Assembly: GCF_017876535.1 (NCBI RefSeq)
Contig: NZ_JAGIOF010000001.1
Location: forward strand, 1,364,001 to 1,428,000
Direction of reading: 5' to 3'
Origin: Paeniglutamicibacter kerguelensis
GTDB taxonomy: Bacteria; Actinomycetota; Actinomycetes; Actinomycetales; Micrococcaceae
DNA: 64,000 nt
The translations under genes and the position numbers were made by a program. The notes under the pieces were generated by a model. The model was not told the DNA's origin. It saw nothing but the letters and a program-made list of their open reading frames with translations, and searched no databases. Below, piece by piece: positions 1 through 64,000 of the stretch. The number at the start of each line of letters is the position of its first letter. Position 1 is the stretch's first letter.

Positions 1-427
1 TCTTGCCGCGGAAGAAGTGGTTGAAGCCCACCTCGTACAGGGTGGCGGCGCCGGCGTAGGTGGAGATGTGCCCGCCGACGCCCACGCCGGGGCGCTGGCC
101 GCGGTGCACCATGACGGCGGCGTTCCAGCGCATGTAGGCGCGGTAGCGGCGTTCGACCTGCTCGTCGCCCGGGAACTCGGGTTCCTGGTCCACGGGAATG
201 GTGTTCACGTAATCCGTGGTGGTGACCATGGGGACGCCCACGGACTTTGCGCCGGCGCGCTGCAGCAGCGAACGGACAATGTACTGGGCACGTTCGGTGC
301 CCTGAGTCTCAACCAGATCGTCGAAGGACTCAAGCCATTCGGCGGTCTCCTCCGGATCTCGATCTGGCAACTGGCTAGTCAAGCCGCTACGGATGTGAGA
401 GATATGTTCCTCTACAGCCACGTCCAT
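1..427 (-). CDS. aceE: Pyruvate dehydrogenase E1 component, homodimeric type (N-terminal part)
   Basis: The gene runs off the left edge, so only about 142 N-terminal residues are visible. It is the thiamine-diphosphate E1 subunit that decarboxylates pyruvate and passes the acetyl group to E2 lipoate in the cytoplasm. Recognisable family stretches are [38 protein letters not shown] and [20 protein letters not shown]. The ATG at 427 has a GAGGAGAAG ribosome site immediately upstream. The divergent DUF3052 and peroxiredoxin genes match the usual actinobacterial order at this locus. Confidence 0.95.
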
Positions 428-759
428 CTTCTCCTCGTTATGGGGTACAGCGGGGGCTGTGTGCCGAACGAAAGTTTCGTGTTCAGCACACAGTGGCGTT
501 GCAAACGCCAAAGTTTGTGGCCCGTTCCTCAAGGGTGGTTGGTCGCGGACCTTCGCTTACACTCTAGTGCTCGGCGGTGCTCAACCTGTACCTGAGTTGC
601 TTGCGAGAAAGTCGTTGACGGTGCTCAGATGGGGTCTCGGACGGCAAAAGTGGGTCGAAGTCATCACTATTTCGGCGTGTTGGAGCCTCTGCGCTTGATG
701 GGAGCGCAAAAAGGGTGTTTGGTTGTACCAGACGCTTGAACACCAGCAGGAGGAGTGAC
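428..759. promoter_or_regulatory. Divergent aceE / DUF3052 intergenic region with two palindromes
   Basis: No gene is visible here. On the aceE side are a perfect CGAAAGTTTCG palindrome (469-479) and an inverted repeat GGCGTT-gca-AACGCC (495-509). Both lie 40-85 bases upstream of the aceE start, where a regulator of pyruvate dehydrogenase would bind. That role is inferred from position only. Confidence 0.4.
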
Positions 760-1176
760 GTGAGCGACGCCGCACCGGCAAAGCACGAAGCCGCACAGAA
801 AATGGGCTTCAAAGATGGGGACCTGATTCAGGAACTCGGATACGACGACGATGTGGACTTTGACCTCCGCGATTCCCTAGAGGAAACGGTGGGCTCCGAG
901 CTACTTACTGAAGAAGATCACGAGGTAGTAGACGGCATCGTCTACTGGTGGCGTGCCGACGACGGGGATCTAGTTGATGCCCTGGTCGATTCGCTGGTCA
1001 GCCTGGATGAGAAGGGTGTTGTGTGGCTGTTGACCCCAAAGTCGGGGCGCGACGGCTATGTGACACCTGCAACAATCCAAGAGGATGCACCAACCGCGGG
1101 ACTTCATGTGACAAATACCGAGGGTGTTTCCGAGGACTGGTCGGCAACCCGACTGGTTGCACGCCGCAAGAACTAG
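760..1176 (+). CDS. DUF3052 family protein
   Basis: A 138-residue acidic soluble protein of a conserved actinobacterial family with no assigned biochemical function. The start is the GTG at 760, preceded by AGGAGGAG. The body contains ELGYDDDVDFDLRDSLE and VDGIVYWWRADDGDLVDALV, both typical of the family. It is divergent from aceE and followed five bases later by a peroxiredoxin, the same order as the aceE-Rv2239c-ahpE neighbourhood of mycobacteria. Co-transcription with the peroxiredoxin is likely. Confidence 0.85.
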   Translation: MSDAAPAKHEAAQKMGFKDGDLIQELGYDDDVDFDLRDSLEETVGSELLTEEDHEVVDGIVYWWRADDGDLVDALVDSLVSLDEKGVVWLLTPKSGRDGYVTPATIQEDAPTAGLHVTNTEGVSEDWSATRLVARRKN

Positions 1177-1180
1177 GGCG

Positions 1181-1672
1181 TTGGAAACATCACAATCGGT
1201 TTCCGGGAATGAAATCCCGGCGCCGGGGGCCGGTGAAGTGGCCCCGGGCTTTGTCTTGCCCAATCAGCACGGGGAACTCATCGACTCCCGTGCGTTGGGG
1301 GAGCAGGCCTACTTTTTAGTCTTTTACCCGTTCGCGTTTTCCGCGGTCTGTGGGTCGGAGCTTGAAGAGCTCGAAAAAGCACGAAATGAATTCACCGCCC
1401 GGGGTGTGCGCATCCTGGGGGTATCGGTGGATCACAAGTTCGCATTGCGAACCTACGCCGATCAATCCCGATTCGGGTTTGATTTGTTGGCCGACTTTTG
1501 GCCACACGGTGCCGTTGCCTCAGGTTACGGTGCCTTCGATTTTGAGTCAGGCGCGGCAACGCGTCACACGTTCCTCATCCGTGGAACACATGTGGTTGAT
1601 TCCTTTAGTTCACCCATCCATCAGGCGCGCGCCATCGCTCGCTACAGAGAGGCGATTGACCTACTCACCTAG
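1181..1672 (+). CDS. AhpE/Bcp-type peroxiredoxin
   Basis: A thiol peroxidase of 163 residues that would reduce hydroperoxides in the cytoplasm. The peroxidatic cysteine lies in FYPFAFSAVCGSEL, equivalent to the AhpE active-site loop. ILGVSVDHKFALRTYADQ and the C-terminal region fit the AhpC-TSA fold. A TTG at 1181 gives the usual AhpE length and starts just after the DUF3052 stop. A longer ATG start at 1124 would overlap that gene and add residues unlike the family, so TTG is preferred but not certain. Confidence 0.85.
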   Translation: METSQSVSGNEIPAPGAGEVAPGFVLPNQHGELIDSRALGEQAYFLVFYPFAFSAVCGSELEELEKARNEFTARGVRILGVSVDHKFALRTYADQSRFGFDLLADFWPHGAVASGYGAFDFESGAATRHTFLIRGTHVVDSFSSPIHQARAIARYREAIDLLT

Positions 1673-1673
1673 C

Positions 1674-1709
1674 AGTTGTCGAAGATCACATTGCGTCGAT
1701 TCGACAACT
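1674..1709 (+). terminator. Stem-loop after the peroxiredoxin gene
   Basis: Inverted repeat AGTTGTCGAA (1674-1683) and TTCGACAACT (1700-1709), which starts at the stop codon. It has no U tract, so it is a weak intrinsic or Rho-assisted terminator. Confidence 0.6.
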
Positions 1710-1792
1710 AGGGTGGGTCATCCGCTAAGTTAGTTACTTGTCACGAACACTTCGAACGGAAGTTATTCCGCACGAACCAGTAGTGTCGAGAA

Positions 1793-1868
1793 GGGCCTTT
1801 AGCTCAGCTGGTAGAGCGTCACGTTTACACCGTGAATGTCATCGGTTCGATCCCGGTAGGGCCCACCA
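1793..1868 (+). tRNA. tRNA-Val(TAC)
   Basis: Complete cloverleaf with acceptor stem GGGCCTT/AGGGCCC, D-arm AGCTCAGCTGGTAGAGC, anticodon loop TTTACAC (anticodon TAC) and T-arm GGTTCGATCCC. CCA is encoded (1866-1868). An identical tRNA body recurs at 13274, and a decayed copy lies at 8871. Confidence 0.97.
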
Positions 1869-1871
1869 AAG

Positions 1872-1920
1872 AAAAACCCGCAGTTCCCCACGGTTACGCC
1901 GATGGGAACTGCGGGTTTTT
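1872..1920 (+). terminator. Strong intrinsic terminator of tRNA-Val
   Basis: A 17-bp stem, AAAAACCCGCAGTTCCC (1872-1888) with GGGAACTGCGGGTTTTT (1904-1920), ends in a T tract. A near-copy follows the decayed tRNA at 8951. Confidence 0.93.
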
Positions 1921-2319
1921 TGTGTTGTGGCACCTATTTTTCGCCCGCCAATGCGTCAGGCGGGGCGGGGTCGAACCTACGCGAAAAAGGGTCAAGGCTT
2001 TTCACAGAGTCGGGCTGGAACGATCATCCCACGGCCGAAACAGGGCCCCGGGCCGACGCCAGTTCTGCGACAGACTATCCGGGTCACCGGAAAATCCGAA
2101 AGGCTCGAACTCCGGGTGTCCCGTCCGTGACTTTCGGGCCAAGAGACGCATCAATTTTGCGGCGCACGCAAGGGCCCGACGTTCCCCAAGCTAAGACCTT
2201 CGTTGGCATTGCCTGACAGTTGCCCAATTGGCCGCACCTTCTAGGGATGCAGATAGCAAGGTTTCCTAAGGGTGGGAGTTGCACAGTGATCGTACATTTT
2301 GGTTCCTCTTAGGAGTTGA
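1921..2319. other. Intergenic stretch without visible gene
   Basis: No ORF here has family similarity or a ribosome site. The overlapping frames look like shadow frames. The leader of the surface-protein gene lies at its right end. Confidence 0.5.
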
Positions 2320-4278
2320 TATGAAATCCACTCATTCCGGAAGGCCAGCGCGACGCGCTGTGGCCGGCCGGTACATGCAACGCAAAATCGCTCTGGCCGC
2401 CATCGGGCTGCTGGCATTGACCACCGTGGCCCCGGCACAAGCATCAACCGAGGTCACCGTAAAGAATCCCGGCGGCATTGTTTCCGTCGGCCCAGTGAAT
2501 GCCGATTTCGGTTTCCCAAGCTGGTACCAGGACCGAGCCGGCACACGCGTCGAATTGTGCCTCGATGCACAGAACCCGCTCTGCGGGCTCCTTCCCGGTG
2601 ACGTCCCAAACGAAGATCTCCCCATTTCCTTCCCCGACAATTTCCCCGAGGAAGCCTTCTACATGCTCGCTTCCACAAAGTTGGATCTTCCGGGAGGTGG
2701 ACGGGCCGTACTGGTTCTTGGCGTTGAAGCGGCATTCGCCAACCAAGTACAAGCCGGAGACCAGGTCGTCTTTGGCCGTCAACGCGTCACCGTCCGCGGC
2801 GCCACCCCCAACGCGACCCTGACATTCAGGCACCCCTACGGGACGCTGACCATCGACACCGACGCCGCCGGTGACGGGAAGTTGGTTGAGGATATCTCAC
2901 CGGCCGCCGGAAACTTCACCACGGCCCTGAAAAGCAATATCGGACCATTCCTTCGCTGGGATCCAGCCACCGCACCCGCTGCCCCTAGCGGCTACCTCGG
3001 CGATCCCGGCCAGGAGCACACGGTAACGGGCAGCCCCTTTGGTTACAACAAGTTCTCGGTCAGCGGCGGGGGACTGAACCAGTCCACCAACCTCTTCTCC
3101 CTGCAAGGAAAAATCTCCACCAACACCGGTGTGGAAACGCAGCGAGCTCTGCTCGCAAGTGACATGATCGACGTCTTTGCCAGCAGCGAAGGAACGCAAC
3201 TGCAGGTCGAAGGGCAAGAGGGCAAGTTCAAGACAACCCGATGGAAACAGACCCTGGATCCAAGCGGTTTTACGCACGCATCAAGTTCACCGGTGCCGCG
3301 CCCACACAAATCAAGGTCAGCAACATTGGAGACAAACCGATCAGCAGCTCGGTCGTCAACGTTTCCAAGCCACATGGAATCACCGTGCTGAAGGCCGACT
3401 ATGACGGCACGATCCTGAGTGTCGCCGCGGCATCCCGCTTCGGCAACGCCCTGACCGTCGATGGGCTCGGAGCACTTGCGACCGGAGCCACGCCGGATGC
3501 AACGCAGAGCGCGAACTTCACGGTAGTTGCGCCGCCGGAACGCATCACGCTCTCGGATGCTGCCGGCGGCCAGATGAGCATGGCCGTGAGCATTCTCGGG
3601 GGAGACGCCACCCCCGAAGGTCTGCCACCGGTCACCCCTCAGCCGGATCCCGGACCTGTCATCGACCCGGCCCCGGACCCGGCGGCACCTGCCGTCGCTC
3701 GTGCCACCGCGTCCGTCACAAGCATCAACTATGGAGGCTCCGTGGTCCTTGACGGCAGCACCTCCACCGGAGCAGTCAGCTACAAATAGTCGCAGGTGGC
3801 CGGTGCGCCGGTCACGCTGTCCAGTACTACGACCGCCAAGCCAACGCTCAGCATGCCGTTTTTCGCCAAGGCCTCTGACACGGTTCCGGCCGTGGTTCCG
3901 GCCGCAGTCCCGATCCGAATGCGGCTGATGGTGACCAATGCGGCAGGCGTGGCCAGCGCTCCGGCCACCGTGGAACTCATTTTGAGGACCGACGCCGTGA
4001 GCATTTCCGCCGGAACCAGGCACCGTTTGGGTACAGAGTTCAGGATTGCGCGCACGGCAGTCCAACCCGGTGCCGCGGTGCAGCCGACACCCGGCACCGC
4101 GTTGATGATCTACAACACCACCCCCGGGAGCCCCGTGACCAAGTTGGGCACGGCGGTTGTCGACGCGACCAACAATTGGCAGCTAAAGATCAAACCCGGT
4201 CCCAACCGGCAGATTACATCCGTCATGGTGCAGTCCACCCGGGGTTCGGTTGCAACGACTGCGGTAGCCAATCGCTGA
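2320..4278 (+). pseudogene. Secreted surface protein gene, broken by a frameshift and a nonsense codon
   Basis: The start ATG (2320) has a TAGGAG site. The product opens with a signal peptide (positive region to about residue 25, hydrophobic IALAAIGLLALTTVA, cleavage near AQA-ST). The next roughly 300 residues hold VGPVNADFGFPSWYQD and ISFPDNFPEEAFYMLA, resembling a family of uncharacterised actinobacterial exported proteins. Near 3236-3240 reading must move from frame 2 to frame 1. One missing C in the ACAACC-CGATGG run restores the frame. A proline-rich linker (PQPDPGPVIDPAPDP) follows. Then an Ig/PKD-like domain is cut by TAG at 3787-3789, where YK-stop-SQVAGAPVTLS implies an original Trp. 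Similarity resumes in frame to 4278. Two lesions suggest real decay; the first could be a sequencing error. Confidence 0.75.
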
Positions 4279-4305
4279 GGCCCATCACCGGGCTAGCACC
4301 ACCTG

Positions 4306-4345
4306 CTCCGTGGTTGCCGACTTACTTTTGCCGGCAACCACGGAG
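4306..4345 (+). terminator. Stem-loop after the surface-protein pseudogene
   Basis: Perfect 14-bp stem CTCCGTGGTTGCCG (4306-4319) / CGGCAACCACGGAG (4332-4345) with a 12-base loop. Confidence 0.75.
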
Positions 4346-4503
4346 GCTTTGTGCACTCCCTGGGTCGTTGAAGCGATTCCGAAAGCCTGCCTCCCTAATT
4401 TCAGGGATGCCTGCACCCTCGAATGGGGCTTATGGGTCGAACGCCGTGCGGGAAGCATGGGTCTTGTCATATTTGGGGAGACACTCGATTGGGGGGTTTC
4501 GAC

Positions 4504-5484
4504 GTGAAGATAATCAATGGGGAATTCGGGGACCAATTGGCAGCTGGGCCTCTGATGAATGCCAAGATCCTGGGAACGATTCGGATCTGCCGGGGAAATG
4601 AGGTGTTGAACGCCCAGCAACTGGGAGGACCGAAATCTCGGCAGATCCTGGAAATCCTGCTCATGCACTTGGGTACTCCGGTTTCCAAGGGCAAGCTTGT
4701 CGACCTGTTGTGGGACGGGGCGGCTCCGGCAGCGGCCGTGTCGACCCTGGAGTCATATGTCTCGGTGCTTCGCCGCTGTCTGCAGCCCGGCCAAGGAAAG
4801 AGCGGCGTGCTGAAGACCACGACAGGTGGCTACCTGTTGGAACAAGAAATGATCGACCTCGATCTCGCACGCTTTAGCGAACTGCTTGCCCGCGCCGAAC
4901 ATTCCGGGGCGAAGCAGGCGTATGCCCTCTTGCAAGAGGCGCTCCACATGGCGAACGAACCGCTACTGGGCAACGAACTGCTACCCGAATGGGCCGAAAA
5001 CGAACGGCGCATGCACGCGGCACGGGTTGCTGCCGCCGGAGTACATGCTGCGGAGGCGGCCCTGGAGCTGGGACTGGCATCCGAAGCGGTCCGTTGGGCT
5101 CAACGCGTATTGGACGGCGATGCGCTGAACGAACCTGCGTGGACGTGCATGATCCTGGGCTTGGAACAAGGCCGGAATCCGGTGCAGGGATTACAGGCAT
5201 TTGAACGATGCCGCCGGGTCATGGACCGGGAAATGGGCTGCCAGCCGGGGCCGGTCCTGCAAAGTGCACAGGCACGCATGTTGCTCGACACCTCGGCGGA
5301 AAACGACGATTTTGGCCAAGTCATCCGGGCCTTGTTGGCCATCCAGGGCTCGCTCATGGGCAAGAGCCAGCTGGCACGTCCCAGCGAGGCTCATTCTGCG
5401 GCAGAACTGGAGTTCACCGTTCAAGAAGCCGGGACGATCGTCGCGGGGTATGTGCAACGCGCCTTGGTTCAGGTCGTGGCCTGA
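4504..5484 (+). CDS. SARP-type regulator (winged helix + BTAD), copy 1
   Basis: A 326-residue cytoplasmic transcription factor. Residues about 20-105 form an OmpR-like winged helix (KILGTIRICRG, GGPKSRQILEILLMHLG, STLESYVSVLRRCL). About 110-255 form the bacterial transcriptional activation domain (DLDLARFSELLARAE, NEPLLGNELLPEWAENE, GLQAFERCRRVMDREMGCQP). The tail is unassigned. The GTG at 4504 is chosen because similarity to copy 2 begins exactly there and a G-run sits 7 bases upstream. No DNA-binding target is known. The downstream response regulator is a pseudogene, so this copy may have lost its partner. Confidence 0.85.
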   Translation: MKIINGEFGDQLAAGPLMNAKILGTIRICRGNEVLNAQQLGGPKSRQILEILLMHLGTPVSKGKLVDLLWDGAAPAAAVSTLESYVSVLRRCLQPGQGKSGVLKTTTGGYLLEQEMIDLDLARFSELLARAEHSGAKQAYALLQEALHMANEPLLGNELLPEWAENERRMHAARVAAAGVHAAEAALELGLASEAVRWAQRVLDGDALNEPAWTCMILGLEQGRNPVQGLQAFERCRRVMDREMGCQPGPVLQSAQARMLLDTSAENDDFGQVIRALLAIQGSLMGKSQLARPSEAHSAAELEFTVQEAGTIVAGYVQRALVQVVA

Positions 5485-5516
5485 ACCAAGGCGTCCAGAA
5501 TCCTCGCACAGGACCG

Positions 5517-5890
5517 AGCATCCGAATCGCGATGCGCACCGGTGATGCCACGGCGCATGCCATCCAGCGCGTCGATTCCATAGGCATCTGCGTATTCCTG
5601 CCCAAGGGCGGTACGTTTTGCATCATTTTGAAGGTACTGCAAACGGAGCGCCGCGGAGACTTCATGTCGCTCCCGTATTGATCGCTCCCAGGCACACGCT
5701 CGGCCGATCCGTGGAACCCCATGGCCCGACGCTGGCCATGCATGAACTTGATATGCCTCGGCACATGGCCGACGGCCACGATGTTGCCAGGAAAGCGAAG
5801 GCACGTAGCATTTCCACTCATGGCTACATGCAGTACATCGTGGCGTAGCTCGATGCACGCACCCGGTTGGAGGCTGTAGAGACGGTCGCC
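5517..5890 (+). pseudogene. Decayed LuxR-type response regulator, paralogue of 10960-11631
   Basis: Two segments in shifting frames align with the intact regulator downstream of SARP copy 2. IRIAMRTGDATAHAIQR and GICVFLPKGG (to the stop near 5681) match the end of the receiver domain. ELDMPRHMADGHDVARKAK, ISTHGYMQYIVA, an in-frame TAG, then LDARTRLEAVETVA match the LuxR helix-turn-helix. The first half of the receiver, including the phospho-acceptor aspartate, is missing. The position directly after a SARP gene matches the intact module. Confidence 0.85.
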
Positions 5891-6170
5891 GGGCCACCTT
5901 GAACAGTGAATTGATCAGTCAAAACATGAGTCCGCCAACGTCCGCGCAATGCGGTCGAGCAAAGCTGCTCCGGCGGCCAACGCGCCAATGGTTGTCGATC
6001 GTGTAGGGCCGCCACCCGGCGCATCTGCTCTGGCCGGCAGGTGGTGGTTTCCTAGGGGTGTGTAACGATAGCCACTCGGCTGGTGTCCAAGGGGTGAGAG
6101 GCTTTGATTCTGCATTTTGATATATGACAACATTGGGCAGTCGATTTGACGAACTGCTTTAGGAGTACAA

Positions 6171-7343
6171 ATGTCACCAGCGCCCAGCAAAGCGACCATG
6201 GCTGAAATTACGAAGCTGATCGGTTTTGATACCACAAGCCGGGACAGCAACCTTCCCCTGATCGAGTACGTCGTGGAACGCCTTGAGGCCGTGGGCGTCG
6301 ACCCGACACTGGTGCACAACAACGAGGGCAACAAGGCCAACCTGCTGGCCACCATTCCGGCCGCAGACGGCACCCGAACCGGCGGCATCGTGCTCTCGGG
6401 CCATACCGACGTTGTTCCCGTCGACGGGCAGGTCTGGAGCAGCGACCCGTTCATCCCCGAGATCCGCGACGGCAAGCTTTACGCCCGCGGCACCTGCGAC
6501 ATGAAGACCTTCGTGGCTGTCATCCTTGCCAAGCTCGAGTCGATCGCAGCGGCAAAACTGAACGAACCGATCCACCTGGCTTTCTCCTACGACGAGGAAG
6601 TCGGCTGCCTCGGCGCCGTGGACCTGGTCGCCGCCATCACCGAAGCCGGCTTGAACCCGCGCGGCTGCATCGTGGGGGAGCCCACCAGCATGCGTGTGGT
6701 CCGAGGCCACAAGTCCGTCAACGTCATCCGAGTGGATTTCCACGGCGTCGCTGCCCACTCCTCGCTGACCACCCAGGGCGTCAACGCCATTTCGGCTGCG
6801 GCGGAATTCACCCGCGTCGTGGACTCGATGGCGCAGGGCTTCAAGCAGGACGGCCCGTTCGATGAGGCCTTCATCGTCCCTTACACCACCACCACGGTGA
6901 ACAAGATCGACGGCGGCATCGCCGTGAACACCATTCCGGCCGAATGCACCTTGCACTTCGAGTTCCGTTCGATCGCCGCCGATGACCCGACCGAACTCAT
7001 CGAGCGCTTCCGGGCGGAAGCGATGCGCATCGAGGAATCCATGCGGGAGCAGAGCAGGGATGTCCGCGTCGAGTTCACCGTGCTGGCACAGACCCCGGGC
7101 CTGGACACGCCCGAAGACGCCGGAGTCGTCGCACTGGCCGCCGAACTGGGCGGCATCCCCAGCCCCGACAAGGCCACCTACGGCACCGAGGCCGGTCTGT
7201 TCTTCAACGCGGGCATCCCCACCGTCGTTTGCGGCCCCGGCGACATCGCCCAGGCCCACGCCCCGGACGAGTTCATCGAACTTGACCAGATCGCCGCATG
7301 CGAGGCGTACATCGAGAACCTCTTGGCCAAGCTGAGCGCCTGA
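6171..7343 (+). CDS. argE: M20 family deacylase, acetylornithine deacetylase-like (ArgE)
   Basis: A 390-residue cytoplasmic zinc amidohydrolase that would release an acyl group from an N-acyl amino acid, N-acetylornithine being the best-known substrate. Motifs in order: VLSGHTDVVPVDG (metal His/Asp), ARGTCDMKTFVA (bridging Asp), YDEEVGCLGA (catalytic Glu-Glu), GEPTSM, the dimerisation lid HGVAAHSS, and CGPGDIAQAHAPDEF near the C-terminus. TTTAGGAG precedes the ATG. The MHS transporter starts 48 bases later, so uptake and deacylation of one substrate is plausible. Being outside an arginine operon, it may not serve arginine synthesis. Confidence 0.85.
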   Translation: MSPAPSKATMAEITKLIGFDTTSRDSNLPLIEYVVERLEAVGVDPTLVHNNEGNKANLLATIPAADGTRTGGIVLSGHTDVVPVDGQVWSSDPFIPEIRDGKLYARGTCDMKTFVAVILAKLESIAAAKLNEPIHLAFSYDEEVGCLGAVDLVAAITEAGLNPRGCIVGEPTSMRVVRGHKSVNVIRVDFHGVAAHSSLTTQGVNAISAAAEFTRVVDSMAQGFKQDGPFDEAFIVPYTTTTVNKIDGGIAVNTIPAECTLHFEFRSIAADDPTELIERFRAEAMRIEESMREQSRDVRVEFTVLAQTPGLDTPEDAGVVALAAELGGIPSPDKATYGTEAGLFFNAGIPTVVCGPGDIAQAHAPDEFIELDQIAACEAYIENLLAKLSA

Positions 7344-7391
7344 GCGCCGGCGCAAAATCCCCCAAACCTAGTACTCTCCAAGGAGAAACAC

Positions 7392-8666
7392 ATGGCTGAC
7401 GTAATAACCGTCACCCCGCAGCAGCTTGCCGCTGCCAAGAAAGCGGTGATCAGCAGCTCCATCGGCGCCGCCCTCGAGTGGTTCGACATCATCGTCTACG
7501 CGACCTTCGCCGTGGTCATTGCCGAGAACTTCTATCCCGAGTCCGATGGCACCTTCGCGCTGATGCTCACTTTTGCGACGTTCGCGATCTCGTACCTGAT
7601 TCGCCCGTTGGGCGGCATGGTGCTGGGCAGCTACGCGGACCGCAAGGGCCGGAAAAACGCGCTGACGCTGACCCTGCTGCTGATGATGCTCGGCACCCTC
7701 ATCATGGCGGTGGCTCCCACCTACGCCCAGGTCGGTGTCTGGGGCGCGGTGATCATCCTGATTTCACGCCTCGTCCAGGGCTTCTCCGCCGGCGGTGAGT
7801 TCGGGACCGCCACCGCCTTCCTGATCGAGACCGCACCGAACCGAAAGGCCTTCTACTCCTCCTGGCAGGTTGCCGCGCAGGGCGCCTCGATGTTGCTGGC
7901 CTCGGCCTTCGGTTTTGCGCTGACCCAATGGCTCTCAACCGAGGCGCTGTATAGCTGGGGTTGGCGCGTACCGTTCTTCGTCGGTCTGCTGATCGGGCCG
8001 GTGGGCCTCTACATCCGCGCCAGGCTCGATGAAACGGAGGAATTCATCAAGGGCGAGAAGGAGCACGCGCCATTGAAGGTGCTGCTGGTCAACCACTACG
8101 GCCGCCTGCTGGCAGGTTCCGCTGTTATCGGCGTGGCCACCATCTCCGTCTACATGATTCTGTACATGCCGACATTCGCGGTGAAGAACCTTCACATTCC
8201 GGCCACCGCGGCATTCCTCGGCGGCGTTGTTGCCGGGTTGGTCGCGCTGGTCGGTGTTCCCTTCGTGGGCCACCTGGCCGATCGCGTGGGCCCCGCCAAA
8301 GTCATGACTTACGCGGCGATCGCCGCGCTCTTGCTCGCATGGCCGCTGTTCCAGCTCATGGTCACCAACCCGACGGTGCCGATGCTGATCATTGTCATTG
8401 CCCTGTTGGGTGTGCTCATGGCGTTCTACTTCGGTCCGCTGCCGGCGCTGCTATCTTCGATGTTCCCGTCGTCGATTCGTGGCACGGGCCTGGCCGTGAC
8501 ATACAACGTCGGGGTTACCCTGCTCGGCGGCATAGCGCCGCTCGTGCTGACCTGGCTGTTGAGCGTCACAGGATCGCTGAACGCGCCAAGCCTCTACTAC
8601 ATGGCGATCGCCGTGATTTCGCTCGTGGGCCTGTACTTCGTGCGCACGCGGTACAACCAGCGCTAG
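7392..8666 (+). CDS. MHS-type MFS transporter (proton symporter)
   Basis: A 424-residue, 12-helix inner-membrane transporter of the metabolite:H+ symporter family (ProP, ShiA, KgtP relatives). The N-terminal ISSSIGAALEWFDIIVYATFA is the classic MHS helix 1. The loop 2-3 motif GSYADRKGRKNAL and RLVQGFSAGGEFGTATAFLIE are diagnostic. A GGAGA site precedes the ATG. It follows the M20 deacylase in the same direction, which suggests import of the acylated amino acid or a related carboxylate. The substrate cannot be read from sequence. Confidence 0.88.
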   Translation: MADVITVTPQQLAAAKKAVISSSIGAALEWFDIIVYATFAVVIAENFYPESDGTFALMLTFATFAISYLIRPLGGMVLGSYADRKGRKNALTLTLLLMMLGTLIMAVAPTYAQVGVWGAVIILISRLVQGFSAGGEFGTATAFLIETAPNRKAFYSSWQVAAQGASMLLASAFGFALTQWLSTEALYSWGWRVPFFVGLLIGPVGLYIRARLDETEEFIKGEKEHAPLKVLLVNHYGRLLAGSAVIGVATISVYMILYMPTFAVKNLHIPATAAFLGGVVAGLVALVGVPFVGHLADRVGPAKVMTYAAIAALLLAWPLFQLMVTNPTVPMLIIVIALLGVLMAFYFGPLPALLSSMFPSSIRGTGLAVTYNVGVTLLGGIAPLVLTWLLSVTGSLNAPSLYYMAIAVISLVGLYFVRTRYNQR

Positions 8667-8835
8667 CGATATGGAGGCGGGGCGGTGCGTTCATCATGGT
8701 GACCCGCGGCCCCCACCACCTGCTGGCTCGGCGGCCCCATTGCCACCAGTGGGCGCGAACTGGATCATTGTCCGGGCAAGGATTGGCCAAGCCTGTTGAC
8801 TCTGTCGTAGATGACCTTCTTGTTGCAAAGCCCAT

Positions 8836-8855
8836 GAACGGAAATCATTCCGTTC
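8836..8855. repeat. Perfect inverted repeat upstream of the tRNA-Val remnant
   Basis: GAACGGAA-atca-TTCCGTTC. The same GAACGGAA...ATTCCG sequence, less symmetrical, lies before the intact tRNA-Val at 1793, so the duplicated segment includes the upstream region. Confidence 0.6.
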
Positions 8856-8870
8856 ACCATGCTAGGTTCT

Positions 8871-8943
8871 GGGCCTCTCTCGGCTGGTTGAGCGCCACGT
8901 CTACACCGTGATTGTCATCGCTTCCATGACGGTAGGACCGCCA
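8871..8943 (+). pseudogene. Decayed tRNA-Val(TAC) copy
   Basis: GGGCCT, GGCTGGTTGAGCG, CCACGTCTACACCGTG (TAC anticodon kept) and GGTAGGACCGCC align with the tRNA-Val at 1793. The T-arm GGTTCGATCCC has become GCTTCCATGAC, and the D-arm and acceptor stem no longer pair. It is followed by a copy of the same terminator, so it is a duplicated, inactivated tRNA gene. Confidence 0.85.
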
Positions 8944-8950
8944 AACAAAT

Positions 8951-8994
8951 ACCCGCAGTCCCCACGGATGCCCCGATGGGAACTGCGGGTTTTT
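8951..8994 (+). terminator. Copy of the tRNA-Val terminator
   Basis: ACCCGCAG-TCCC (8951-8962) pairs with GGGAACTGCGGGT (8978-8990), followed by T residues. It is almost identical to the hairpin at 1872-1920 apart from one lost T and loop changes. Confidence 0.8.
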
Positions 8995-8996
8995 GT

Positions 8997-9836
8997 TTTC
9001 CGCGGCATGGGCGTCTTGCTCGGGGCCGGGTTCCGGAACCCGTTGTCCGGCTGGCACAAGGAATGCCAGGCACGGGTCTTCGGAAGCATCCAGCGACCAC
9101 TCGGCAAGCCGTGCGGTGACTGTGACGGGGCCCTGGCTCCTTCCGCCGGTTCACACCGGGAGGCTGGAACTCATGTCGGCGAACGGCAGGCTCCGAGAGG
9201 CCCTGCATGTTCGTTGGCCGGGAGCATTTGCCGTTACACCCGCATGACGACTTTCTTCGACGCGAACTCGGTTGCTTCCTCCGGACGAGGTTCCTTCCGG
9301 GACCTGCGTAAATCCAAAGCTTTTCACAACCTTCGGGGTGGATGATCAGCATACGGTTTAGCCACGGTCAAAGGCCGATGTAGACGTCCATCAGGCTTCG
9401 AGGTGAACCGCTCGCTCGGCGCACCGGTTGTCCCAACCGGGTCCTCGAGCCTGTACCGCACTAATATTGCGGTGCCTTCGAGGGTCCCGCTTCCCCCAGG
9501 CCGGACCCTCGATGCATTTCCGCGGTGCCAGGGTTTCCTGGCACCGCTGGAAATAGCAGTTCGTTGGCAACCCGTACGCCAGCGAATGCAGGGGCGTAGT
9601 CGGTACCAGAGGCCACCCGAACCGCCTATTTCGCTTGTCCGGTCGGCTTGCCAGCCAAGGCATGACGTTTGGCAGGAATTTCGGACTGTTTCTACCAATT
9701 GTGATCCGTTCGTGGTTGACCCCCCTTTTTTCGGGGGTCTGTCGCCCCCCTTCCTAGCGGCTTATGCCAGTTGGCCAAACACTGAATTATGGGGTTTGTC
9801 AGTATTTTGGGGATAAGGCACTTGGGGAGCTACAAA
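8997..9836. other. Non-coding stretch with a run of hairpins before SARP copy 2
   Basis: No frame shows a recognisable protein. Perfect inverted repeats occur at 9424-9440 (CCGGTTG-tcc-CAACCGG), 9478-9512 (TCGAGGGTCC/GGACCCTCGA), 9522-9547 (11-bp stem GCGGTGCCAGG, loop GTTT) and 9718-9739 (GACCCCC/GGGGGTC). The last could end upstream transcription. The others are unexplained. Confidence 0.5.
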
Positions 9837-10817
9837 GTGAATGTCAACACTGATGTATTCGGGGTAGAGGACTGTGCCAGCGGGCGTGTAAGCGCCAAGG
9901 TACTTGGGACACTGCAAATCCGTCGTGGAACCGAGGTGCTTAGCGCCCAGCACTTGGGTGGGCCGAAGTCGAGGCAAATCCTTGAGATACTCTTGCTTCA
10001 TCTGGGCTCGGCGGTATCAAAAGGGACACTCATCGACATGTTGTGGATGGAATCAGCGCCTTCGACCGCAGTTTCAACCCTTGAATCATATGTTTCGGTT
10101 CTGCGACGTTGCCTTCAACCGGGGCAGGGCAAACGCGGCGTTCTGAAAACCACCACGGGTGGATACCTTTTAGATGCGGATCTGATTGATTTGGATTTGG
10201 CCCGCTTTGACTCTTTGTTGACCCGCGCCGAACAGGCCACTGGCGAGCAAGCTGCAGCACTGTTGCGGCAGGCGCTGGCTATTTCTGATGAGCCGCTGCT
10301 GGGCCACGAGCTCCTGCCGGAATGGGCCGAGGCGGAACGAACCCTGCATGCTGCCCGGGTCATGGCCGCAAGGGTTCTGGCCGCTGAAACGGCGCTGGCA
10401 CTGGGGCAGCTGAACGAGGCAATTGGTCTGGCCCGGCAGGTGCTGGACCTTGACCCGCTCAATGAACCAGCGTGGTCGGTGTTGATTCTTGGCATGGAAC
10501 AGATTCGGCAACCACTGCGCGGACTGCAAGCCTATGAACAGTGCCGCCGAGTAATGGACAGGGAGTTGGGTTGCCAGCCCGGTGAGCTGCTGCAGCAAGC
10601 GCAACTCCGAATGTTGCACGAAACGTCATCGTCGAACGATGACTTTGCCCTGGTGATCAGGGCGCTGCTGGCACTTGAAGGCTCCGGTGGCGGCGTGGCC
10701 GTATCGCCAGGGATGGATCGATTCGACTCTTATGCAGGCGGGGAAATCACATTGAACGAGGCGGGCACCATAGTGCGTGGCTACGTGGAACGGATGATGA
10801 CGGCTGCCGCAGTCTAA
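9837..10817 (+). CDS. SARP-type regulator (winged helix + BTAD), copy 2
   Basis: A 326-residue paralogue of the regulator at 4504, aligning over its whole length: winged helix (KVLGTLQIRRGTEVLSAQ, GGPKSRQILEILLLHLG) then BTAD (DLDLARFDSLLTRAE, DEPLLGHELLPEWAEAE, YEQCRRVMDRELGCQP). The GTG at 9837 has GGGGAG 7 bases upstream and matches the copy 1 start. It is followed by a NarL-type response regulator and sensor kinase on the same strand, forming a three-gene signalling module. Linking a SARP to a two-component pair suggests a regulatory cascade. Target genes are not apparent. Confidence 0.87.
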   Translation: MNVNTDVFGVEDCASGRVSAKVLGTLQIRRGTEVLSAQHLGGPKSRQILEILLLHLGSAVSKGTLIDMLWMESAPSTAVSTLESYVSVLRRCLQPGQGKRGVLKTTTGGYLLDADLIDLDLARFDSLLTRAEQATGEQAAALLRQALAISDEPLLGHELLPEWAEAERTLHAARVMAARVLAAETALALGQLNEAIGLARQVLDLDPLNEPAWSVLILGMEQIRQPLRGLQAYEQCRRVMDRELGCQPGELLQQAQLRMLHETSSSNDDFALVIRALLALEGSGGGVAVSPGMDRFDSYAGGEITLNEAGTIVRGYVERMMTAAAV

Positions 10818-10959
10818 ACACCCGCGACCCAAGCGACGGTGGGCGCGGGGCGAGACATCCCCTTGCCAAGGTTCAAGATCATCGCAATACTAACCCTAAG
10901 TGCCGAACCTGGCACCCATGTTTTGGGTAGGTCTTCTTGGGGAAGCAACGGTGGGGAAC

Positions 10960-11631
10960 ATGAATTCCGTGGCGGGGGACGAAGGAATTGCGGTGTCTCG
11001 GATTGTGGTGATAGACGATCACGCGACTTTTGCGGATTTGCTGTCAGGGGCGCTGAATCGCGAGGTGGACCTACGGTGTATTGGCACGGCCAATACGCTT
11101 GAGGCAGGGGTAGCACTGTGTATCAAAGACGAACCGGATCTGGTGGTGATCGACTACCGGCTGCCGGACGGAGACGGGTTGCAGGGAGCCGAGCGGATCC
11201 TCAGGGCGTTGCCATCGATGCGCATTGTGATGCTCACTGGCGACCCGACCTCTCAGGCCATGCAACGGGCAGCTTCCCTTGGTGTGTGCGGATTTCTGCC
11301 CAAGGATGGGGCATTGTCAATACTGCTGGACGTTTTGCGCACGGTACGCCAAGGTGAGTTCATAGTCGGTCCGGCACTCATTTCAGAGTTGCTGAAGCCC
11401 CGCCAGCTTGAGGTTTCCATGAACCCCGGCCTGACTGCCAGGGAACTGGAGGTGCTGCAGCTAATGAGTCAGGGATTCGATGTGACTGCCAATGCCCGGA
11501 CGCTGGCAATTAGTGCCCACACGTGTCGCGGATACGTGAAATCGATCTTAAGTAAGCTCGACGCCCATTCCCAGCTCGAGGCCGTGGCCACCGCCAATAG
11601 GCTGGGACTCGTGGGCGCGGTCGGCCAATGA
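10960..11631 (+). CDS. NarL/LuxR-family response regulator
   Basis: A 223-residue DNA-binding response regulator. The receiver domain (about 13-130) has the acidic pair in IVVIDDH, phospho-acceptor Asp about 65 in LVVIDYRLPDGDG, Thr in MLTGD and Lys in GFLPKDG. The LuxR-type helix-turn-helix (about 155-215) shows LTARELEVLQLMSQG and SAHTCRGYVKSILSKLDAHSQLEAV. The ATG at 10960 follows GGTGGGG. The stop overlaps the sensor kinase start (ATGA), so the two are translationally coupled. Confidence 0.9.
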   Translation: MNSVAGDEGIAVSRIVVIDDHATFADLLSGALNREVDLRCIGTANTLEAGVALCIKDEPDLVVIDYRLPDGDGLQGAERILRALPSMRIVMLTGDPTSQAMQRAASLGVCGFLPKDGALSILLDVLRTVRQGEFIVGPALISELLKPRQLEVSMNPGLTARELEVLQLMSQGFDVTANARTLAISAHTCRGYVKSILSKLDAHSQLEAVATANRLGLVGAVGQ

Positions 11632-12998
11632 TTCGTTTTGGACGAGGCGACCACCCCACGACTGCCTTGCTGCGCGAAGAAGGCTCGTCCGTGCGATCGG
11701 CAATTCTGAAGTTCTTGCTTACCGGCCTGGTCGTGCTGCTGACGGTATCGATACCCGCGACCTTCTGGGGGCGCAGTGTCGCCCAGAATCTGGCCAAGCA
11801 AGAGGTCTTGGAGCTCACGCAACGACTGGCGGACTACGCCATTGGGCCCGTGCTCAACCCCGATCTGGCGGCCGGGGACAAGTCGGCTGTGGCACAGATC
11901 GATGCACGAATGTCCCCGTGGATGTCCGATGAAATGATCCTGCGCATCAAGGTCTGGGATTCCAACGGAACGGTTCTTTATTCGGACGTGGGCGAGCTCA
12001 TTGGAGAAACGTTCCCGCTTGAAGAATGGGCCGAGGAAATGCTGGCCGGGGGACCTGGTGTGGTCACCCTGGGTCCGCAGGACGAAGGCGAGAATATCTT
12101 CGAGGCGGGCAGCGAAGACCTGGTGGAAGTATACGTATTGGCTGGCGCCGGCACGGATACGCCGCTGCTCTTTGAAATGTATTTTCACGCTGATGTCGTG
12201 CGTTTGCCTGAACATCACATGCTCCTTGGCATGATCCCAGTGTTCTTGGTGGCCTTGGGCGTTTTGCAGGCCGCGCAGCTGATCCCCGGCATCGCTCTGG
12301 CCAAACGTGTGCAACGATATCAACGGGCCCGCCGCGCATTGCTGCAACAGGCAATCGAGGCCGGTGAACAGGAACGGGTCAGGCTTGCCAGGGACTTGCA
12401 TGACGACATCATCCAGGATCTGGCCGGGCTGGCTTACGCATTGGATTCGTCAACTTCCGCCGACGGATCTGCACCCAGTGAGATCCTGCAGGGGAGCATC
12501 CGTAAGTTGCGTGAGGTAACCAGCGACCTGTATTCGACGCCGGTGAATGCGGCCGAATTGCCGGCGGCTCTGTCCGTGTTGGTGGAACGCACTCGAAGCA
12601 AGGGAATCCGGACCCGGGTCGATATTGCCGAGCCGCTCACCCTGGATAGCCGACAGGCGACAATGCTCTACAGAGTCGGGCGCGAAGCGCTGGTGAACAT
12701 CATGAAACACGCGGATGCAAAGCACGTGCAGCTGAGCCTGAAGCCCAACGGAGGGTTTTGGACCTTGAACATCGCCGATGACGGGCTGGGATTCGACGTG
12801 CTGAAGGGCGGCAAAGAGAAACATTTCGGACTGCGCATGATGTCGGATGCCGCGGAAATGGTCGGTGCTCGTTTGGAACTTGCCAGCACTCCGGGCGGCG
12901 GAACCAGTCTCTCGGTCACCACCGGTGGCCGACCTATAGCTATGCGGGAGCACGACATGTTGATTGACGAAGCTGTCCTTTCCGCTGGCAGGGCGTAA
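11628..12998 (+). CDS. NarL-type sensor histidine kinase
   Basis: A 456-residue membrane kinase. Helix 1 is about residues 24-47, an extracytoplasmic sensor spans about 50-195 (acidic, with no named domain recognised), and helix 2 is about 198-218. A HisKA_3 dimerisation segment carries the phospho-acceptor His 258 in RLARDLHDD. The HATPase has the N box REALVNIMKHADA, IADDGLGFD and GLRMMSDAAEMVGA. It overlaps the response regulator by 4 bases and is its likely cognate kinase. Confidence 0.9.
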   Translation: MIRFGRGDHPTTALLREEGSSVRSAILKFLLTGLVVLLTVSIPATFWGRSVAQNLAKQEVLELTQRLADYAIGPVLNPDLAAGDKSAVAQIDARMSPWMSDEMILRIKVWDSNGTVLYSDVGELIGETFPLEEWAEEMLAGGPGVVTLGPQDEGENIFEAGSEDLVEVYVLAGAGTDTPLLFEMYFHADVVRLPEHHMLLGMIPVFLVALGVLQAAQLIPGIALAKRVQRYQRARRALLQQAIEAGEQERVRLARDLHDDIIQDLAGLAYALDSSTSADGSAPSEILQGSIRKLREVTSDLYSTPVNAAELPAALSVLVERTRSKGIRTRVDIAEPLTLDSRQATMLYRVGREALVNIMKHADAKHVQLSLKPNGGFWTLNIADDGLGFDVLKGGKEKHFGLRMMSDAAEMVGARLELASTPGGGTSLSVTTGGRPIAMREHDMLIDEAVLSAGRA

Positions 12999-13273
12999 CA
13001 AAAACTTTGTACTGGCGTTGTGCCGATCCGGGTAGTCGTTATTCAAGGATGCCCCAATGGCCTTGGGCGCATCCGAAGGCGTGCTGCTTGAGGTCAGGAT
13101 CATCAGGCATTGCCAATGGCCTTTCGGCTCGAGGGTTGCTCAACTTACGGTTTTCGGGTAGTTGGACGAAGTGTTGGAAAAAGGCCGATTTGCCAAGTCG
13201 CTGTTGCGTGTACTAAATTATCTATTTGTCGCAACGAACTGATTCGAAAATTTTTCGAACAAAAAGTGTTTCA

Positions 13274-13346
13274 GGGCCTTTAGCTCAGCTGGTAGAGCGT
13301 CACGTTTACACCGTGAATGTCATCGGTTCGATCCCGGTAGGGCCCA
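13274..13346 (+). tRNA. tRNA-Val(TAC), second intact copy
   Basis: The sequence is identical to the tRNA body at 1793 (acceptor GGGCCTT/AGGGCCC, loop TTTACAC), but the following bases are CCG, so CCA is not encoded. The two copies delimit the SARP region. Confidence 0.95.
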
Positions 13347-13354
13347 CCGACACG

Positions 13355-13394
13355 AAGCTCCACGGCTTGGAAGTCATTCCAAGCCGTGGAGCTT
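13355..13394 (+). terminator. Intrinsic terminator of the second tRNA-Val
   Basis: An 18-bp perfect stem, AAGCTCCACGGCTTGGAA (13355-13372) / TTCCAAGCCGTGGAGCTT (13377-13394), with a 4-base loop and following T residues. It is unrelated in sequence to the terminator of copy 1. Confidence 0.93.
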
Positions 13395-13539
13395 TTTCGT
13401 TTGCTTGATGCCGGCGTTTCCCGGACCTGCCTACAATGGTTGGCGCTGGGTCAATGCCGAACAGCTTGGTTTGCTTCCCAAGCCTCTGCGGGCGCTCTTG
13501 AAAATGGCGGCTCGTTTTCAGCGATTTAGCGGCCTTGGG

Positions 13540-14060
13540 TATGGGTTACGTCGTCTTGCATGGCGTCGTCGGCCATATCGAAGTCGTCCACGGCGGAGCC
13601 CAGGACCTGGATCCGGTTCTGGACATCATGTGACAGCAATGGGGTTATGTCGAAATCTGACCCCGGTGCAAAATCGTGGAGAAGCTCTTCCTCTTAGCGG
13701 AGACTTGTTTCGAGCAACTCGATTTTGGTTCCCTGGAACGCCTCGGCAACGAGGCCAGTGATGGCGCCGGTGCATCCGGCAAACAACGCCGAGATCCCTT
13801 GGCCTCATCGGCGGAGGCACCCGTATGTGACGAAAAACAGGATATCGAACAGGAAGCCCCAAAAGGTTCCTCCCATCGCTGCGGCTCCGATGAAGCCGGC
13901 CAGTTATTTGGTCTGGGGGTTTCTTGGCCCCGTCCGCCCAAGTGACAAGCGCAGAATCATGAACCTTGAAGAGTTCCTTGGTCTGCAGGTCAAGGAGCGC
14001 ACGCTCCGCTTGTTCCGCGCCTTCTGCATCCTCGAACTTCCATGCTGTGAATGGTGCCAT
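13540..14060 (-). pseudogene. Decayed DUF1269 family membrane protein
   Basis: On the minus strand, from the ATG near 14060, the frames read AWKFEDAEGAEQAERALLDLQ, then VHDSALVTWADGAKKP. After a frameshift they read LAGFIGAAAMGGTFWGFLFD and ILFFVTYG with a stop. A further segment reads GISALFAGCTGAITGLVAEAF and, later, DFAPGSDFDITPLL. This order (WKFD.p.GAE, VSW.eG.KKPKT, GGaFWGLLFgLIFFVP, TPGtSALF) is that of DUF1269 proteins. Several frame changes and stops make it non-functional. The left boundary is approximate. Confidence 0.7.
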
Positions 14061-14519
14061 CCGCATTCAATTCCACCGGGTCCGGGCCGGTTCCGAACTG
14101 GCGCCATTTTTCCCTTTGGGAGAGCAGCAACGGGGCGTCGCCCCCCCAGAAGCGAGGATTGTTCCGAGGTATACACGATCGACAGAATCGAAGGCAGCGC
14201 TGATGTGTGTGTTGGGCCTCATCAATACCTGCTCGGAATCGGTGGTGTCCCGGATGACTTGCCCGCGGTTGGCGCATTGATCCGTCCCAGGCGCCTCAAC
14301 GAAGCCCAGACGGCAAAGGCAAACGCTCCTGGGGCTGCCGACTACGTCAAACCAAAACACTGCTGAAAGAGGCTTCCTGGTAAATCGCCCTGTGTGGGTG
14401 AAGTCCGGCGGGCCCGCGTACCGGAGGATCGATGTTATCCCCCGTAGTCGTGATTGAAAGGAACACTCATGAGGGTCGCGTCGGTAGAGGTGATGACGTG
14501 TACGCATCCCGGCGCCAAA

Positions 14520-14690
14520 TGGGTGGTTTAGTTGCCGATGCGCACGGGGTTTCCGGGCTCGTCCTCGTTTTGGAGCCGGCTTTTGCCGTAAGCCTTGCCG
14601 GGGAACTGGTGCGGGGTGGCAGGGAGATCCTGCGAACTGAACGAATACCCGAACCAGCTGTCAACGCAATCATCGGCCTATATCAAAACC
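14520..14690 (+). pseudogene. C-terminal remnant of a DUF6325-like protein
   Basis: One frame reads HGVSGLVLVLEPAFAV then ELVRGGREILRTERIPEPAV. It resembles the C-terminal end of DUF6325 proteins, a VLVEH.WA block then RdAGG..l.teRIP. It lies directly before a SHOCT remnant, the usual partner of such genes. No intact N-terminal half or start is visible. Confidence 0.45.
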
Positions 14691-14703
14691 CGTCGGAAAC
14701 CCA

Positions 14704-15070
14704 ATGCACAGGACGGCGAACATGTCTCGTCGTCGTGTTTGTCGCACCGGTCTCATTGGACCTACCGCTCGAACGGCAGCCATGGCCGGTACCGCCTAAG
14801 CCGTTTCGGGCCGGGTTGCCGCCAATCAGCAGTGCGGGGACCGAGCCCGGTACGAGCAGGAGCGATACGCTGCCGCCCGGCAGCGGACGCAGATTGGCGT
14901 CTCACGCAAGGGAATTGCTCCGGCTCCCGACAACTCGCCGCAGCTGCGGCCCGGCAACCACCGCCGGCACGGATATGCTCGCACAGCTCCAGCGGCATAT
15001 CGACCTCAGTCAGTCCGGGTTGCTCACTGAGCAGGAATTCACGGCGACCAACGCCAAGCTCCCGGGTTTA
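14704..15070 (+). pseudogene. Decayed SHOCT-domain protein
   Basis: The frame from 14704/14722 reads MSRRRVCRTGLIGPTARTAA then MAGTA-stop-AVSGRVAANQQ and YEQERYAAARQ, the N-terminal pattern of small actinobacterial SHOCT proteins. After a frame change the C-terminal SHOCT motif follows: DMLAQLQRHIDLSQSG then LLTEQEFTATNAKLPGL. The in-frame TAA and the frameshift make it a pseudogene. Confidence 0.7.
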
Positions 15071-15106
15071 GTTGCGAAACATTCCACCCCACGTTAGGAG
15101 ATTTTC

Positions 15107-16975
15107 ATGCACAAGCAGCCAGCATCTCGCTCCATCCAGGCCCAGCATTCGGAAGCCTACGGGAAACTGCCGTTCGACGACACCGCCGACTTCGACCTCG
15201 TTGAACGGGGGTTCATTGCCACCATCAAACCCAACGTCATACACGACGACAAAGGTGCCGTGATCTGGGACAACGACAGCTACGGGGACTTCTCCGGCGA
15301 CGCACCGAGCACAGTGCATCCGAGTCTATGGCGTCAGTCGCGGCTGGTTGCACGGGCGGGACTCTTCGAGGTCACCGAGGGCATCTACCAGGTACGTGGA
15401 CTCGACCTTTCCAATGTGACATTCATTGAGGGCGGGAGCGGAATCATTGTCATCGACCCGCTGCTGTCCAAGGAAACCGCGGCCGCGGCACTTGCGCTGT
15501 ATCGGGACCACCGCGGGGACCGCAAGGTTGTTGCGGTGATCCACACCCACAGCCACGTGGACCACTTTGGCGGCGTCTTTGGCGTCACCAACCAGGAGGA
15601 GGTCGACTCCGGCGCGGTTCAGATCATCGCGCCTGAGGGGTTTGTTGAGCATGCGGTTTCCGAAAACGTGTATGCGGGCACCGCCATGGGCCGACGGGCC
15701 GGCTACATGTACGGTGCGGCCCTGGAACGTGGACCACAGGGCGCGGTTGGCGCCGGGCTGGGTCAGACGACCTCGACGGGGGACATCGGGCTGATTGTCC
15801 CGACCCTGACCATCTCCCGGACCGGGGAGACCCACACCATCGACGGCATCGAAATCGAGTTTCAGCTCGCCCCGGGAACGGAGGCACCCTCGGAGATGCA
15901 TTTCTATTTCCCGCAGTTCAAGGCCCTGTGCATGGCGGAGAACGCCACCCACAACTTGCACAACCTGCTGACCCTGCGCGGAGCCCTGGTCAGGGATCCG
16001 CATGTCTGGGCGCAGTACCTGACGGAGGCAATCGACCGGTACGGCGACCGCACGGACGTAGTCTTCGCCTCGCACCACTGGCCCACCTGGGACAGGGAAA
16101 CCGTCGTGGAATACCTGTCGATCCAGCGGGACCTGTACGCGTACCTGCACGACCAGACGCTGCGGCTGATCAACCGCGGCTACACGGCCGCCGAGGCCGC
16201 CGAGGAATTCGTGCTGCCCCCCGCCCTCGAGAATGCCTGGCACACCAGGGGCTACTACGGTTCGGTGAGCCACAACGTCAAGGCCATCGTCCAGCGGTAC
16301 CTGGGCTGGTTCGACGGAAATCCGGCACGGTTGTGGCCGCATCCACCCGTCGAGCTGGGCAAGCGCTACGTCGAGGCCATCGGCGGGATCGACAGGGTCG
16401 TTGAGGTGGCACGGTCCGCCTACGACGCGGGCGATTTCCGTTGGGCGGCAACCCTGCTTGACCATGCGGTATTCTCCGATGAGAACCACGCGGACTCCCG
16501 GGCCCTGCTGGCCGACACCTTTGAACAGCTGGCCTACGGCTCGGAGAACGGCACGTGGCGGAACTTCTACTTGTCCGGTGCCACGGAACTGCGTGGTGCC
16601 AACTTCGGTACCCCGACCAAGACGAATGCGCCGACGGTCATGGCACAGCTCTCACCCGAGCAGTTGCTCAGTGCCATCGCCATCACGGTGGACGGGCCGA
16701 GGGCCTGGGACCTGGATTTGAACTTCGCGATCGATTTCACCGACCTGGGTCGGAGGTTCCTGGTCACCCTGAACAATGGCGTGTTGATCTACCTGGAAAC
16801 CGCCGGAGGTGACGTTCAGGCCACGCTGCGTATTGCCAAGGGCCGCATGCTTGCATTGCTGGGCGGCGATGCGGACTCGCCAGGGGTGGACATCGAGGGC
16901 GATCCCACCGTGTTGAAGCAGTTGCTGGCGGTGTTGGACAAGGGGGACGATGCCTTCGCCATCGTCACTCCCTGA
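15107..16975 (+). CDS. Alkyl sulfatase, metallo-beta-lactamase fold (SdsA1/BDS1 family)
   Basis: A 622-residue enzyme that would hydrolyse primary alkyl sulfates to alcohol and sulfate. The MBL domain (about 90-400) carries HTHSHVDHFGG, the LAPGTEAPSEMHFYFP block, CMAENATHNLHNL and ASHHWPTW, all zinc-site and family signatures. An alkyl-sulfatase dimerisation domain (about 420-520) and a C-terminal SCP2-like domain follow. TTAGGAG precedes the ATG. No signal peptide is seen, so it is probably cytoplasmic. Its neighbours are remnants, including a SulP permease fragment, so it is the only intact gene left here. Confidence 0.92.
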   Translation: MHKQPASRSIQAQHSEAYGKLPFDDTADFDLVERGFIATIKPNVIHDDKGAVIWDNDSYGDFSGDAPSTVHPSLWRQSRLVARAGLFEVTEGIYQVRGLDLSNVTFIEGGSGIIVIDPLLSKETAAAALALYRDHRGDRKVVAVIHTHSHVDHFGGVFGVTNQEEVDSGAVQIIAPEGFVEHAVSENVYAGTAMGRRAGYMYGAALERGPQGAVGAGLGQTTSTGDIGLIVPTLTISRTGETHTIDGIEIEFQLAPGTEAPSEMHFYFPQFKALCMAENATHNLHNLLTLRGALVRDPHVWAQYLTEAIDRYGDRTDVVFASHHWPTWDRETVVEYLSIQRDLYAYLHDQTLRLINRGYTAAEAAEEFVLPPALENAWHTRGYYGSVSHNVKAIVQRYLGWFDGNPARLWPHPPVELGKRYVEAIGGIDRVVEVARSAYDAGDFRWAATLLDHAVFSDENHADSRALLADTFEQLAYGSENGTWRNFYLSGATELRGANFGTPTKTNAPTVMAQLSPEQLLSAIAITVDGPRAWDLDLNFAIDFTDLGRRFLVTLNNGVLIYLETAGGDVQATLRIAKGRMLALLGGDADSPGVDIEGDPTVLKQLLAVLDKGDDAFAIVTP

Positions 16976-16995
16976 CCCGGCACGCATCGCGGGTA

Positions 16996-17027
16996 CCTGG
17001 CCCGGCACCATGCGGTGCCGGGCCAGG
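16996..17027 (+). terminator. Stem-loop after the alkyl sulfatase
   Basis: Perfect 14-bp stem CCTGGCCCGGCACC / GGTGCCGGGCCAGG with loop ATGC. No clear U tract. Confidence 0.75.
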
Positions 17028-17639
17028 TTCTTGGCGGAAGTTTCCGAAAGACGACCTGACGCGGGTTTGATGTTCCCTGTCGGTCGTCTTTTGGCGTCTG
17101 GTCCGCAAACGGATCAGTTCGATGGCCCGGCTTGCCGCGACGTGGCAGGACTTGCCCCCGGTGGCGGCAGGTACTGTCGTCGCCGCGCAAGTAGAATCCC
17201 TTGGTCCGGCCCGGGTACCGAGGCCCTGCACACGCGGATCGAAATGGCATCGTGATCCTTGACACGAGGTCCTGACGCATTAAAGGTGTATCGGGACGGG
17301 ACGGCGGCCATGGTCTGTCGCGGGATCCGGAAGTCCGCGGCACTGTAGTGCCGGACGTCGAAGGCCACGCTCAGGCTCGCGTCGGTTCGGAAGCATGTTC
17401 CGTGGCTGTTCGGTGTCTGGTCGAACACGGAACTTCGGGCCGGTTGCCGGTTGCCGGGTCTCGGATGCCGTGCAAAGGGAGATGGGCCGTCCCGCATGGC
17501 GAGCAGGGAAAGCCCGCACGATCGCGGCCCGGTCAACGTTTCTGTGTGGACTAGCCTTGGGCAGGCAAGGACGAGCGCCCCTCCTCGGAACCGGATTTTT
17601 CCGGACGGGCTCCGGTTTTCTGGGGGATTGGCAGCCGCG
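17028..17639. other. Apparently decayed, non-coding stretch
   Basis: Open frames on both strands have no recognisable family. The stretch lies where the rest of the SulP gene would be on the minus strand, so it may be its eroded body, but no residue-level match could be made. Confidence 0.35.
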
Positions 17640-17810
17640 GAATCCGACGATGCTCGGCACCATGAGCCCATGCAGGCTGGCCGTCGGTGGCAGGGCCATG
17701 ATTTGCGCGCAGCCGATGTTCATTGGAGCGGCGATCGCAATGAACGCGACGCCCGCGAGAATCTCCAATGCGGCGTGCTTTGCCGCCAGTCCGGACAGGG
17801 GCCGTTGCAA
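17640..17810 (-). pseudogene. N-terminal fragment of a SulP-family anion permease
   Basis: Reading down from 17810, residues include LEILAGVAFIAIAAPMNIG, CAQIMALPPTASLHG and LMVPSIVG. This is the first transmembrane block of SulP transporters (consensus dv.AGvtva.vaiPm.igYAqiAGLPPtaGLYa.vvP.iv). Similarity ends after about 57 residues. It lies beside an alkyl sulfatase, whose reaction releases sulfate. Confidence 0.7.
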
Positions 17811-18229
17811 GTTCGCACCCCCAAGTTTGAATGATCGAGGGTAGTCATGGCGGGAGCCCGTCGACTCATCGCGCCGGAGTGATGGGTTGCCTCCTGCCTC
17901 ACTGATTTCCCTGGCCTGATCCGCTCGGACGAACCTGGTGTCTGCTCCAAGTCCCGAACATTGGGGCTTGCGGTCATCTCGATTTCAGACGGCGATGCCA
18001 GATGCACAAACCCCTTGGGTTCGTCGCGTGGCCGTGCCCGGCGGCATATCGCGGCCACGTCGCAATCGCCCCAGACAAGCCAAGACATGCCCATTCCCTC
18101 GCCCGGAGGTCGCTGTGTTGTGCATCCGCCCGCCTGTCGAAACACGTCGGCAACGCAAATGGGGCGGGGCGGAAGCGGCGTGCGGCTGGTGAATACCGTC
18201 CGGGCGTTTCGGAGAGCGGCGGAGCGGCG
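17811..18229. other. Intergenic stretch before the gluconate operon
   Basis: No supported gene is visible. Frames on both strands lack ribosome sites and family features. Confidence 0.4.
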
Positions 18230-18308
18230 TTGACACCGGGGGAGCCGAGTTCTAGTCTGTATAAATCAGACTTATCCGTCACATTCTTTGGTTATGTCTG
18301 ACAATAGA
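18230..18308 (+). promoter_or_regulatory. Gluconate operon promoter with palindromic operator
   Basis: TTGACA (18230-18235), a 17-base spacer and TAGTCT (18253-18258) form a good promoter. Overlapping the -10 box is the palindrome AGTCTG-tataaat-CAGACT (18254-18272). A related half-site pair, GTCT-gacaat-AGAC, follows at about 18295-18308. This fits an operator for a FadR/GntR-type repressor, for which 24181-24906 is the obvious candidate. Confidence 0.65.
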
Positions 18309-18331
18309 CTTGAAGCCACGATGGAGTGATG

Positions 18332-18847
18332 ATGACCAACCCTGCCTACCCGCCCATGATCGTTATGGGTGTATCCGGTTGCGGGAAGTCGACCGTTGGA
18401 CAGAAACTTGCGTCCCGCCTCGGCCTGGCCTTCATCGACGGCGACGACCTGCACCCAAAGTCCAACAAGGACAAAATGGCTGCCGGGCACCCTCTCAACG
18501 ACGACGATCGCCGACCCTGGCTCGAGACGATCGGTGAAGCCCTCGCCGCCAGCGTCGCGGCCGGAATCCCCGCGATCATTGCCTGCTCGGCGCTCAAGCG
18601 CAGCTACCGCGACCTCCTGCGTTCATGCGAACCAGACACCGTTTTCGTCCACTTGAGCGGTTCGCCCGAGCTGATCCAGAGCCGTCTTGACGAGCGCAGC
18701 CACGAATACATGCCCCCGACGCTCCTTGCGTCGCAGCTCAACACCCTTGAGGCGATTGCGTCCGACGAGGCGGCGGTGGAAGTCGAAGTCTCGCTCTCGC
18801 CGGATGAGATTGTCGCCGTCGTGGCACTTCACCTGGACTCCGTATAA
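18332..18847 (+). CDS. gntK: Gluconokinase
   Basis: A 171-residue cytoplasmic kinase that phosphorylates D-gluconate to 6-phosphogluconate. The P-loop is GVSGCGKST. DGDDLHPKSNKDKMAAGHPL and CSALKRSYRD are signatures of the short gluconokinases. GGAG at 18323-18326 favours the ATG at 18332 over the in-frame GTG/ATG just before it. It is the first gene of gntK-gntP-gno-idnD, and its product feeds Gnd encoded at 25119. Confidence 0.95.
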   Translation: MTNPAYPPMIVMGVSGCGKSTVGQKLASRLGLAFIDGDDLHPKSNKDKMAAGHPLNDDDRRPWLETIGEALAASVAAGIPAIIACSALKRSYRDLLRSCEPDTVFVHLSGSPELIQSRLDERSHEYMPPTLLASQLNTLEAIASDEAAVEVEVSLSPDEIVAVVALHLDSV

Positions 18848-18918
18848 CCCCCCCCCAGGCTTTTGAGGGCACTCCCGCCCGCCCGCCCCCCACCACACCA
18901 CATCTCATGAGGACAACG

Positions 18919-20325
18919 ATGACCGACGAGTTAGTCATGAACTGGACGCTGGGTGCCCCCGCGCTCCTGACAATCGCCGCAGGTGCAATCCTGCTGCTGC
19001 TATTGCTGATCATCAAGTGGCGGATCCATGCCTTCGTGGCGTTGGTCGTCGTTTCGCTGCTGACCGCGGTCGCCACCGGCATTCCCGTCGCGGCAATCGT
19101 TCCGACGCTTACCGTCGGGTTCGGCGGAACACTCGCGACAGTTGCACTGCTGGTGGGTCTTGGCGCGATGCTTGGCCGCATGCTCGAAACCAGCGGCGGC
19201 GCCGATGTGCTGACCACCGCGCTGATCAACAAATTCGGCGAAAAACGGGCACCGTTGGCGCTGTCCGTCGCCTCCCTGCTCTTCGGCTTCCCGATCTTCT
19301 TCGACGCCGGCCTGGTTGTCATGCTGCCGATCATCTACACCGTGGCACGCCGCCTGGGCGGATCGTTCCTGGGCTATGCCTTCCCGGCGGCCACGGCGTT
19401 CTCCGTCATGCACATTTTCGTGCCGCCGCACCCGGGCCCGGTTGCAGCCTCCGGCCTGCTGGAGGCAAACGTCGGCCTGGTGCTGCTGCTGGGCCTCGTC
19501 GTGGCGATCCCGACCTGGTACATCGTTGGCCACCTCTTCGGCAAGTACGTGGGGCGCAAGTACAACATCGCCATCCCGGACGTGCTGGCCGGCACCGAAA
19601 AGGAACAGCACGACTTCGCCTCCAAGCCGTCCCTGGGCACCGTGCTGACCCTACTGTTGCTGCCGCTGATCCTGATCTTCATGAACACCGGGCTCAACGC
19701 GCTGGCCACCGCCGGTCTCGTCGACAAGAACGTGACCTGGGTGCAGATCATGCGCCTGCTGGGTGAAACCCCCGTTGCGCTGCTGATCACCGTGTTGCTT
19801 GCCATGTACCTGCTGGGCTACAAGCAGAACAAGGACAAGACGCTCATCGAATCCGTCACCGATTCCGCGCTCGGCCCGGTTTGCTCCATCATCCTGATCA
19901 CCGGTGCCGGGGGCATGTTCGGAGCCGTGTTGCGCGCCAGCGGCATCGGTGACGCCGTCGCCAGCTCCCTGGATGCGATGGGCATGCCGATCATTGTCGC
20001 CGGCTTCATCATCGCCGCAGTGGTCCGCGTGGCCCAAGGCTCGGCAACCGTCGCACTGACCACGGCCGCAGCGATCGTCCAGCCGGTTGTCGTCGGCAAC
20101 CCGGACTTCAACTCGATCGAGGTCGTCGCCATCGTGCTCGCACTGGCCGCGGGCTCGGTCTTCGCCGGCCACGTCAACGACTCCGGCTTCTGGCTTGTCT
20201 CGCGCTTCTTCGGCATGGACGTGAAGACTACCCTCAAGGTGTGGACCGTGGGCCAGGCCCTGGTCGCCATCTGCGGTTTCGCCATCGCCTTCGGCATCTT
20301 CGCCATCGCCGGCGCCGTAGCCTAA
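18919..20325 (+). CDS. gntP: Gluconate:H+ symporter, GntP family
   Basis: A 468-residue inner-membrane permease with about 12-14 helices. Family features are GFGGTLATVALLVGLGAMLG, FGFPIFFDAGLVVMLPI, HIFVPPHPGPVAAS, ITGAGGMFGAVL, VAQGSATVALTTAA and HVNDSGFWLVSRFFGM. The ATG at 18919 is chosen because GAGGA lies 5 bases upstream; an earlier ATG at 18907 overlaps that site. The preceding spacer has a run of nine C residues. It imports the substrate for GntK. Confidence 0.95.
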   Translation: MTDELVMNWTLGAPALLTIAAGAILLLLLLIIKWRIHAFVALVVVSLLTAVATGIPVAAIVPTLTVGFGGTLATVALLVGLGAMLGRMLETSGGADVLTTALINKFGEKRAPLALSVASLLFGFPIFFDAGLVVMLPIIYTVARRLGGSFLGYAFPAATAFSVMHIFVPPHPGPVAASGLLEANVGLVLLLGLVVAIPTWYIVGHLFGKYVGRKYNIAIPDVLAGTEKEQHDFASKPSLGTVLTLLLLPLILIFMNTGLNALATAGLVDKNVTWVQIMRLLGETPVALLITVLLAMYLLGYKQNKDKTLIESVTDSALGPVCSIILITGAGGMFGAVLRASGIGDAVASSLDAMGMPIIVAGFIIAAVVRVAQGSATVALTTAAAIVQPVVVGNPDFNSIEVVAIVLALAAGSVFAGHVNDSGFWLVSRFFGMDVKTTLKVWTVGQALVAICGFAIAFGIFAIAGAVA

Positions 20326-20356
20326 CCACCCAAACCGAGAGCACAGGAGACAGTTC

Positions 20357-21130
20357 GTGGGTAGCAACTTCTTTGACCTGACCGGCCGAATCGCGCTAGT
20401 CACGGGATCCTCGCGCGGCATCGGCCGCGAACTGGCGGCGGCCTTGGCCGACGCCGGTGCCACTGTGGTGCTGCACGGCCGCGACGAGGCCCGCCTCGCC
20501 GAAACCGCCGCCGAATTCACAGCACGCTACGGGGAAGAGCGCATCTTCTCCATCGCCTTCGACGTGACCGACGCCGCGGCCGTGGCGGAGAACATCGCCA
20601 AGATCGAGGCCGAGGTGGGCCCGCTGCGCATCCTGGTCAACAACGCCGGGATCCAGCACCGCGTGCCGTTGCTGGAGCTCGACGTCGCGGACTGGCAGCG
20701 CGTGCTTGACACCAACCTGACCAGTGCGTTCCTGGTGGGCCGCGAGGCCGCCAGGGGCATGCTGGAACGCGGCGAGGGCAAGATCATCAACATCTGCTCC
20801 GTGCAGACGGACCTAGCCCGCCCGACCATCTCCGCGTACACCGCGGCCAAGGGCGGCCTGCGCAACCTGACCCGTGCCATGACCGCCGAATGGGCGGCCT
20901 CCGGCCTTCAGGTCAACGGCATCGCACCCGGCTACATCCACACGGAAATGACGCAGAAGCTCGTCGACGACCCGGACTTCAACTCCTGGATCCTGGGCCG
21001 CACCCCGGCCGGGCGCTGGGGCACGGTCGCCGACCTCGCAGGCCCGGCCGTGTGGTTGGCCTCCGACGGTTCGAACTACGTCAACGGCCAGACCATCTTC
21101 ATCGACGGAGGAATGACAGTTGTCGTCTAA
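20357..21130 (+). CDS. idnO: Gluconate 5-dehydrogenase-like short-chain dehydrogenase
   Basis: A 257-residue NAD(P)-dependent SDR that would reduce 5-ketogluconate to gluconate. The cofactor motif is TGSSRGIG, followed by NNAGIQHRVPL, the catalytic Ser in NICSVQ and YTAAK (Tyr-x3-Lys). AGGAGACA precedes the GTG start. The stop overlaps the start of the idonate dehydrogenase. Together they form the L-idonate to 5-ketogluconate to gluconate route. Confidence 0.88.
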   Translation: MGSNFFDLTGRIALVTGSSRGIGRELAAALADAGATVVLHGRDEARLAETAAEFTARYGEERIFSIAFDVTDAAAVAENIAKIEAEVGPLRILVNNAGIQHRVPLLELDVADWQRVLDTNLTSAFLVGREAARGMLERGEGKIINICSVQTDLARPTISAYTAAKGGLRNLTRAMTAEWAASGLQVNGIAPGYIHTEMTQKLVDDPDFNSWILGRTPAGRWGTVADLAGPAVWLASDGSNYVNGQTIFIDGGMTVVV

Positions 21131-22166
21131 CACCAGCACAGCCACCGCCACCGCAGTCGTCGCCCACGCCGCGGGCGACCTGCGCGTCGAGTCCATCGAG
21201 GTCCCGGCGCCCGCGGCCCACGAGGCCCGGATTGCCATCGCCTACGGCGGCATCTGCGGCTCCGACCTGCACTACTGGAGCCACGGGGCGGCGGGGGAGT
21301 CGATCCTCAAGGCACACATGATCCTCGGCCACGAGATCGTCGGCACCGTCATCGACGGCGCGGCCGACGGCACCGGCCCGGCCGCGGGAACCCGGGTCGC
21401 GGTGCACCCGGCCACCCCGGGCGGCGCGGGCGCGCGCTACCCCGAGGACCGGCCGAACCTTTCCCCGGGTTGCACCTACCTGGGCTCGGCAGCGCGTTTC
21501 CCGCACACCGAGGGTGCGTTCGCGACCATCGTGAACCTTCCCTCGCGCATGCTGCGATCCCTGCCCGAAGGGCTTTCGCTGCGCGACGCGGCGCTGGCCG
21601 AACCCGCCGCCGTGGCCTGGCACGCAGTCTCGCGGGCTGGCGACGTGGCTGGCAAGCGCGTCATGGTGATCGGTGCAGGTCCCATCGGCGCGCTGGCCGT
21701 TGCGGTCCTCAAGCGCGCGGGGGCCGCGGAGATCATCGCGGTTGACATGTTCGACAAGCCGCTGGAAATCGCGACCTCCGCAGGAGCGATAGCGACCCTG
21801 AAAGCCACCGATGCGGAGGCCATCGCCGCAGTCGAAGCCGACGTGGTGATCGAGGCCAGCGGCAACCATCGTGGACTCGCTTCCGCCGTGCGTGGTAGCG
21901 TTCGAGGCGGCCGGATTGTCATGGTTGGTCTGCTTCCCTCCGGTGAGCAGCCCGCCTTGATTTCTCTGGCGATTACGCGCGAGCTTGAACTGGTTGGCTC
22001 CTTCCGGTTCAATGACGAGATTGACGAGGTTATTGCAGCCTTGGCCGACGGCACGCTGGACGTCTCGGCCATCGTCACTCACGAATTCGACGTCAACGAT
22101 GCCTTGGGGGCATTCGAGGCGGCGAGGAACTCGGCGGAATCCGGGAAAGTCCTGCTGAAGTTCTGA
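21120..22166 (+). CDS. idnD: L-idonate 5-dehydrogenase-like medium-chain dehydrogenase
   Basis: A 348-residue MDR-family oxidoreductase. Catalytic zinc ligands sit in GGICGSDLHYW and LGHEIVG. The Rossmann motif is VMVIGAGPIGALAVAV. The start is a TTG overlapping the previous gene, with GGAGGA 8 bases upstream. The structural-zinc lobe is odd: the cysteine cluster normally found here (as in E. coli IdnD) is replaced by PGGAGARYPEDRPNLSPGC, with one cysteine left. It would oxidise L-idonate to 5-ketogluconate for the adjacent SDR. Confidence 0.87.
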   Translation: MSSNTSTATATAVVAHAAGDLRVESIEVPAPAAHEARIAIAYGGICGSDLHYWSHGAAGESILKAHMILGHEIVGTVIDGAADGTGPAAGTRVAVHPATPGGAGARYPEDRPNLSPGCTYLGSAARFPHTEGAFATIVNLPSRMLRSLPEGLSLRDAALAEPAAVAWHAVSRAGDVAGKRVMVIGAGPIGALAVAVLKRAGAAEIIAVDMFDKPLEIATSAGAIATLKATDAEAIAAVEADVVIEASGNHRGLASAVRGSVRGGRIVMVGLLPSGEQPALISLAITRELELVGSFRFNDEIDEVIAALADGTLDVSAIVTHEFDVNDALGAFEAARNSAESGKVLLKF

Positions 22167-22223
22167 CAGCGGGGTTCAAACCCGGCCACACTCGCAACAC
22201 CTAAAACTGTTGCAACGCAAAGG

Positions 22224-22270
22224 CGAAGCGCCCTCCCGGTCTCCCGTTTGAGTACCGGGCAGGCGCTTCG
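22224..22270. terminator. Bidirectional terminator between idnD and the ferritin-like gene
   Basis: CGAAGCGCC (22224-22232) pairs with GGCGCTTCG (22262-22270), with inner CCCGGT/ACCGGG. It sits between convergent genes. Confidence 0.7.
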
Positions 22271-22346
22271 TCGTTTAACCGGCGGGCCGGCCGCGACCAT
22301 TGAATTCCAGGGGCCGAATTCCAGGGGCCCTCGGCCGCAGCCCTGG

Positions 22347-23150
22347 TTAGCGGACGTCTTTGGCCAGCGGTCCAAGCGGCTCGGCCCCGGGGTTCGCAAG
22401 CACCAAGCGGGCTGCCCGGCGGAATTCCCCCATGGCCTGCCGCCAGTATCGTGCCGGCGAAAGCCCGCACGCCCGCAGCGCCGGACCGTGGTCCACCGCC
22501 AGGACGGCTGCCGCACCGCCGGCGATGACTCCCCAGCCCAGCCCGATCAGCATGCGTCCCGCGCGTGGCGTGTCACGGAAGCCCTGGTGCAGGCGGTCTA
22601 TTTGGAAGCGGATGTGGTCCTGTTCGTCGGTTGCGATCCGGCGGCCGATGCCCCGCAGCACCGGATCGGGTGCCCGCTCGGCAAGCGCGGTGAAATAGCC
22701 CATGGCCACCGATTCGGCGATCAGGAACAATCCCAGTTCCGTGCGCAGGCCGAGCGTTCGGCGCAGCACCGTGAACACCGCGTCCGACCAGTGCGCCTCG
22801 AGGCTGGGCGCCTCCAGGCGGTCCAGGCCGCGGCGGAAGAGCGCCGAGTGTTTCTGTTCCTCGTGGACCAGCAGTTCAAGTGCCGCGAGGTAGGTGGCGT
22901 CGCCCTCGAGTGCGGCCTTGGCGAGGAGGCGTTTTCCGTCCCCGCTCTCACCGAGCTCGAAGCGCTGGAAGGAGCGAACGAATGCCCGTCGAGTCGGTCC
23001 GTCCAGGCTCGAGGGTTGGTTCCATTCGATGAGGGACTCGATCTCCTTTTGGTGCGCCGGGTTGTTCCGGAAGTGTTCAAGCCAACTGTCGAACGCAACG
23101 GGCTTCAACCCGGTTGCGGTGCCTGGGTTCATGCTCAGTGGTTCAGTCAT
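22347..23150 (-). CDS. Ferritin-like (putative diiron) protein of unknown function
   Basis: A 267-residue soluble, mostly helical protein. Candidate diiron ligands are the glutamates in SFQRFELGE, ELLVHEEQKHSALF (E-x2-H type), IAESVAMGYF and DEQDHIRFQ. These fit a four-helix ferritin-like carboxylate bundle. The C-terminal third has a hydrophobic segment, IGLGWGVIAGGAAAVLAVDHG, that may be membrane-associated. It is not in an operon with its neighbours. The substrate is unknown. Confidence 0.7.
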   Translation of the reverse strand: MTEPLSMNPGTATGLKPVAFDSWLEHFRNNPAHQKEIESLIEWNQPSSLDGPTRRAFVRSFQRFELGESGDGKRLLAKAALEGDATYLAALELLVHEEQKHSALFRRGLDRLEAPSLEAHWSDAVFTVLRRTLGLRTELGLFLIAESVAMGYFTALAERAPDPVLRGIGRRIATDEQDHIRFQIDRLHQGFRDTPRAGRMLIGLGWGVIAGGAAAVLAVDHGPALRACGLSPARYWRQAMGEFRRAARLVLANPGAEPLGPLAKDVR

Positions 23151-23395
23151 GGTGTCTCCGATCCGGGTGCTCCAAAAGGCAGGAGTGGTCCCCTGTGGGT
23201 TTTCATTCTTGAAGTTGGTGGCGTTCCTAGAGTGTCAGGAACGGGATGAGGTGTTCGTGCCTTGGTTCGCCGTCGCTTTGCATGCAGGCATCCATGGCCT
23301 TGTCCCACTTCAATGACGGAATGATCCGGGGAATCATCGCAACCAAGAGCACAAGCGGCAAGCCGACGAGGCAACCCTGCGCGACGCGGTGTCCA

Positions 23396-23626
23396 TCAGG
23401 AACCGTCCTGGCGCTCCAGCCCGTCAGGGATCCAGCGCAGGATGTCGCCCGGCTGGCATTCCAAGACCTTGCAAATCGCATCGAGGGTGCTGAAACGCAC
23501 GGCCTTCGCGCGCCCGTTCTTGAGCACCGCGACGTTGGCGGGGGAGATCCCCACGGCATCGGCGAAATCGTTCACCGACATTTTCCGTTTGGAGAGCTCG
23601 ACGTCGATGTCGACGATGATCGCCAT
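23396..23626 (-). CDS. Small XRE/Cro-type helix-turn-helix regulator
   Basis: A 76-residue protein of the YozG-like Cro/CI family. The HTH covers about residues 10-60 (KRKMSVNDFADAVGISPANV, LKNGRAKAVRFSTLDAICKV), ending in LECQPGDILRWIPD. It overlaps the stop of the DUF2975 gene (TGATG), a pairing often seen. It may bind the palindrome upstream of that gene. Confidence 0.85.
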   Translation of the reverse strand: MAIIVDIDVELSKRKMSVNDFADAVGISPANVAVLKNGRAKAVRFSTLDAICKVLECQPGDILRWIPDGLERQDGS

Positions 23627-24105
23627 CAGACGACCTCCGCCAGCTCGTTTTCGAGGGTGGTCGCGCTGCGGAGCAGACCACGCATGACAAACATGAGCAA
23701 GACGATGGATGCGCCTGCGACTCCCGCCGCGCTGACGGCCAGCAACACGTCGGGGCCGCCCACCTGGACCACCGCCAAGAGGTGCACGCCGGCAAACAAG
23801 GTGAGGAACGTCAGGGCGATGGCCGCGCCGATGATGACATTGACCCAGCGGAATGCATGCTCGGTGAAGATCGCGCCGCGCTCCACCATGGAAAGCAGCA
23901 CCCAGGTGGCGAACAGCCCGACCTGGACGCAGGCGATTCCCGCATCGGCGATGGCCGTGTAGGGTGCGGCAAGGAATGCCACCTCGGGGAACGCCGCAGC
24001 CGTTTCCGTGGCAAAGGTTGGAACGATGACTATCTGGCCCAGAAGCAAGACCAGGAACACCAGGACCAGCAGAACGCGCAAGGCGAGGATGACGGATCGT
24101 TTCAT
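23626..24105 (-). CDS. DUF2975 family membrane protein
   Basis: A 159-residue protein with four predicted helices, at about 8-28 (ALRVLLVLVFLVLLLGQIV), 48-72, 88-112 and 120-145. It matches the size and layout of DUF2975 proteins, which are usually encoded with a YozG-type HTH as here. The function is unknown. The promoter region holds an 18-bp perfect palindrome. Confidence 0.8.
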   Translation of the reverse strand: MKRSVILALRVLLVLVFLVLLLGQIVIVPTFATETAAAFPEVAFLAAPYTAIADAGIACVQVGLFATWVLLSMVERGAIFTEHAFRWVNVIIGAAIALTFLTLFAGVHLLAVVQVGGPDVLLAVSAAGVAGASIVLLMFVMRGLLRSATTLENELAEVV

Positions 24106-24115
24106 GTATTGAGTA

Positions 24116-24133
24116 TCGATAGATATCTATCGA
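24116..24133. promoter_or_regulatory. Perfect 18-bp palindrome upstream of the DUF2975/HTH pair
   Basis: TCGATAGATATCTATCGA lies 11 bases before the DUF2975 start, just downstream of a TTGACT box read on the minus strand. It is AT-rich compared with its surroundings and has the form of a dimer operator. Confidence 0.75.
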
Positions 24134-24180
24134 AAGTCAATCGATGATGGAAGGTGGGTTCTCTTTGAACGCCGGAATGC

Positions 24181-24906
24181 CTAGTGCTTAGGGTGGGGGA
24201 AGATCCTCGGTTTGTCGGCCCAGACGCCGCAGATTTCCTGGTTTGTCCGCCGCATGATCTTCTCCATCGAAGCCCTTGCGTCCTGCGGCACGTGTGCGGA
24301 GATCGCGTCGGCAACGGCCTGGTGCCAAGTCAGCGCCTCCTCGTGCGGACGTTCGGGCATGAGCCCGAGTTCGGTGCGTCCGCGCAGGGTTTCGCCGATC
24401 GGGTTGGCAAGGTTTGCAAACATCTCATTGCCCGAGGCGGCCAGAACCAAGGCGTGGAAGCGGATGTCCAGCTCCAGGAACGTGTGGAGGTCGCCGGATC
24501 TGCCGGCATGGCGCATCTGCGCGGCCAGGTTCAACAATTCGCCGCAGAATTCGTCCGGGGCATGTTCGGCGGCGAGTTCCGCCGCCATCGGCTCGACCGC
24601 GACGCGAAGCTCGGTGAGCGATCGCAGCTGGGCGCCCAGGCCGCCGCTGGCCAATCGCCACCTGATCACCAGTGGATCGAAGGGATTCCAGTCCTCGGGC
24701 GGCAAGACCCGGATGCCGACGCGCTTGGTGGATACCACCAGCCCGGCCGAGGCAAGCACCCGGACGGCCTCCCGGACCACCGAGCGGGAGACCCCGAGCT
24801 CGGTTTCGATCTCCGAAGCCAGGACCACCTCGCCGGTGGGAATGGAACCGTCGACAATACGGCTTCCGACGTGTTCCACTGCGCGGTGGTGCAAGCTATT
24901 GGGCAT
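24181..24906 (-). CDS. FadR/GntR-family regulator, probable gluconate repressor
   Basis: A 241-residue regulator. The N-terminal winged helix (about 5-72) includes LASEIETELGVSRSVVREAV and VLASAGLVVSTKRVGIRVLP. The C-terminal FCD all-helical ligand domain (about 95-225) has RVAVEPMAAELAAEHA, the metal-binding DIRFHALVLAASGN and HQAVADAISAH. It lies next to gnd and 2 kb from the gluconate operon, so gluconate or 6-phosphogluconate is the likely effector. TAAGGT 6 bases before the ATG suggests a leaderless mRNA. Confidence 0.85.
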   Translation of the reverse strand: MPNSLHHRAVEHVGSRIVDGSIPTGEVVLASEIETELGVSRSVVREAVRVLASAGLVVSTKRVGIRVLPPEDWNPFDPLVIRWRLASGGLGAQLRSLTELRVAVEPMAAELAAEHAPDEFCGELLNLAAQMRHAGRSGDLHTFLELDIRFHALVLAASGNEMFANLANPIGETLRGRTELGLMPERPHEEALTWHQAVADAISAHVPQDARASMEKIMRRTNQEICGVWADKPRIFPHPKH

Positions 24907-25118
24907 GACTCAACCTTATAGGCTACTTCGCACATAAACCGACCAGCCAACTCCCAGAATCCTGCGGATGCCCGGGGCAATTTCTTGCAACGAGGCGTGT
25001 TTATTTGGCCTTGTGCACACAGGACAAACTAAGCTGGTGGGTAGTCACGAAGCCGTGCCCGGCGCTTGTCGTGCCGGTATCTTGCCCGGCTTCGATATTC
25101 GCAACCGATGGAGACTTC

Positions 25119-26555
25119 ATGCCTGCACAGATTGGCGTCACCGGCCTAGCCGTCATGGGCGCAAACCTTGCCCGTAACTTCGCCCGCAACGGCTACACCG
25201 TTGCCCTGCACAACCGCTCGGTCGCCAAGACCGACGCCCTGTTGGCCGCACACGGCGATGAAGGCGACTTCATCCGCACTGAGACCCTTGCCGAACTGGT
25301 AGAGAACCTCGAAACCCCGCGCCGCGTGCTGATCATGGTCAAGGCCGGCGGCCCGGTCGACTCGGTCATCGACTCGCTGGTTCCGCTGCTGGACGAGGGC
25401 GACATCATCATCGATGCCGGCAACTCCAACTTCGTCGACACCCGCCGCCGCGAGGCCGATCTTGCCGAAAAGGGCCTGCACTTCGTGGGCGTCGGCGTAT
25501 CCGGCGGCGAAGAGGGTGCACTGCTGGGCCCGTCGATCATGCCCGGCGGTTCCAAGGAGTCCTACGCAGCGCTCGGCCCGATGCTCGAGAAGATCTCCGC
25601 CCACGTGGATGGCGAACCGTGCTGCGCATGGGTCTCGACCGACGGCGCCGGCCACTTCGTGAAGATGGTCCACAACGGCATCGAATACGCCGACATGCAG
25701 GTCATCGGCGAAGCCTACAACCTCTTGCGCACCGGCGCGGGCCTTGAGCCGGCAGCCCAGGCGAAAATCTTCGAGGAATGGAACAAGGGCGAACTGGCCT
25801 CCTTCCTCATCGAAATCACCGCCGAGGTCCTCGGACACGTTGACGCCAAGACCGGCAAGCCGCTGGTTGACGTGATCGTCGACTCCGCCGGCCAGAAGGG
25901 CACGGGCCGCTGGACCGTGCAGTCCGGCCTAGACCTTGGTTCACCGATCTCGGCCATTGCCGAGTCCGTGTTCGCCCGCGGACTGTCCTCGCAGCGCGAC
26001 CAGCGCGCCATCGGCCAGGAAGTACTCCAGGGCCACGAGGTTGCCGTCGATCTCGGCGAAAACTTCGTCGAGGACGTGCGACAGGCACTCTTCGCCTCCA
26101 AGCTGGTTTCCTACGCGCAAGGCCTGGACATGCTCACGTCCGCCGGCAAGGAATACAACTGGGAGCTGAAGCTTGACGAGATCGCCTCGTTGTGGCGTGC
26201 CGGCTGCATCATCCGCGCCGAGCTGCTCAAGGACATCACCAAGGCCTACGCCGCCGACGAGAAGCCGGCCAACCTGCTCTTCGCCCCGGCATTCGCAGAG
26301 GCCATCGGTGCGGCCGTTCCGGCCTGGCGCCGCGTGATCGCCACCGCCGTCCAGCTGGGCGTGCCGGTTCCGGTGTTCTCCTCCTCGCTGGCCTACTACG
26401 ACGGACTGCGCAGCAAGCGCCTGCCGGCCGCGTTGACCCAGGGCCTGCGTGACCTCTTCGGTGCGCACACCTATAGCCGCATCGACGTTGAGGGCTCGTT
26501 CCACACGCAGTGGAGCGGCGACAAGACCGAAATCGAAGCAGAAGACACCCACTAG
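25119..26555 (+). CDS. gnd: 6-phosphogluconate dehydrogenase, decarboxylating
   Basis: A 478-residue NADP enzyme that converts 6-phosphogluconate to ribulose 5-phosphate and CO2. The cofactor motif is GLAVMGANLARNFA, followed by MVKAGGPVD, IIDAGNSNFVDT, GVSGGEEGALLGPSIMPGG, catalytic HFVKMVHNGIEYADMQ and SAGQKGTGRWTV. The ATG at 25119 is preceded by GGAGAC; upstream in-frame codons are unlike the family. It completes the gluconate pathway from GntP/GntK. Confidence 0.97.
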   Translation: MPAQIGVTGLAVMGANLARNFARNGYTVALHNRSVAKTDALLAAHGDEGDFIRTETLAELVENLETPRRVLIMVKAGGPVDSVIDSLVPLLDEGDIIIDAGNSNFVDTRRREADLAEKGLHFVGVGVSGGEEGALLGPSIMPGGSKESYAALGPMLEKISAHVDGEPCCAWVSTDGAGHFVKMVHNGIEYADMQVIGEAYNLLRTGAGLEPAAQAKIFEEWNKGELASFLIEITAEVLGHVDAKTGKPLVDVIVDSAGQKGTGRWTVQSGLDLGSPISAIAESVFARGLSSQRDQRAIGQEVLQGHEVAVDLGENFVEDVRQALFASKLVSYAQGLDMLTSAGKEYNWELKLDEIASLWRAGCIIRAELLKDITKAYAADEKPANLLFAPAFAEAIGAAVPAWRRVIATAVQLGVPVPVFSSSLAYYDGLRSKRLPAALTQGLRDLFGAHTYSRIDVEGSFHTQWSGDKTEIEAEDTH

Positions 26556-26574
26556 TCTTCATTTGCCTACGCCA

Positions 26575-26609
26575 AGGAGGTGGTGCCCCGCGGTGGGGTG
26601 CCACCTCCT
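26575..26609 (+). terminator. Terminator of gnd
   Basis: AGGAGGTGGTGCCCC (26575-26589) pairs with GGGGTGCCACCTCCT (26595-26609) with two central mismatches. It lies between convergent genes. Confidence 0.7.
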
Positions 26610-26733
26610 AGCGTATCCGGCCTTGCGGCAGGTGGCCGGTTCGGCATCCGGGACACCGTGCTGCCCCCCACGACGGTGCCCGTTCCTCCGCTTTCGGAGA
26701 AGAAGTGACACTGTCATTCCGACGCCACTCGGA

Positions 26734-29700
26734 TCAGACGCAGGCCTTCGCATCCTGCTTGGGCTTGCATTGCTCGTTCGGGTTGGTGATGAGCAACGGC
26801 AGCTTCACCGTGGTGCCGCTCGGGGCGGCCTTGACGGTGATGGTGCCACTGGTGCGGGCATCGGCCGGCAAGGTGAAGGACACCTTGGCCGATCCGTCCC
26901 TCACGCCCACCGTGTCAACCACGGTGCTCTTGCCCTTGTTGTCAGTGAATTCCACTGTGACGGTGGCGTTCTTCGGGCTGCCCAGGGACGTCAGGTCAAG
27001 CTTGTTGAGCTGGAAGCCGACGGTACCCTTAGCATCCACCCTGGCCGGGTTGCCGATGACCTCAACGCTTCGTCGGGCGAAATCAGGGGCAATCGGTGCA
27101 GTCTGGGACTGTTCTCCAAGGTACTTGATCCACGCATCCCGGTCGACGAGGCCTGAATCCTTGGTGTTGGTGCCTTCGGTGAAGACCCGGAAGTTGTCGC
27201 CTCCGGTGGCCAGGAAGCTGAACGTGCCCACTCGGTAGGAACGCTCCGGGTCCAACGGTTCCCCGTTGATGGTGACCGAGGTGACGTGGTCTCCCGGCTT
27301 GCGGGTGGAATCGTAGGTGTAGTCCATGTTTGAGGAGAGCCCCAGGTTCAGGAAGGGGCGGCTCGGGATGGAACCGTCGGCATTTGTCTGCCACTGCTGC
27401 TCCAGCATCTCCTTGACCTGTGCTCCAGTCAGGGAGGTCGTCCACAGGTTGTTCACGAATGGCAGCACGGCGTTGGCGTTGGCGTATGTCACCACGCCAT
27501 CCTCGAAACCGTCGTTCTTGTAGAGCAGCTCCGCACGCAGCCCGCCGGGGTTGACCACGCCGATCTCGGCGCCACCGGTCTGCTCCGCCTTGAGCGCATC
27601 CAGAAGGGCGTCGCCCACCAGGTTGCCCAATGTTGATTCACTGGAGCGGTCATCACGGGTGTACTTGCCGGTCGCGGCGTCGAAGGTCTGCGCCGTGGTG
27701 ATGTCAGCGGAGATCTTCCCGACCGGAACGTTGCCTACAACCGTAGCGTCGGCAAGTGCCTTGTCCGTGATGTCCTTGACCGTTGCCACACGCGGGAACG
27801 TGGCCACCAGCTCATCGTCGTCGGTCGTGGTGCGCGGCACGTTGCCCTGCGTGTAGGAAACAACCTCGTTGGAAGCGGAGTCCACCTTCAGGATGATCTG
27901 GCCGATGAACTCGCCGTAGCTTCCAGTCTGGAGCACGGGCCGGGTCTTCAGCGCTGCGTCGGCCGAGACGCCCGGGATCGGGGCGTCCCACGCGTACTGC
28001 TTGTGGGTGTGCCCGGTGAAGATCGCATCGACCGAGGGGCTGGTCTTGGTCACGATGTCCCGGAACGCGCCCCCGGCGGCGATCTCTTCCTCCAGGGTTG
28101 CGCCATCCGGGGTTCCTGCACCGGCGCCCTCGTGGAACTCGGCCACGATCACGTCGGCCAGCTTCTGATCGGTGATCTCCTTGGCGACGCGGTTGACCGC
28201 CTCGACCGGGTCGCCGAACTCCAGCATGGAAACGCCCGAAGGAGTCACCAAGGTGGGGGCCTCTTGCGTGACGGCGCCGATGATGGCAACCTTCACGCCG
28301 TTGAGCGTGATGATCCTGTACTCGTCAAGCACCGGGGTGGTGGTGCCCTTCGCGTACACGTTGGCACCCAGGTAATCCCAGTCGGCCGCGTCGTTGACGC
28401 GGCCATCGAGATTGCCGTAGCCCTTGTCGAACTCGTGGTTCCCGACCGCTGAGGCCTGCAGTTCCAGCGCGTTGAGCACGTCGATGGTGGGCACGTCATC
28501 CTGGGAAGCCGAAGCGAACACGCTGGCGCCGATGTTGTCACCTGCGGAGAGGAACGCCGTGTTGGCGTCCCCGGACGCTGCGCGCAGCTGTTCCACGGTG
28601 CCGGCAAACTTCACGGTGTTGGCGTCAACGCGGCCATGGAAGTCGTTGATGTTCAAGAGGTTGATTTCCTTGGTGGCTGCCGGAGCCCCGCCCAGGTCCA
28701 GGCCGACGATGACGGGGTCGTGGTCGGATGCGGCAAACGCCGAAGAATCGTAGAAATCGGTGGCGTTGTACCTGTAGCGGCTGTATCCCATGGCGGGGGA
28801 TTCGACGGAGTTGATGTTCCAGATATCCGCACCCGTGATCGCTGCCTCGGCGGCAGGCGAGGCCAGGATGTGGTCAAGCGAACCGACCATTCCGCCGAAG
28901 CTGTAGGAATGCTTGCCGGTTTTTGGATCCTGGTCCACGTAACCGGCATCGGTCATGACCTTGATGGGATCCTCAAACCCGTAGGCGTTGAAGTCGCCCA
29001 TGAGCAGCACCTTGTCGGTGCCCTGCTCGGCCTGCAGCTTGGTGGAGAACTCCACGAGCGCCTTGGCGTGGGCGGTGCGGGCCAGGTTGGAGTTGCCCTG
29101 GCCCTGATCGGTGTCATTGCCGATCGCCGAACCCTTGGACTTGAAGTGGTTGGCGATCAGCAGCACCTTGGCGGAATCCTCGGCGCCGACGGGCTTGAAC
29201 GACTGCGCCAGCGGCTGCCGGGCAATGCCGATGAACGCCTTGTCATCCAGGATCACGGAGTCGCCCACGGGCTCGGCGGCATGCTTCTTGTAGATGAAGG
29301 CGGTGCGAATCACGTCCTCATCCTCGACCGCAGGTCGCTGGTCCGCCGCGGGGGAGCGGACGTAGTCCCAGACTCCCGGAGCGGCGACATTGAGGGCATC
29401 AACCAACGTAGCAAGGGCGCTGTCGCGGTCCTTGCCAAACTTGGCGGAATTCTCGATTTCTTCCAGCGAGAGCACATCGGCGCCGGACGCATTGATGCCG
29501 GCCACGATCTTGTCCTGCTGGCGCTTCAGGTTCGCCGCATCGGCAGCACCGCGCTGGGGGCAGCCGCCTTTGACGGTGACCTTGTTGCCGTTGAAGTCGG
29601 TGTAGAACTCGCACGCGGGGTCCGTGTCACCGGTCTCGGTGAAGTAGTTCTGCACGTTGAAGGAGGCAACCTTGAGGTTGCCGCCCACGTCCTTCGGCGC

Positions 29701-31290
29701 GTCCACGCGGTTGTTGCCAAAGGTGATGGGCTGCACGGTGCCGGCATTCGCCGGGGTGAGGGTCTCCAACGGCTGGAATTTGTAGGCGTTGTTGCGGTTG
29801 TCAAAGATGACAGGGGCCATGAACTCGGAGGTCGAACCAACGCGCATCGGCGTTTCCCGGCTCAACCACGGCAGCGGAAGAACGGAGCCACCGGAGCTCA
29901 GGAAGTTGGTGCTGGCGCCGTCGTCGAGTTTGATGGCGCGGGCGGTGTTCTCGGCGACCGTGGCCGTGTACTCGGCGGAGCCGTAGGGCGCCACGGCAGT
30001 GGGCTGAACCAGAGGAGTCTTTCCCGTGGCCAAACCGAGTTCGCCGTAGTTGTTCAGCGAAGAATTGTCGGTGATCGTGAAGTCTCCCTGAGGGTCAACC
30101 AGCATGCCCTCCAAGGCTTCTCGCGGCGCGACTGAGGCGGGGACCGCGATGACAGCCGCCTTGACCTCTGCTGCAGGCTCGGCAAGTTGGGTCATTCCTC
30201 CGGCGGCGACGTCGATTTCCGTGGTCGTGGCGGTGTCCGAGGCGCCGCCGAACTCCTTGACGAGGCCTGTCACCTGGACGTGGTCGCCGATTTTGACGTT
30301 GGCGACGGTCATGGGGGAATACACAAAGACACCGTCGGAGGCCTTGTGGTTTGCCATGTCTAGGTCGCCGCCGGTGCCGGGGGTCTGGATGAAGTAGCCG
30401 TTGAAACCACCGGTGGGGTAGGCCGCAGTGACCTTGCCCCTAGTCGTCACGGTGGTGCCAACCAGGGGGCTCACGGCACCCGTACCTTGGATTTCGGCAA
30501 TTGCTTTGGTTCCCGAATCAGCAGTTGGCGGCGGCGGTTCGCCGCCGCCCGTGCCCAGGGGCGAGGGCGCGGCCGTAGCGAAGTCTGCTGCGTTGCTGTC
30601 CGTATCGGCAAAGAGCGTGCGGTTCAGCGACGTGGTAGCACTCGCCGCCGAGGATGGTGCGGTCTCAAAGGTGTTGGACGATCCGTAGCCTAGGAGGTCC
30701 ACCACGCCGGATGTTCCCACCACGGATCCGGTGGCAAGGTCTGCCGGCAATATGTCGTTCTTGTCGGAGAGGATCAGCGTCCCGCCGCCGCCGGCAAGGG
30801 AGAAGTCGCTCGCGTCCGCATCAGTTGTGGGGAGGCCGCTGCCCGCAACCCCGTTGGAATTGCCTTTGACCAGGTAGTAGTCATTGGCCTTGATGGTGCC
30901 GGAAAGGGCGGCGAATCCGGTGGGTGCTACCTGCCCTGTGGCTGAGCGATATTGCAATGACCAGCCCGACAAGTCAATATCTTCGTTAGTGGGGTTGTAC
31001 AGCTCCACGAACTTGTTCTTGTAGGAAGCGTTCGCGCTGCCGCCGTTGAGATAGGCCTCGTTGATGATCACATGGGCTGCATCCAACGGACCATCAAACC
31101 TAACAGCAACCGGGAGGGTTCTGTGGAAAGCGGCCTCGGCCGAGCGACTTTCAAGCAGTGCAGTGGCGGTTTTTTCTGCCGGCATCGCCAAGTTGGTGGC
31201 CATTGCCGGCGAGATCGCCAGCGGGGCCACTGCCAGGCTAAAGGCCAGAACGGCCCCCAACCCAGTCCTAATGAAGGTATTGCGCGTCAT
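26734..31290 (-). CDS. Secreted ExeM/NucH-type nuclease fused to a 5'-nucleotidase
   Basis: A 1518-residue exported enzyme. The order is: signal peptide (hydrophobic LAFSLAVAPLAISPAMA); lamin-tail domain (about 70-190; INEAYLNGGSA, VELYNPTNEDIDLSGWSLQY); OB-like domain (about 260-370; TVTTRGKVTAAYPTGGFNGYF); endonuclease/exonuclease/phosphatase domain (about 540-870; VASFNVQNYF, SLEEIENSA, LLMGDFNAYGFEDPI, SASDHDPVIV); metallophosphatase (about 875-1150; LNINDFHGR, AGDNIGAS, VGNHEFDKG, FTGHTHKQ); 5'-nucleotidase C-terminal domain; Ig-like tail. It would degrade extracellular DNA and nucleotides for phosphate. No LPXTG anchor is seen. The ATG at 31290 is preferred to the GTG at 31299, which lies inside the probable ribosome site. 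Confidence 0.92.
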   Translation of the reverse strand: MTRNTFIRTGLGAVLAFSLAVAPLAISPAMATNLAMPAEKTATALLESRSAEAAFHRTLPVAVRFDGPLDAAHVIINEAYLNGGSANASYKNKFVELYNPTNEDIDLSGWSLQYRSATGQVAPTGFAALSGTIKANDYYLVKGNSNGVAGSGLPTTDADASDFSLAGGGGTLILSDKNDILPADLATGSVVGTSGVVDLLGYGSSNTFETAPSSAASATTSLNRTLFADTDSNAADFATAAPSPLGTGGGEPPPPTADSGTKAIAEIQGTGAVSPLVGTTVTTRGKVTAAYPTGGFNGYFIQTPGTGGDLDMANHKASDGVFVYSPMTVANVKIGDHVQVTGLVKEFGGASDTATTTEIDVAAGGMTQLAEPAAEVKAAVIAVPASVAPREALEGMLVDPQGDFTITDNSSLNNYGELGLATGKTPLVQPTAVAPYGSAEYTATVAENTARAIKLDDGASTNFLSSGGSVLPLPWLSRETPMRVGSTSEFMAPVIFDNRNNAYKFQPLETLTPANAGTVQPITFGNNRVDAPKDVGGNLKVASFNVQNYFTETGDTDPACEFYTDFNGNKVTVKGGCPQRGAADAANLKRQQDKIVAGINASGADVLSLEEIENSAKFGKDRDSALATLVDALNVAAPGVWDYVRSPAADQRPAVEDEDVIRTAFIYKKHAAEPVGDSVILDDKAFIGIARQPLAQSFKPVGAEDSAKVLLIANHFKSKGSAIGNDTDQGQGNSNLARTAHAKALVEFSTKLQAEQGTDKVLLMGDFNAYGFEDPIKVMTDAGYVDQDPKTGKHSYSFGGMVGSLDHILASPAAEAAITGADIWNINSVESPAMGYSRYRYNATDFYDSSAFAASDHDPVIVGLDLGGAPAATKEINLLNINDFHGRVDANTVKFAGTVEQLRAASGDANTAFLSAGDNIGASVFASASQDDVPTIDVLNALELQASAVGNHEFDKGYGNLDGRVNDAADWDYLGANVYAKGTTTPVLDEYRIITLNGVKVAIIGAVTQEAPTLVTPSGVSMLEFGDPVEAVNRVAKEITDQKLADVIVAEFHEGAGAGTPDGATLEEEIAAGGAFRDIVTKTSPSVDAIFTGHTHKQYAWDAPIPGVSADAALKTRPVLQTGSYGEFIGQIILKVDSASNEVVSYTQGNVPRTTTDDDELVATFPRVATVKDITDKALADATVVGNVPVGKISADITTAQTFDAATGKYTRDDRSSESTLGNLVGDALLDALKAEQTGGAEIGVVNPGGLRAELLYKNDGFEDGVVTYANANAVLPFVNNLWTTSLTGAQVKEMLEQQWQTNADGSIPSRPFLNLGLSSNMDYTYDSTRKPGDHVTSVTINGEPLDPERSYRVGTFSFLATGGDNFRVFTEGTNTKDSGLVDRDAWIKYLGEQSQTAPIAPDFARRSVEVIGNPARVDAKGTVGFQLNKLDLTSLGSPKNATVTVEFTDNKGKSTVVDTVGVRDGSAKVSFTLPADARTSGTITVKAAPSGTTVKLPLLITNPNEQCKPKQDAKACV

Positions 31291-31465
31291 CTTTCCCACT
31301 CTCTAGAGTGTGGCACGCCCTGTGCCGTGGGTGATGAGCGTCTGCATGTTGATTGCTGGCAGGCGGCCAAGGGAGACGAGTGACTTGGCTGGCACGGCAG
31401 TCACGTGTCTGAGCCAAACACATAGAAGTGAAACATTCATGAACGAATGTTGGTGGTCAAGCAAT

Positions 31466-31868
31466 TGAACTCGCCCCCGAAAGTTGGACTCGGTAAGCAA
31501 GATTCTACTGCGCAGCGAGTGTCTGGGCCGATATACCTTCGTGCCCAAGCACTCGGGCGTTAATGAGATGCGGTCGTGGTTGTACCAGCGGATATAGTCC
31601 CCGTGCTCGGCGAGAAGCCCCTCGGTGCCGGTGAATTCATGGTGGAGGAACATCTCTTCCTGCAGGTGCCCGAAGAAGTTCTCCATCACCGCGTTGTCCA
31701 GGCGATTGCTCTTGCGCGGCATCGGCTGCGACATCCGGAATCATTGAGCGGTTTCTGCCAGCGGGCGTGCCGGCACTCGATTCCTTGGTCCGAATGCACC
31801 ATCGGGGTAGGGAATTCCGCCGGGCAGGCGGCAATCTTCATTTCCCGGCACGCCCGCTCGGTCGCCAT
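31466..31868 (-). pseudogene. IS3-family transposase (OrfB) remnant with one terminal repeat
   Basis: On the minus strand, ERACREMKIAACPAEFPTP and MVHSDQGIECRHARWQKPLN align with the IS3 catalytic core. After a frame change SQPMPRKSNRLDNAVMENFF, GHLQEEMFLHHEFT and YIRWYNHDRISL give the C-terminal end. TCCAACTTTCGGGGGCGAGTTCA, read on the minus strand at 31467-31489, resembles an IS3-family inverted repeat. The N-terminal two thirds and the other end are missing. Confidence 0.85.
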
Positions 31869-32146
31869 GCTGCTGCGCGGCCCCTCGTTGGCTGCGCGGA
31901 TGTCCGCCTACTCGATCGAGCAGATCCAGGCCAATGCCGTCATCAGCGTCAAGGTCAACATCGAGAACAATGAGCTGCACGGGGATGCGGCGCTCAAGGG
32001 CATCGAGGTGCGCCACGCCTTCACCCACGAGTACCTGGCCCTGACACGCTGAACGGCTGCCCCTGGTGCATCCGGGCCGAGACCGGATTGGCACACCGCT
32101 TGCACATGCCTTGTTGGGCACCATGCCCGGGCATAGGCTCGACCCC

Positions 32147-33151
32147 ATGGACTATCGATACCTCGGGGCCTCCGGGCTCAAAATCACCGAAATCACCTAC
32201 GGCAATTGGCTCACCCACGGTTCCCAGGTGGAAAACGATGTTGCGGCCGCCTGCGTCGAGGCGGCACTGGATGCGGGCATCACGACCTTTGACACGGCCG
32301 ACGCCTATGCCAATGGCGCCGCCGAGGAAGTTCTCGGGGCGGCGCTGAAGTCCCGTCGCCGCGAATCGCTTGAGGTCTTCACCAAGGTGTACTGGCCCGT
32401 CGGCCCCAAGGGTCCCAACGACACCGGCCTGTCCCGCAAGCACATCATGGAGGGCATCAACGGTTCGCTGCGGCGCCTGGACATGGACTACGTCGACCTC
32501 TACCAGGCACACCGGTACGACTACGAGACGCCGCTTGAGGAGACGATCCAGGCGTTCGCCGACGTCGTGCGCGCCGGCAAGGCCCTCTACATCGGTGTCT
32601 CCGAGTGGTCGGCCGTACAGTTGCGCGAGGGACAACGCTTGGCCAAGCAGGCGGGGTTCGCGCTGGTTTCCAACCAGCCCCAGTATTCGGCGTTGTGGCG
32701 CGTGATCGAGGCCGAGGTCGTGCCCGCCGCCAAGGAACTGGGCATGTCCCAGGTCGTCTGGTCCCCGATGGCGCAGGGCGTCCTCTCCGGCAAATACCTT
32801 CCCGGGCAACCAGCCCCGGCCGGAAGCCGCGCCACCGACGAAAAGGGCGGGAAAAACACCATCTCCCGGTTCCTGGACGACGCGGTGCTCGAACGTGTCC
32901 AGGGGCTGCGGCCGATCGCCGATGAGCTGGGGCTGAAGATGTCCCAACTGGCCATCGCCTGGGTCTTGCAGAACCCGAATGTCGCCACGGCCCTGGTCGG
33001 TGCCTCGAGGCCCGAGCAGGTGGCAGAGAACGTCAAGGCATCCGGCGTGGTGATCCCGCCGGAGCTGATGTCCGCCATAGACGATGCGCTCGGCGACTCG
33101 GTCGAGCGCGACCCCGCCATGACCGTGAGCCCGGAAACGCGCCCCGTGTAG
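32147..33151 (+). CDS. Aldo/keto reductase, Kv-channel-beta-like subfamily
   Basis: A 334-residue NADPH-dependent reductase with a TIM-barrel fold. Catalytic residues are visible in FDTADAYANGAAEEVLG (Asp, Tyr), FTKVYWPVG (Lys) and DLYQAHRYDYETPLEET (His). The cofactor end is ALVGASRPEQVAENV. The substrate is unknown. Start ATG 32147 has no ribosome site. TTGTTG-N17-TAGGCT followed by 7 bases and the ATG indicates a leaderless transcript. It is monocistronic. Confidence 0.9.
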   Translation: MDYRYLGASGLKITEITYGNWLTHGSQVENDVAAACVEAALDAGITTFDTADAYANGAAEEVLGAALKSRRRESLEVFTKVYWPVGPKGPNDTGLSRKHIMEGINGSLRRLDMDYVDLYQAHRYDYETPLEETIQAFADVVRAGKALYIGVSEWSAVQLREGQRLAKQAGFALVSNQPQYSALWRVIEAEVVPAAKELGMSQVVWSPMAQGVLSGKYLPGQPAPAGSRATDEKGGKNTISRFLDDAVLERVQGLRPIADELGLKMSQLAIAWVLQNPNVATALVGASRPEQVAENVKASGVVIPPELMSAIDDALGDSVERDPAMTVSPETRPV

Positions 33152-33348
33152 GAGTCAAAGGGATCCCTCTCACGCCACGGGCGCTTGCGGGCCCCTGCCT
33201 CAATAGGGATCGTTGCGGGGAGGTGACAGCAGCCATGGGCCCCTCCCGGACTCGTACTGCCGCGCTCCGGCGGCAACGACCAATTGCTAGCCCGGCCGTT
33301 GCGTAACCGACGCCGGAACTCGATCCGTCGTGAGCTACGTTTAGGCCT

Positions 33349-34305
33349 ATGACAAGTGCTTATGAGTTGGAACGCGCAGCCGACACGCTGCGGACATTTG
33401 CCCTCGACGAGGGCATGAAAGCGCGGGTCATGTCCTCGCCGGTGCTGGCGGAAATGGCAACGCGGGTTTCGCGGAGATACACCGCGGGGGACACCGTCGA
33501 AGATGCGATCCGGGTCGCGCGGAAGGCCGCGGACAGGGGCCACCGCATCAGCATCGAATACGCGGGCGAATCGGTGCGCACCCGCGAACTTGCCGTGTCC
33601 GAGGCCGGGGTATTCCTGGACGTGGCCGCGGCGCTGGCCGACTCCACGCTGCCCGGCACGATCTCCTTCGACCTCACGCACCTCGGCGCGCTTGTTGAGC
33701 GCGAGCTTGCGCTGGAACATGTCCGGGCACTCGCCCGGGCAACGGAGACGCAGGGAACCATCCTGATGATCTCCGCCGAGGGATCGGACCGGACCGACCT
33801 GATCCTGGACCTCTACGATCAGCTCGCCGACGAGATCCCGCGGATCGGCATCACGCTCCAGGCAAGGCTGCACCGCACGCCGGCGGACCTCGAGCGGGTC
33901 CTGCGACGCCCCGGAAGGATCCGGCTGGTCAAGGGGGCCTTCCTCGAACCGGAATCCGTTGCCTACCCGCGCAACAGCGAGGAGCTTTCTGCGGCGTACC
34001 GTTCGCTGGCTGCCCGGCTGGTGGAGTCGGGACACAGCGCGGCCTTTGCCACCCACGACGGGGAACTTGTTTATGCCCTTATCGCCGAGCACGGCGATGC
34101 CCTGAAGGGCGGTGCCGTCGAATTCGAAATGCTGCTGGGTCTCGGCACGCAGCTGATGGATCAGCTGCGTGCCGAGGGCTACGCGACGCGTGAGTACATC
34201 GTCTTTGGCGGGGAATGGTGGCTGTACGTGCTCAACCGCATGGCGGAACATCCCGAGCGAGCACTGGCGGCACTGGCCGACATGAACCCGGATCCCGCGG
34301 CATAG
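33349..34305 (+). CDS. Proline dehydrogenase (monofunctional)
   Basis: A 318-residue FAD enzyme of the PutA proline dehydrogenase barrel that oxidises proline to pyrroline-5-carboxylate. Visible blocks are SIEYAGESVRT, ISFDLTHLGALV, IGITLQARLHRTPADL, GRIRLVKGAF, ATHDGELV, FEMLLGLGTQLMDQL and the terminal EYIVFGGEWWLYVLNRMAEHP. The family's YxxRRxxE flavin/substrate motif is modified here (EWWLYVLNRMAE). No P5C dehydrogenase gene is adjacent. TACGTT lies 7 bases before the ATG, again a leaderless pattern. Confidence 0.88.
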   Translation: MTSAYELERAADTLRTFALDEGMKARVMSSPVLAEMATRVSRRYTAGDTVEDAIRVARKAADRGHRISIEYAGESVRTRELAVSEAGVFLDVAAALADSTLPGTISFDLTHLGALVERELALEHVRALARATETQGTILMISAEGSDRTDLILDLYDQLADEIPRIGITLQARLHRTPADLERVLRRPGRIRLVKGAFLEPESVAYPRNSEELSAAYRSLAARLVESGHSAAFATHDGELVYALIAEHGDALKGGAVEFEMLLGLGTQLMDQLRAEGYATREYIVFGGEWWLYVLNRMAEHPERALAALADMNPDPAA

Positions 34306-34398
34306 ATCAACGGTGTGTTGCGTTTTCCCCCGTGAACACTGGATTACACTAATTACACAGGTATTCACAGATGACACAACTATTCACCGGAGTTGCCA

Positions 34399-35502
34399 GT
34401 GATCAACCCATTCCGCCCGACGGCCGGGGCGACCCCGCCGGATATCATCGGCCGCACAGGAGTCCTCGACGAATTCGAATACGGACTCGACATCCGCTCC
34501 GGCGCGCCCGGGCTACTGTCCATCATCACCGGCGCCCGCGGCATCGGGAAGACCGTGATGCTCGGCGTCGCCGAGGACATGGCGCGCGCCAAGGGCTGGG
34601 TTGTCATCTCCGAAACGGCGACGGCGGGCTTCCTCGGCAGGCTGGGCAAGGCCATGGAACACGCGGCCGGCGAACTCGGCGACGGGCCCGCGCGGCGACG
34701 CATCACCGGGTTCTCCGCGGGCGGGTTCAGCATCTCCACCAGCCTGCCGCCCGAACAACAGGTCGGCTGGCGCCAGCTCGGCGAAGAATTGCTGGGCTAT
34801 CTCGAGGCGCAGAAAACCGGGCTGCTGATCACGGTCGACGAGATCCATGCGGCTGACCGCAGCGAGCTGGCGCAACTGGCCGCCAGCGTCCAGCATTTCA
34901 TCCGCGACGGACTGCCCGTGGCGCTGGTGTTCGCCGGCCTGCCCGCCGCGGTCTCCGACCTGCTCAACGAGGGCGTCGCCACCTTCCTGCGCCGGGCGGA
35001 CCGGATCGACCTGCATGCCGCCGCCGTCGGCGAGGTCAAGGCCTCCTACCTGGATACCTTCAACGGCGCCGGCTTCGGTCTGTCGCCCGAGCTGGCCAAG
35101 CTGGCCGCCGAGGCCACCGACGGGTACCCGTTCCTGATCCAGCTGGTCGGTTACCACCTGTGGCAGCTGGCCGAGGTCGGTTCCGGGACCATCGGCCCCG
35201 AAGACGTCCAGAAGGCGACGCGGGTGGCACGGCGGCGCAACACCCGGGTTGTCATCGAGGCGGCGCTCTCCGAGGCCTCGTCCAAGGACCTGGACTTCCT
35301 GCTGGCCATGGCCGTCGACGACGGACCCTCCTCGATTGCCGAGGTCGGCGCCCGCATGGGGGACCGGCGCAACACCTCGGGCAACTACCGCTCCCGTCTC
35401 ATTGCCGCGGGCCTGGCCGAGCCGGCGGGCCGCGGAAACATCCGATTCGCCATCCCCGGCCTGCGTGAATACCTTCTCTCCAAGTATCCGGACGGGGCCT
35501 GA
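34399..35502 (+). CDS. AAA ATPase, Orc1/Cdc6-like
   Basis: A 367-residue P-loop ATPase. Walker A is TGARGIGKT (about 48), Walker B is LLITVDEIH (about 147), and an arginine-bearing sensor region follows (FLRRADRIDLHAAAVGEVK). The C-terminal winged helix (about 285-360) has SIAEVGARMGDRRNTSGNYRSRL, a DNA-binding-like end. The GTG at 34399 is favoured by CCGGAG 7 bases upstream; a TTG at 34393 is too close. Such proteins are common in actinobacteria without known function. It is followed by a hypothetical gene 50 bases later. Confidence 0.75.
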   Translation: MINPFRPTAGATPPDIIGRTGVLDEFEYGLDIRSGAPGLLSIITGARGIGKTVMLGVAEDMARAKGWVVISETATAGFLGRLGKAMEHAAGELGDGPARRRITGFSAGGFSISTSLPPEQQVGWRQLGEELLGYLEAQKTGLLITVDEIHAADRSELAQLAASVQHFIRDGLPVALVFAGLPAAVSDLLNEGVATFLRRADRIDLHAAAVGEVKASYLDTFNGAGFGLSPELAKLAAEATDGYPFLIQLVGYHLWQLAEVGSGTIGPEDVQKATRVARRRNTRVVIEAALSEASSKDLDFLLAMAVDDGPSSIAEVGARMGDRRNTSGNYRSRLIAAGLAEPAGRGNIRFAIPGLREYLLSKYPDGA

Positions 35503-35552
35503 GCGACCCATCCAAACCGGCGGGACTTCATAAGCCACGTTGAGGAGGCCTG

Positions 35553-35966
35553 GTGTTCGCACGAAGGCGCTTGACGCGGGAGTTTGCGGTTGCCGCGCGG
35601 CTGCGCGGCGAGGGGCCGCCGGCCGAAGGCTGGGGTCTGTCGCTTGCGGCGGTGGTTGCCGGAAGGCGCGAGTTCGCCGGAACGGTGCACCATGAGCCCT
35701 GGAAGGACCAGGACATCGTCGTCATCATCTACGTATATTCCGCCGCGAAGACCGGAGTGCCCGAGGGCATCGAGGTGCACTACGTGAACGGGGGCCGCCG
35801 GGAAGTCGAGGACGAGGCTGCCGGCATTTTCACGGACATCGTGTGGTCGATGGATGACTTCATTGAACTTTTGGCATGCCTGGGCAACCAGCACATCGAC
35901 TGGTACGACCCGGTGACGTCCTTCAAAACCGCCCGCGGGAAGTCAGCGGAATCCCTGGACGCATAG
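35553..35966 (+). CDS. Hypothetical protein downstream of the AAA ATPase
   Basis: A 137-residue soluble protein with no recognised family. It begins at GTG 35553 with GAGGAG 5 bases upstream. It has an N-terminal basic stretch (FARRRLTREFAVAARLRG), a central beta-rich segment (DIVVIIYVYSAAKTG) and an acidic C-terminal half (GIFTDIVWSMDDFIELLACLG, HIDWYDPVTSF). Same-strand spacing suggests it is co-transcribed with the ATPase. Confidence 0.65.
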   Translation: MFARRRLTREFAVAARLRGEGPPAEGWGLSLAAVVAGRREFAGTVHHEPWKDQDIVVIIYVYSAAKTGVPEGIEVHYVNGGRREVEDEAAGIFTDIVWSMDDFIELLACLGNQHIDWYDPVTSFKTARGKSAESLDA

Positions 35967-35984
35967 GCCGGCACCGGGCAAAGA

Positions 35985-36034
35985 AAAGCGGCGTCGAAAC
36001 CGCCCCGAAAGGGGGACGGTTTCGACGCCGCTTT
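35985..36034. terminator. Bidirectional terminator
   Basis: Perfect 18-bp stem AAAGCGGCGTCGAAACCG / CGGTTTCGACGCCGCTTT between convergent genes, with A and T runs on the two sides. Confidence 0.92.
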
Positions 36035-36060
36035 GTTTCTGGCTACCGGTATCCGGCCCG

Positions 36061-36645
36061 CTAGATCCACATGGCAGGGTCGATGTACTCGGCCGGATCC
36101 ACCGCCGGCTTGTGTTCCTCGGCGGTGCGTGGCCGGTTTTTCGCCGGGATCCCGGTGATGATCGAATCCTCCGGCGCATCCTTGACCACCACGGCGTTGG
36201 CGCCGATGGCCGAGTCCGCGCCGATCACGATCGGGCCCAGGACCTTGGCTCCGGCGCCGATGACCACGCGGTCCCCGATGGTCGGGTGGCGCTTGACCTT
36301 GGCCAGCGATCGCCCGCCGAGCGTGACACCGTGGTAGATCATCACGTCGTCGCCGATCTCCGCGGTCTCGCCGATCACCACGCCCATGCCGTGGTCGATG
36401 AAAAAGCGCCGGCCGATCGTTGCGCCCGGGTGGATTTCGATCCCTGTGATGAACCGGCCGGCCTGGGAAATCAGCCGCGCCGGGAAGCGCAACTTGGGGT
36501 TCTGCCAGAGCCGGTGGGTCAACCGGTGGATCCAGATGGCATGCAGCCCGGAGTACGCCAGGAAGTTCTCGGCATTGCCGCGGGCGGCGGGATCATGGGC
36601 GCTCGCGCTGACTAGATCCTCGCGCAATCGGGAAAAGAAACTCAC
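36061..36645 (-). CDS. cysE: Serine O-acetyltransferase
   Basis: A 194-residue left-handed beta-helix acetyltransferase that makes O-acetylserine from serine and acetyl-CoA. Hexapeptide repeats begin at [19 protein letters not shown] and continue through [19 protein letters not shown] and [20 protein letters not shown]. It is the short EpsC/CysE form. It lies downstream of cysK on the same strand with a hairpin in the 89-base gap, so CysE makes the substrate and CysK uses it. Confidence 0.95.
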
Positions 36646-36668
36646 AACGTGACCTTTGTTCGGAAGAT

Positions 36669-36717
36669 GGCCGGCAGCGCCATCCGAGGGAAAGGCGCTC
36701 GAATGGCGCTGCCGGCC
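36669..36717. terminator. Hairpin between cysK and cysE
   Basis: Perfect 15-bp stem GGCCGGCAGCGCCAT / ATGGCGCTGCCGGCC. As it sits inside a likely operon it may be a partial terminator or an mRNA-processing signal that sets the cysE level. Confidence 0.65.
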
Positions 36718-36734
36718 GAAAACGATGCGGGCCC

Positions 36735-37691
36735 TTAGCCGCGGATGTCGTCGAAGAGCAGGGTGGAGATGTAGCGCTCACCGAAGTCGGGGATCACGGC
36801 AACAATCAGCTTGCCGGCGTTTTCCTCGCGGGCAGCGACCTGCAGGGCGCCCCAGACGGCGGCGCCGCCGGAGATGCCGCCCAGGATGCCTTCCTGCGTG
36901 CCGAGCGCACGGGCCACCGACACCGAGTCGTCGATCGCGGCGTCAAGCACCTCATCGTACAGCTCGGTGTCCAGCACCTCGGGAATGAAGTTGGCGCCCA
37001 GGCCCTGGATCTTGTGCGGGCCCGGCTTGCCGCCGTTGAGGATGGCCGAGTCCTTCGGCTCCACGGCGATGACCTGCAGTCCCGGCTTCTGCCGCTTCAG
37101 GAAGCGGCCGGCACCGGTGATGGTGCCGCCGGTGCCGATGCCCGCGACGAGGATGTCGATCTCGCCGTCGGTGTCTTCCCAGATCTCCGGGCCGGTGGTG
37201 GCCTCGTGGATGTTCGGGTTGGCGATGTTGGCGAACTGCTGCGCCCAGATGGCGTTCTCCGTGGTCGCCACGATCTCCTTGGCCTTCTCCACGGCTCCGC
37301 GCATGCCCTCGGAGCCCGGGGTCAGCACGATCTCGGCGCCGAAGGCACGCAGCATGACGCGGCGCTCGGTGCTCATGGTCTCCGGCATAGTCAGCACAAC
37401 CTTGTAGCCGCGTGCCGCGCCGACCATGGCCAGGGCGATGCCGGTGTTGCCGGAGGTGCCCTCCACGATGGTTCCGCCCGGCTTCAGCGCGCCCGATTCC
37501 TCGGCGGCGTTCACGATGGCCACGCCGATGCGGTCCTTGACCGAGTTTGCCGGGTTGTAGAACTCAAGCTTCACCGCGATGTTGCCCGGCAGGCCCTCAG
37601 CCAGGCGGTTCAACCGCACCAGCGGGGTGCGGCCGACGATTTCGGTGACGTCGTTGTAGATCTTCGACATGGTTGATGTGTCCTTAGCCAT
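36735..37691 (-). CDS. cysK: Cysteine synthase A (O-acetylserine sulfhydrylase)
   Basis: A PLP enzyme of 311 or 318 residues that makes cysteine from O-acetylserine and sulfide. The PLP lysine is in [11 protein letters not shown]. The substrate loop is [12 protein letters not shown] and the phosphate loop is [10 protein letters not shown]. It has two possible starts: ATG 37691 (MAKDTST...) and ATG 37670 (MSKIYND, the family-like N-terminus). Each is preceded by the same AAGGACACATCMACC sequence, so the leader was duplicated and the outer ATG may add seven residues. Confidence 0.95.
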
Positions 37692-37763
37692 GGTGGATGT
37701 GTCCTTACATGCAAGCGGTCCCGCAGGGTTGAACCGTGGTCAAGTGGTTGGCTATAAGCCTAG

Positions 37764-38378
37764 TCAGCTGCGAGGCGTGGCGGGTTCTTCAAGCCACGCG
37801 GCGTAATATTTCCTTGCTTTCGCGAGTTTCGGGTCAATAATGACCCGGCAGTAGCCCTCGCCCGGGAAACGGTTGTAGTAATCCTGGTGGATGCCCTCGG
37901 CCACAAAGAAGTCGGCGGGTTCCTCGAACACCGTCACGATCGGATCGGCGTACAACCCGGCGAACTTCCGCATGGATTCGCGGAAAAGCTCCTCTTGGGC
38001 GTCATCCAGCGGGTACATCGCCGAACGGTATTGCGTGCCCACGTCGTAACCCTGCCGGTTCAGCGTGGTGGGGTTGTGCATGGTGAAGAACATGTCAAGA
38101 ATGACTTCCTCGGGCACGATCGCCGGGTCGAATGTTACGGCGACCGCTTCCGCATGACCGGTGGTTCCCGAGCAGACCGACCTGTAGTGGGGTGCCGGGT
38201 CGTCCCCGCCGGTGTAGCCGGAAATGACCGAGGTCACCCCGCGGGTCCGCTGGTACACCGCGTCCAAACACCAAAAACAGCCGCCTGCTAGGAGAAAGGT
38301 GCGCAGCTGCTGCCCGTCCCCGCCGACCGTGGTCGGCGAAAAGCGGATCGGGGTCGCGGAGATTGAAAAATCGTTCAC
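37764..38378 (-). CDS. msrA: Peptide methionine-S-sulfoxide reductase A
   Basis: A 204-residue enzyme that repairs oxidised methionine. The catalytic cysteine is in LAGGCFWCLDAVYQ. ISGYTGGD, HAEAVAVTFDP, NPTTLNRQGYDVGTQYRS and the C-terminal region complete the family pattern. The start is taken as GTG 38378 (VNDFSIS); upstream codons read through an unlike, Pro/Cys-rich sequence. The divergent Nif3 gene begins 114 bases away. Confidence 0.93.
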   Translation of the reverse strand: MNDFSISATPIRFSPTTVGGDGQQLRTFLLAGGCFWCLDAVYQRTRGVTSVISGYTGGDDPAPHYRSVCSGTTGHAEAVAVTFDPAIVPEEVILDMFFTMHNPTTLNRQGYDVGTQYRSAMYPLDDAQEELFRESMRKFAGLYADPIVTVFEEPADFFVAEGIHQDYYNRFPGEGYCRVIIDPKLAKARKYYAAWLEEPATPRS

Positions 38379-38492
38379 ATGGATACTCAAGCACGGGGCG
38401 CGGCATTTCATTCCCGGACCCGTACCCGGACATGCGCCCAAATCATTGCCGGGCATGCGTCCAAAGCGCGCCAATCCGGTTACGGTAGATGC

Positions 38493-39638
38493 ATGCAAAG
38501 CAACAAGGGACAGCCACACGGCATGCGTATCGTCTCCGACCAGGCGGACCCGGAAGGGGTCGGCCAGGCCTCCGGAACCATGCCCGCATCCGATCCCGGG
38601 GCCATGGCCGCCGTGCCTGGCAACGTTTCAACGCTGCCCGGCGAGCCCGGCCAGGCCGGCACCGCGGCGCCCGCTGCAGGTTTGACCGATGTTGCCGAGC
38701 CGGCATCGGCAACCGCCGGTGCCGTGGCCGCCGCCCCTGCGGACGACGGCGTAGACGACCGGGTCCAGGACGAAGAGCTCGCCGACGATCCTGCCCCCGT
38801 GCTGACCACCCCCACGCTTGGCGAGGTGCTGCTGGCCATCGAGGAACTCTGGCCATCGTCGCTGGCCGAGAGCTGGGACGCCGTCGGACCCGTCGTGGGG
38901 CGCCCCGAACGCCCGGTGCGCCGCATCATGTTTGCCGTCGATCCCACGCTCGAGGTGATCGCCGACGCCGTCTCGCGCGGCACCGACCTGTTGGTCACGC
39001 ACCACCCGCTGCTGCTCAAGTCCGTGAACTCCGTTGCCGCAACGGGCTTCAAGGGCGAGGCCGTGCACCTCTTGATCGAATCCGGTTGCGCCCTGGTCAC
39101 CGCGCACACCAACGCCGACTCGGCGCTCGGCGGCGTCTCCGACGTGCTTGCCGACATCCTGGGCGTCACGGACACCAAGCCACTGGCACCCTCCAGCGCC
39201 GGCCTGCCCGAGGAGGGCATCGGCCGCGTCGGCATGCTTCCCGAACCGATGCTGCTGCAGGAATTCGCCAGCCGCGTCTTCTCCGCGCTGCCCTCGGTGG
39301 CCGGGGGAGTGCGCGTCGCGGGCGAGCGTGCCGGAATCGTCCAGAAGGTCGCCGTCTGCGGCGGCGCCGGCGATTCGCTCTTCGACGCGGTGCGTGATTC
39401 GGAGGCCGACGTCTACGTGACCGCCGACCTGCGCCACCACCCCGCATCCGAGGCCCGCGAGGCCTCGCTGAACGGCAAGCCGTACCTGATCGACGTATCC
39501 CACTTCGCCAGCGAATGGCTGTGGCTGCCCTCGGCGGCCGACGCCCTGGTCAATGTGCTGCACGACCTGGGCCACTCGGTCGAGGCCGAGGTTTCCAAGA
39601 TCAACTCCGATCCGTGGGACTTCATTCTCACCCCGTAG
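38493..39638 (+). CDS. Nif3-like dinuclear metal hydrolase family protein
   Basis: A 381-residue member of the Nif3/YbgI family, annotated as GTP cyclohydrolase 1 type 2 homologue but of uncertain role. The core (about 105-380) has ESWDAVGPVVGRP, DLLVTHHPLLL, VTAHTNADSALGGVSD, VAVCGGAGDSLFDA, YVTADLRHH and DVSHFASEW. About 100 N-terminal residues are a low-complexity Ala/Pro/Gly/Asp-rich extension that is absent from typical members. TACGGT 6 bases before the ATG suggests a leaderless mRNA. Confidence 0.9.
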   Translation: MQSNKGQPHGMRIVSDQADPEGVGQASGTMPASDPGAMAAVPGNVSTLPGEPGQAGTAAPAAGLTDVAEPASATAGAVAAAPADDGVDDRVQDEELADDPAPVLTTPTLGEVLLAIEELWPSSLAESWDAVGPVVGRPERPVRRIMFAVDPTLEVIADAVSRGTDLLVTHHPLLLKSVNSVAATGFKGEAVHLLIESGCALVTAHTNADSALGGVSDVLADILGVTDTKPLAPSSAGLPEEGIGRVGMLPEPMLLQEFASRVFSALPSVAGGVRVAGERAGIVQKVAVCGGAGDSLFDAVRDSEADVYVTADLRHHPASEAREASLNGKPYLIDVSHFASEWLWLPSAADALVNVLHDLGHSVEAEVSKINSDPWDFILTP

Positions 39639-39722
39639 CGCAGTTGCCTGACCGCTTGACGCTTATCCACATCCCGGGGCCGACGCCCCCGGCTGCAGTC
39701 CGTCGCGCCCATAGTGGATGCC

Positions 39723-41444
39723 ATGTCCACCATGGCACAAGGCGACTGCGGTGATACGCCGGTCGACAAAACCACTTCGGCGGTGCTGGCCGCAATCCGC
39801 GGGGTCCTGAGCGCGGCCAACCCAGCGGCCCCGGTCGACGACCTGCGCATCCTGGCCGTGCTCGGCCCCGTTCTCAGCACGACGGCGGATCGGGCCATGC
39901 GCGGCATCAAGGGTTCGCCGGTGCAGGCGGCGGCCTTCGCCCATTTTGCCGAACAGCCCTACCGCGTCGCCGGCTACGCACAGATCCTCTCCGCGGGCGC
40001 CTGTGTCGAGGCCGATGCCCACACCTGCGCCGAGGAACCGCTGGCCGAGCTGAACCAGGTGCTTGGACGTGGCGACGAATTCGCGGCCGGCACCCTGGCG
40101 CTGCCCGTGGACCAGACCATCCCGGCCGGCAGGAAGCCGCTGAACCGCGACACCGCGGACCTGCTCAAGAACCTGCTCAGGCTGACGTACTTCCAGGCCA
40201 AGCACCGCGTGGATAGCTACGAAAAACTGCTGCCGCACCGCGGACCCGGCGGGTCCGTGCGGCAACCCGAATTCCCCAGGCTCGGAGAAATCCTCCGGGA
40301 CGCGGTGGCCGACCCGCGGCTCATCGCCAACACCGCAGGGAAACTCGGTTCGATGGCCCCGGCACTGGAGGCGCAGCCCAACCCCGCCGAGTCCGCCGCG
40401 GAACTGGAGGCCGTCGCCGCTCGGGCCGTCACCGACCAGGACGCCGGTACCGTGGGCCGGATGCTCAGGGAAGCCAACGTCAGGCTCGATGAGACAGCGA
40501 TCGAACGCGACGAGGCAGCCATCCGACCCTTCCTCGGCCTGCGTTTCCGCGGCAAGAAACCCACCGGATACCAATGGGAGTTGACGACGGATGCCGAGGG
40601 GAACGAGCTGCTTACTACCCTGGCCGACGACCTGAACAATCCGCGCACGGCCTCCGGCGATCGGATCAGCCCACCATCCGGCCCGCCATCAGGCCCGGCC
40701 GCCGGGCAACCGGCGCGGCCGATTCCGGAATGGGCCGTTGGCTCGGGCATCCCGCCCGAAGACCGTCCTCGCGAGGGCTTCACCGACGTGGGCCAGCCAT
40801 CGTCCACCACGGACCGGGATACGCTGCCCGGGGAGAGACCGGCGGAGGCCAACGCCCGGGCGCGGGCGCAGCGCTTGCTGCAGGCGGTGCTCGATGCAGT
40901 CCGGACAGGCTCCAACCCCGGCGTCACCGCGGATCCCGGGATGTCCATGAACTCCCGTGTGGACATGCTTGTCATGATCGACTACGACTCACTCACCGGT
41001 GCGTCGGAGGCGCCCGGGCTCACCGGCCACGGCGACTACTTGGCCGCGGCCACCGCCCGGCGGCTGGCCTGCAACGCCGGCATCCTTCCGCTGGTCATGG
41101 GCGGCAACAGCCAGCCGTTGGACCTCGGCCGCAAGCGGCGCTTCTTCACCAAGGGCCAAAAGCGGGCGATCGCGGCGCGGGACCGCGGTTGCATCAATCC
41201 CGGCTGCTCGATGGCCGTGAACCGAACCGAGGCCCACCATATCGACCCGTGGTCGCAGGGCGGCCAAACCCGTGTCAACAAGGGCGTGCTGCTCTGCGTC
41301 GGCTGCCATTCCGCACACCACGCCGGGCACTTCGGGATCGAGTTCATCAAGGACATCCCGTTCGTGGTGCTGCCGGTCTCGCGGGACCCGCTGCAAAGAC
41401 CTATGCGGAACTGGGTTTTCCACCCGGAATCCGCCGCCGCCTGA
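39723..41444 (+). CDS. DUF222 / HNH endonuclease family protein
   Basis: A 573-residue protein with an N-terminal DUF222 region (about 20-300) and a C-terminal HNH nuclease. The HNH block has CINPGCSMAVNRTEAHHID, PWSQGGQTRVNKGVLLC and VGCHSAHH, with the zinc cysteines and catalytic His present. The middle is Pro-rich (PPSGPPSGPAAGQP) and probably disordered. Many such genes occur in Micrococcaceae. Whether they act on phage DNA or as selfish elements is not established. Confidence 0.87.
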   Translation: MSTMAQGDCGDTPVDKTTSAVLAAIRGVLSAANPAAPVDDLRILAVLGPVLSTTADRAMRGIKGSPVQAAAFAHFAEQPYRVAGYAQILSAGACVEADAHTCAEEPLAELNQVLGRGDEFAAGTLALPVDQTIPAGRKPLNRDTADLLKNLLRLTYFQAKHRVDSYEKLLPHRGPGGSVRQPEFPRLGEILRDAVADPRLIANTAGKLGSMAPALEAQPNPAESAAELEAVAARAVTDQDAGTVGRMLREANVRLDETAIERDEAAIRPFLGLRFRGKKPTGYQWELTTDAEGNELLTTLADDLNNPRTASGDRISPPSGPPSGPAAGQPARPIPEWAVGSGIPPEDRPREGFTDVGQPSSTTDRDTLPGERPAEANARARAQRLLQAVLDAVRTGSNPGVTADPGMSMNSRVDMLVMIDYDSLTGASEAPGLTGHGDYLAAATARRLACNAGILPLVMGGNSQPLDLGRKRRFFTKGQKRAIAARDRGCINPGCSMAVNRTEAHHIDPWSQGGQTRVNKGVLLCVGCHSAHHAGHFGIEFIKDIPFVVLPVSRDPLQRPMRNWVFHPESAAA

Positions 41445-41604
41445 AAACCCACGCAATCGCCCGAACCGCAATGCCGCCGTCCGCCACCCCGGCGGGTCGA
41501 CCACCCTGCGCCCGCCCCCTGCACACTAATGTTGTGGCTAAGCGATCACCGATCGCCTCGTGCCCGCGGCTTAGGCGGGCACCGAGCGTATTGCGGAGGA
41601 CACC

Positions 41605-42345
41605 ATGGCAAAGGCAGCACCGGCGGAACAACTTCGACTCCTGGACCTGGCCCGGCTCGATTCGGAAATCACCAAGCTCAAGCGCACCGTCACCGAGGCC
41701 TCCAGAGATGCCGAGGTCGACGCAGCGCAGGCACGGTTCACCGAGTCCGGCACCTCGCTGGCCGAGGTCCTCGCCCGCCTCACCACGCAGCAGGCCGCGC
41801 TGAAGGACTCCGAGGTCGCCGTCGAGAAGGTCACCGCGCACATCAACAAGGACCAGAAGCGGATCGACACCAACGCGGGTTCCGCCAGCGACATGATGGC
41901 GCTGTCCCACGAGGTCGAATCGCTCACCAAGCGCCGCGGCGACCTCGAGGACGCCGAACTGGAGATCATGGGCGACCTGGAGGACCTGCAGGCCGAGCAC
42001 GACGCCGCGGCGGCACTCAACACCCAGCGATCCGCCGAGCTCGACGCCCACACGGCCCGCCGCGATGCGGCCGTCGCCGCGCTGAAGGAGGAGCTCGCAG
42101 CCGTCGAGGTCAGGCGCAGGGAAGCTGCAGCCACCTTCGACGAGGGCCTGTTCACCATATACGAGCGCATCCGCACCCGCTCGGGCATCGGTGCGGCCCG
42201 GCTCTTCCACGGCACCTCGGAGGCCAGCGGGATCGCCCTGGCTCCGGGCGACCTCGCGGAGATCAAGGCGGCCCCCGCCGACGAAATCGTCTTCTGCCCC
42301 GACACCGGCGCGATCCTGGTCCGCAGCAGCGAATGGGGCGCGTAG
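41605..42345 (+). CDS. CdsZ/DUF164-type coiled-coil protein with eroded zinc ribbon
   Basis: A 246-residue protein. A long antiparallel coiled coil (about 8-185; LDLARLDSEITKLKR, VEKVTAHINKDQKRIDT, HEVESLTKRRGDLEDAE) is followed by a C-terminal zf-RING_7-like region. That region normally has two CxxC knuckles, but here it reads GAARLFHGTSEASG then EIVFCPDTGAILVRSSEW, leaving a single cysteine, so zinc binding is unlikely. GGAGG precedes the ATG. The VOC gene overlaps its 3' end. Confidence 0.85.
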   Translation: MAKAAPAEQLRLLDLARLDSEITKLKRTVTEASRDAEVDAAQARFTESGTSLAEVLARLTTQQAALKDSEVAVEKVTAHINKDQKRIDTNAGSASDMMALSHEVESLTKRRGDLEDAELEIMGDLEDLQAEHDAAAALNTQRSAELDAHTARRDAAVAALKEELAAVEVRRREAAATFDEGLFTIYERIRTRSGIGAARLFHGTSEASGIALAPGDLAEIKAAPADEIVFCPDTGAILVRSSEWGA

Positions 42346-42818
42346 GCCCGTCGGGCACACCCGCGAACCACGCCGTGGCCGATTCCCCGGGTTCGGAACC
42401 GGCCACGGAAAGCGTGGCCGTCCCGCGCAGCGGCCGCCTGCACCACACCGAAATCTGGGTCCGCGACCTCGAGGCGTCCCGCGCCACCGTCGGCTGGCTG
42501 CTGGAGCAGCTTGGCTATGGCCCGGGGGAGCCCTGGGCCAACGGCACGAGCTACCATGGGGCGAACGACTACATCGTTCTTGAATCGGGTCCAGACGTCC
42601 TTCCAGTTGCGCACCAACGCTGCGCCCCGGGGGTCAACCACCTGGCGTTCGCCGCCGGGAGCCGGAAGCGCGTAGACGGGCTTGCCGCCGCGGCCATCCA
42701 GCGTGGATTCCGGCTGCTCTTCGCGGACGCCCACCCGTACGCCGGCGGCCCGCAGCATTACGCCGCGTACCTTGCCGATCCGGACGGATTCGAGTTCGAG
42801 CTGGTAGCCGGCGACTAG
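42333..42818 (+). CDS. VOC/glyoxalase-fold protein
   Basis: About 161 residues, one vicinal-oxygen-chelate domain: LHHTEIWVRDLEASRATVGWL, DYIVLESGPD, GVNHLAFAAGSRKRVDGL, YAAYLADPDGFEFELVA. Metal-site candidates are the His in LHHTE and HLAF and the Glu in FEFE. The chosen ATG (42333) overlaps the upstream gene by 13 bases. A GTG at 42374 would trim a Ser/Ala-rich leader. The substrate is unknown. Confidence 0.75.
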   Translation: MGRVGPSGTPANHAVADSPGSEPATESVAVPRSGRLHHTEIWVRDLEASRATVGWLLEQLGYGPGEPWANGTSYHGANDYIVLESGPDVLPVAHQRCAPGVNHLAFAAGSRKRVDGLAAAAIQRGFRLLFADAHPYAGGPQHYAAYLADPDGFEFELVAGD

Positions 42819-42926
42819 GACGACTAGGACGGCCCGGCCGCCCGGAATGCTCGGAGTCCGCTCAATGCGCCATCCGGGCAGCCCGGCCACCGGCAGGCAT
42901 CCAAGCCGACGCAGTTCCGGCGGCTG

Positions 42927-43712
42927 CTAGCCCACGGCCCTGAACGCGTGGTCCTCGGGCAGGATGATGTTCAGCTGGTGCGCCTTGCGTGCGGTGCCCG
43001 GCACGAGTTCCGCCTCCCAGCGTTCCCGCGCCGCCGCCAGCAACTCCTCGGGCGTTGCCACCTCGGTGCCGCGGGTGAGCAGGTGCGCAGCCAGCTCGCC
43101 GCGAGTGTGCTTGGCAAAGTGGGAAACGACCTTGCGCACCCCGCCACGCAGCTGGAACACCGAAACACCGACCGTCTGCCCGGGGGCGGGGACCCAAGCC
43201 GCCGCATAGGTGCTGGAACGGCAATCGACCACCAGTTCGCCGGCGGCCCGTTCGTTGAGCACAGGGGTCAGCTTCGGCTTCCACCAGCTGGCGAGCTTGC
43301 CGATTTCCGGCAGCTTCACCGACATCGACAACCTGTACGCCGGGATCCGGTCCGCGAAGCCGACGGCACCCCAGAGCGCGGAGATCACCAGGATGCTTCG
43401 GTCCGCCAAGCGCTGCTGGTTGGCATCGAGCCTGTCGTAGCCCAGCGCCTCAAAGAGTACCCCGGTGTAGACCGAGTGTGCGGCGGCCGCAGGCTCCCTG
43501 TGCAGCTGGATGTTGCGGGTGACCTCCTCGACCAGCGACTTGCCCACGCCGAGCACCTCGAGGGCATCCCCGCCGCGTGAGACCTCGGCCAGCACGTCCA
43601 GGAGCTGGTGGCGATGCGCGTTCAGTTCCGGGAACTGCAGGGCATCTGCATTGAACGGTTCGCCGCTTGAAGCGGGTTGTTTGCCCTCGGAGGGCGGAAG
43701 CAAGATCAGCAC
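42927..43712 (-). CDS. yaaA: YaaA-type peroxide stress protein (DUF328)
   Basis: A 261-residue DNA-binding peroxide-stress protein of the YaaA family. It begins LILLPPSEGKQPASSG and contains LYTGVLFEALG-like YTGVLFEALGYD, SALWGAVGFADRIPAYRLSM and ELVVDCRSSTYAAAW. The start is a GTG with TAGGAT 6 bases upstream and no ribosome site, consistent with a leaderless mRNA. It is divergent from rnpB. Confidence 0.9.
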   Translation of the reverse strand: MLILLPPSEGKQPASSGEPFNADALQFPELNAHRHQLLDVLAEVSRGGDALEVLGVGKSLVEEVTRNIQLHREPAAAAHSVYTGVLFEALGYDRLDANQQRLADRSILVISALWGAVGFADRIPAYRLSMSVKLPEIGKLASWWKPKLTPVLNERAAGELVVDCRSSTYAAAWVPAPGQTVGVSVFQLRGGVRKVVSHFAKHTRGELAAHLLTRGTEVATPEELLAAARERWEAELVPGTARKAHQLNIILPEDHAFRAVG

Positions 43713-43830
43713 CCATCGATCCTAATCGCCCGGCGACCCAAACCCGTTTTCGTGAATTGAAGGGACCGACTGCCGGGCTGCAGCCCCCAAGGTGCAAACC
43801 ACGATCCAAAAGCGACTAGACTTGAACGCT

Positions 43831-44198
43831 GGACGGGATGGCCGGACGATCGCGTGCCACGCAAGTGGCCCGAGGAACGTCCGGGCTCCACAGAACAGGG
43901 TGGTGGGTAACGCCCACTCGGGGTAACCCGCAGGCCAGTGCCACAGAGAATAGACCGCCCGCATTCGTGCGGGTAAGGGTGAAACGGTGGTGTAAGAGAC
44001 CACCAGCGCCTCAGGTGACTGGGGCGGCTAGGTAAACCCCACCCGGAGCAAGGTCAGACAGACTACTGGGTTGTTCGCTCAATGTAGTCGGGTGGACTGC
44101 TTGAGGGTGTCGGCAACGGCACTTCTAGATAGATGATCGTCACCGCGATTCGGGTAACCGACCGCGGCACAAAACCCGGCGTACAGGCCATCCCGTCC
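43831..44198 (+). ncRNA. rnpB: RNase P RNA, bacterial type A
   Basis: The 5' end GGACGGGATGGCC pairs with the 3' end GGCCATCCCGTCC (P1). The conserved core CGAGGAACGTCCGGGCTCCACAG begins near 43871. AGGGTGGTGGGTAACG, AGGGTGAAACGGTGG, TAGGTAAACCCC and the closing ACAAAACCCGGCGTACAGG fit the universal CR-I/CR-V elements. It processes the 5' ends of tRNA precursors. Confidence 0.96.
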
Positions 44199-44751
44199 AT
44201 TCAAATCCCCTTCCATCCCTTGAAATTACGGGGAAGTAGGGGTTTTCGTTTCCTGCTCCTATGACCGTTCGTCGTCGAATACGGATATTTGTTGGCACTT
44301 CTGGCGTGCACCCAGAATGCCCCCGGTCGAACCGCTGCGGAGCGGCCATTTGGCACTGGCACGCCAGAACCGATGTCCTGGCGCCTGGCACATCGTCACC
44401 CCATAGAAGGTTGGCGGGTCCGAGAGGGAAACCGAGCCGCCGCTTGATCTAGAGCCTAGATGACAGCGTCCCGGTGATCACGACGGTGATGCTGGGCGTG
44501 TAGCTGGCGCTCCATCATTTGCCGTATTGCCTAGGTGCTCCACCCAAGTGGTTTTCGGGCTGCATTCAGTTTCTAGGAACTTGAGGGGTTCGTATTCCCT
44601 TAGACCGACGAGGGTCGCGCCGAAGTCGAATCCAGAGATGCGTTTCTCTTCGATTTGCGTTGAAATCGTTATTCCTAGTCAGCAGCTTGCTTTTAACTTC
44701 AAAGTGTTAGGGTTATGGTTCATCTCACTCTCACCATTCATTGGGGAAACT
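44199..44751. other. Gene-free stretch with one long hairpin
   Basis: No supported gene is visible. An 11-bp inverted repeat, TTCTGGCGTGC (44299-44309) / GCACGCCAGAA (44359-44369), flanks 49 bases. The last 50 bases form the leader of the secreted protein. Confidence 0.5.
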
Positions 44752-45570
44752 ATGTCTCGACGCATTTTTGCGCCACTCCTGGCGCTCACCATGTCGGCAG
44801 GGCTAGTCATCGGCGGCACATTGCCCGCCAATGCCGCTCCGGTCGCACCGACTGCCGCCGTTCAAGCTGCGAAGCCGGCGCCGCACAAGGTCGCGATCAG
44901 CAAGATCAAGACCGCCAAGGTGAACAAGAAGACGAAGAAGGCCACCGTCAAGCCCTCTGTGAAGTCCTCCGGCAAGGTCAAGGTCTCCTCGTCCAAGATC
45001 ACCGTGAAGCAGGGTAAGAAGACCGTTGCGAAGAACGTGTCCTCGGCCAAGCTCAAGGCGGGCAAGTACTCGGTCACGACAACTGCCAAGTACAAGACCT
45101 GGACCAGCAAGACGACCAGCAAGGCTGTCACCACCAAGAAGCTCGTTGCCAAGAAGGGCAGCAACGTTGCGGTCACCTGCAAGTTCAAGAACTCGGTGTC
45201 AGATGTAGCGCCCCTTGGCTTTTTCACAGGAGATCCTGCCGATAAAGACGGGGTGGAAATCCTTCTCGTGACGACCACCTGCACCGGAGGATTCGACGGC
45301 TCCTTCGAGGTTCACGGAATCAGCGCCCCGGCAACGGAGGGAAACATCGCACTGGAAGCCGCTGGCTACTACGGCTGGGATTCGGCAGTCGACCCGGGTG
45401 GAAACCTGGGCGCCTTCGTTCCGGAGAAGGCCGGCGAGACGGCCAAGCTGAACGTCCTGTCGCCGAAGGACCTGTACAAGTCCACCAACACCGTTCAGAA
45501 GACCACCTCCAAGGTATGGTCGAAAGAACAGACCAAGACGATGAAGCAGACGTTGACCGTAAAGAAGTAG
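44752..45570 (+). CDS. Lysine-rich secreted protein of unknown function
   Basis: 272 residues. The signal peptide is MSRRIFAPLLALTMSAGLVI with cleavage near ANA-AP. Mature residues to about 150 are dominated by Lys/Thr/Ser/Val in short repeating beta-like units (KTAKVNKKTKKATVKPSVK, SSKITVKQGKKTVAKN). A non-repetitive domain with two cysteine-containing segments (VTCKFKNSVSD, LLVTTTCTGGFDG) and a basic tail follow. The very high charge suggests binding to an anionic surface polymer or DNA; that is inference. GGGGAA precedes the ATG. Confidence 0.8.
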   Translation: MSRRIFAPLLALTMSAGLVIGGTLPANAAPVAPTAAVQAAKPAPHKVAISKIKTAKVNKKTKKATVKPSVKSSGKVKVSSSKITVKQGKKTVAKNVSSAKLKAGKYSVTTTAKYKTWTSKTTSKAVTTKKLVAKKGSNVAVTCKFKNSVSDVAPLGFFTGDPADKDGVEILLVTTTCTGGFDGSFEVHGISAPATEGNIALEAAGYYGWDSAVDPGGNLGAFVPEKAGETAKLNVLSPKDLYKSTNTVQKTTSKVWSKEQTKTMKQTLTVKK

Positions 45571-45586
45571 CAGCGGTTCGTTCGTG

Positions 45587-45624
45587 AAGGCGCCGGCTGG
45601 GGTTACCCGGTCGGCGCCTTCTTT
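45587..45624 (+). terminator. Terminator of the secreted protein gene
   Basis: AAGGCGCCG (45587-45595) / CGGCGCCTT (45612-45620), followed by CTTTG. Confidence 0.75.
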
Positions 45625-45849
45625 GTTCCCCTGGAACTGTGCAGATTTAGTGTGAAATTGATAAACGGGGTGGGTTCCGAGGCGAAGGCACCGTCGGCAC
45701 CACTCTTCGTGGCTTTGGAGGCCTATATGGCCGGGCGCGTTTCCGTCCCTATTTTCATTCTTCGACCGTTTTTGGGGATCCTATGGTCCTCTGCCGGCAG
45801 TGAAATCCGGGCCGGTCCCAGGTGCTCCTTACCCCCTCCCGGGGTTCAG

Positions 45850-46400
45850 GCCAGGACTATGGATCAATATTGGCGGATGAGCCCCAGTTTCTCCGTCGCC
45901 AGCGTTTCAGTCCCGTCAAGCGGGCCTGCAACCAGGAATTGCACTGGATGGTTCCTCGGTATCGCAGTCGGCGGTTGAACCCGACGAAGAGCCACGCGAT
46001 TGAACGCCCAATCAGCTGCTGGTATTGCCGATACCTAATTGTGAAACCAGGAGTCTTGGACCGCGGCCCGGTAGGCACGATGCCGCCAGTGGTGTTAGGT
46101 GAGGACGACCTTGTGCCCATTCGTCGCATTCGTTCATTTATTCCGTACCGGGCGGCCGTTGCACGCGGCCCCAAAGCACACGTTGCCCTAGGAGTTGATC
46201 TTGCGCAGCACCCTGGTGGTGAATCCAGGGTTCGGGTTTCCTGATCGTATTTGAAATCCTTGAGCAAGAATCGCTTGGCGACGGCCGGGTGCAGCGCCTT
46301 GGGCTTCATCACCGCCGTGTGCCCGGCTGTTTTGAGGTTTTCAAGCAAGTCTCAGGGAACGTAGGCCGAATCCCCAAGTGCCGCGATCGTCTACCCTTCC
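45850..46400 (-). pseudogene. IS1182-family transposase remnant
   Basis: Minus-strand frames give ALGDSAYVP-stop-DLLENLKTAGHTAV, MKPKALHPAVAKRFLLKDF and, further down, TIRYRQYQQLIGRSIAWLFV and GFNRRLRYRGTIQCNSWL. This is the C-terminal half of IS1182 transposases (DSAYgs.e.la.L..AGHtaviKP, then vERsIAWL..gnRRLRYRG). An in-frame TGA, frame shifts and the absent N-terminal half show decay. No terminal repeats are recognised. Confidence 0.8.
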
Positions 46401-46528
46401 CGGATGGGTGCGACTGGTAGTTCGGGTTTAGAAGAAACCAGAGGTTCGGACCATCCCGCCCACTCGAAAGCCCCAAACCACGCCCGGAAATCGGACCCGC
46501 AACGGCGGTGCACAGCTAGACTCGAACC

Positions 46529-46852
46529 ATGGAATGGTTGCTCTGGCTCATTGGTGTCCCGGTGGTCTGCCTGCTGCTGCTCTGGGCCGCCTCCAAGTTC
46601 ACCTTCCCGGAAAAATCGGCAGGTTCCAATGGTTCCTCCGGGTTCTTCGATGCCTTGAACGATGTGTACAACCCCTCGTCAACCGCCGCGCGAATGGAAC
46701 TTGACCAGCAAAAACGCAAGATTGTCGAGTCTGCTCAAGGGCAGGACAAGGACCCGCTGGCTGGTTTCCATTTCCGCCCAAATCATCCACCCGGGCCCGG
46801 CGACGGAGCAAGCGATACCTCGCCTAGCGGTGCCGGGACTCCTGGTCCGTGA
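46529..46852 (+). CDS. Small single-pass membrane protein
   Basis: 107 residues with an N-terminal hydrophobic helix (about 4-22, LLWLIGVPVVCLLLLWAAS), then an acidic/polar domain (GFFDALNDVYNPSSTAARM, ELDQQKRKIVESAQ) and a Pro/Gly-rich tail. The family is not recognised. TAGACT 6 bases before the ATG indicates a leaderless mRNA. The stop overlaps the GTG of the hydrolase, so the two are coupled. Confidence 0.75.
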   Translation: MEWLLWLIGVPVVCLLLLWAASKFTFPEKSAGSNGSSGFFDALNDVYNPSSTAARMELDQQKRKIVESAQGQDKDPLAGFHFRPNHPPGPGDGASDTSPSGAGTPGP

Positions 46853-47829
46853 CACCTATCGAAATCTCCTGCGCCGACGGGTACATCCTGCGTGGGCACC
46901 TATTCGAACCGGCCGCCCCGGACGGGCCTGCCAAGGGAGTTGTCGTCATCGCCAGTGCCACCGGGGTGCTGTCCACCTACTACCACCGCTACGCGGCATT
47001 CCTGGCTGGGCACGGATTCACCGCCATCACCTTTGACTACCGCGGCATTGGCGCCTCCGCGCCCGAAAGCCTCAAGGGATTCACGGTCCGCTGGCACGAC
47101 TGGGGCTACCGAGACATCGATGCGGTGCTCGCCTGGGCCCGCACAAACCATCCGGGCCTGCCCCTGCATTATGTCGGCCACAGCTTCGGCGGCTTTGGTG
47201 TGGGGCTCGCCAGGGAGTCCAGACACCTCACCAGGATTCTCACGGTTGGGGCGCAGCACGCCCATTGGCGCGACTACGCGCCCGGGCACCGCGCGGGATT
47301 CTTGTGCCGCTGGCACCTGGCCATGCCCTTGGCCGCGTTGCGCCATGGGTATTTTCCCGGCAGGCAACGTGGCTGGCTGGAAGACCTGCCCCGGGGGGTG
47401 GCGCTGGACTGGGCGCGCAGCCGAAGGGATTTCACCGCGGTGCGCCAGAGGGAAGCAGGCGCCAACATGCGGCGGCACCAACGGGAGCTGACCGCCCAGA
47501 TCCTCGCCGTGGCCGCAACCGATGATCCCTTCGCCACGCCGCGTGCCATGCGGAGGGCCCTGGCCTACACGCCAAATGCGCGGCACCAACTGGCCAGGAT
47601 TTCCCCGCAGGAACTGGACCAGCCGGAACTCGGGCATTTCGCGTTGTTCCACGCGCGCTTTGCCGACACCTTCTGGGTCGACACGCTCGCGTGGCTGGGC
47701 GGCGGCTTGAACCCGTGGGCCCACCCGCTTGAATCGTCGCCCTCGGCCGAGCCGCCGGATATTTCGACGCCAGCATTCTGTGATCGACCTCACCGGCCGG
47801 TGACGCCGAACCCCGCGCTCAACGACTAG
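46849..47829 (+). CDS. Alpha/beta hydrolase
   Basis: A 326-residue serine hydrolase. The oxyanion region is VVVIASATGVLSTYYHRYA. DYRGIGASAP and the nucleophile elbow GHSFGGFG give the catalytic Ser. An acid is likely in AATDDPFATP and the His in LGHFALFH. It resembles the YheT/COG4757 group. It is translationally coupled to the small membrane protein upstream. The substrate is unknown. Confidence 0.82.
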   Translation: MTPIEISCADGYILRGHLFEPAAPDGPAKGVVVIASATGVLSTYYHRYAAFLAGHGFTAITFDYRGIGASAPESLKGFTVRWHDWGYRDIDAVLAWARTNHPGLPLHYVGHSFGGFGVGLARESRHLTRILTVGAQHAHWRDYAPGHRAGFLCRWHLAMPLAALRHGYFPGRQRGWLEDLPRGVALDWARSRRDFTAVRQREAGANMRRHQRELTAQILAVAATDDPFATPRAMRRALAYTPNARHQLARISPQELDQPELGHFALFHARFADTFWVDTLAWLGGGLNPWAHPLESSPSAEPPDISTPAFCDRPHRPVTPNPALND

Positions 47830-47912
47830 AATGGATAGCGGGCTACAGCCCACGGGGAAAGATCCTGATACCCCACACAACCGTTTCTGCAAAGGTGCTT
47901 TTACGGTAGCAA

Positions 47913-47935
47913 CCGGCTCAAGGATCACCAGCCGG
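47913..47935. promoter_or_regulatory. Inverted repeat in the gap leader
   Basis: CCGGCT-N11-AGCCGG lies 20-45 bases before the gap start. It could be an operator or an mRNA hairpin. Confidence 0.3.
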
Positions 47936-47955
47936 CTGAATTGGAAGGATTTTCA

Positions 47956-49416
47956 GTGACCCAGCAGTCTGTCGCAGCCCTACAGGAATGGAGCGGGCGC
48001 GAAGAGCTCGCCGAGGCCATGATTCCGTTGATCGGTCGCCTGTACCGCAACAACAACGTGGTGACCTCCATCTACGGCCGCAAGCTGATCAACCAGTCGG
48101 CCATCAACATCCTCAAGGCACACCGCGTGGTCCGCCGCATCGAGGGTGAAGAGCTCTCCATCGAGCAGACGATGCCGCTGTTGCAGGCCATCGACTCCCT
48201 GAACGTCGGCGCCGTCTCCATCGACCTCGGCCGCATGAACAAGAAGTTCGTCGAATCCGGTTCCACGGACCTCGTTGCCTTCCTCACCGAGGAACTGGGC
48301 GAAAAGGTCGGCCAGGCCGGCGCCACCGACGCCGAGCCGACCGACGTCGTGCTCTACGGCTTCGGCCGCATTGGCCGCCTGCTGGCGCGCATCCTCATCG
48401 AACGCGGCGGCTACGGCCTGCGCCTGCGCGCCATTGTCGTGCGCAAGGGTTCCGACGACGACATCGTCAAGCGCGCCTCGCTGCTGCGCCGCGATTCGGT
48501 CCACGGCCCGTTCGATGGCTCGATCACCGTGGATGAGGAAAAGAACACCATCCTCGCCAACGGCACGCTGATCCAGGTCATCTACTCGAACGACCCGGCC
48601 ACCGTCGACTACACCGAATTCGGCATCAACAACGCGATCGTCGTCGACAACACCGGCCGCTGGCGCGACGAGGCCGGCTTGTCCCAGCACCTGCAGGCCA
48701 AGGGCGTTTCCCGCGTCCTACTCACCGCACCGGGCAAGGGCAACCTGAAGAACATCGTCCACGGCATCAACCACACGGACATCACGGCCGATGACAAGAT
48801 CATCACCGCCGCATCCTGCACAACCAACGCCATCACCCCGGTGCTCAAGGCGCTCAACGACCGCTTCGGCGTGGTGCACGGACATGTCGAGACGGTCCAC
48901 TCGTTCACCAACGACCAGAACCTGATCGACAACTTCCACAAGGGCGAGCGCCGCGGCCGTTCAGCGGCGCTGAACATGGTCATCACCGAGACCGGTGCCG
49001 CCAAGGCAGTTGCCAAGGCCCTTCCGGAACTCGAAGGCAAGCTCACCGGCAACGCCATCCGCGTCCCGACCCCGGACGTATCCATGGCGATCCTGAACCT
49101 GAACCTGGAAATGGCCACGGACAAGGAAGAGCTGAACAACTTCCTGCGCCAGACCTCGCTGGGTGCCGAGCTGCACAAGCAGATCGACTACATCGATTCG
49201 CCCGAGGTCGTCTCCACCGACTTCGTCGGCTCGCGCCGCGCCGGCATCGTTGACGGCCTGGCCACCATCGCCACCGGCAAGAACGCCGTCGTCTACGTCT
49301 GGTACGACAACGAATTCGGCTACTCCTGCCAGGTGGTCCGCGTCATCGAAACGATGGCCGGCACCCACCCGGTGGCCGTTCCGGCCATCGCCGCAACCCA
49401 GACCCTCAGCGTCTAG
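47956..49416 (+). CDS. gap: Glyceraldehyde-3-phosphate dehydrogenase, long (about 490-residue) type
   Basis: A 486-residue enzyme of central carbon metabolism. An N-terminal extension of about 125 residues (QEWSGREELAEAMIPLIGRL, SIYGRKLINQSAINILKAHR) precedes the NAD-binding fold (VLYGFGRIGRLLARIL). Catalytic Cys is in AASCTTNAITPV, followed by VHSFTNDQNLID, RRGRSAALNMVITETGAA and YVWYDNEFGYSCQV. This long form is found in corynebacteria and Micrococcaceae as a second Gap. The start GTG has GGAAGGA upstream. Confidence 0.95.
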   Translation: MTQQSVAALQEWSGREELAEAMIPLIGRLYRNNNVVTSIYGRKLINQSAINILKAHRVVRRIEGEELSIEQTMPLLQAIDSLNVGAVSIDLGRMNKKFVESGSTDLVAFLTEELGEKVGQAGATDAEPTDVVLYGFGRIGRLLARILIERGGYGLRLRAIVVRKGSDDDIVKRASLLRRDSVHGPFDGSITVDEEKNTILANGTLIQVIYSNDPATVDYTEFGINNAIVVDNTGRWRDEAGLSQHLQAKGVSRVLLTAPGKGNLKNIVHGINHTDITADDKIITAASCTTNAITPVLKALNDRFGVVHGHVETVHSFTNDQNLIDNFHKGERRGRSAALNMVITETGAAKAVAKALPELEGKLTGNAIRVPTPDVSMAILNLNLEMATDKEELNNFLRQTSLGAELHKQIDYIDSPEVVSTDFVGSRRAGIVDGLATIATGKNAVVYVWYDNEFGYSCQVVRVIETMAGTHPVAVPAIAATQTLSV

Positions 49417-49432
49417 GTTTCCGCGCCGCCGT

Positions 49433-49477
49433 GAAGCGGGCCGCACCCTTCGATTTTCGATCGGTGCGGCCCGCTTC
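49433..49477 (+). terminator. Terminator of gap
   Basis: Perfect 15-bp stem GAAGCGGGCCGCACC / GGTGCGGCCCGCTTC. Confidence 0.85.
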
Positions 49478-49559
49478 CGCGTTTAACGCCCGGGCCGCGA
49501 TGGGTCGGGTTTGCGCGGCAGGGGCTGCCGGCGCGGGTTTTCGCGGCTAGGGTTTGACC

Positions 49560-50090
49560 ATGAATGCCCAACGACAGGCCAGGTACGCCGGTGCGCGGCC
49601 CGCCGGCGTACTACTTCGGCGCAGCTGGCTGCTCTTGACGACGGCCGCCGTCTGCCTGGGTTTGCCGTTGCTCGCCTCCTGCTCCACGAATCCAGGTGCG
49701 AATACCGCCGCCGAACCGGGCGACGGCAGCAATCCGCCGCTGGTGCTAAGGCTCTCCGAAAGCGACCCGCGGTTCATCCACACGAACGCGGCCATGGGCG
49801 GCGCATCGATGCAGGAACAGTTGGCCGGGACACTGATCGTGGGGCGGGGTGATTGCCTGGGCGTCGCCACCGACAAGGGGACCGCGATCCCCGCATTCCC
49901 GCAAACGGCGGTGCTGCTGGACGGCGGGCGGCCCGGCATCGACATACAGGGCCGTCAATACCGGGTGGGAGACCAGGTTTCCTTTGGCGGGGGACTGGCG
50001 GTGCTGGGCGAGGTGGAGTTGCGCACCCTGGCGCCATGCCTTGGCGCGAGCGACACCGATATCTTCCTCATCCAGTCCCTCGGACCGTGA
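49560..50090 (+). CDS. Predicted lipoprotein of unknown function
   Basis: 176 residues. The signal sequence has a basic N-region, a hydrophobic LLLTTAAVCLGLPL core and a lipobox LLASC-S near residue 42. The mature part is small and beta-rich (GTLIVGRGDCLGVATD, GIDIQGRQYRVGDQVSFGGG, LAPCLGASDTDIFLI) with two cysteines. TAGGGT 6 bases before the ATG suggests a leaderless mRNA. The acyltransferase-like gene converges from the other side. Confidence 0.8.
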   Translation: MNAQRQARYAGARPAGVLLRRSWLLLTTAAVCLGLPLLASCSTNPGANTAAEPGDGSNPPLVLRLSESDPRFIHTNAAMGGASMQEQLAGTLIVGRGDCLGVATDKGTAIPAFPQTAVLLDGGRPGIDIQGRQYRVGDQVSFGGGLAVLGEVELRTLAPCLGASDTDIFLIQSLGP

Positions 50091-50136
50091 GCGGACGCCG
50101 AAAGAACCCCGGCAACGGCCCGGGAACTGGAAGGCG

Positions 50137-50976
50137 TCAGGCGCCGGACTCGGGCCACGCGCAGACGCCCTTGCCGACCTGCCAGGTGCCGCCGGCGTCG
50201 ATGCGCTCGAGCACCAGGCGCTGCAGCGAGGATTCGCGCGGCAACGTCGTCGGTTCCGCGTCCGCGGGCGCCCGGAACGTGAAGTAGAGCGCGTCCTTGG
50301 GTTCGTTGCGCAGCTCCACGTTGGAGAACCGCGCGGCGAATTTCGCCATGTTCGATGCCGGAAGGCCCGCTGAAAGGTGCGGATCCAGCAGCCAGGAGTC
50401 GCAAGAGGCGTGGTCGATCCGGGCGTCGGGGAATTGGCGCGCAAAGAACACCGCCGCCAGTGCCAGGGACTCGTCCACCGAGGCCGGGTCCAGCGGACCG
50501 TCCTCGGGAATGTGCAGGCCGATGACCCACGGGCCCTTGGCCGTCTCGCGGTGCAGGTGGAATTGCAGGCGCCCCAGCCGGAAGAGCAATCCGGAGAGGT
50601 GCAGCACCAGCCACCACCAGGTGTCCATCCCGAAGCCCCCGTAGGTCCGCCGGTGCAGCTCCATCTGCTTGCCGATGTCGGCGAACGTCGCCTCGATCAC
50701 CGCGGGGGAGACGCCGGAGCGCTCCAGGCGTTCGGCCGCCACGGGGGCGAAGCGGAGGATGGCCTCGATCCACCGCTGCTCGTCGACCCCGTCGAGATGC
50801 TTGAGCTCCGGCGCCGCGGCATCGCCCCAGCGGGCGTCGATGGATTCCAGGGCGCGCTGCGTTCCGGAGTCGGCCGGCGTGCCCAGCATCAGGGTGCAGG
50901 CCTGCCGGTCGGCGGCCGGGATCGCGCACAGGTCGAGGATTGCGGCTGCAACTTCAGGGCCATGGGTGACGGTCAT
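50137..50976 (-). CDS. DUF5596 family protein (acyltransferase-like)
   Basis: A 279-residue soluble protein. The N-terminal half is helical (ALESIDARWGDAAAPELKHL, WIEAILRFAPVAAERLE). The second half contains GFGMDTWWWLVLHLSGLLFR, LGRLQFHLHRE, WVIGLHIPEDGPLDPASVDESL and CDSWLLDPHLSAGLPASNMAKF. These match a family of actinobacterial acyltransferase-domain proteins next to def. The reaction is unknown. ATG 50976 is chosen; an in-frame start at 51006 is possible. Confidence 0.7.
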   Translation of the reverse strand: MTVTHGPEVAAAILDLCAIPAADRQACTLMLGTPADSGTQRALESIDARWGDAAAPELKHLDGVDEQRWIEAILRFAPVAAERLERSGVSPAVIEATFADIGKQMELHRRTYGGFGMDTWWWLVLHLSGLLFRLGRLQFHLHRETAKGPWVIGLHIPEDGPLDPASVDESLALAAVFFARQFPDARIDHASCDSWLLDPHLSAGLPASNMAKFAARFSNVELRNEPKDALYFTFRAPADAEPTTLPRESSLQRLVLERIDAGGTWQVGKGVCAWPESGA

Positions 50977-51108
50977 CGAATCGGAGGTTCCTGGTTCTGT
51001 GCACAAGCGCGGATGGGTAGGTGCAGGTTCCGGTGCCCGTTGCGGGGCTGGCCGGAAACCTGCGGGCAGAAACCGGCGGACGAAAACCGGGGGGAGGGAA
51101 GGCGGGGC

Positions 51109-51681
51109 CTAGTGCCCGAACGGGTCCTCGTCGGTGCCCGGCAGCCAGGTCAGCCCCGGAACGCCCCATTCGAGGGACTTCTTGGCCTTCTTCCAGCGCT
51201 TGGCCCACTTGTCGTTGAGCTTGTCCACGTACAGGTAACCGTCCAGGTGGTCGTACTCGTGTTGCATGATGCGCGCGAACCAGCCGGTGGCGTCGAAGGA
51301 GACCGGGTTGCCGTCGCCGTCGAAGCCCTCCACGCGGGCGAACTCGGCGCGCTTGAGCGGGAAGTTCAGCGCGGGGGCCGAGAGGCAGCCCTCGACGTCG
51401 TCATCCGGGTCCGGGTTGGCCTGGGAAACCTTCGAGAGCGTGAGGCGCGGATTGACCACGACGCCGCGGGTCGGCGCGTTGTCCTCGTGCTCGTACTCGT
51501 AGGTGAAGATGCGCAGTCCGACGCCCACCTGCGGGGCGGCAAGGCCCACGGCGTTGGCCGCGTCCATGGTCTCGAACATGTCGGCGATCAGTTCGCGCAG
51601 CTCGTCGTTGAACTCCGTGACTTCCTTGGCACGGGTGTGCAGCACGGGTTCGCCGTAGATGGTGACTGGACGGATGCTCAA
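51109..51681 (-). CDS. def: Peptide deformylase
   Basis: A 190-residue metalloenzyme that removes the formyl group from nascent proteins. Motif 1 is AVGLAAPQVG, motif 2 is EGCLSAP (usual EGCLSVP or EGCLSxP) and motif 3 is QHEYDHLDG with the metal His pair and catalytic Glu. The C-terminal basic extension (DKWAKRWKKAKKSLEWG) is typical of actinobacterial forms. AGGAGCAAG precedes the start. Confidence 0.96.
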   Translation of the reverse strand: MSIRPVTIYGEPVLHTRAKEVTEFNDELRELIADMFETMDAANAVGLAAPQVGVGLRIFTYEYEHEDNAPTRGVVVNPRLTLSKVSQANPDPDDDVEGCLSAPALNFPLKRAEFARVEGFDGDGNPVSFDATGWFARIMQHEYDHLDGYLYVDKLNDKWAKRWKKAKKSLEWGVPGLTWLPGTDEDPFGH

Positions 51682-51765
51682 GACTTGCTCCTTGTGATGA
51701 TGTGCCGGCCGGCGTGTGATGCGGCCGAAGGTGGTGATTTTCTGTCCCGCGAGGTGCAGGGCCGG

Positions 51766-52926
51766 CTAGGACCCCGTGCCCAGGGAACGGCCGATGCTTT
51801 CGCGCATGATCTCGCTGGTGCCGCCGAAGATCGTCAGCAGGCGGGCGGCGAGGAACGACTGGGCGATCGGGTACTCGAGGATGTAGCCGTAGCCGCCGTG
51901 GATCTGCAGGGCGCGGTCGCTGACCGACTTTGCACGCTCGGATGCCCACAATTTCACCTGCGCGGCCTCGATCTCATCGAGTTCCCCGTCGTTGAACGCG
52001 AGGACCGCGCGGTCGACGTATCCCTCGGTGACCTCGACCTCGGTCAACAGGTCGGCCAGCACAAACCGGGTGTTCTGGAACTGCAGCAGGCTGTCCCCGA
52101 ACGCGTGGCGGTCCGTGGCGTACTGCAGGGCCTGGTTGTAGGAGGCGCGGGCCACGGCGGAAGCGGCAACGGCGATGGCCAGGCGCGCCTGGGGCAGCTG
52201 TTCCTTCACGTAGCGCAGGCCGGCACCGAGTTCGCCGATCAGGTCGGCACCCGGCACCCGAACCTCGTCGAAGAAGAGCTCGGCGGTGTCCGAGGCCTTC
52301 ACACCCATCTTGTCCAGCTGGTTGCCCGGGGTGTAGCCCTCGGCCTTGCCCACCATGAACAGGGAATAGGAGTCGGCGTTGCCGCGGCCGGTGCCGCCGT
52401 CGGTGCGGGCCAGCACCACCGAGGCGTCGCCGGTGACACCGTTGCCGATGAACGTCTTCTGGCCGGTGACCAGCCAGTCATCGCCGTCGCGGACCGCCTT
52501 GGTGCGCACGCCGCGCAGGTCGGATCCGCAGCCGGGTTCGGTCAGGGCACAGGAAGTGACGATGGAGCCGTCGGCCATGCCGGGCAGCCACTTGGTCTTC
52601 AGCTCGTCCGAGCCGTAGTTCAGAAGGTAGGGGAGCACCAGGTCGTCGTGCAGGTGGAAGGCCAGGGCGACACCCAGGTGGCCGGCGGCAACGAATTCCT
52701 CGTCCATCACCGTGCGGAAGCGGTAGTCGTCGATGCCCATGCCGCCGAATTCCTCGGGGATGGCCAGGCCCAGCAGGCCCGCCTCGCCGGCGGCGCTCCA
52801 CATGCTGCGCGGCATCTGGTGTGCGGCGTCCCATTTTGCGTAGTGCGGGGAGAGCTCACGGACGTTGAACTCGGTGGCAAGTTCGCGGAAATGCTCGTGG
52901 TCTTCTTCGAAGAGTGTGCGTTTCAT
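51766..52926 (-). CDS. Acyl-CoA dehydrogenase
   Basis: A 386-residue FAD enzyme of fatty-acid or branched-chain acyl-CoA oxidation. Signatures are CALTEPGCGSDLRG, the middle-domain WLVTGQKTFIGNGVTGD, QNTRFVLADLLTEVEV and QIHGGYGYILEYPIAQSFLA, ending IFGGTSEIMRESIGRSL. It is monocistronic, and chain-length specificity cannot be told. Confidence 0.93.
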   Translation of the reverse strand: MKRTLFEEDHEHFRELATEFNVRELSPHYAKWDAAHQMPRSMWSAAGEAGLLGLAIPEEFGGMGIDDYRFRTVMDEEFVAAGHLGVALAFHLHDDLVLPYLLNYGSDELKTKWLPGMADGSIVTSCALTEPGCGSDLRGVRTKAVRDGDDWLVTGQKTFIGNGVTGDASVVLARTDGGTGRGNADSYSLFMVGKAEGYTPGNQLDKMGVKASDTAELFFDEVRVPGADLIGELGAGLRYVKEQLPQARLAIAVAASAVARASYNQALQYATDRHAFGDSLLQFQNTRFVLADLLTEVEVTEGYVDRAVLAFNDGELDEIEAAQVKLWASERAKSVSDRALQIHGGYGYILEYPIAQSFLAARLLTIFGGTSEIMRESIGRSLGTGS

Positions 52927-53040
52927 CTGTGACTACCCTCTCTGCCGTGGGCCGGGGGTCGGATTCCCGTCCACATTCAATTGTCCGTATGGTCCCGCCC
53001 GCATGCGCGGTGCAATTCATGTAGTGCCCGGGTATGGGAA

Positions 53041-53070
53041 AAGCCGCTCCGGATAAATCCGGAGCGGCTT
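53041..53070 (-). terminator. Terminator downstream of tRNA-His
   Basis: 13-bp stem AAGCCGCTCCGGA / TCCGGAGCGGCTT with loop TAAA, just after the tRNA-His 3' end on the minus strand. Confidence 0.88.
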
Positions 53071-53073
53071 CAT

Positions 53074-53150
53074 TGGGGTGAGTAACGGGGATTGAACCCG
53101 CGACCTTCTGGACCACAACCAGACGCTCTGCCAACTGAGCTATACCCACC
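53074..53150 (-). tRNA. tRNA-His(GTG)
   Basis: On the minus strand: extra G-1 with C73, acceptor GTGGGTA/TACTCAC, D-arm AGCTCAGTTGGCAGAGC, anticodon loop TTGTGGT (anticodon GTG), T-arm GCGGGTTCAATCCC and an encoded CCA. Confidence 0.96.
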
Positions 53151-53290
53151 AAGTTCGCCGTGAGGCTAGTTGCTTCGGCCTTCCGAACTTTCATCCGAAC
53201 CGCTTGGCAACGAGAACTATCTTACACACACTTTGGGGTGCAGTGCCAACTCGGAATGCCCCCTTTTGCATGTGTTCTGCGACACATGCC

Positions 53291-53908
53291 CTAGTCGGCG
53301 GGTTTTTCGGCCACGATGCGTGCGGCGATTGCCTTTGCCTCCGCCGAATCCGGGCCCGGCGCAGGAACCATGACGGCGGCCCGGTAGTACTTCAATTCGT
53401 CGATGGAATCCTTGATGTCGCCCAGGGCGCGGTGGTTGCCGGTCTTGGCGGGTGCCTGGAAGAAGGCTCGCGGGTACCAGCGGCGGGCGAGCTCCTTGAT
53501 GGTGGAGACATCAAGGATGCGGTAGTGCAGGTGGTCGATGACCTGGGGCATGTCGCGCACCAGGAAGGTCTTGTCCGTTCCGACCGAGTTGCCGGCCAGC
53601 AGGGCCTTGTTGGCTTCGGGGGCGTAGGAGCGGATGTAGTCCATGACGATCTTCGTCGCTTCTTCCATGGACAGGCCGGCGTCGAGCTCTTCGATCAGCC
53701 CGCTTGCCACGTGCATGTTGCGCACGAAGTCGTTCATCTGGTCCATGGCCTCGGCCGACGGCTTGATCACCACGCTGACACCCTCACCGAGGACGTTTAG
53801 TTCCGCATCGGTCACCAGGACCGCAACTTCGATCAAGGCGTCGTGTTCCAGGCTCAGGCCCGTCATCTCGCAGTCGATCCATACAATTTTTTCAGCTGAA
53901 ATAGGCAC
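53291..53908 (-). CDS. orn: Oligoribonuclease
   Basis: A 205-residue DEDDh 3'-5' exonuclease that degrades di- and short oligoribonucleotides. ExoI has the Asp/Glu pair in VWIDCEMTGL, the middle is GNSVGTDKTFLVRDMP, and ExoIII is HRALGDIKDSIDELKYYR. The start GTG 53908 has no ribosome site, but TAAATT lies 7 bases upstream, so it is leaderless. It is monocistronic. Confidence 0.95.
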   Translation of the reverse strand: MPISAEKIVWIDCEMTGLSLEHDALIEVAVLVTDAELNVLGEGVSVVIKPSAEAMDQMNDFVRNMHVASGLIEELDAGLSMEEATKIVMDYIRSYAPEANKALLAGNSVGTDKTFLVRDMPQVIDHLHYRILDVSTIKELARRWYPRAFFQAPAKTGNHRALGDIKDSIDELKYYRAAVMVPAPGPDSAEAKAIAARIVAEKPAD

Positions 53909-53921
53909 AGGCCCCAATTTA

Positions 53922-54245
53922 CCTGATGGGTGCGGCATTCCCCCGTTGCGGATCTGGGGCGGAGTTCTTAGGTGCGGGTGAAAGCCATGACAGTTACTGA
54001 CCGTCTACTTGCTGGCTGGTGCCGGTCCCTGGCTGCGCCCCGCAGAAGGGCCAATCCGTGGTGACCGGGTTGATGCCCACGGCGCACCCGGCGCGAGCGC
54101 CCGGATCTCGCGCCCGAACCCAAGCAACGTTAAGGTCTACCTGGATTCCTTGTCATGCGGCACTCAACCAGCATCCACAAGTCCGACCATGTCGTCGGCC
54201 GTAGGGTGACCAGCCAGGCCCGACGACTCCGCCGGGAGATGGGAA
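53922..54245. other. Intergenic stretch without visible gene
   Basis: No frame has a ribosome site or family features. Confidence 0.4.
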
Positions 54246-54282
54246 GAGCGGCTCCCGGGAAACAAACTTCCGGAAGCCGCTC
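54246..54282 (-). terminator. Hairpin downstream of the small membrane protein gene
   Basis: GAGCGGCT / AGCCGCTC with partly paired inner bases, on the 3' side of the minus-strand gene at 54320. Confidence 0.55.
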
Positions 54283-54319
54283 GACTCTGTTCATTGCCGA
54301 CCCGTCCTGCATGGAAGGG

Positions 54320-54535
54320 TCAGGAGCGGGTTGAGCTCGATGAGCCCGATACGCCCAAGAACCAGATCAGGGAGAACACCGCCAGACAGGTTCCCGCCAG
54401 CGCGATCGCCGCGTTGGTGGCCATTCCCAGTGCTGGGGCGGAGAAGCCGAGCAGCACCGCCAGGAATGCGCCCCAACCCAGCATGCCGTGGTTGCGCGTG
54501 GGTGTGGAAGCTGGAGCCTTGGCTCGTCGGCCCAT
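54320..54535 (-). CDS. Small two-helix membrane protein
   Basis: 71 residues: a basic N-terminus (GRRAKAPASTPTRNHG), helix 1 (WGAFLAVLLGFSAPALGMA), helix 2 (IALAGTCLAVFSLIWFLGV) and a Ser-rich tail. The start ATG has GGGGAT upstream. The longer frame continuing upstream looks like an antisense shadow. The family is not recognised. Confidence 0.6.
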   Translation of the reverse strand: MGRRAKAPASTPTRNHGMLGWGAFLAVLLGFSAPALGMATNAAIALAGTCLAVFSLIWFLGVSGSSSSTRS

Positions 54536-54901
54536 GAAGGGAATCCCCGTTTCTGCTGTGTGTTTGGTGTTTGGTGGTCCCGGCGGCGCCTGCACGCCGG
54601 GATCGACCGGAGTCCGGGCACGGCGTCCCGAGACAATGTCCGCGATTGTGTCCGTGTCCGTGGGCGGTGGGCCCGTTTGGTCGAATCCAAGCCTATGCGC
54701 AGTGGCCGGCGGAAGCCCGCCAGCCACGCCAAGTCCATGTGAGCTGCGGCGCAACCGCAGGCCGCATCCGGGGAATTGGGAGTTTCCGGTGCTAGGATCG
54801 GACTTGATTTTTCGCAGGATTGGGCGATCTTTCGCGCCCCGGCGCCGGTTGCGCCGGCGAGCAAATGGCGCACCAAGGCGGATGTAAGGAGAAGGGGCCA
54901 G
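54536..54901. other. Divergent intergenic region before the glycosyltransferase operon
   Basis: No gene is visible. It must contain the divergent promoters for the small membrane protein and the mannosyltransferase operon, but no convincing -35/-10 pair was identified. Confidence 0.35.
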
Positions 54902-56728
54902 ATGGAGTCGAAACACCCCGCGGATTCCGACGGCGGCCTTCCCGTGCAACCCGCGGGCAAGCGGGGGGGCGCGGCCGGGTCCGCGGTCAAGACGCCCCCG
55001 GGAACCCCGCGCGGGATCCACCTTTCCCCGCTGATCCAGGGCGTGGTCGGCTCCGTCATGATCATGCTCGGGTCCCTGGGCGTGGGCTGGCTGGCCAGCG
55101 TCTCCCCGATGAACCGCAACCCGTTGCTGATCGCGATCCGCACCGAAGAGTCCGGGGTGATCGCCAGCACCGTGGTGATGACCCTGGGCTGCTGGGTGCT
55201 GTTCCGCGCCTGGCTGCGCATGGGGCAACAGCTGGCCGGCTGGCCGGAGGGCTCGCTGGCCACCGTGAGGAAGGCCGTCTGGGCGTGGAGCGTCCCGATG
55301 CTCTTTGCGCTGCCGATCTTCAGCCGCGACGTCTTTGCGTACATCGGCCAGGGGCGGCTGGTCGCCGCCGGGCAGGACCCGTATGTCGACGGCATCTCCA
55401 CGCTCAACAACTGGTTCCAGCTGGGCGCCGACATCACCTGGGCCGAGTCCGAGACCCCGTACGGCCCGCTTTACCTGAACGTCGAGTACTGGGTGAACCG
55501 CCTGGTGGGAACCAGCCCGGACCTGTCGGTGTTCCTCTTCAGGCTGGTGGCGTTCGCCGGTGTGATCCTGTGCCTCGTCTACGTGCCGAAACTCGCGGCC
55601 CTGCACAAGGTCTCCGGGGCCAAGGCCGCCTGGATCTCGGTGGCAAACCCGCTGTTCCTGATCAGCTTCGTGGCCTCCGCGCACAACGACGCGTTCATGG
55701 TGGGCCTGGCGCTGGCCGGCACCTACTACGCGGCTACGCGACGCGGCGTGCTGGGCGTCGTGCTGATTGCAGGTTCAATCGGCATCAAGCCGATCACGTT
55801 GGTGCTGCTGCCGTTCATCGGGCTGCTCTGGGCCGGGCCGGGCGCCAGCTGGGCCCGGATCGTGCGCTACTGGTTCTACACCGCCGGGCTGGTGCTGGGC
55901 ATCATGGCGCTGATCGGCTGGGCCAACGGCTACGGCTTCGGGTGGCTTTCGGTCATGCTGGGCACCGGCACCGGTGCCGTGATGTTCGCCCCGCTGGGTG
56001 CGCTGAACGCGCTGCTGTCCGGGGCGCTGTCCACGATCGGCCTGCCCGTGGACTGGATCCTGCCGCTGCTCAAGCTCATCGGCCGGCTGGCCTCCGTGGG
56101 ACTGGTGTTCCTGCTGATCTTCAAGGGCAAGTCGACCCACCTGATCCAGCGCATGGCGCTGGCCTTCTCCGCGCTGGTGATCCTCTCGCCGATCATCCAG
56201 CCCTGGTACATCCTGTGGCTGCTGCCGTTCTTCGCCGTCACCGGCATCCGCGACGACTGGCAGATGCTCTGGGTCTACTTCACCACCGCGTTCTTCATTG
56301 CCTTCGGCGCCGCCGACCAGATCTTCATTTGGCAGTTCCTCGGGGACCTCGACCCGTGGGTCAAGCACCTCTCGACCGGCATTTCCTGGGCCGCGATGTT
56401 CTACCTGGGGTTCCTTGACCCGCGCACGCGGGTGCTGTTCCGGGGGCTGGTTCCGGTGCGGTTCGGCGGACGCCACCCCGGCAAGGCGCTGGCCGCCCAG
56501 GGGTCCGTGGCGACCGGTCCGGCCGCGTTGAATGATCCGGCCGTGTTGAATGATCCGGCCGCGGCCGGTGCGGAAGCGCGTCCCGAACCGGGCCGGGAGC
56601 CGGGCCACGCGGTCACGGGGGCGGGCTCCATCGCAACGAACGCCACCGCAACGAACTCCGCGGGGGAGCGCCCCGCCGGAAACAACGCCGCGGGGAATGC
56701 CGGGGATCACGAGGTGCCCCGATCGTAG
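54902..56728 (+). CDS. Polyprenol-phosphate-mannose-dependent alpha-1,6-mannosyltransferase, MptB-like (copy 1)
   Basis: A 608-residue GT-C membrane glycosyltransferase with about 12 helices. The first-loop catalytic acid is in FSRDVFAYIGQGRL. AESETPYGPLYLN, ISVANPLFLISFVASAHNDA and SPIIQPWYILWLLPFF are MptB signatures. The last 120 residues are a cytoplasmic Ala/Pro/Gly-rich tail with a short direct repeat (NDPA...LNDPA). GGAGAAGGGG precedes the ATG. It heads a three-gene operon and probably extends a lipid-linked mannan at the membrane. Confidence 0.9.
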   Translation: MESKHPADSDGGLPVQPAGKRGGAAGSAVKTPPGTPRGIHLSPLIQGVVGSVMIMLGSLGVGWLASVSPMNRNPLLIAIRTEESGVIASTVVMTLGCWVLFRAWLRMGQQLAGWPEGSLATVRKAVWAWSVPMLFALPIFSRDVFAYIGQGRLVAAGQDPYVDGISTLNNWFQLGADITWAESETPYGPLYLNVEYWVNRLVGTSPDLSVFLFRLVAFAGVILCLVYVPKLAALHKVSGAKAAWISVANPLFLISFVASAHNDAFMVGLALAGTYYAATRRGVLGVVLIAGSIGIKPITLVLLPFIGLLWAGPGASWARIVRYWFYTAGLVLGIMALIGWANGYGFGWLSVMLGTGTGAVMFAPLGALNALLSGALSTIGLPVDWILPLLKLIGRLASVGLVFLLIFKGKSTHLIQRMALAFSALVILSPIIQPWYILWLLPFFAVTGIRDDWQMLWVYFTTAFFIAFGAADQIFIWQFLGDLDPWVKHLSTGISWAAMFYLGFLDPRTRVLFRGLVPVRFGGRHPGKALAAQGSVATGPAALNDPAVLNDPAAAGAEARPEPGREPGHAVTGAGSIATNATATNSAGERPAGNNAAGNAGDHEVPRS

Positions 56729-56799
56729 GTCCCGTCGATCCGCCACGTGTTCAGGCGCAACCCGTCAAAGCGGCGCCGCAAGGCACCGCCCGGCGGTTT

Positions 56800-58422
56800 G
56801 TGGCCACCACCCGGGCTTTGGAATCCGTGCGCGAACGCAGCGCGCGGATTCCCTTGCTGCGCCACCTCACCGGCGGCGGGGAAAACAGCCCGAACATCGC
56901 GATCGGGCAGGGACTGCTTGCCTCGCTGATGGTGATGGTCGGGTCCTGGGGCGTGGGCTGGATCCCGAGTTCCCAGGAATCGATCCTGTCCCGCTCCAGG
57001 TTCCTGCTGCCGCTGCGCGTGGAAACGCTCGGCGTGGTCATCTGCACGCTGCTGCTCGCGCTGGGCTCCATGCTGCTCTTTCGCGCCTGGCTGCGGCTGC
57101 GCCAGCGGACCCGGGCCGCCGACGCCCAACCCCTGCGCGTGCTGCGCCGGGCCATCTGGACCTGGTCGGCCCCGCTCTTCCTTTCCTTCCCGATCCTCTC
57201 GCAGGACGTGTACTCCTACCTGGGGCAGGGCCGGCTCATGCACGCGGGCCGCTCCCCGTACCAGGACTGGGTGTCACAGCTTCCCGGCTGGTTCGCCCAG
57301 GGGGCCGATTCGCTCTGGGCCGAGTCTTCGTCCCCGTACGGCCCGCTCTTCCTGATGTACGCGCGGTTCACCTACTTCGTCTCCGGCGGGGTGCCCGAAT
57401 ACGGCGTCGCCATGATGCGCCTGGTGGCCGTCGCCGGCGTCGCCCTGTGCCTGTACGCGATTCCGCGGCTGGCCGAACACACCGGCGGCGACGGCGCCTG
57501 GGCGCTGTGGATTTCCGTGGCCAACCCGCTGTTCCTGCTGAACATGGTCGGCGGCGTGCACAACGACGGGCTGATGGCCGGCGGGGTGCTGCTCGGCTTC
57601 CTGCTGGTCTTCCGCAAGAAGCACGTGCTCGGGGTGCTTGTCGCCGCGCTGGCCGTGGCCATCAAGCCGATCGTGGTGCTGGTGCTTCCGTTCCTGGGCC
57701 TGGCGATGGTGCCGCGCGACGCGGGACTGGGCGCGAAGATCCGTGCCTGGCTGCTCACCGGCGCGATCGCCGGTGCGGTGATGGCGCTGCTGGGCTGGGC
57801 CTCGGGATTGTGGTTCGGCTGGATTGCGGCGATGGCAAATGCGGGCGGCGCCGCGTTCCCCTATGCGCCCGTCGGGCTGCTGGGCATGCTCATCGGGTGG
57901 ATCGGCTCGCTGTTCGGCGGGGACCTGCAGGCGATTGCCGGGGTGGTCTTCACGATCTTCATGCTGCTCTCGCTGGTGCTGGTGTTCTTCCTGGCCATCA
58001 GGAATCCGGCCGGCGAGCCGCTGCTCTACGCCGGCTACGCGCTCGGTGCCGCGGTGGTGCTGGCCCCGATCATCCAGCCCTGGTACCTGCTCTGGCTGAT
58101 CCCGTTCTTCTCCCTCGGCCGCCGGTACCCGGTGAAATGGGAGCGCACACTGTACGTGCTGTGCCTGGTGCTGGTGCTTGCGGGCGTGGTCGACCAGCTG
58201 TCGGTGGGGCAGTGGATCTCGCTGACGTGGGTCCGCATCCTTGCCGCGATCGCCGGCCTGGCCTACATGGGCTACCTGGTCTTCATCGACCCGAAGACAG
58301 CCAGCATGTTCGGCGCGGACCCGCGCCGGCCCCGCGGTGCGCCGACCGTGCACCCCAAGAGTTCCAAACGACTTAAAACCAAACGACCAAAACCCAGAAG
58401 AAACGAGGCAACCGGATCGTGA
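56800..58422 (+). CDS. MptB-like alpha-1,6-mannosyltransferase (copy 2)
   Basis: A 540-residue paralogue of the preceding gene with the same GT-C layout: LSQDVYSYLGQGRLMHAG, AESSSPYGPLFLMYARF, ISVANPLFLLNMVGGVHNDG, APIIQPWYLLWLIPFF. The GTG at 56800 is the first plausible start; the frame is open further upstream without an ATG, so the true start is uncertain. It ends in a Lys/Arg-rich tail and overlaps the next gene (TGATG). Confidence 0.88.
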   Translation: MATTRALESVRERSARIPLLRHLTGGGENSPNIAIGQGLLASLMVMVGSWGVGWIPSSQESILSRSRFLLPLRVETLGVVICTLLLALGSMLLFRAWLRLRQRTRAADAQPLRVLRRAIWTWSAPLFLSFPILSQDVYSYLGQGRLMHAGRSPYQDWVSQLPGWFAQGADSLWAESSSPYGPLFLMYARFTYFVSGGVPEYGVAMMRLVAVAGVALCLYAIPRLAEHTGGDGAWALWISVANPLFLLNMVGGVHNDGLMAGGVLLGFLLVFRKKHVLGVLVAALAVAIKPIVVLVLPFLGLAMVPRDAGLGAKIRAWLLTGAIAGAVMALLGWASGLWFGWIAAMANAGGAAFPYAPVGLLGMLIGWIGSLFGGDLQAIAGVVFTIFMLLSLVLVFFLAIRNPAGEPLLYAGYALGAAVVLAPIIQPWYLLWLIPFFSLGRRYPVKWERTLYVLCLVLVLAGVVDQLSVGQWISLTWVRILAAIAGLAYMGYLVFIDPKTASMFGADPRRPRGAPTVHPKSSKRLKTKRPKPRRNEATGS

Positions 58423-59747
58423 TGCAACCGGTCAAAGACCTGTTCCGTGCCCGGGAGGCCACCCGTCCGGTGATCATCGGGCTGCTGCTGCTCACCGCGG
58501 TGGGCGCCGCCATTGCCGTGCTGACCAAGCAGTGGTGCCGGGTCAACGGCTGGCCCGATGCCGAACAGCACCTTCACATGTGCTACTCGGACTTCACCCA
58601 GCTCTTCGGCACGCGCGGCATGGCTGACAAGCTCTTCCCGTACTTCACCGGGCTGCCGGCCGAACAGGCGCTCGAGTACCCGGTGCTGCTGGCGATCATC
58701 GCCGGCCTGACGGCCATGGCCATCCCCGGCATCGGGTTTTCGCCGGAGCGCCAGCTCGCGTACTTCGACCTGAACTCCGCGCTGTCCTTCGTCTGCTGGG
58801 CCGTGATCGTGGTGGCCGTGGCGTACGCCGCCAGGCACCGCAGCCGCGACGCCATCATGGTGGCGCTGGCCCCGGGCATTATCCTGACCAGCCAGCTGAA
58901 CTGGGACTTGTGGGCGGTGATGCTCGCGATGCTGGGCCTGCTGGCCTTCTCCCGCAAGCACATCGTGCTGGCCGGCGTACTGCTGGGACTGGGCGCCGCG
59001 GCCAAGTTGTACCCGTTCTTCCTCTTCGGGGCGATCCTGGTGCTGTGCCTGCGTACCGGGCGCATGCGGCACTTCTGGGTGTCGCTGGGCTCCGGCGTTG
59101 CCGCCTGGCTGGCCATCAACGTGCCGTTCATGCTCACCGCGTTCGACGAATGGAGCAGGTTCTACACCTTCTCCGGCGACCGCCCGGCGGGCAACTCCTC
59201 CATGTGGCTGGCCTTCGTATGGACCGGCATGGACGGATCGACCATGTCCTACCTGTCCAACGGGCTCTTCGGCATCGCCTGCCTGGGCATCGCGTACCTG
59301 GGGCTCACGGCCAAGCGCCGCCCGCGCATGGCGCAGCTGGCGTTCCTGATCGTCGCCGCGTTCCTGCTGCTGGGCAAGGTCTACTCGCCGCAGTTTGTCA
59401 TGTGGCTGATCCCGCTCTACGTGCTGGCGCGGCCCAAGTGGCGCGAGTTCCTGCTCTGGCAGGGAATCGAGGTGTTCCACTGGGTGTTCGTCTGGCTCTG
59501 GAGCGCCAAGTGGGTCTCCGGGCTGAAGTACTTCGGTGACAGCTGGGCGATCGAGATCCTCTACGGGATCGGCATCGTCGCGCACATGGCCATGCTCACC
59601 TACATCTGTGTGAAGATCATCGGGGACATCAGGCATCCGGAGCGCGACGTGGTGCGCGCCGAGGGTGACGACGACCCGCTGGCCGGCCCCCTGGAGGGCC
59701 TCGAGGACAAATTCGTGCTGGGGCGCAAGGCCACAAGTCAGGCCTGA
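58422..59747 (+). CDS. Glycosyltransferase family 87 membrane protein
   Basis: A 441-residue GT-C type enzyme (DUF2029/GT87) with about 10 helices. The N-terminal loop contains HMCYSDFTQLFGTRGMADK and LEYPVLLAIIAG. LGLGAAAKLYPFFLFG and KVYSPQFVMWLIPLYVL are characteristic. The start ATG overlaps the preceding stop; an in-frame GTG lies one codon earlier. With the two MptB paralogues it probably adds mannose or a related sugar from polyprenyl phosphate to a lipoglycan. Confidence 0.87.
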   Translation: MQPVKDLFRAREATRPVIIGLLLLTAVGAAIAVLTKQWCRVNGWPDAEQHLHMCYSDFTQLFGTRGMADKLFPYFTGLPAEQALEYPVLLAIIAGLTAMAIPGIGFSPERQLAYFDLNSALSFVCWAVIVVAVAYAARHRSRDAIMVALAPGIILTSQLNWDLWAVMLAMLGLLAFSRKHIVLAGVLLGLGAAAKLYPFFLFGAILVLCLRTGRMRHFWVSLGSGVAAWLAINVPFMLTAFDEWSRFYTFSGDRPAGNSSMWLAFVWTGMDGSTMSYLSNGLFGIACLGIAYLGLTAKRRPRMAQLAFLIVAAFLLLGKVYSPQFVMWLIPLYVLARPKWREFLLWQGIEVFHWVFVWLWSAKWVSGLKYFGDSWAIEILYGIGIVAHMAMLTYICVKIIGDIRHPERDVVRAEGDDDPLAGPLEGLEDKFVLGRKATSQA

Positions 59748-59807
59748 TCCGCGGAGCGCATGATTGGCGACCGGGCCGCAAGACGGCTGGTCGATAGGCG
59801 GGGAAGG

Positions 59808-59840
59808 GCGGCTTCCGGAACTTTCCGGAAGCCGCTTTTT
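59808..59840. terminator. Bidirectional terminator
   Basis: GCGGCTTCCGGA / TCCGGAAGCCGC followed by TTTTT, between convergent operons. Confidence 0.9.
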
Positions 59841-59893
59841 CATGCCGACCGACGCCCGTGGCACGGCGGCCATTGCCCATGCCAAGCCCGCGC

Positions 59894-60466
59894 TCATCCG
59901 TGCTCGGTGTCGCCGAGCAATTCGAGCACGATCAGTTCCATCTCGGCCGTGGAAGCGTCCTCCGACCGGTTTGACGTGTCCACGATGGAGCATCCCATGC
60001 GTTGGGCAATCGTCCTGTACCGATCGATGTAGTGGCGGTGAAGTGCGACCGATTCCCCGGGCTCGTCGCGCAGCGCCAAGCGTCCGAGCGTGGTGGGCAG
60101 ATCAGCCCAGCACAGGATGGTGGGTATCCACAGGGTCCACCTATCGCGGAAATCCTCGTCGTCCACCAGCGACGCGACGGTCATCCACGACCTGTCCAGA
60201 ATCAGGGGCCGCCCCTCGCCGGCGGGCTGCACGGCCCGGGCCAGGGCGTCGGCGCCGATCCTCAGCACCGCCGCGGTGTCACCGGACGCGGCGGCACGCG
60301 ACAGCGCCAACCCCCGCTCGCCGCCAAAGGGCCGCCGGTATGAAAAGCCCAGCCGGGTCGCGACGTTCTTGGCGATCGTCGTTTTTCCGGTGCCGTCGTG
60401 CCCGTCGATGCCAACTACGGCCGGCGTCGGTGACCTCGACGGCATCGATGCCGTGTTCATTTCCAC
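59894..60466 (-). CDS. Thymidylate-kinase-like P-loop protein
   Basis: 190 residues. Walker A is GIDGHDGTGKTT (about 19-30) and a DR motif sits in LILDRSWMTVASL (about 88-100). DLPTTLGRLALRDE resembles the lid region and HRHYIDRYRTIAQRMG the C-terminal helix, so the fold is that of dTMP kinases and related nucleoside kinases. It is the last gene of a four-gene operon, and its start overlaps the AbrB-like gene by 10 bases. It is shorter than housekeeping Tmk and stands outside a DNA-replication context, so the substrate is unknown. Confidence 0.75.
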   Translation of the reverse strand: MEMNTASMPSRSPTPAVVGIDGHDGTGKTTIAKNVATRLGFSYRRPFGGERGLALSRAAASGDTAAVLRIGADALARAVQPAGEGRPLILDRSWMTVASLVDDEDFRDRWTLWIPTILCWADLPTTLGRLALRDEPGESVALHRHYIDRYRTIAQRMGCSIVDTSNRSEDASTAEMELIVLELLGDTEHG

Positions 60467-60765
60467 GGATGCAGGGCAACCGTCTGCCGCTCGTCGTCCA
60501 ATTCAAAATAGAAGTGCCGCTCTTTGCCCCCTTCGAGTACACGCAGGGCCTCTCCGCGGACCTCCATCTGCCCCCTGGGCGATACCCGGAATCCGCCATC
60601 CGCGGTCGCCGGTGCGAGCAGCACGGTGTTTCCCTTGACGCTCACCGTGACCCGGGCACCGGCCTTGGGCTTCATGCCAAGGGTCTTGCGTGCGGAAACC
60701 GGCAGGGTGATGACGCCGCCGGGGGATACCTTGGCGCGGGTGTTCTTGACGGTCAGCGTGCTCAT
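60457..60765 (-). CDS. AbrB/SpoVT-fold protein
   Basis: 102 residues with an N-terminal swapped-hairpin AbrB domain (VSPGGVITLPVSARKTLG, KAGARVTVSVKGNTVLLAP), as in MazE/AbrB antitoxins and regulators. A second beta-rich segment follows (VSPRGQMEVRGEALRVL, FYFELDDERQTVALHPW). It overlaps the PurC-like gene by 4 bases and the kinase-like gene by 10. It could be the operon's own repressor or an antitoxin-like partner. Confidence 0.8.
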   Translation of the reverse strand: MSTLTVKNTRAKVSPGGVITLPVSARKTLGMKPKAGARVTVSVKGNTVLLAPATADGGFRVSPRGQMEVRGEALRVLEGGKERHFYFELDDERQTVALHPWK

Positions 60766-61784
60766 GGTGAATTCTCCCTGGGGGTTTGAAGGGGTGGGGA
60801 CGGGTGTGGATCAAACAGCGTGGAATACAGCCGGGCGTAGCGTTCGAGAACCTGCTCCGGGCTGCCGCCGCTGCGCCATTGGTCCTTGTCGAGTGCCTCC
60901 GCGTCGTCGGAGGCATGCGTCCTCACGCGCATGCAGTCCGGACTGATTTCCCCGTAGATGGTTCCGCCGCTCTGGTCGATGAAGAAGCAGATGTCGATGA
61001 GCCTCAGGCCTCCGGTGGTGAAGAAGTTCTCCAGCCAGCCGAACGTCTCGCACGCAAGGAACTTGGCCCGCTGCACGTCGCCGATCCACAACGCGGCGTA
61101 GTCGTCGGGCAGGGGTTCGTCCGCCAGCCGGTTTCCCTCGTGGTCGGTGAGCGGATGCCGCCAGTCGAAACAGACGATGGGGTTCGCGAACCTGTCCCAG
61201 CGCTGCAACGGCTGCCCGGCCACCGTGGAGTGCTCCTCGGTGAAAAGGTAGCGGTGGATGGGGGAACCGATATGGTAGCGCTTGACCCTGGTTTCCAGGT
61301 TGCACACCTCGACGCGGCGTTCGGCCAGCAGCGGCCCGGCCGGGGACTCCACCAGGGCCAGGAAAGCCGACGAAAGCCGGTACGGGCCCGGTGAGAGTGC
61401 CATCTTGCGGAAGATTTCCGCAGAGAACCTGGCCCGGATGTCTTCCGTCCCCTTGACCTCCCCGTACCTGTTGTAGGTGAACGAGTACAGGGTGGGGAGC
61501 AGCCTGGCCAGGGCGATCTTCGGCGTCAGCAGGCGGATCTCCTTGCTGTCGCCAAGGACCAGCAACGGCAGCTTCTTGAAATCGAATTTGATCTGGCGCA
61601 GGACCTGTTCCACGAAGGAATGCCGGTGGTGATCGAGGTCCACTCCGATCTCTTCCCCGCCCGGACCCTTCAAGATGACGTGTTTTGTGGTGGAAGAAAC
61701 CAGCTGCACCTCGAGTTCAAGGTCGAGGCACTGGTCGAGAATCAGGCTGGCGGCCGCGCCGGCCCGGAGTGCTGACGTAATCAT
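60762..61784 (-). CDS. Diverged SAICAR synthetase (PurC) homologue
   Basis: 340 residues. The second half aligns well with PurC: RRVEVCNLETRVKRYHIGSP (PurC VPvEcVvRnraaGS), CETFGWLENFFTTGGLRLID, GTIYGEISPDCMRVR (PurC GDEfSPDgsR) and ALDKDQWRSGGSPEQVLERY (PurC mDKDrfRqslGg..eaYe). Yet the DxKxEFG motif is DICFFID here, so the lysine is lost, and the Asp of GDE is Gly. The first 130 residues are unlike the short PurC N-terminus. GGAGG precedes the ATG. It is in an operon with a nucleotidyltransferase and a kinase-like protein. It is not the housekeeping purine enzyme. Confidence 0.8.
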   Translation of the reverse strand: MITSALRAGAAASLILDQCLDLELEVQLVSSTTKHVILKGPGGEEIGVDLDHHRHSFVEQVLRQIKFDFKKLPLLVLGDSKEIRLLTPKIALARLLPTLYSFTYNRYGEVKGTEDIRARFSAEIFRKMALSPGPYRLSSAFLALVESPAGPLLAERRVEVCNLETRVKRYHIGSPIHRYLFTEEHSTVAGQPLQRWDRFANPIVCFDWRHPLTDHEGNRLADEPLPDDYAALWIGDVQRAKFLACETFGWLENFFTTGGLRLIDICFFIDQSGGTIYGEISPDCMRVRTHASDDAEALDKDQWRSGGSPEQVLERYARLYSTLFDPHPSPPLQTPRENSP

Positions 61785-61800
61785 ATTTAACCTCCTGCTT

Positions 61801-63138
61801 TTAGACGCCTTGGTTGGGTGCCCGTTGGGGGCGAACCACCTTGAATTGCTCGTTGAGCGCGCGCAGCACGGCACCTGTGGCGACCGCGGATTCGGCAAGG
61901 GCCCGACCGGGGTCGCCGTCAGAGGCCAGCTGTTGCATTTGGGCGGTCCGGAATCCGCAGATGGACTCGATCCATTGGTGGACTTCTTCCTTTGTGAGGC
62001 GTTGGTTCATGGCCCCGAACGTCCCCTTGGCGATGTTGGCCGGGATCTTGGTGAAGTACCCGTAGAGGTTGTGGCGATCGTCGCCCGGCCGTGGTCGGTC
62101 CGCCAACGCCGCCCCGATCATGCCCAGTTGCTGCCGCTGCCGCACGATGCCGAAGCTCAGGTTCCGCATCAGTAGATCGGTCGTGGACTTGGCCGGAACG
62201 CGTGTTTCACCGTAGATGCATAGCCCGTAGTCGGCCAGGTTGTCTCCCGAAAGGCACTGCATGCGCCACAGTTCGTCGGATGAGTAGACGCCGACGTTGA
62301 GCTCCTTGCCGGCGAACCGCGGCGACGTCGCATAGAGCTTCCGCAGAACGACCTCAGGGTCTTTGACCACCAGCACCAGGTCGTAGTCGGCAAATTCCCT
62401 GCTGTTGACGCTGGAGCCGTAGACGATGACGCACTCGAGCTGGGACCCGATGCTGTGCCGCAGCTCGTCGATGAAGCCGAAGCGGGGACCAAGGACCGGG
62501 GGGACTTCCTGCCGGGCGAGGCTGACCTCCGTTACGAATTCCGGACCGCGGAGGTGGGCAACGACCTCTTCGAAGCGGCGCCGGATGGCCAGCAGGCGCT
62601 CCAGGTCGGAGGTGCCGGAGTCGCGGGCCATGGCGGTAACGTCGTCCATCAGCAGCTGGCCCTGCAATCCCGGAACCAGGCCCGTCGAGGCGAACTTTCC
62701 GGCCTGCCAGAGCCTGTCGTACTTGCTGGCCAACGTGCCGCTGCTGAAACGGGATTGGACGATGGCAGCGGAGAGCGTGACGGATGCCAGGAAGACCACC
62801 GACTCAAACCACAACCGTTGGAGGGAGGAGTCGGTGCCATTGGCCTCCACCGGTTGCAGGGGGCGAACGGTTGTTGCACCGGTGCCTGCGGCGGCCCGGT
62901 AAAAGCGCGGATGGTACACCGAGGACCATTCCATGGTGATGGGCGAGATCACCCGCGGGTTTTCCAGGTGCTGTTCCGTTGCCCAGCGGTGGATGCCCAG
63001 GAGCTCCGCACCGGAAACCTCGCGGTCGAGGTGGACATAAGAAAGGTGGAATGGAGTTCCCCGCCAAGAGGGAGGTCGCTCAACAACGACCACTTCGCGG
63101 ACCGTATCTGGCGCCGTATCCGCAACGCGCGCCGACAT
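61801..63138 (-). CDS. Nucleotidyltransferase-fold protein, first gene of a four-gene operon
   Basis: 445 residues. A polymerase-beta-like NTase motif lies at about 235-260: VIVYGSSVNSREFADYDLVL, i.e. GS followed by a DxD pair. The N-terminal 190 residues (HLDREVSGAELLGIHRWA, VFLASVTLSAAIVQSRFSSG) and the helical C-terminus (RLTKEEVHQWIESICGFR, AESAVATGAVLRALNEQFKV) are not recognised. It lies 16 bases upstream of the PurC-like gene. The domain could adenylylate or otherwise nucleotidylate a small molecule, RNA or protein. The exact family is unknown. Confidence 0.75.
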   Translation of the reverse strand: MSARVADTAPDTVREVVVVERPPSWRGTPFHLSYVHLDREVSGAELLGIHRWATEQHLENPRVISPITMEWSSVYHPRFYRAAAGTGATTVRPLQPVEANGTDSSLQRLWFESVVFLASVTLSAAIVQSRFSSGTLASKYDRLWQAGKFASTGLVPGLQGQLLMDDVTAMARDSGTSDLERLLAIRRRFEEVVAHLRGPEFVTEVSLARQEVPPVLGPRFGFIDELRHSIGSQLECVIVYGSSVNSREFADYDLVLVVKDPEVVLRKLYATSPRFAGKELNVGVYSSDELWRMQCLSGDNLADYGLCIYGETRVPAKSTTDLLMRNLSFGIVRQRQQLGMIGAALADRPRPGDDRHNLYGYFTKIPANIAKGTFGAMNQRLTKEEVHQWIESICGFRTAQMQQLASDGDPGRALAESAVATGAVLRALNEQFKVVRPQRAPNQGV

Positions 63139-63399
63139 CCCAGACCCCCTGTTCCGCCGAGTGGCCCGCCGCGGCGAGGCGCCGCAGGGCAGCTCAGTAC
63201 CCCCAAGTTTCCGCCTGCCGGGCGTTCACTGTCAACGAATGGGGTTGCCGCTTCTGAGCCGGGCGGTCCGGAACGCTTGGCAAACCAACGGCTCTAATCC
63301 GGACCTCCATGGACCACAAATCCGGGCAATCGGGCCGATTTCGCCGGCGTGCCACCCGCGTGGCCGGATGTTGCGTCGTGAACTGGCAGGATGGGACCC
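63139..63399. other. Divergent intergenic region
   Basis: It separates the four-gene operon from a membrane-protein gene. No feature was recognised beyond a CAGGAT box (63387-63392) 7 bases before the rightward ATG. Confidence 0.4.
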
Positions 63400-63903
63400 A
63401 TGAAAAAATTGAGTGCCGTCCTGCCAGCGCGTTCCCGAACCCACACGGTCGCGTTGGGTGTCGGTGCAGCCACGTGGTTGGCCGGATTCGTTTCGGTATA
63501 TTTGGTTGCCCCGGTGGGTACAGGTCTGAATGTGTGGCAGTCCTACGCGGCATTCCAGGCCGGATCCAATGCGGGCAACGCGCTGGCGCTTGCCATCTAC
63601 GCCGTGTGGGGCGCCGGCGTGCTCTTTGTGGTTCGTGGGTCGCGGCTCAGCGCCGTGACCTCCGTCCTTGGCGCGCACGGACTCATCGGAATCGGTGTCT
63701 TTTACCCGGCCGCGGTCATGGGCTTCGGGATCGCGCACGTTGTCGGCTATGAAGACGATGTGCCGTCGCACGGCGGCATGGCCATGGGCCTGGTGGTCAG
63801 TGGCGGCATCGCGTTGGTGCTCCTGTTCGGCATGCTCGCGGGTCGTCGTGCCGCCAATCTCATGGAGCGTGCCGGCATTTCGGGGCCGATGAACATCCCA
63901 TAG
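63400..63903 (+). CDS. Four-helix membrane protein of unknown function
   Basis: 167 residues with hydrophobic helices at about 17-40 (ALGVGAATWLAGFVSVYLVAP), 60-78, 85-110 and 125-148. The N-terminus is short and basic, and loops carry SYAAFQAGSNAGNALA and GYEDDVPSHGG. The family is not recognised. No ribosome site is seen. CAGGAT-N7-ATG suggests a leaderless mRNA. Confidence 0.75.
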   Translation: MKKLSAVLPARSRTHTVALGVGAATWLAGFVSVYLVAPVGTGLNVWQSYAAFQAGSNAGNALALAIYAVWGAGVLFVVRGSRLSAVTSVLGAHGLIGIGVFYPAAVMGFGIAHVVGYEDDVPSHGGMAMGLVVSGGIALVLLFGMLAGRRAANLMERAGISGPMNIP

Positions 63904-64000
63904 TGAAATGCCGCGGTGGATGGCCGGGGCGGGCGCACAGCGTTGCGGTGGAGCGGGGCCTTCCCCTCATGGGCTACCACTCACCAATAGGTTTTCGGTC

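Follow-up and report, generated by a model that had tools for sequence, protein, structure and literature searches.

The closest described counterparts of the locus analysed here are the coformycin and pentostatin clusters of actinomycetes, which reportedly combine a CofB/PenC protein with an SDR and HisG. The substrate of CofB is PRFAR, the compound to which the set of HisG, HisIE and HisA leads. Further points of comparison are the canonical SAICAR synthetase PurC (TIGR00081), the AadA / ANT(3'')(9) aminoglycoside adenylyltransferases, and the nucleotidyltransferase HalB of the Hailong defence system, which is likewise among the closest known systems. The window, a 64,000-nucleotide stretch of the Paeniglutamicibacter kerguelensis genome, carries on its minus strand at 59894-63138 a cassette of four genes, NT, PURC, ABRB and KIN. 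Like the coformycin/pentostatin clusters, it encodes a protein (PURC) that groups in one clade with five SDR-linked proteins, and ties to HisG and to early histidine synthesis are found both in cassette relatives (the Bacteroidales locus L015 and Lak megaphages, giant phages of the gut) and in one of the loci of those SDR-linked proteins (L023). Unlike these clusters, the cassette has no SDR, adds an AadA-fold nucleotidyltransferase, an AbrB-type protein and a nucleotide kinase, and is distributed across phyla and partly in phages.

Results

NT (61801-63138, minus strand) encodes a 445-aa protein with an AadA-like nucleotidyltransferase domain and is separated by 16 bases from PURC (60762-61784, minus strand), which encodes a 340-aa SAICAR-synthetase-fold protein of the SDR-linked clade. 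ABRB (60457-60765, minus strand; 102 aa, two AbrB-like halves in tandem) and KIN (59894-60466, minus strand; 190 aa, a P-loop nucleotide kinase of the thymidylate-kinase type) follow with overlaps of 4 and 10 bases, bearing out the tight same-strand packing described in an earlier, sequence-only reading of this DNA. Upstream of NT, at 63201-63235 on the minus strand, TTGACAG is followed by CGGAAACT[T/G]GGG; this putative promoter/operator-like element is kept in all three loci aligned (the window, L009 and L010). The cassette is complete and in identical order in six of eight loci, which span four phyla, the other two copies being cut or partial. The four genes are a real unit, and chance neighbourhood is ruled out as an explanation by an order kept across phyla; scattering of the genes in all relatives, which the earlier reading had named as the observation that would count against it, was not what we found. 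Hosts include actinobacteria, a Nitrospirales MAG, Mesorhizobium, a Bacteroidales MAG and Collimonas, whose copy is cut by a contig end.

The cassette is under purifying selection; it is rare and looks horizontally moved. A scan of contigs with six 8-residue patterns found seven loci, which is a lower bound; L003, whose contig has the length of that of L009 (655,232 bases), was taken as the same genome and given no separate locus in the counts. Three cassette contigs (L011, L012 and L014) are shorter than 10 kb, and the absence of extra genes there says little. Neither PURC nor NT was found on plasmids, and the phage records gave no match to NT. Viral contigs gave no match to PURC, NT or the Lak relative of PURC, a search in which the Lak query missed even itself and the collection may not hold Lak. 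The insertion site of the cassette is variable, and a few of its neighbours are of defence type.

PURC had been called a diverged SAICAR synthetase. The fold holds, with a match to Pfam SAICAR_synt, but PURC falls in a SAICAR-synthetase-like clade apart from the canonical enzymes. In the tree, nine PURC and five SDR-linked 'COF' proteins split from 14 canonical PurC with support of 100/99, and the same split is recovered in a control tree that leaves out two long branches (the Lak PURC and PurC_L038). Counted by one symmetric rule with gap columns excluded, PURC and COF have 27 alignment columns in common that PurC lacks, against four shared by PURC and PurC only and four by COF and PurC only; for fully fixed columns the corresponding counts are 10, 0 and 0. 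The lysine of the PurC DxK motif is Lys in 14/14 PurC and Cys in 14/14 PURC/COF proteins. PURC resembles PurC in fold and in 14 columns common to PURC, COF and PurC, which include catalytic-site motifs (the E and D of EISPD and residues of the DKD/R motif), and differs from it in the clade-specific columns and in about 70 extra N-terminal residues. Identity between PURC and the COF proteins is about 28-31%. At E 0.001, TIGR00081 matched none of the eight cassette PURCs and did match a separate PurC in the eight genomes; one protein, P0001, had no TIGR00081 match even at E 1. A role for PURC as a spare PurC is ruled out by the separate clade together with the host's own PurC, present in each of 13 genomes (eight cassette hosts and five COF hosts), and on this sequence evidence PURC is probably not a SAICAR synthetase. 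An adjacent SDR is present in all five COF loci, with HisG as well in one of them (L023) and MFS and HAD genes in L022. By neighbourhood the COF loci look like coformycin/pentostatin-type clusters; the CofB/PenC-like label is our assumption, taken from gene neighbourhood and not from a named coformycin producer.

NT consists of an N-terminal domain (residues 1 to about 208) followed by the AadA-like nucleotidyltransferase domain (209-436). Searches of Pfam and NCBIfam gave no match to NT, and its nearest solved folds are AadA-type antibiotic adenylyltransferases, from which it differs in being about 14% identical to AadA and in having the 208-residue N-terminal domain, for which no match was found. 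No relative of this domain was detected; folded alone it gave a weak model (pLDDT 68) with no convincing match, and the viral fold library held no match at E 0.001. Y240-GSS, D251 and D253 are invariant in 6/6 sequences, as is Asn281, which we take, from a by-eye alignment to AadA, to correspond to the catalytic Glu87 of AadA. With an Asn at this presumed third catalytic acid, nucleotidyl transfer could be atypical or weak. The two halves of ABRB align as an internal repeat (hhalign E 1.9e-6, probability 90), and the protein scores 20 bits with TIGR01439, whose curated cut-off is 28.3; it is a single-chain AbrB pseudo-dimer, which we propose as the most likely regulator of the operon. KIN matches the thymidylate kinase phrog_761 over residues 15-184 (E 3.6e-9), so that its earlier description as thymidylate-kinase-like was a fair one.

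The Bacteroidales cassette (L015) runs directly into HisG, with a 4-base overlap, and on into HisA and HisIE. This is the only one of eight loci in which these genes are joined to the cassette; HisG is encoded in all eight host genomes, and the cassettes other than L015 would draw on the host's HisG, HisA and HisIE. The L015 host genome (G491) has one HisG and one full-length HisA/HisF-family protein, both of them the cassette's, and neither HisD nor HisF was detected in it; it is a MAG, so these absences could be gaps. Four further partial matches to the His_biosynth family, at 22-36 bits, occur in the same genome. Among 119 genomes (relatives, with G491 included), HisD and HisG occur together: both were found in 40, neither in 75, HisD only in one and HisG only in three, namely G491, G1149 (with a match interrupted by stops) and G1216 (with one close to a contig end). 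A second HisG in another relative, G1245 (L089), and the stop-broken match in G1149 (L088) have no PURC beside them.

A PURC relative and HisG occur in the same 15 phage records. In Lak B7 and A1, the two examined, one gene run contains the PURC relative, HisG, a P-loop kinase, a Ham1 protein (HAM1 being an inosine-nucleotide hydrolase family) and a CTP_transf_like protein. This run resembles the cassette in its PURC relative (37% identity over 77% of the query) and in uniting HisG, a P-loop kinase and a nucleotidyltransferase. It differs in that the nucleotidyltransferase is of another fold (CTP_transf_like), Ham1 is added, no ABRB is seen in the run, and the kinase is shorter than KIN, with just 19% identity to it. 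Neither HisA nor HisIE of L015 found a match in the Lak records.

Discussion

On balance we think it probable that the four genes form a self-contained, mobile, intracellular cassette in which a CofB-like PURC converts PRFAR to a 1,3-diazepine nucleotide that KIN then phosphorylates and NT transfers. HisG, HisIE and HisA, whether the host's or cassette-borne, would supply PRFAR, and ring closure by PURC would turn it into a 1,3-diazepine nucleotide like 8-ketocoformycin 5'-phosphate. KIN would put a further phosphate on this product and NT, through its AadA fold, would transfer it to, or cap it on, some acceptor, with ABRB as the putative control of the operon. The first of two options raised in the sequence-only reading, synthesis of a modified nucleotide or a nucleotide-derived signal, is accordingly the one that we favour, in the narrower form of a CofB-like branch of the histidine pathway.

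PURC could instead be an ATP-dependent amide ligase like SAICAR synthetase, coupling an amino acid with a purine-like nucleotide that bears a carboxyl group; from the resulting amino-acyl nucleotide KIN and NT would then make a modified base or cofactor. The 14 columns that it has in common with COF and PurC, including the EISPD and DKD/R residues, and the Pfam SAICAR_synt match are consistent with such chemistry, yet in the tree and by its shared residues PURC goes with the SDR-linked proteins rather than PurC, the DxK lysine is replaced by Cys throughout the clade, and the HisG, HisA and HisIE neighbours in L015 would be left unexplained; we consider this reading unlikely. It is somewhat less likely still that the product of the cassette is a nucleoside antibiotic for secretion, from which NT (as an AadA-like enzyme) or KIN shields the producer by modifying it, even though antibiotic adenylyltransferases are the nearest solved folds of NT and relatives of PURC lie in clusters with the appearance of nucleoside-antibiotic loci (L022, with its MFS and HAD genes). 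The four genes include no exporter, and the charge added by KIN and NT would suit an intracellular product. In tblastn searches with three COF-linked SDRs (CofA/PenB type), moreover, all five COF loci were matched and none of the eight cassette loci, three of which are short contigs, also at E 1e-3; the L022 HAD (E 1e-3) was full-length in three of the five COF loci and matched in none of the eight cassette loci.

The other option of the earlier reading, in which an AbrB-type protein controls a toxin-like NTase, fared less well. As a toxin-antitoxin-like or abortive-infection module, NT would be a nucleotidylating toxin and ABRB its antitoxin, with PURC and KIN supplying a special nucleotide. 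Positive support goes no further than a weak similarity of fold, NT being nearest to AadA-type adenylyltransferases; the four proteins drew no match to any toxin family, and PADLOC run on the four gave weak matches only (best E 7.3e-4). ABRB, moreover, consists of two AbrB halves and little else, and it stands third in the gene order, not beside NT. We regard such a module as improbable.

For the end use of the diazepine nucleotide proposed here, our leading guess is phage-host conflict, a speculation prompted by the rarity of the cassette, its variable insertion site, its spread over phyla, a few defence-type neighbours and its Lak counterpart. We suggest only tentatively, and with less confidence than the pathway itself, that the NTase uses an intracellular phosphorylated coformycin-type nucleotide in second-messenger signalling or attaches it as a tag to some target of the cell or of a phage. 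The result would be a histidine-branch conflict system, acting for example by blocking nucleotide deaminases, and the Lak version (HisG, CofB-like protein, kinase and HAM1) might then serve counter-defence or the phage's own nucleotide pool.

If the proposed pathway is right, coformycin-type chemistry reaches beyond actinomycete antibiotics as a portable intracellular pathway in distant phyla and giant phages, histidine biosynthesis is tied to a new nucleotide, and the Lak megaphage gene run gains a first functional handle. To our knowledge neither such a portable cassette nor a function for the Lak gene run has been reported. The substrate of PURC is directly testable in G491, since there the steps to PRFAR are joined to the cassette and HisD and HisF are undetected. 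Among 296 genomes of the phylum, four gave weak matches to PURC, confined to residues 226-318, which we do not count as support.

Results

The sequence-only reading had described four closely packed same-strand genes in the window, and this arrangement is borne out: one junction has a gap of 16 bases, and the other two overlap by 4 and 10 bases. In this actinomycete host the order is NT, an AadA-like nucleotidyltransferase (61801-63138), PURC, a protein of SAICAR-synthetase fold (60762-61784), ABRB, with two AbrB-like halves (60457-60765), and KIN, a P-loop nucleotide kinase (59894-60466), all on the minus strand. Comparison with the actinobacterial cassette loci L009 and L010 indicates purifying selection on all four genes. 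A TTGACAG / CGGAAACT(T/G)GGG element at 63201-63235, some 60-100 bases upstream of NT, is conserved in three actinobacterial loci. NT, PURC, ABRB and KIN almost certainly constitute one functional unit.

Six short peptide patterns, scanned against 84,980 species at one genome each, recovered seven loci, a lower bound, in Paeniglutamicibacter, Arthrobacter, Collimonas, a Nitrospirales MAG, Mesorhizobium, Cupriavidus and a Bacteroidales MAG. With the window counted, the four genes are complete and in the same order in six of eight loci. At L011 the contig end holds the end of NT, followed by PURC, ABRB and KIN, and L014 carries only PURC and ABRB, flanked by transposase-like genes (by eye). PURC shares 56-59% identity with its counterparts from proteobacteria and Nitrospirales and 53% with that of Bacteroidales, and identity at this level across phyla points to inter-phylum transfer of the cassette. 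PURC is present in 2 of 197 family genomes, both from the window's own genus, and a profile search (E 1e-15) of 395 genomes from the phylum of the Bacteroidales MAG found it in that MAG itself and in no other. Within the window's genus the cassette occupies a variable spot, bordered on one side by a conserved glycosyltransferase-like gene (labeled by eye) and on the other by a conserved block. Of 15 genomes found for this genus, 12 were compared; the spot contains the cassette in two (G000 and G190), 0.2-0.8 kb in nine and about 3.7 kb in one (G168). The cassette is a conserved and rare unit that looks mobile. The 3.7 kb segment of the congener G168 (L084, ~660-4320) holds transposase-like and AAA-like genes.

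PURC matches the Pfam SAICAR_synt model (E 2.1e-6) and gives no match to TIGR00081, the model of canonical PurC. A separate PurC was detected with TIGR00081 in all 13 genomes tested, including the eight cassette hosts, and scores above the cut-off in 12 (184.8 bits versus a cut-off of 189.9 in G491, the Bacteroidales MAG). A profile of nine PURC proteins, run at E 1e-6 against 246 genomes from a single actinobacterial genus with large genomes, gave matches in five, none of them canonical PurC. In all five of these COF loci the SAICAR-synthetase homologue directly adjoins a short-chain dehydrogenase (SDR); HisG is present in one (L023), and L022 also has HAD and MFS genes, its HAD query having full-length matches in L024 and L025. 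We take this gene content (HisG, SDR, SAICAR synthetase) to be that of the pentostatin and coformycin clusters. A GTP cyclohydrolase I-like gene lies close upstream of the SAICAR-synthetase homologue in L024 (5769-6302, Pfam E 6e-43) and L025 (5745-6281, by eye).

By blast, PURC scores 85 bits against the L022 homologue, and the highest score against a canonical PurC, among the few sequences compared, is 30 bits. A tree separates PURC and COF from 14 PurC proteins with support of 100/99, and the split remains when two long branches are removed. Under a rule applied symmetrically (78% or more in two groups and 20% or less in the remaining one, gap columns excluded), PURC and COF share 27 columns versus PurC, PURC and PurC share four versus COF, and COF and PurC share four versus PURC. 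When only columns that are fixed in both sharing groups and absent from the other are counted, the figures are 10, 0 and 0, respectively. Among the columns common to PURC and COF are those of the motifs GxSK, SFT..R and SPDCMRxR, and one with Cys at the position of a PurC Lys. PURC very probably belongs with the SDR-linked, coformycin-type clade.

In the Bacteroidales locus L015, genes for HisG, HisA and HisIE (9763-11794) directly follow KIN, a 4-base overlap joining the cassette to HisG, with Pfam scores of 85 bits (HisG), 241 bits (HisA) and 108.5 and 75.9 bits (HisIE). Searches of G491 found neither HisF nor histidinol dehydrogenase (HisD), the latter being present in the other seven of the eight cassette genomes. 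Its one HisG copy is that of the cassette, as is its one full-length His_biosynth protein, of which the six other genomes in the search have two each; four further partial matches to this family score 22-36 bits. In a search of G491 and genomes taken as its relatives, 119 in total, HisD matched in 41 and HisG in 43, with both in 40, neither in 75, HisD alone in one (G1219) and HisG alone in three, namely G491, G1149 (match broken by stops) and G1216 (near a contig end). These co-occurrence counts make HisG without HisD exceptional in the G491 lineage. The stop-broken match in G1149, a relative lacking HisD, lies at 3507-3877 of L088.

Discussion

The gene set for making PRFAR is physically joined to the cassette in L015. 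In work on coformycin, CofB is reported to act on a branch-point intermediate shared with the histidine pathway, probably PRFAR, and to yield 8-ketocoformycin 5'-phosphate, no amino acid being needed. If this chemistry holds, the Bacteroidales cassette carries the exact supply line and nothing extra. PRFAR or a near neighbor is a rather likely substrate of PURC. Host or cassette enzymes would supply PRFAR, which PURC would convert to a diazepine nucleotide monophosphate; KIN would add phosphate, and NT would attach or cap the nucleotide. Queries with the COF-type SDR and the L022-type HAD gave no match across the eight cassette loci, three of which are short contigs, and the product may therefore keep its keto group and phosphates and remain intracellular. 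The whole scheme, with the roles of KIN and NT, has perhaps slightly better than even prospects of being right in outline.

Among 50,697 phage records, a PURC relative (37% identical along 77% of the query) occurs in 15, every one a Lak megaphage; HisG occurs in the same 15 and in eight other records. In the two Lak genomes read, B7 (L008, MK250026.1, 2561-6786) and A1 (L046), a conserved same-strand run encodes an RNA ligase, a small protein, HisG, a P-loop kinase, Ham1, a CTP_transf_like nucleotidyltransferase and the PURC relative. Queries with L015 HisA and HisIE gave no match in Lak, no NT relative was found in the phage records searched, and the Lak kinase shares only 19% identity with KIN, all of which argues against a full analogy with the cassette.

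Defence or phage conflict is a tentative reading of the end use, and we would sooner bet against it than for it. The rarity, patchy spread and variable site of the cassette, its DndH-like (L013) and KAP/Mrr-like (L015 and flank) neighbors and the Lak counterpart fit such a role; most genes flanking L009 and L010 do not appear defence-like (by eye). The DndH-like neighbor (L013, 16127-16945) lies downstream of the cassette in Mesorhizobium, at a distance of about 6 kb, and is the C-terminal part of such a protein (PADLOC E 1.9e-44). Downstream of the Bacteroidales cassette a KAP NTPase (a sub-threshold EVE match) is followed by an Mrr_cat and HU-type DNA-binding protein (L015, 14655-16823, and L091, 2471-3409).
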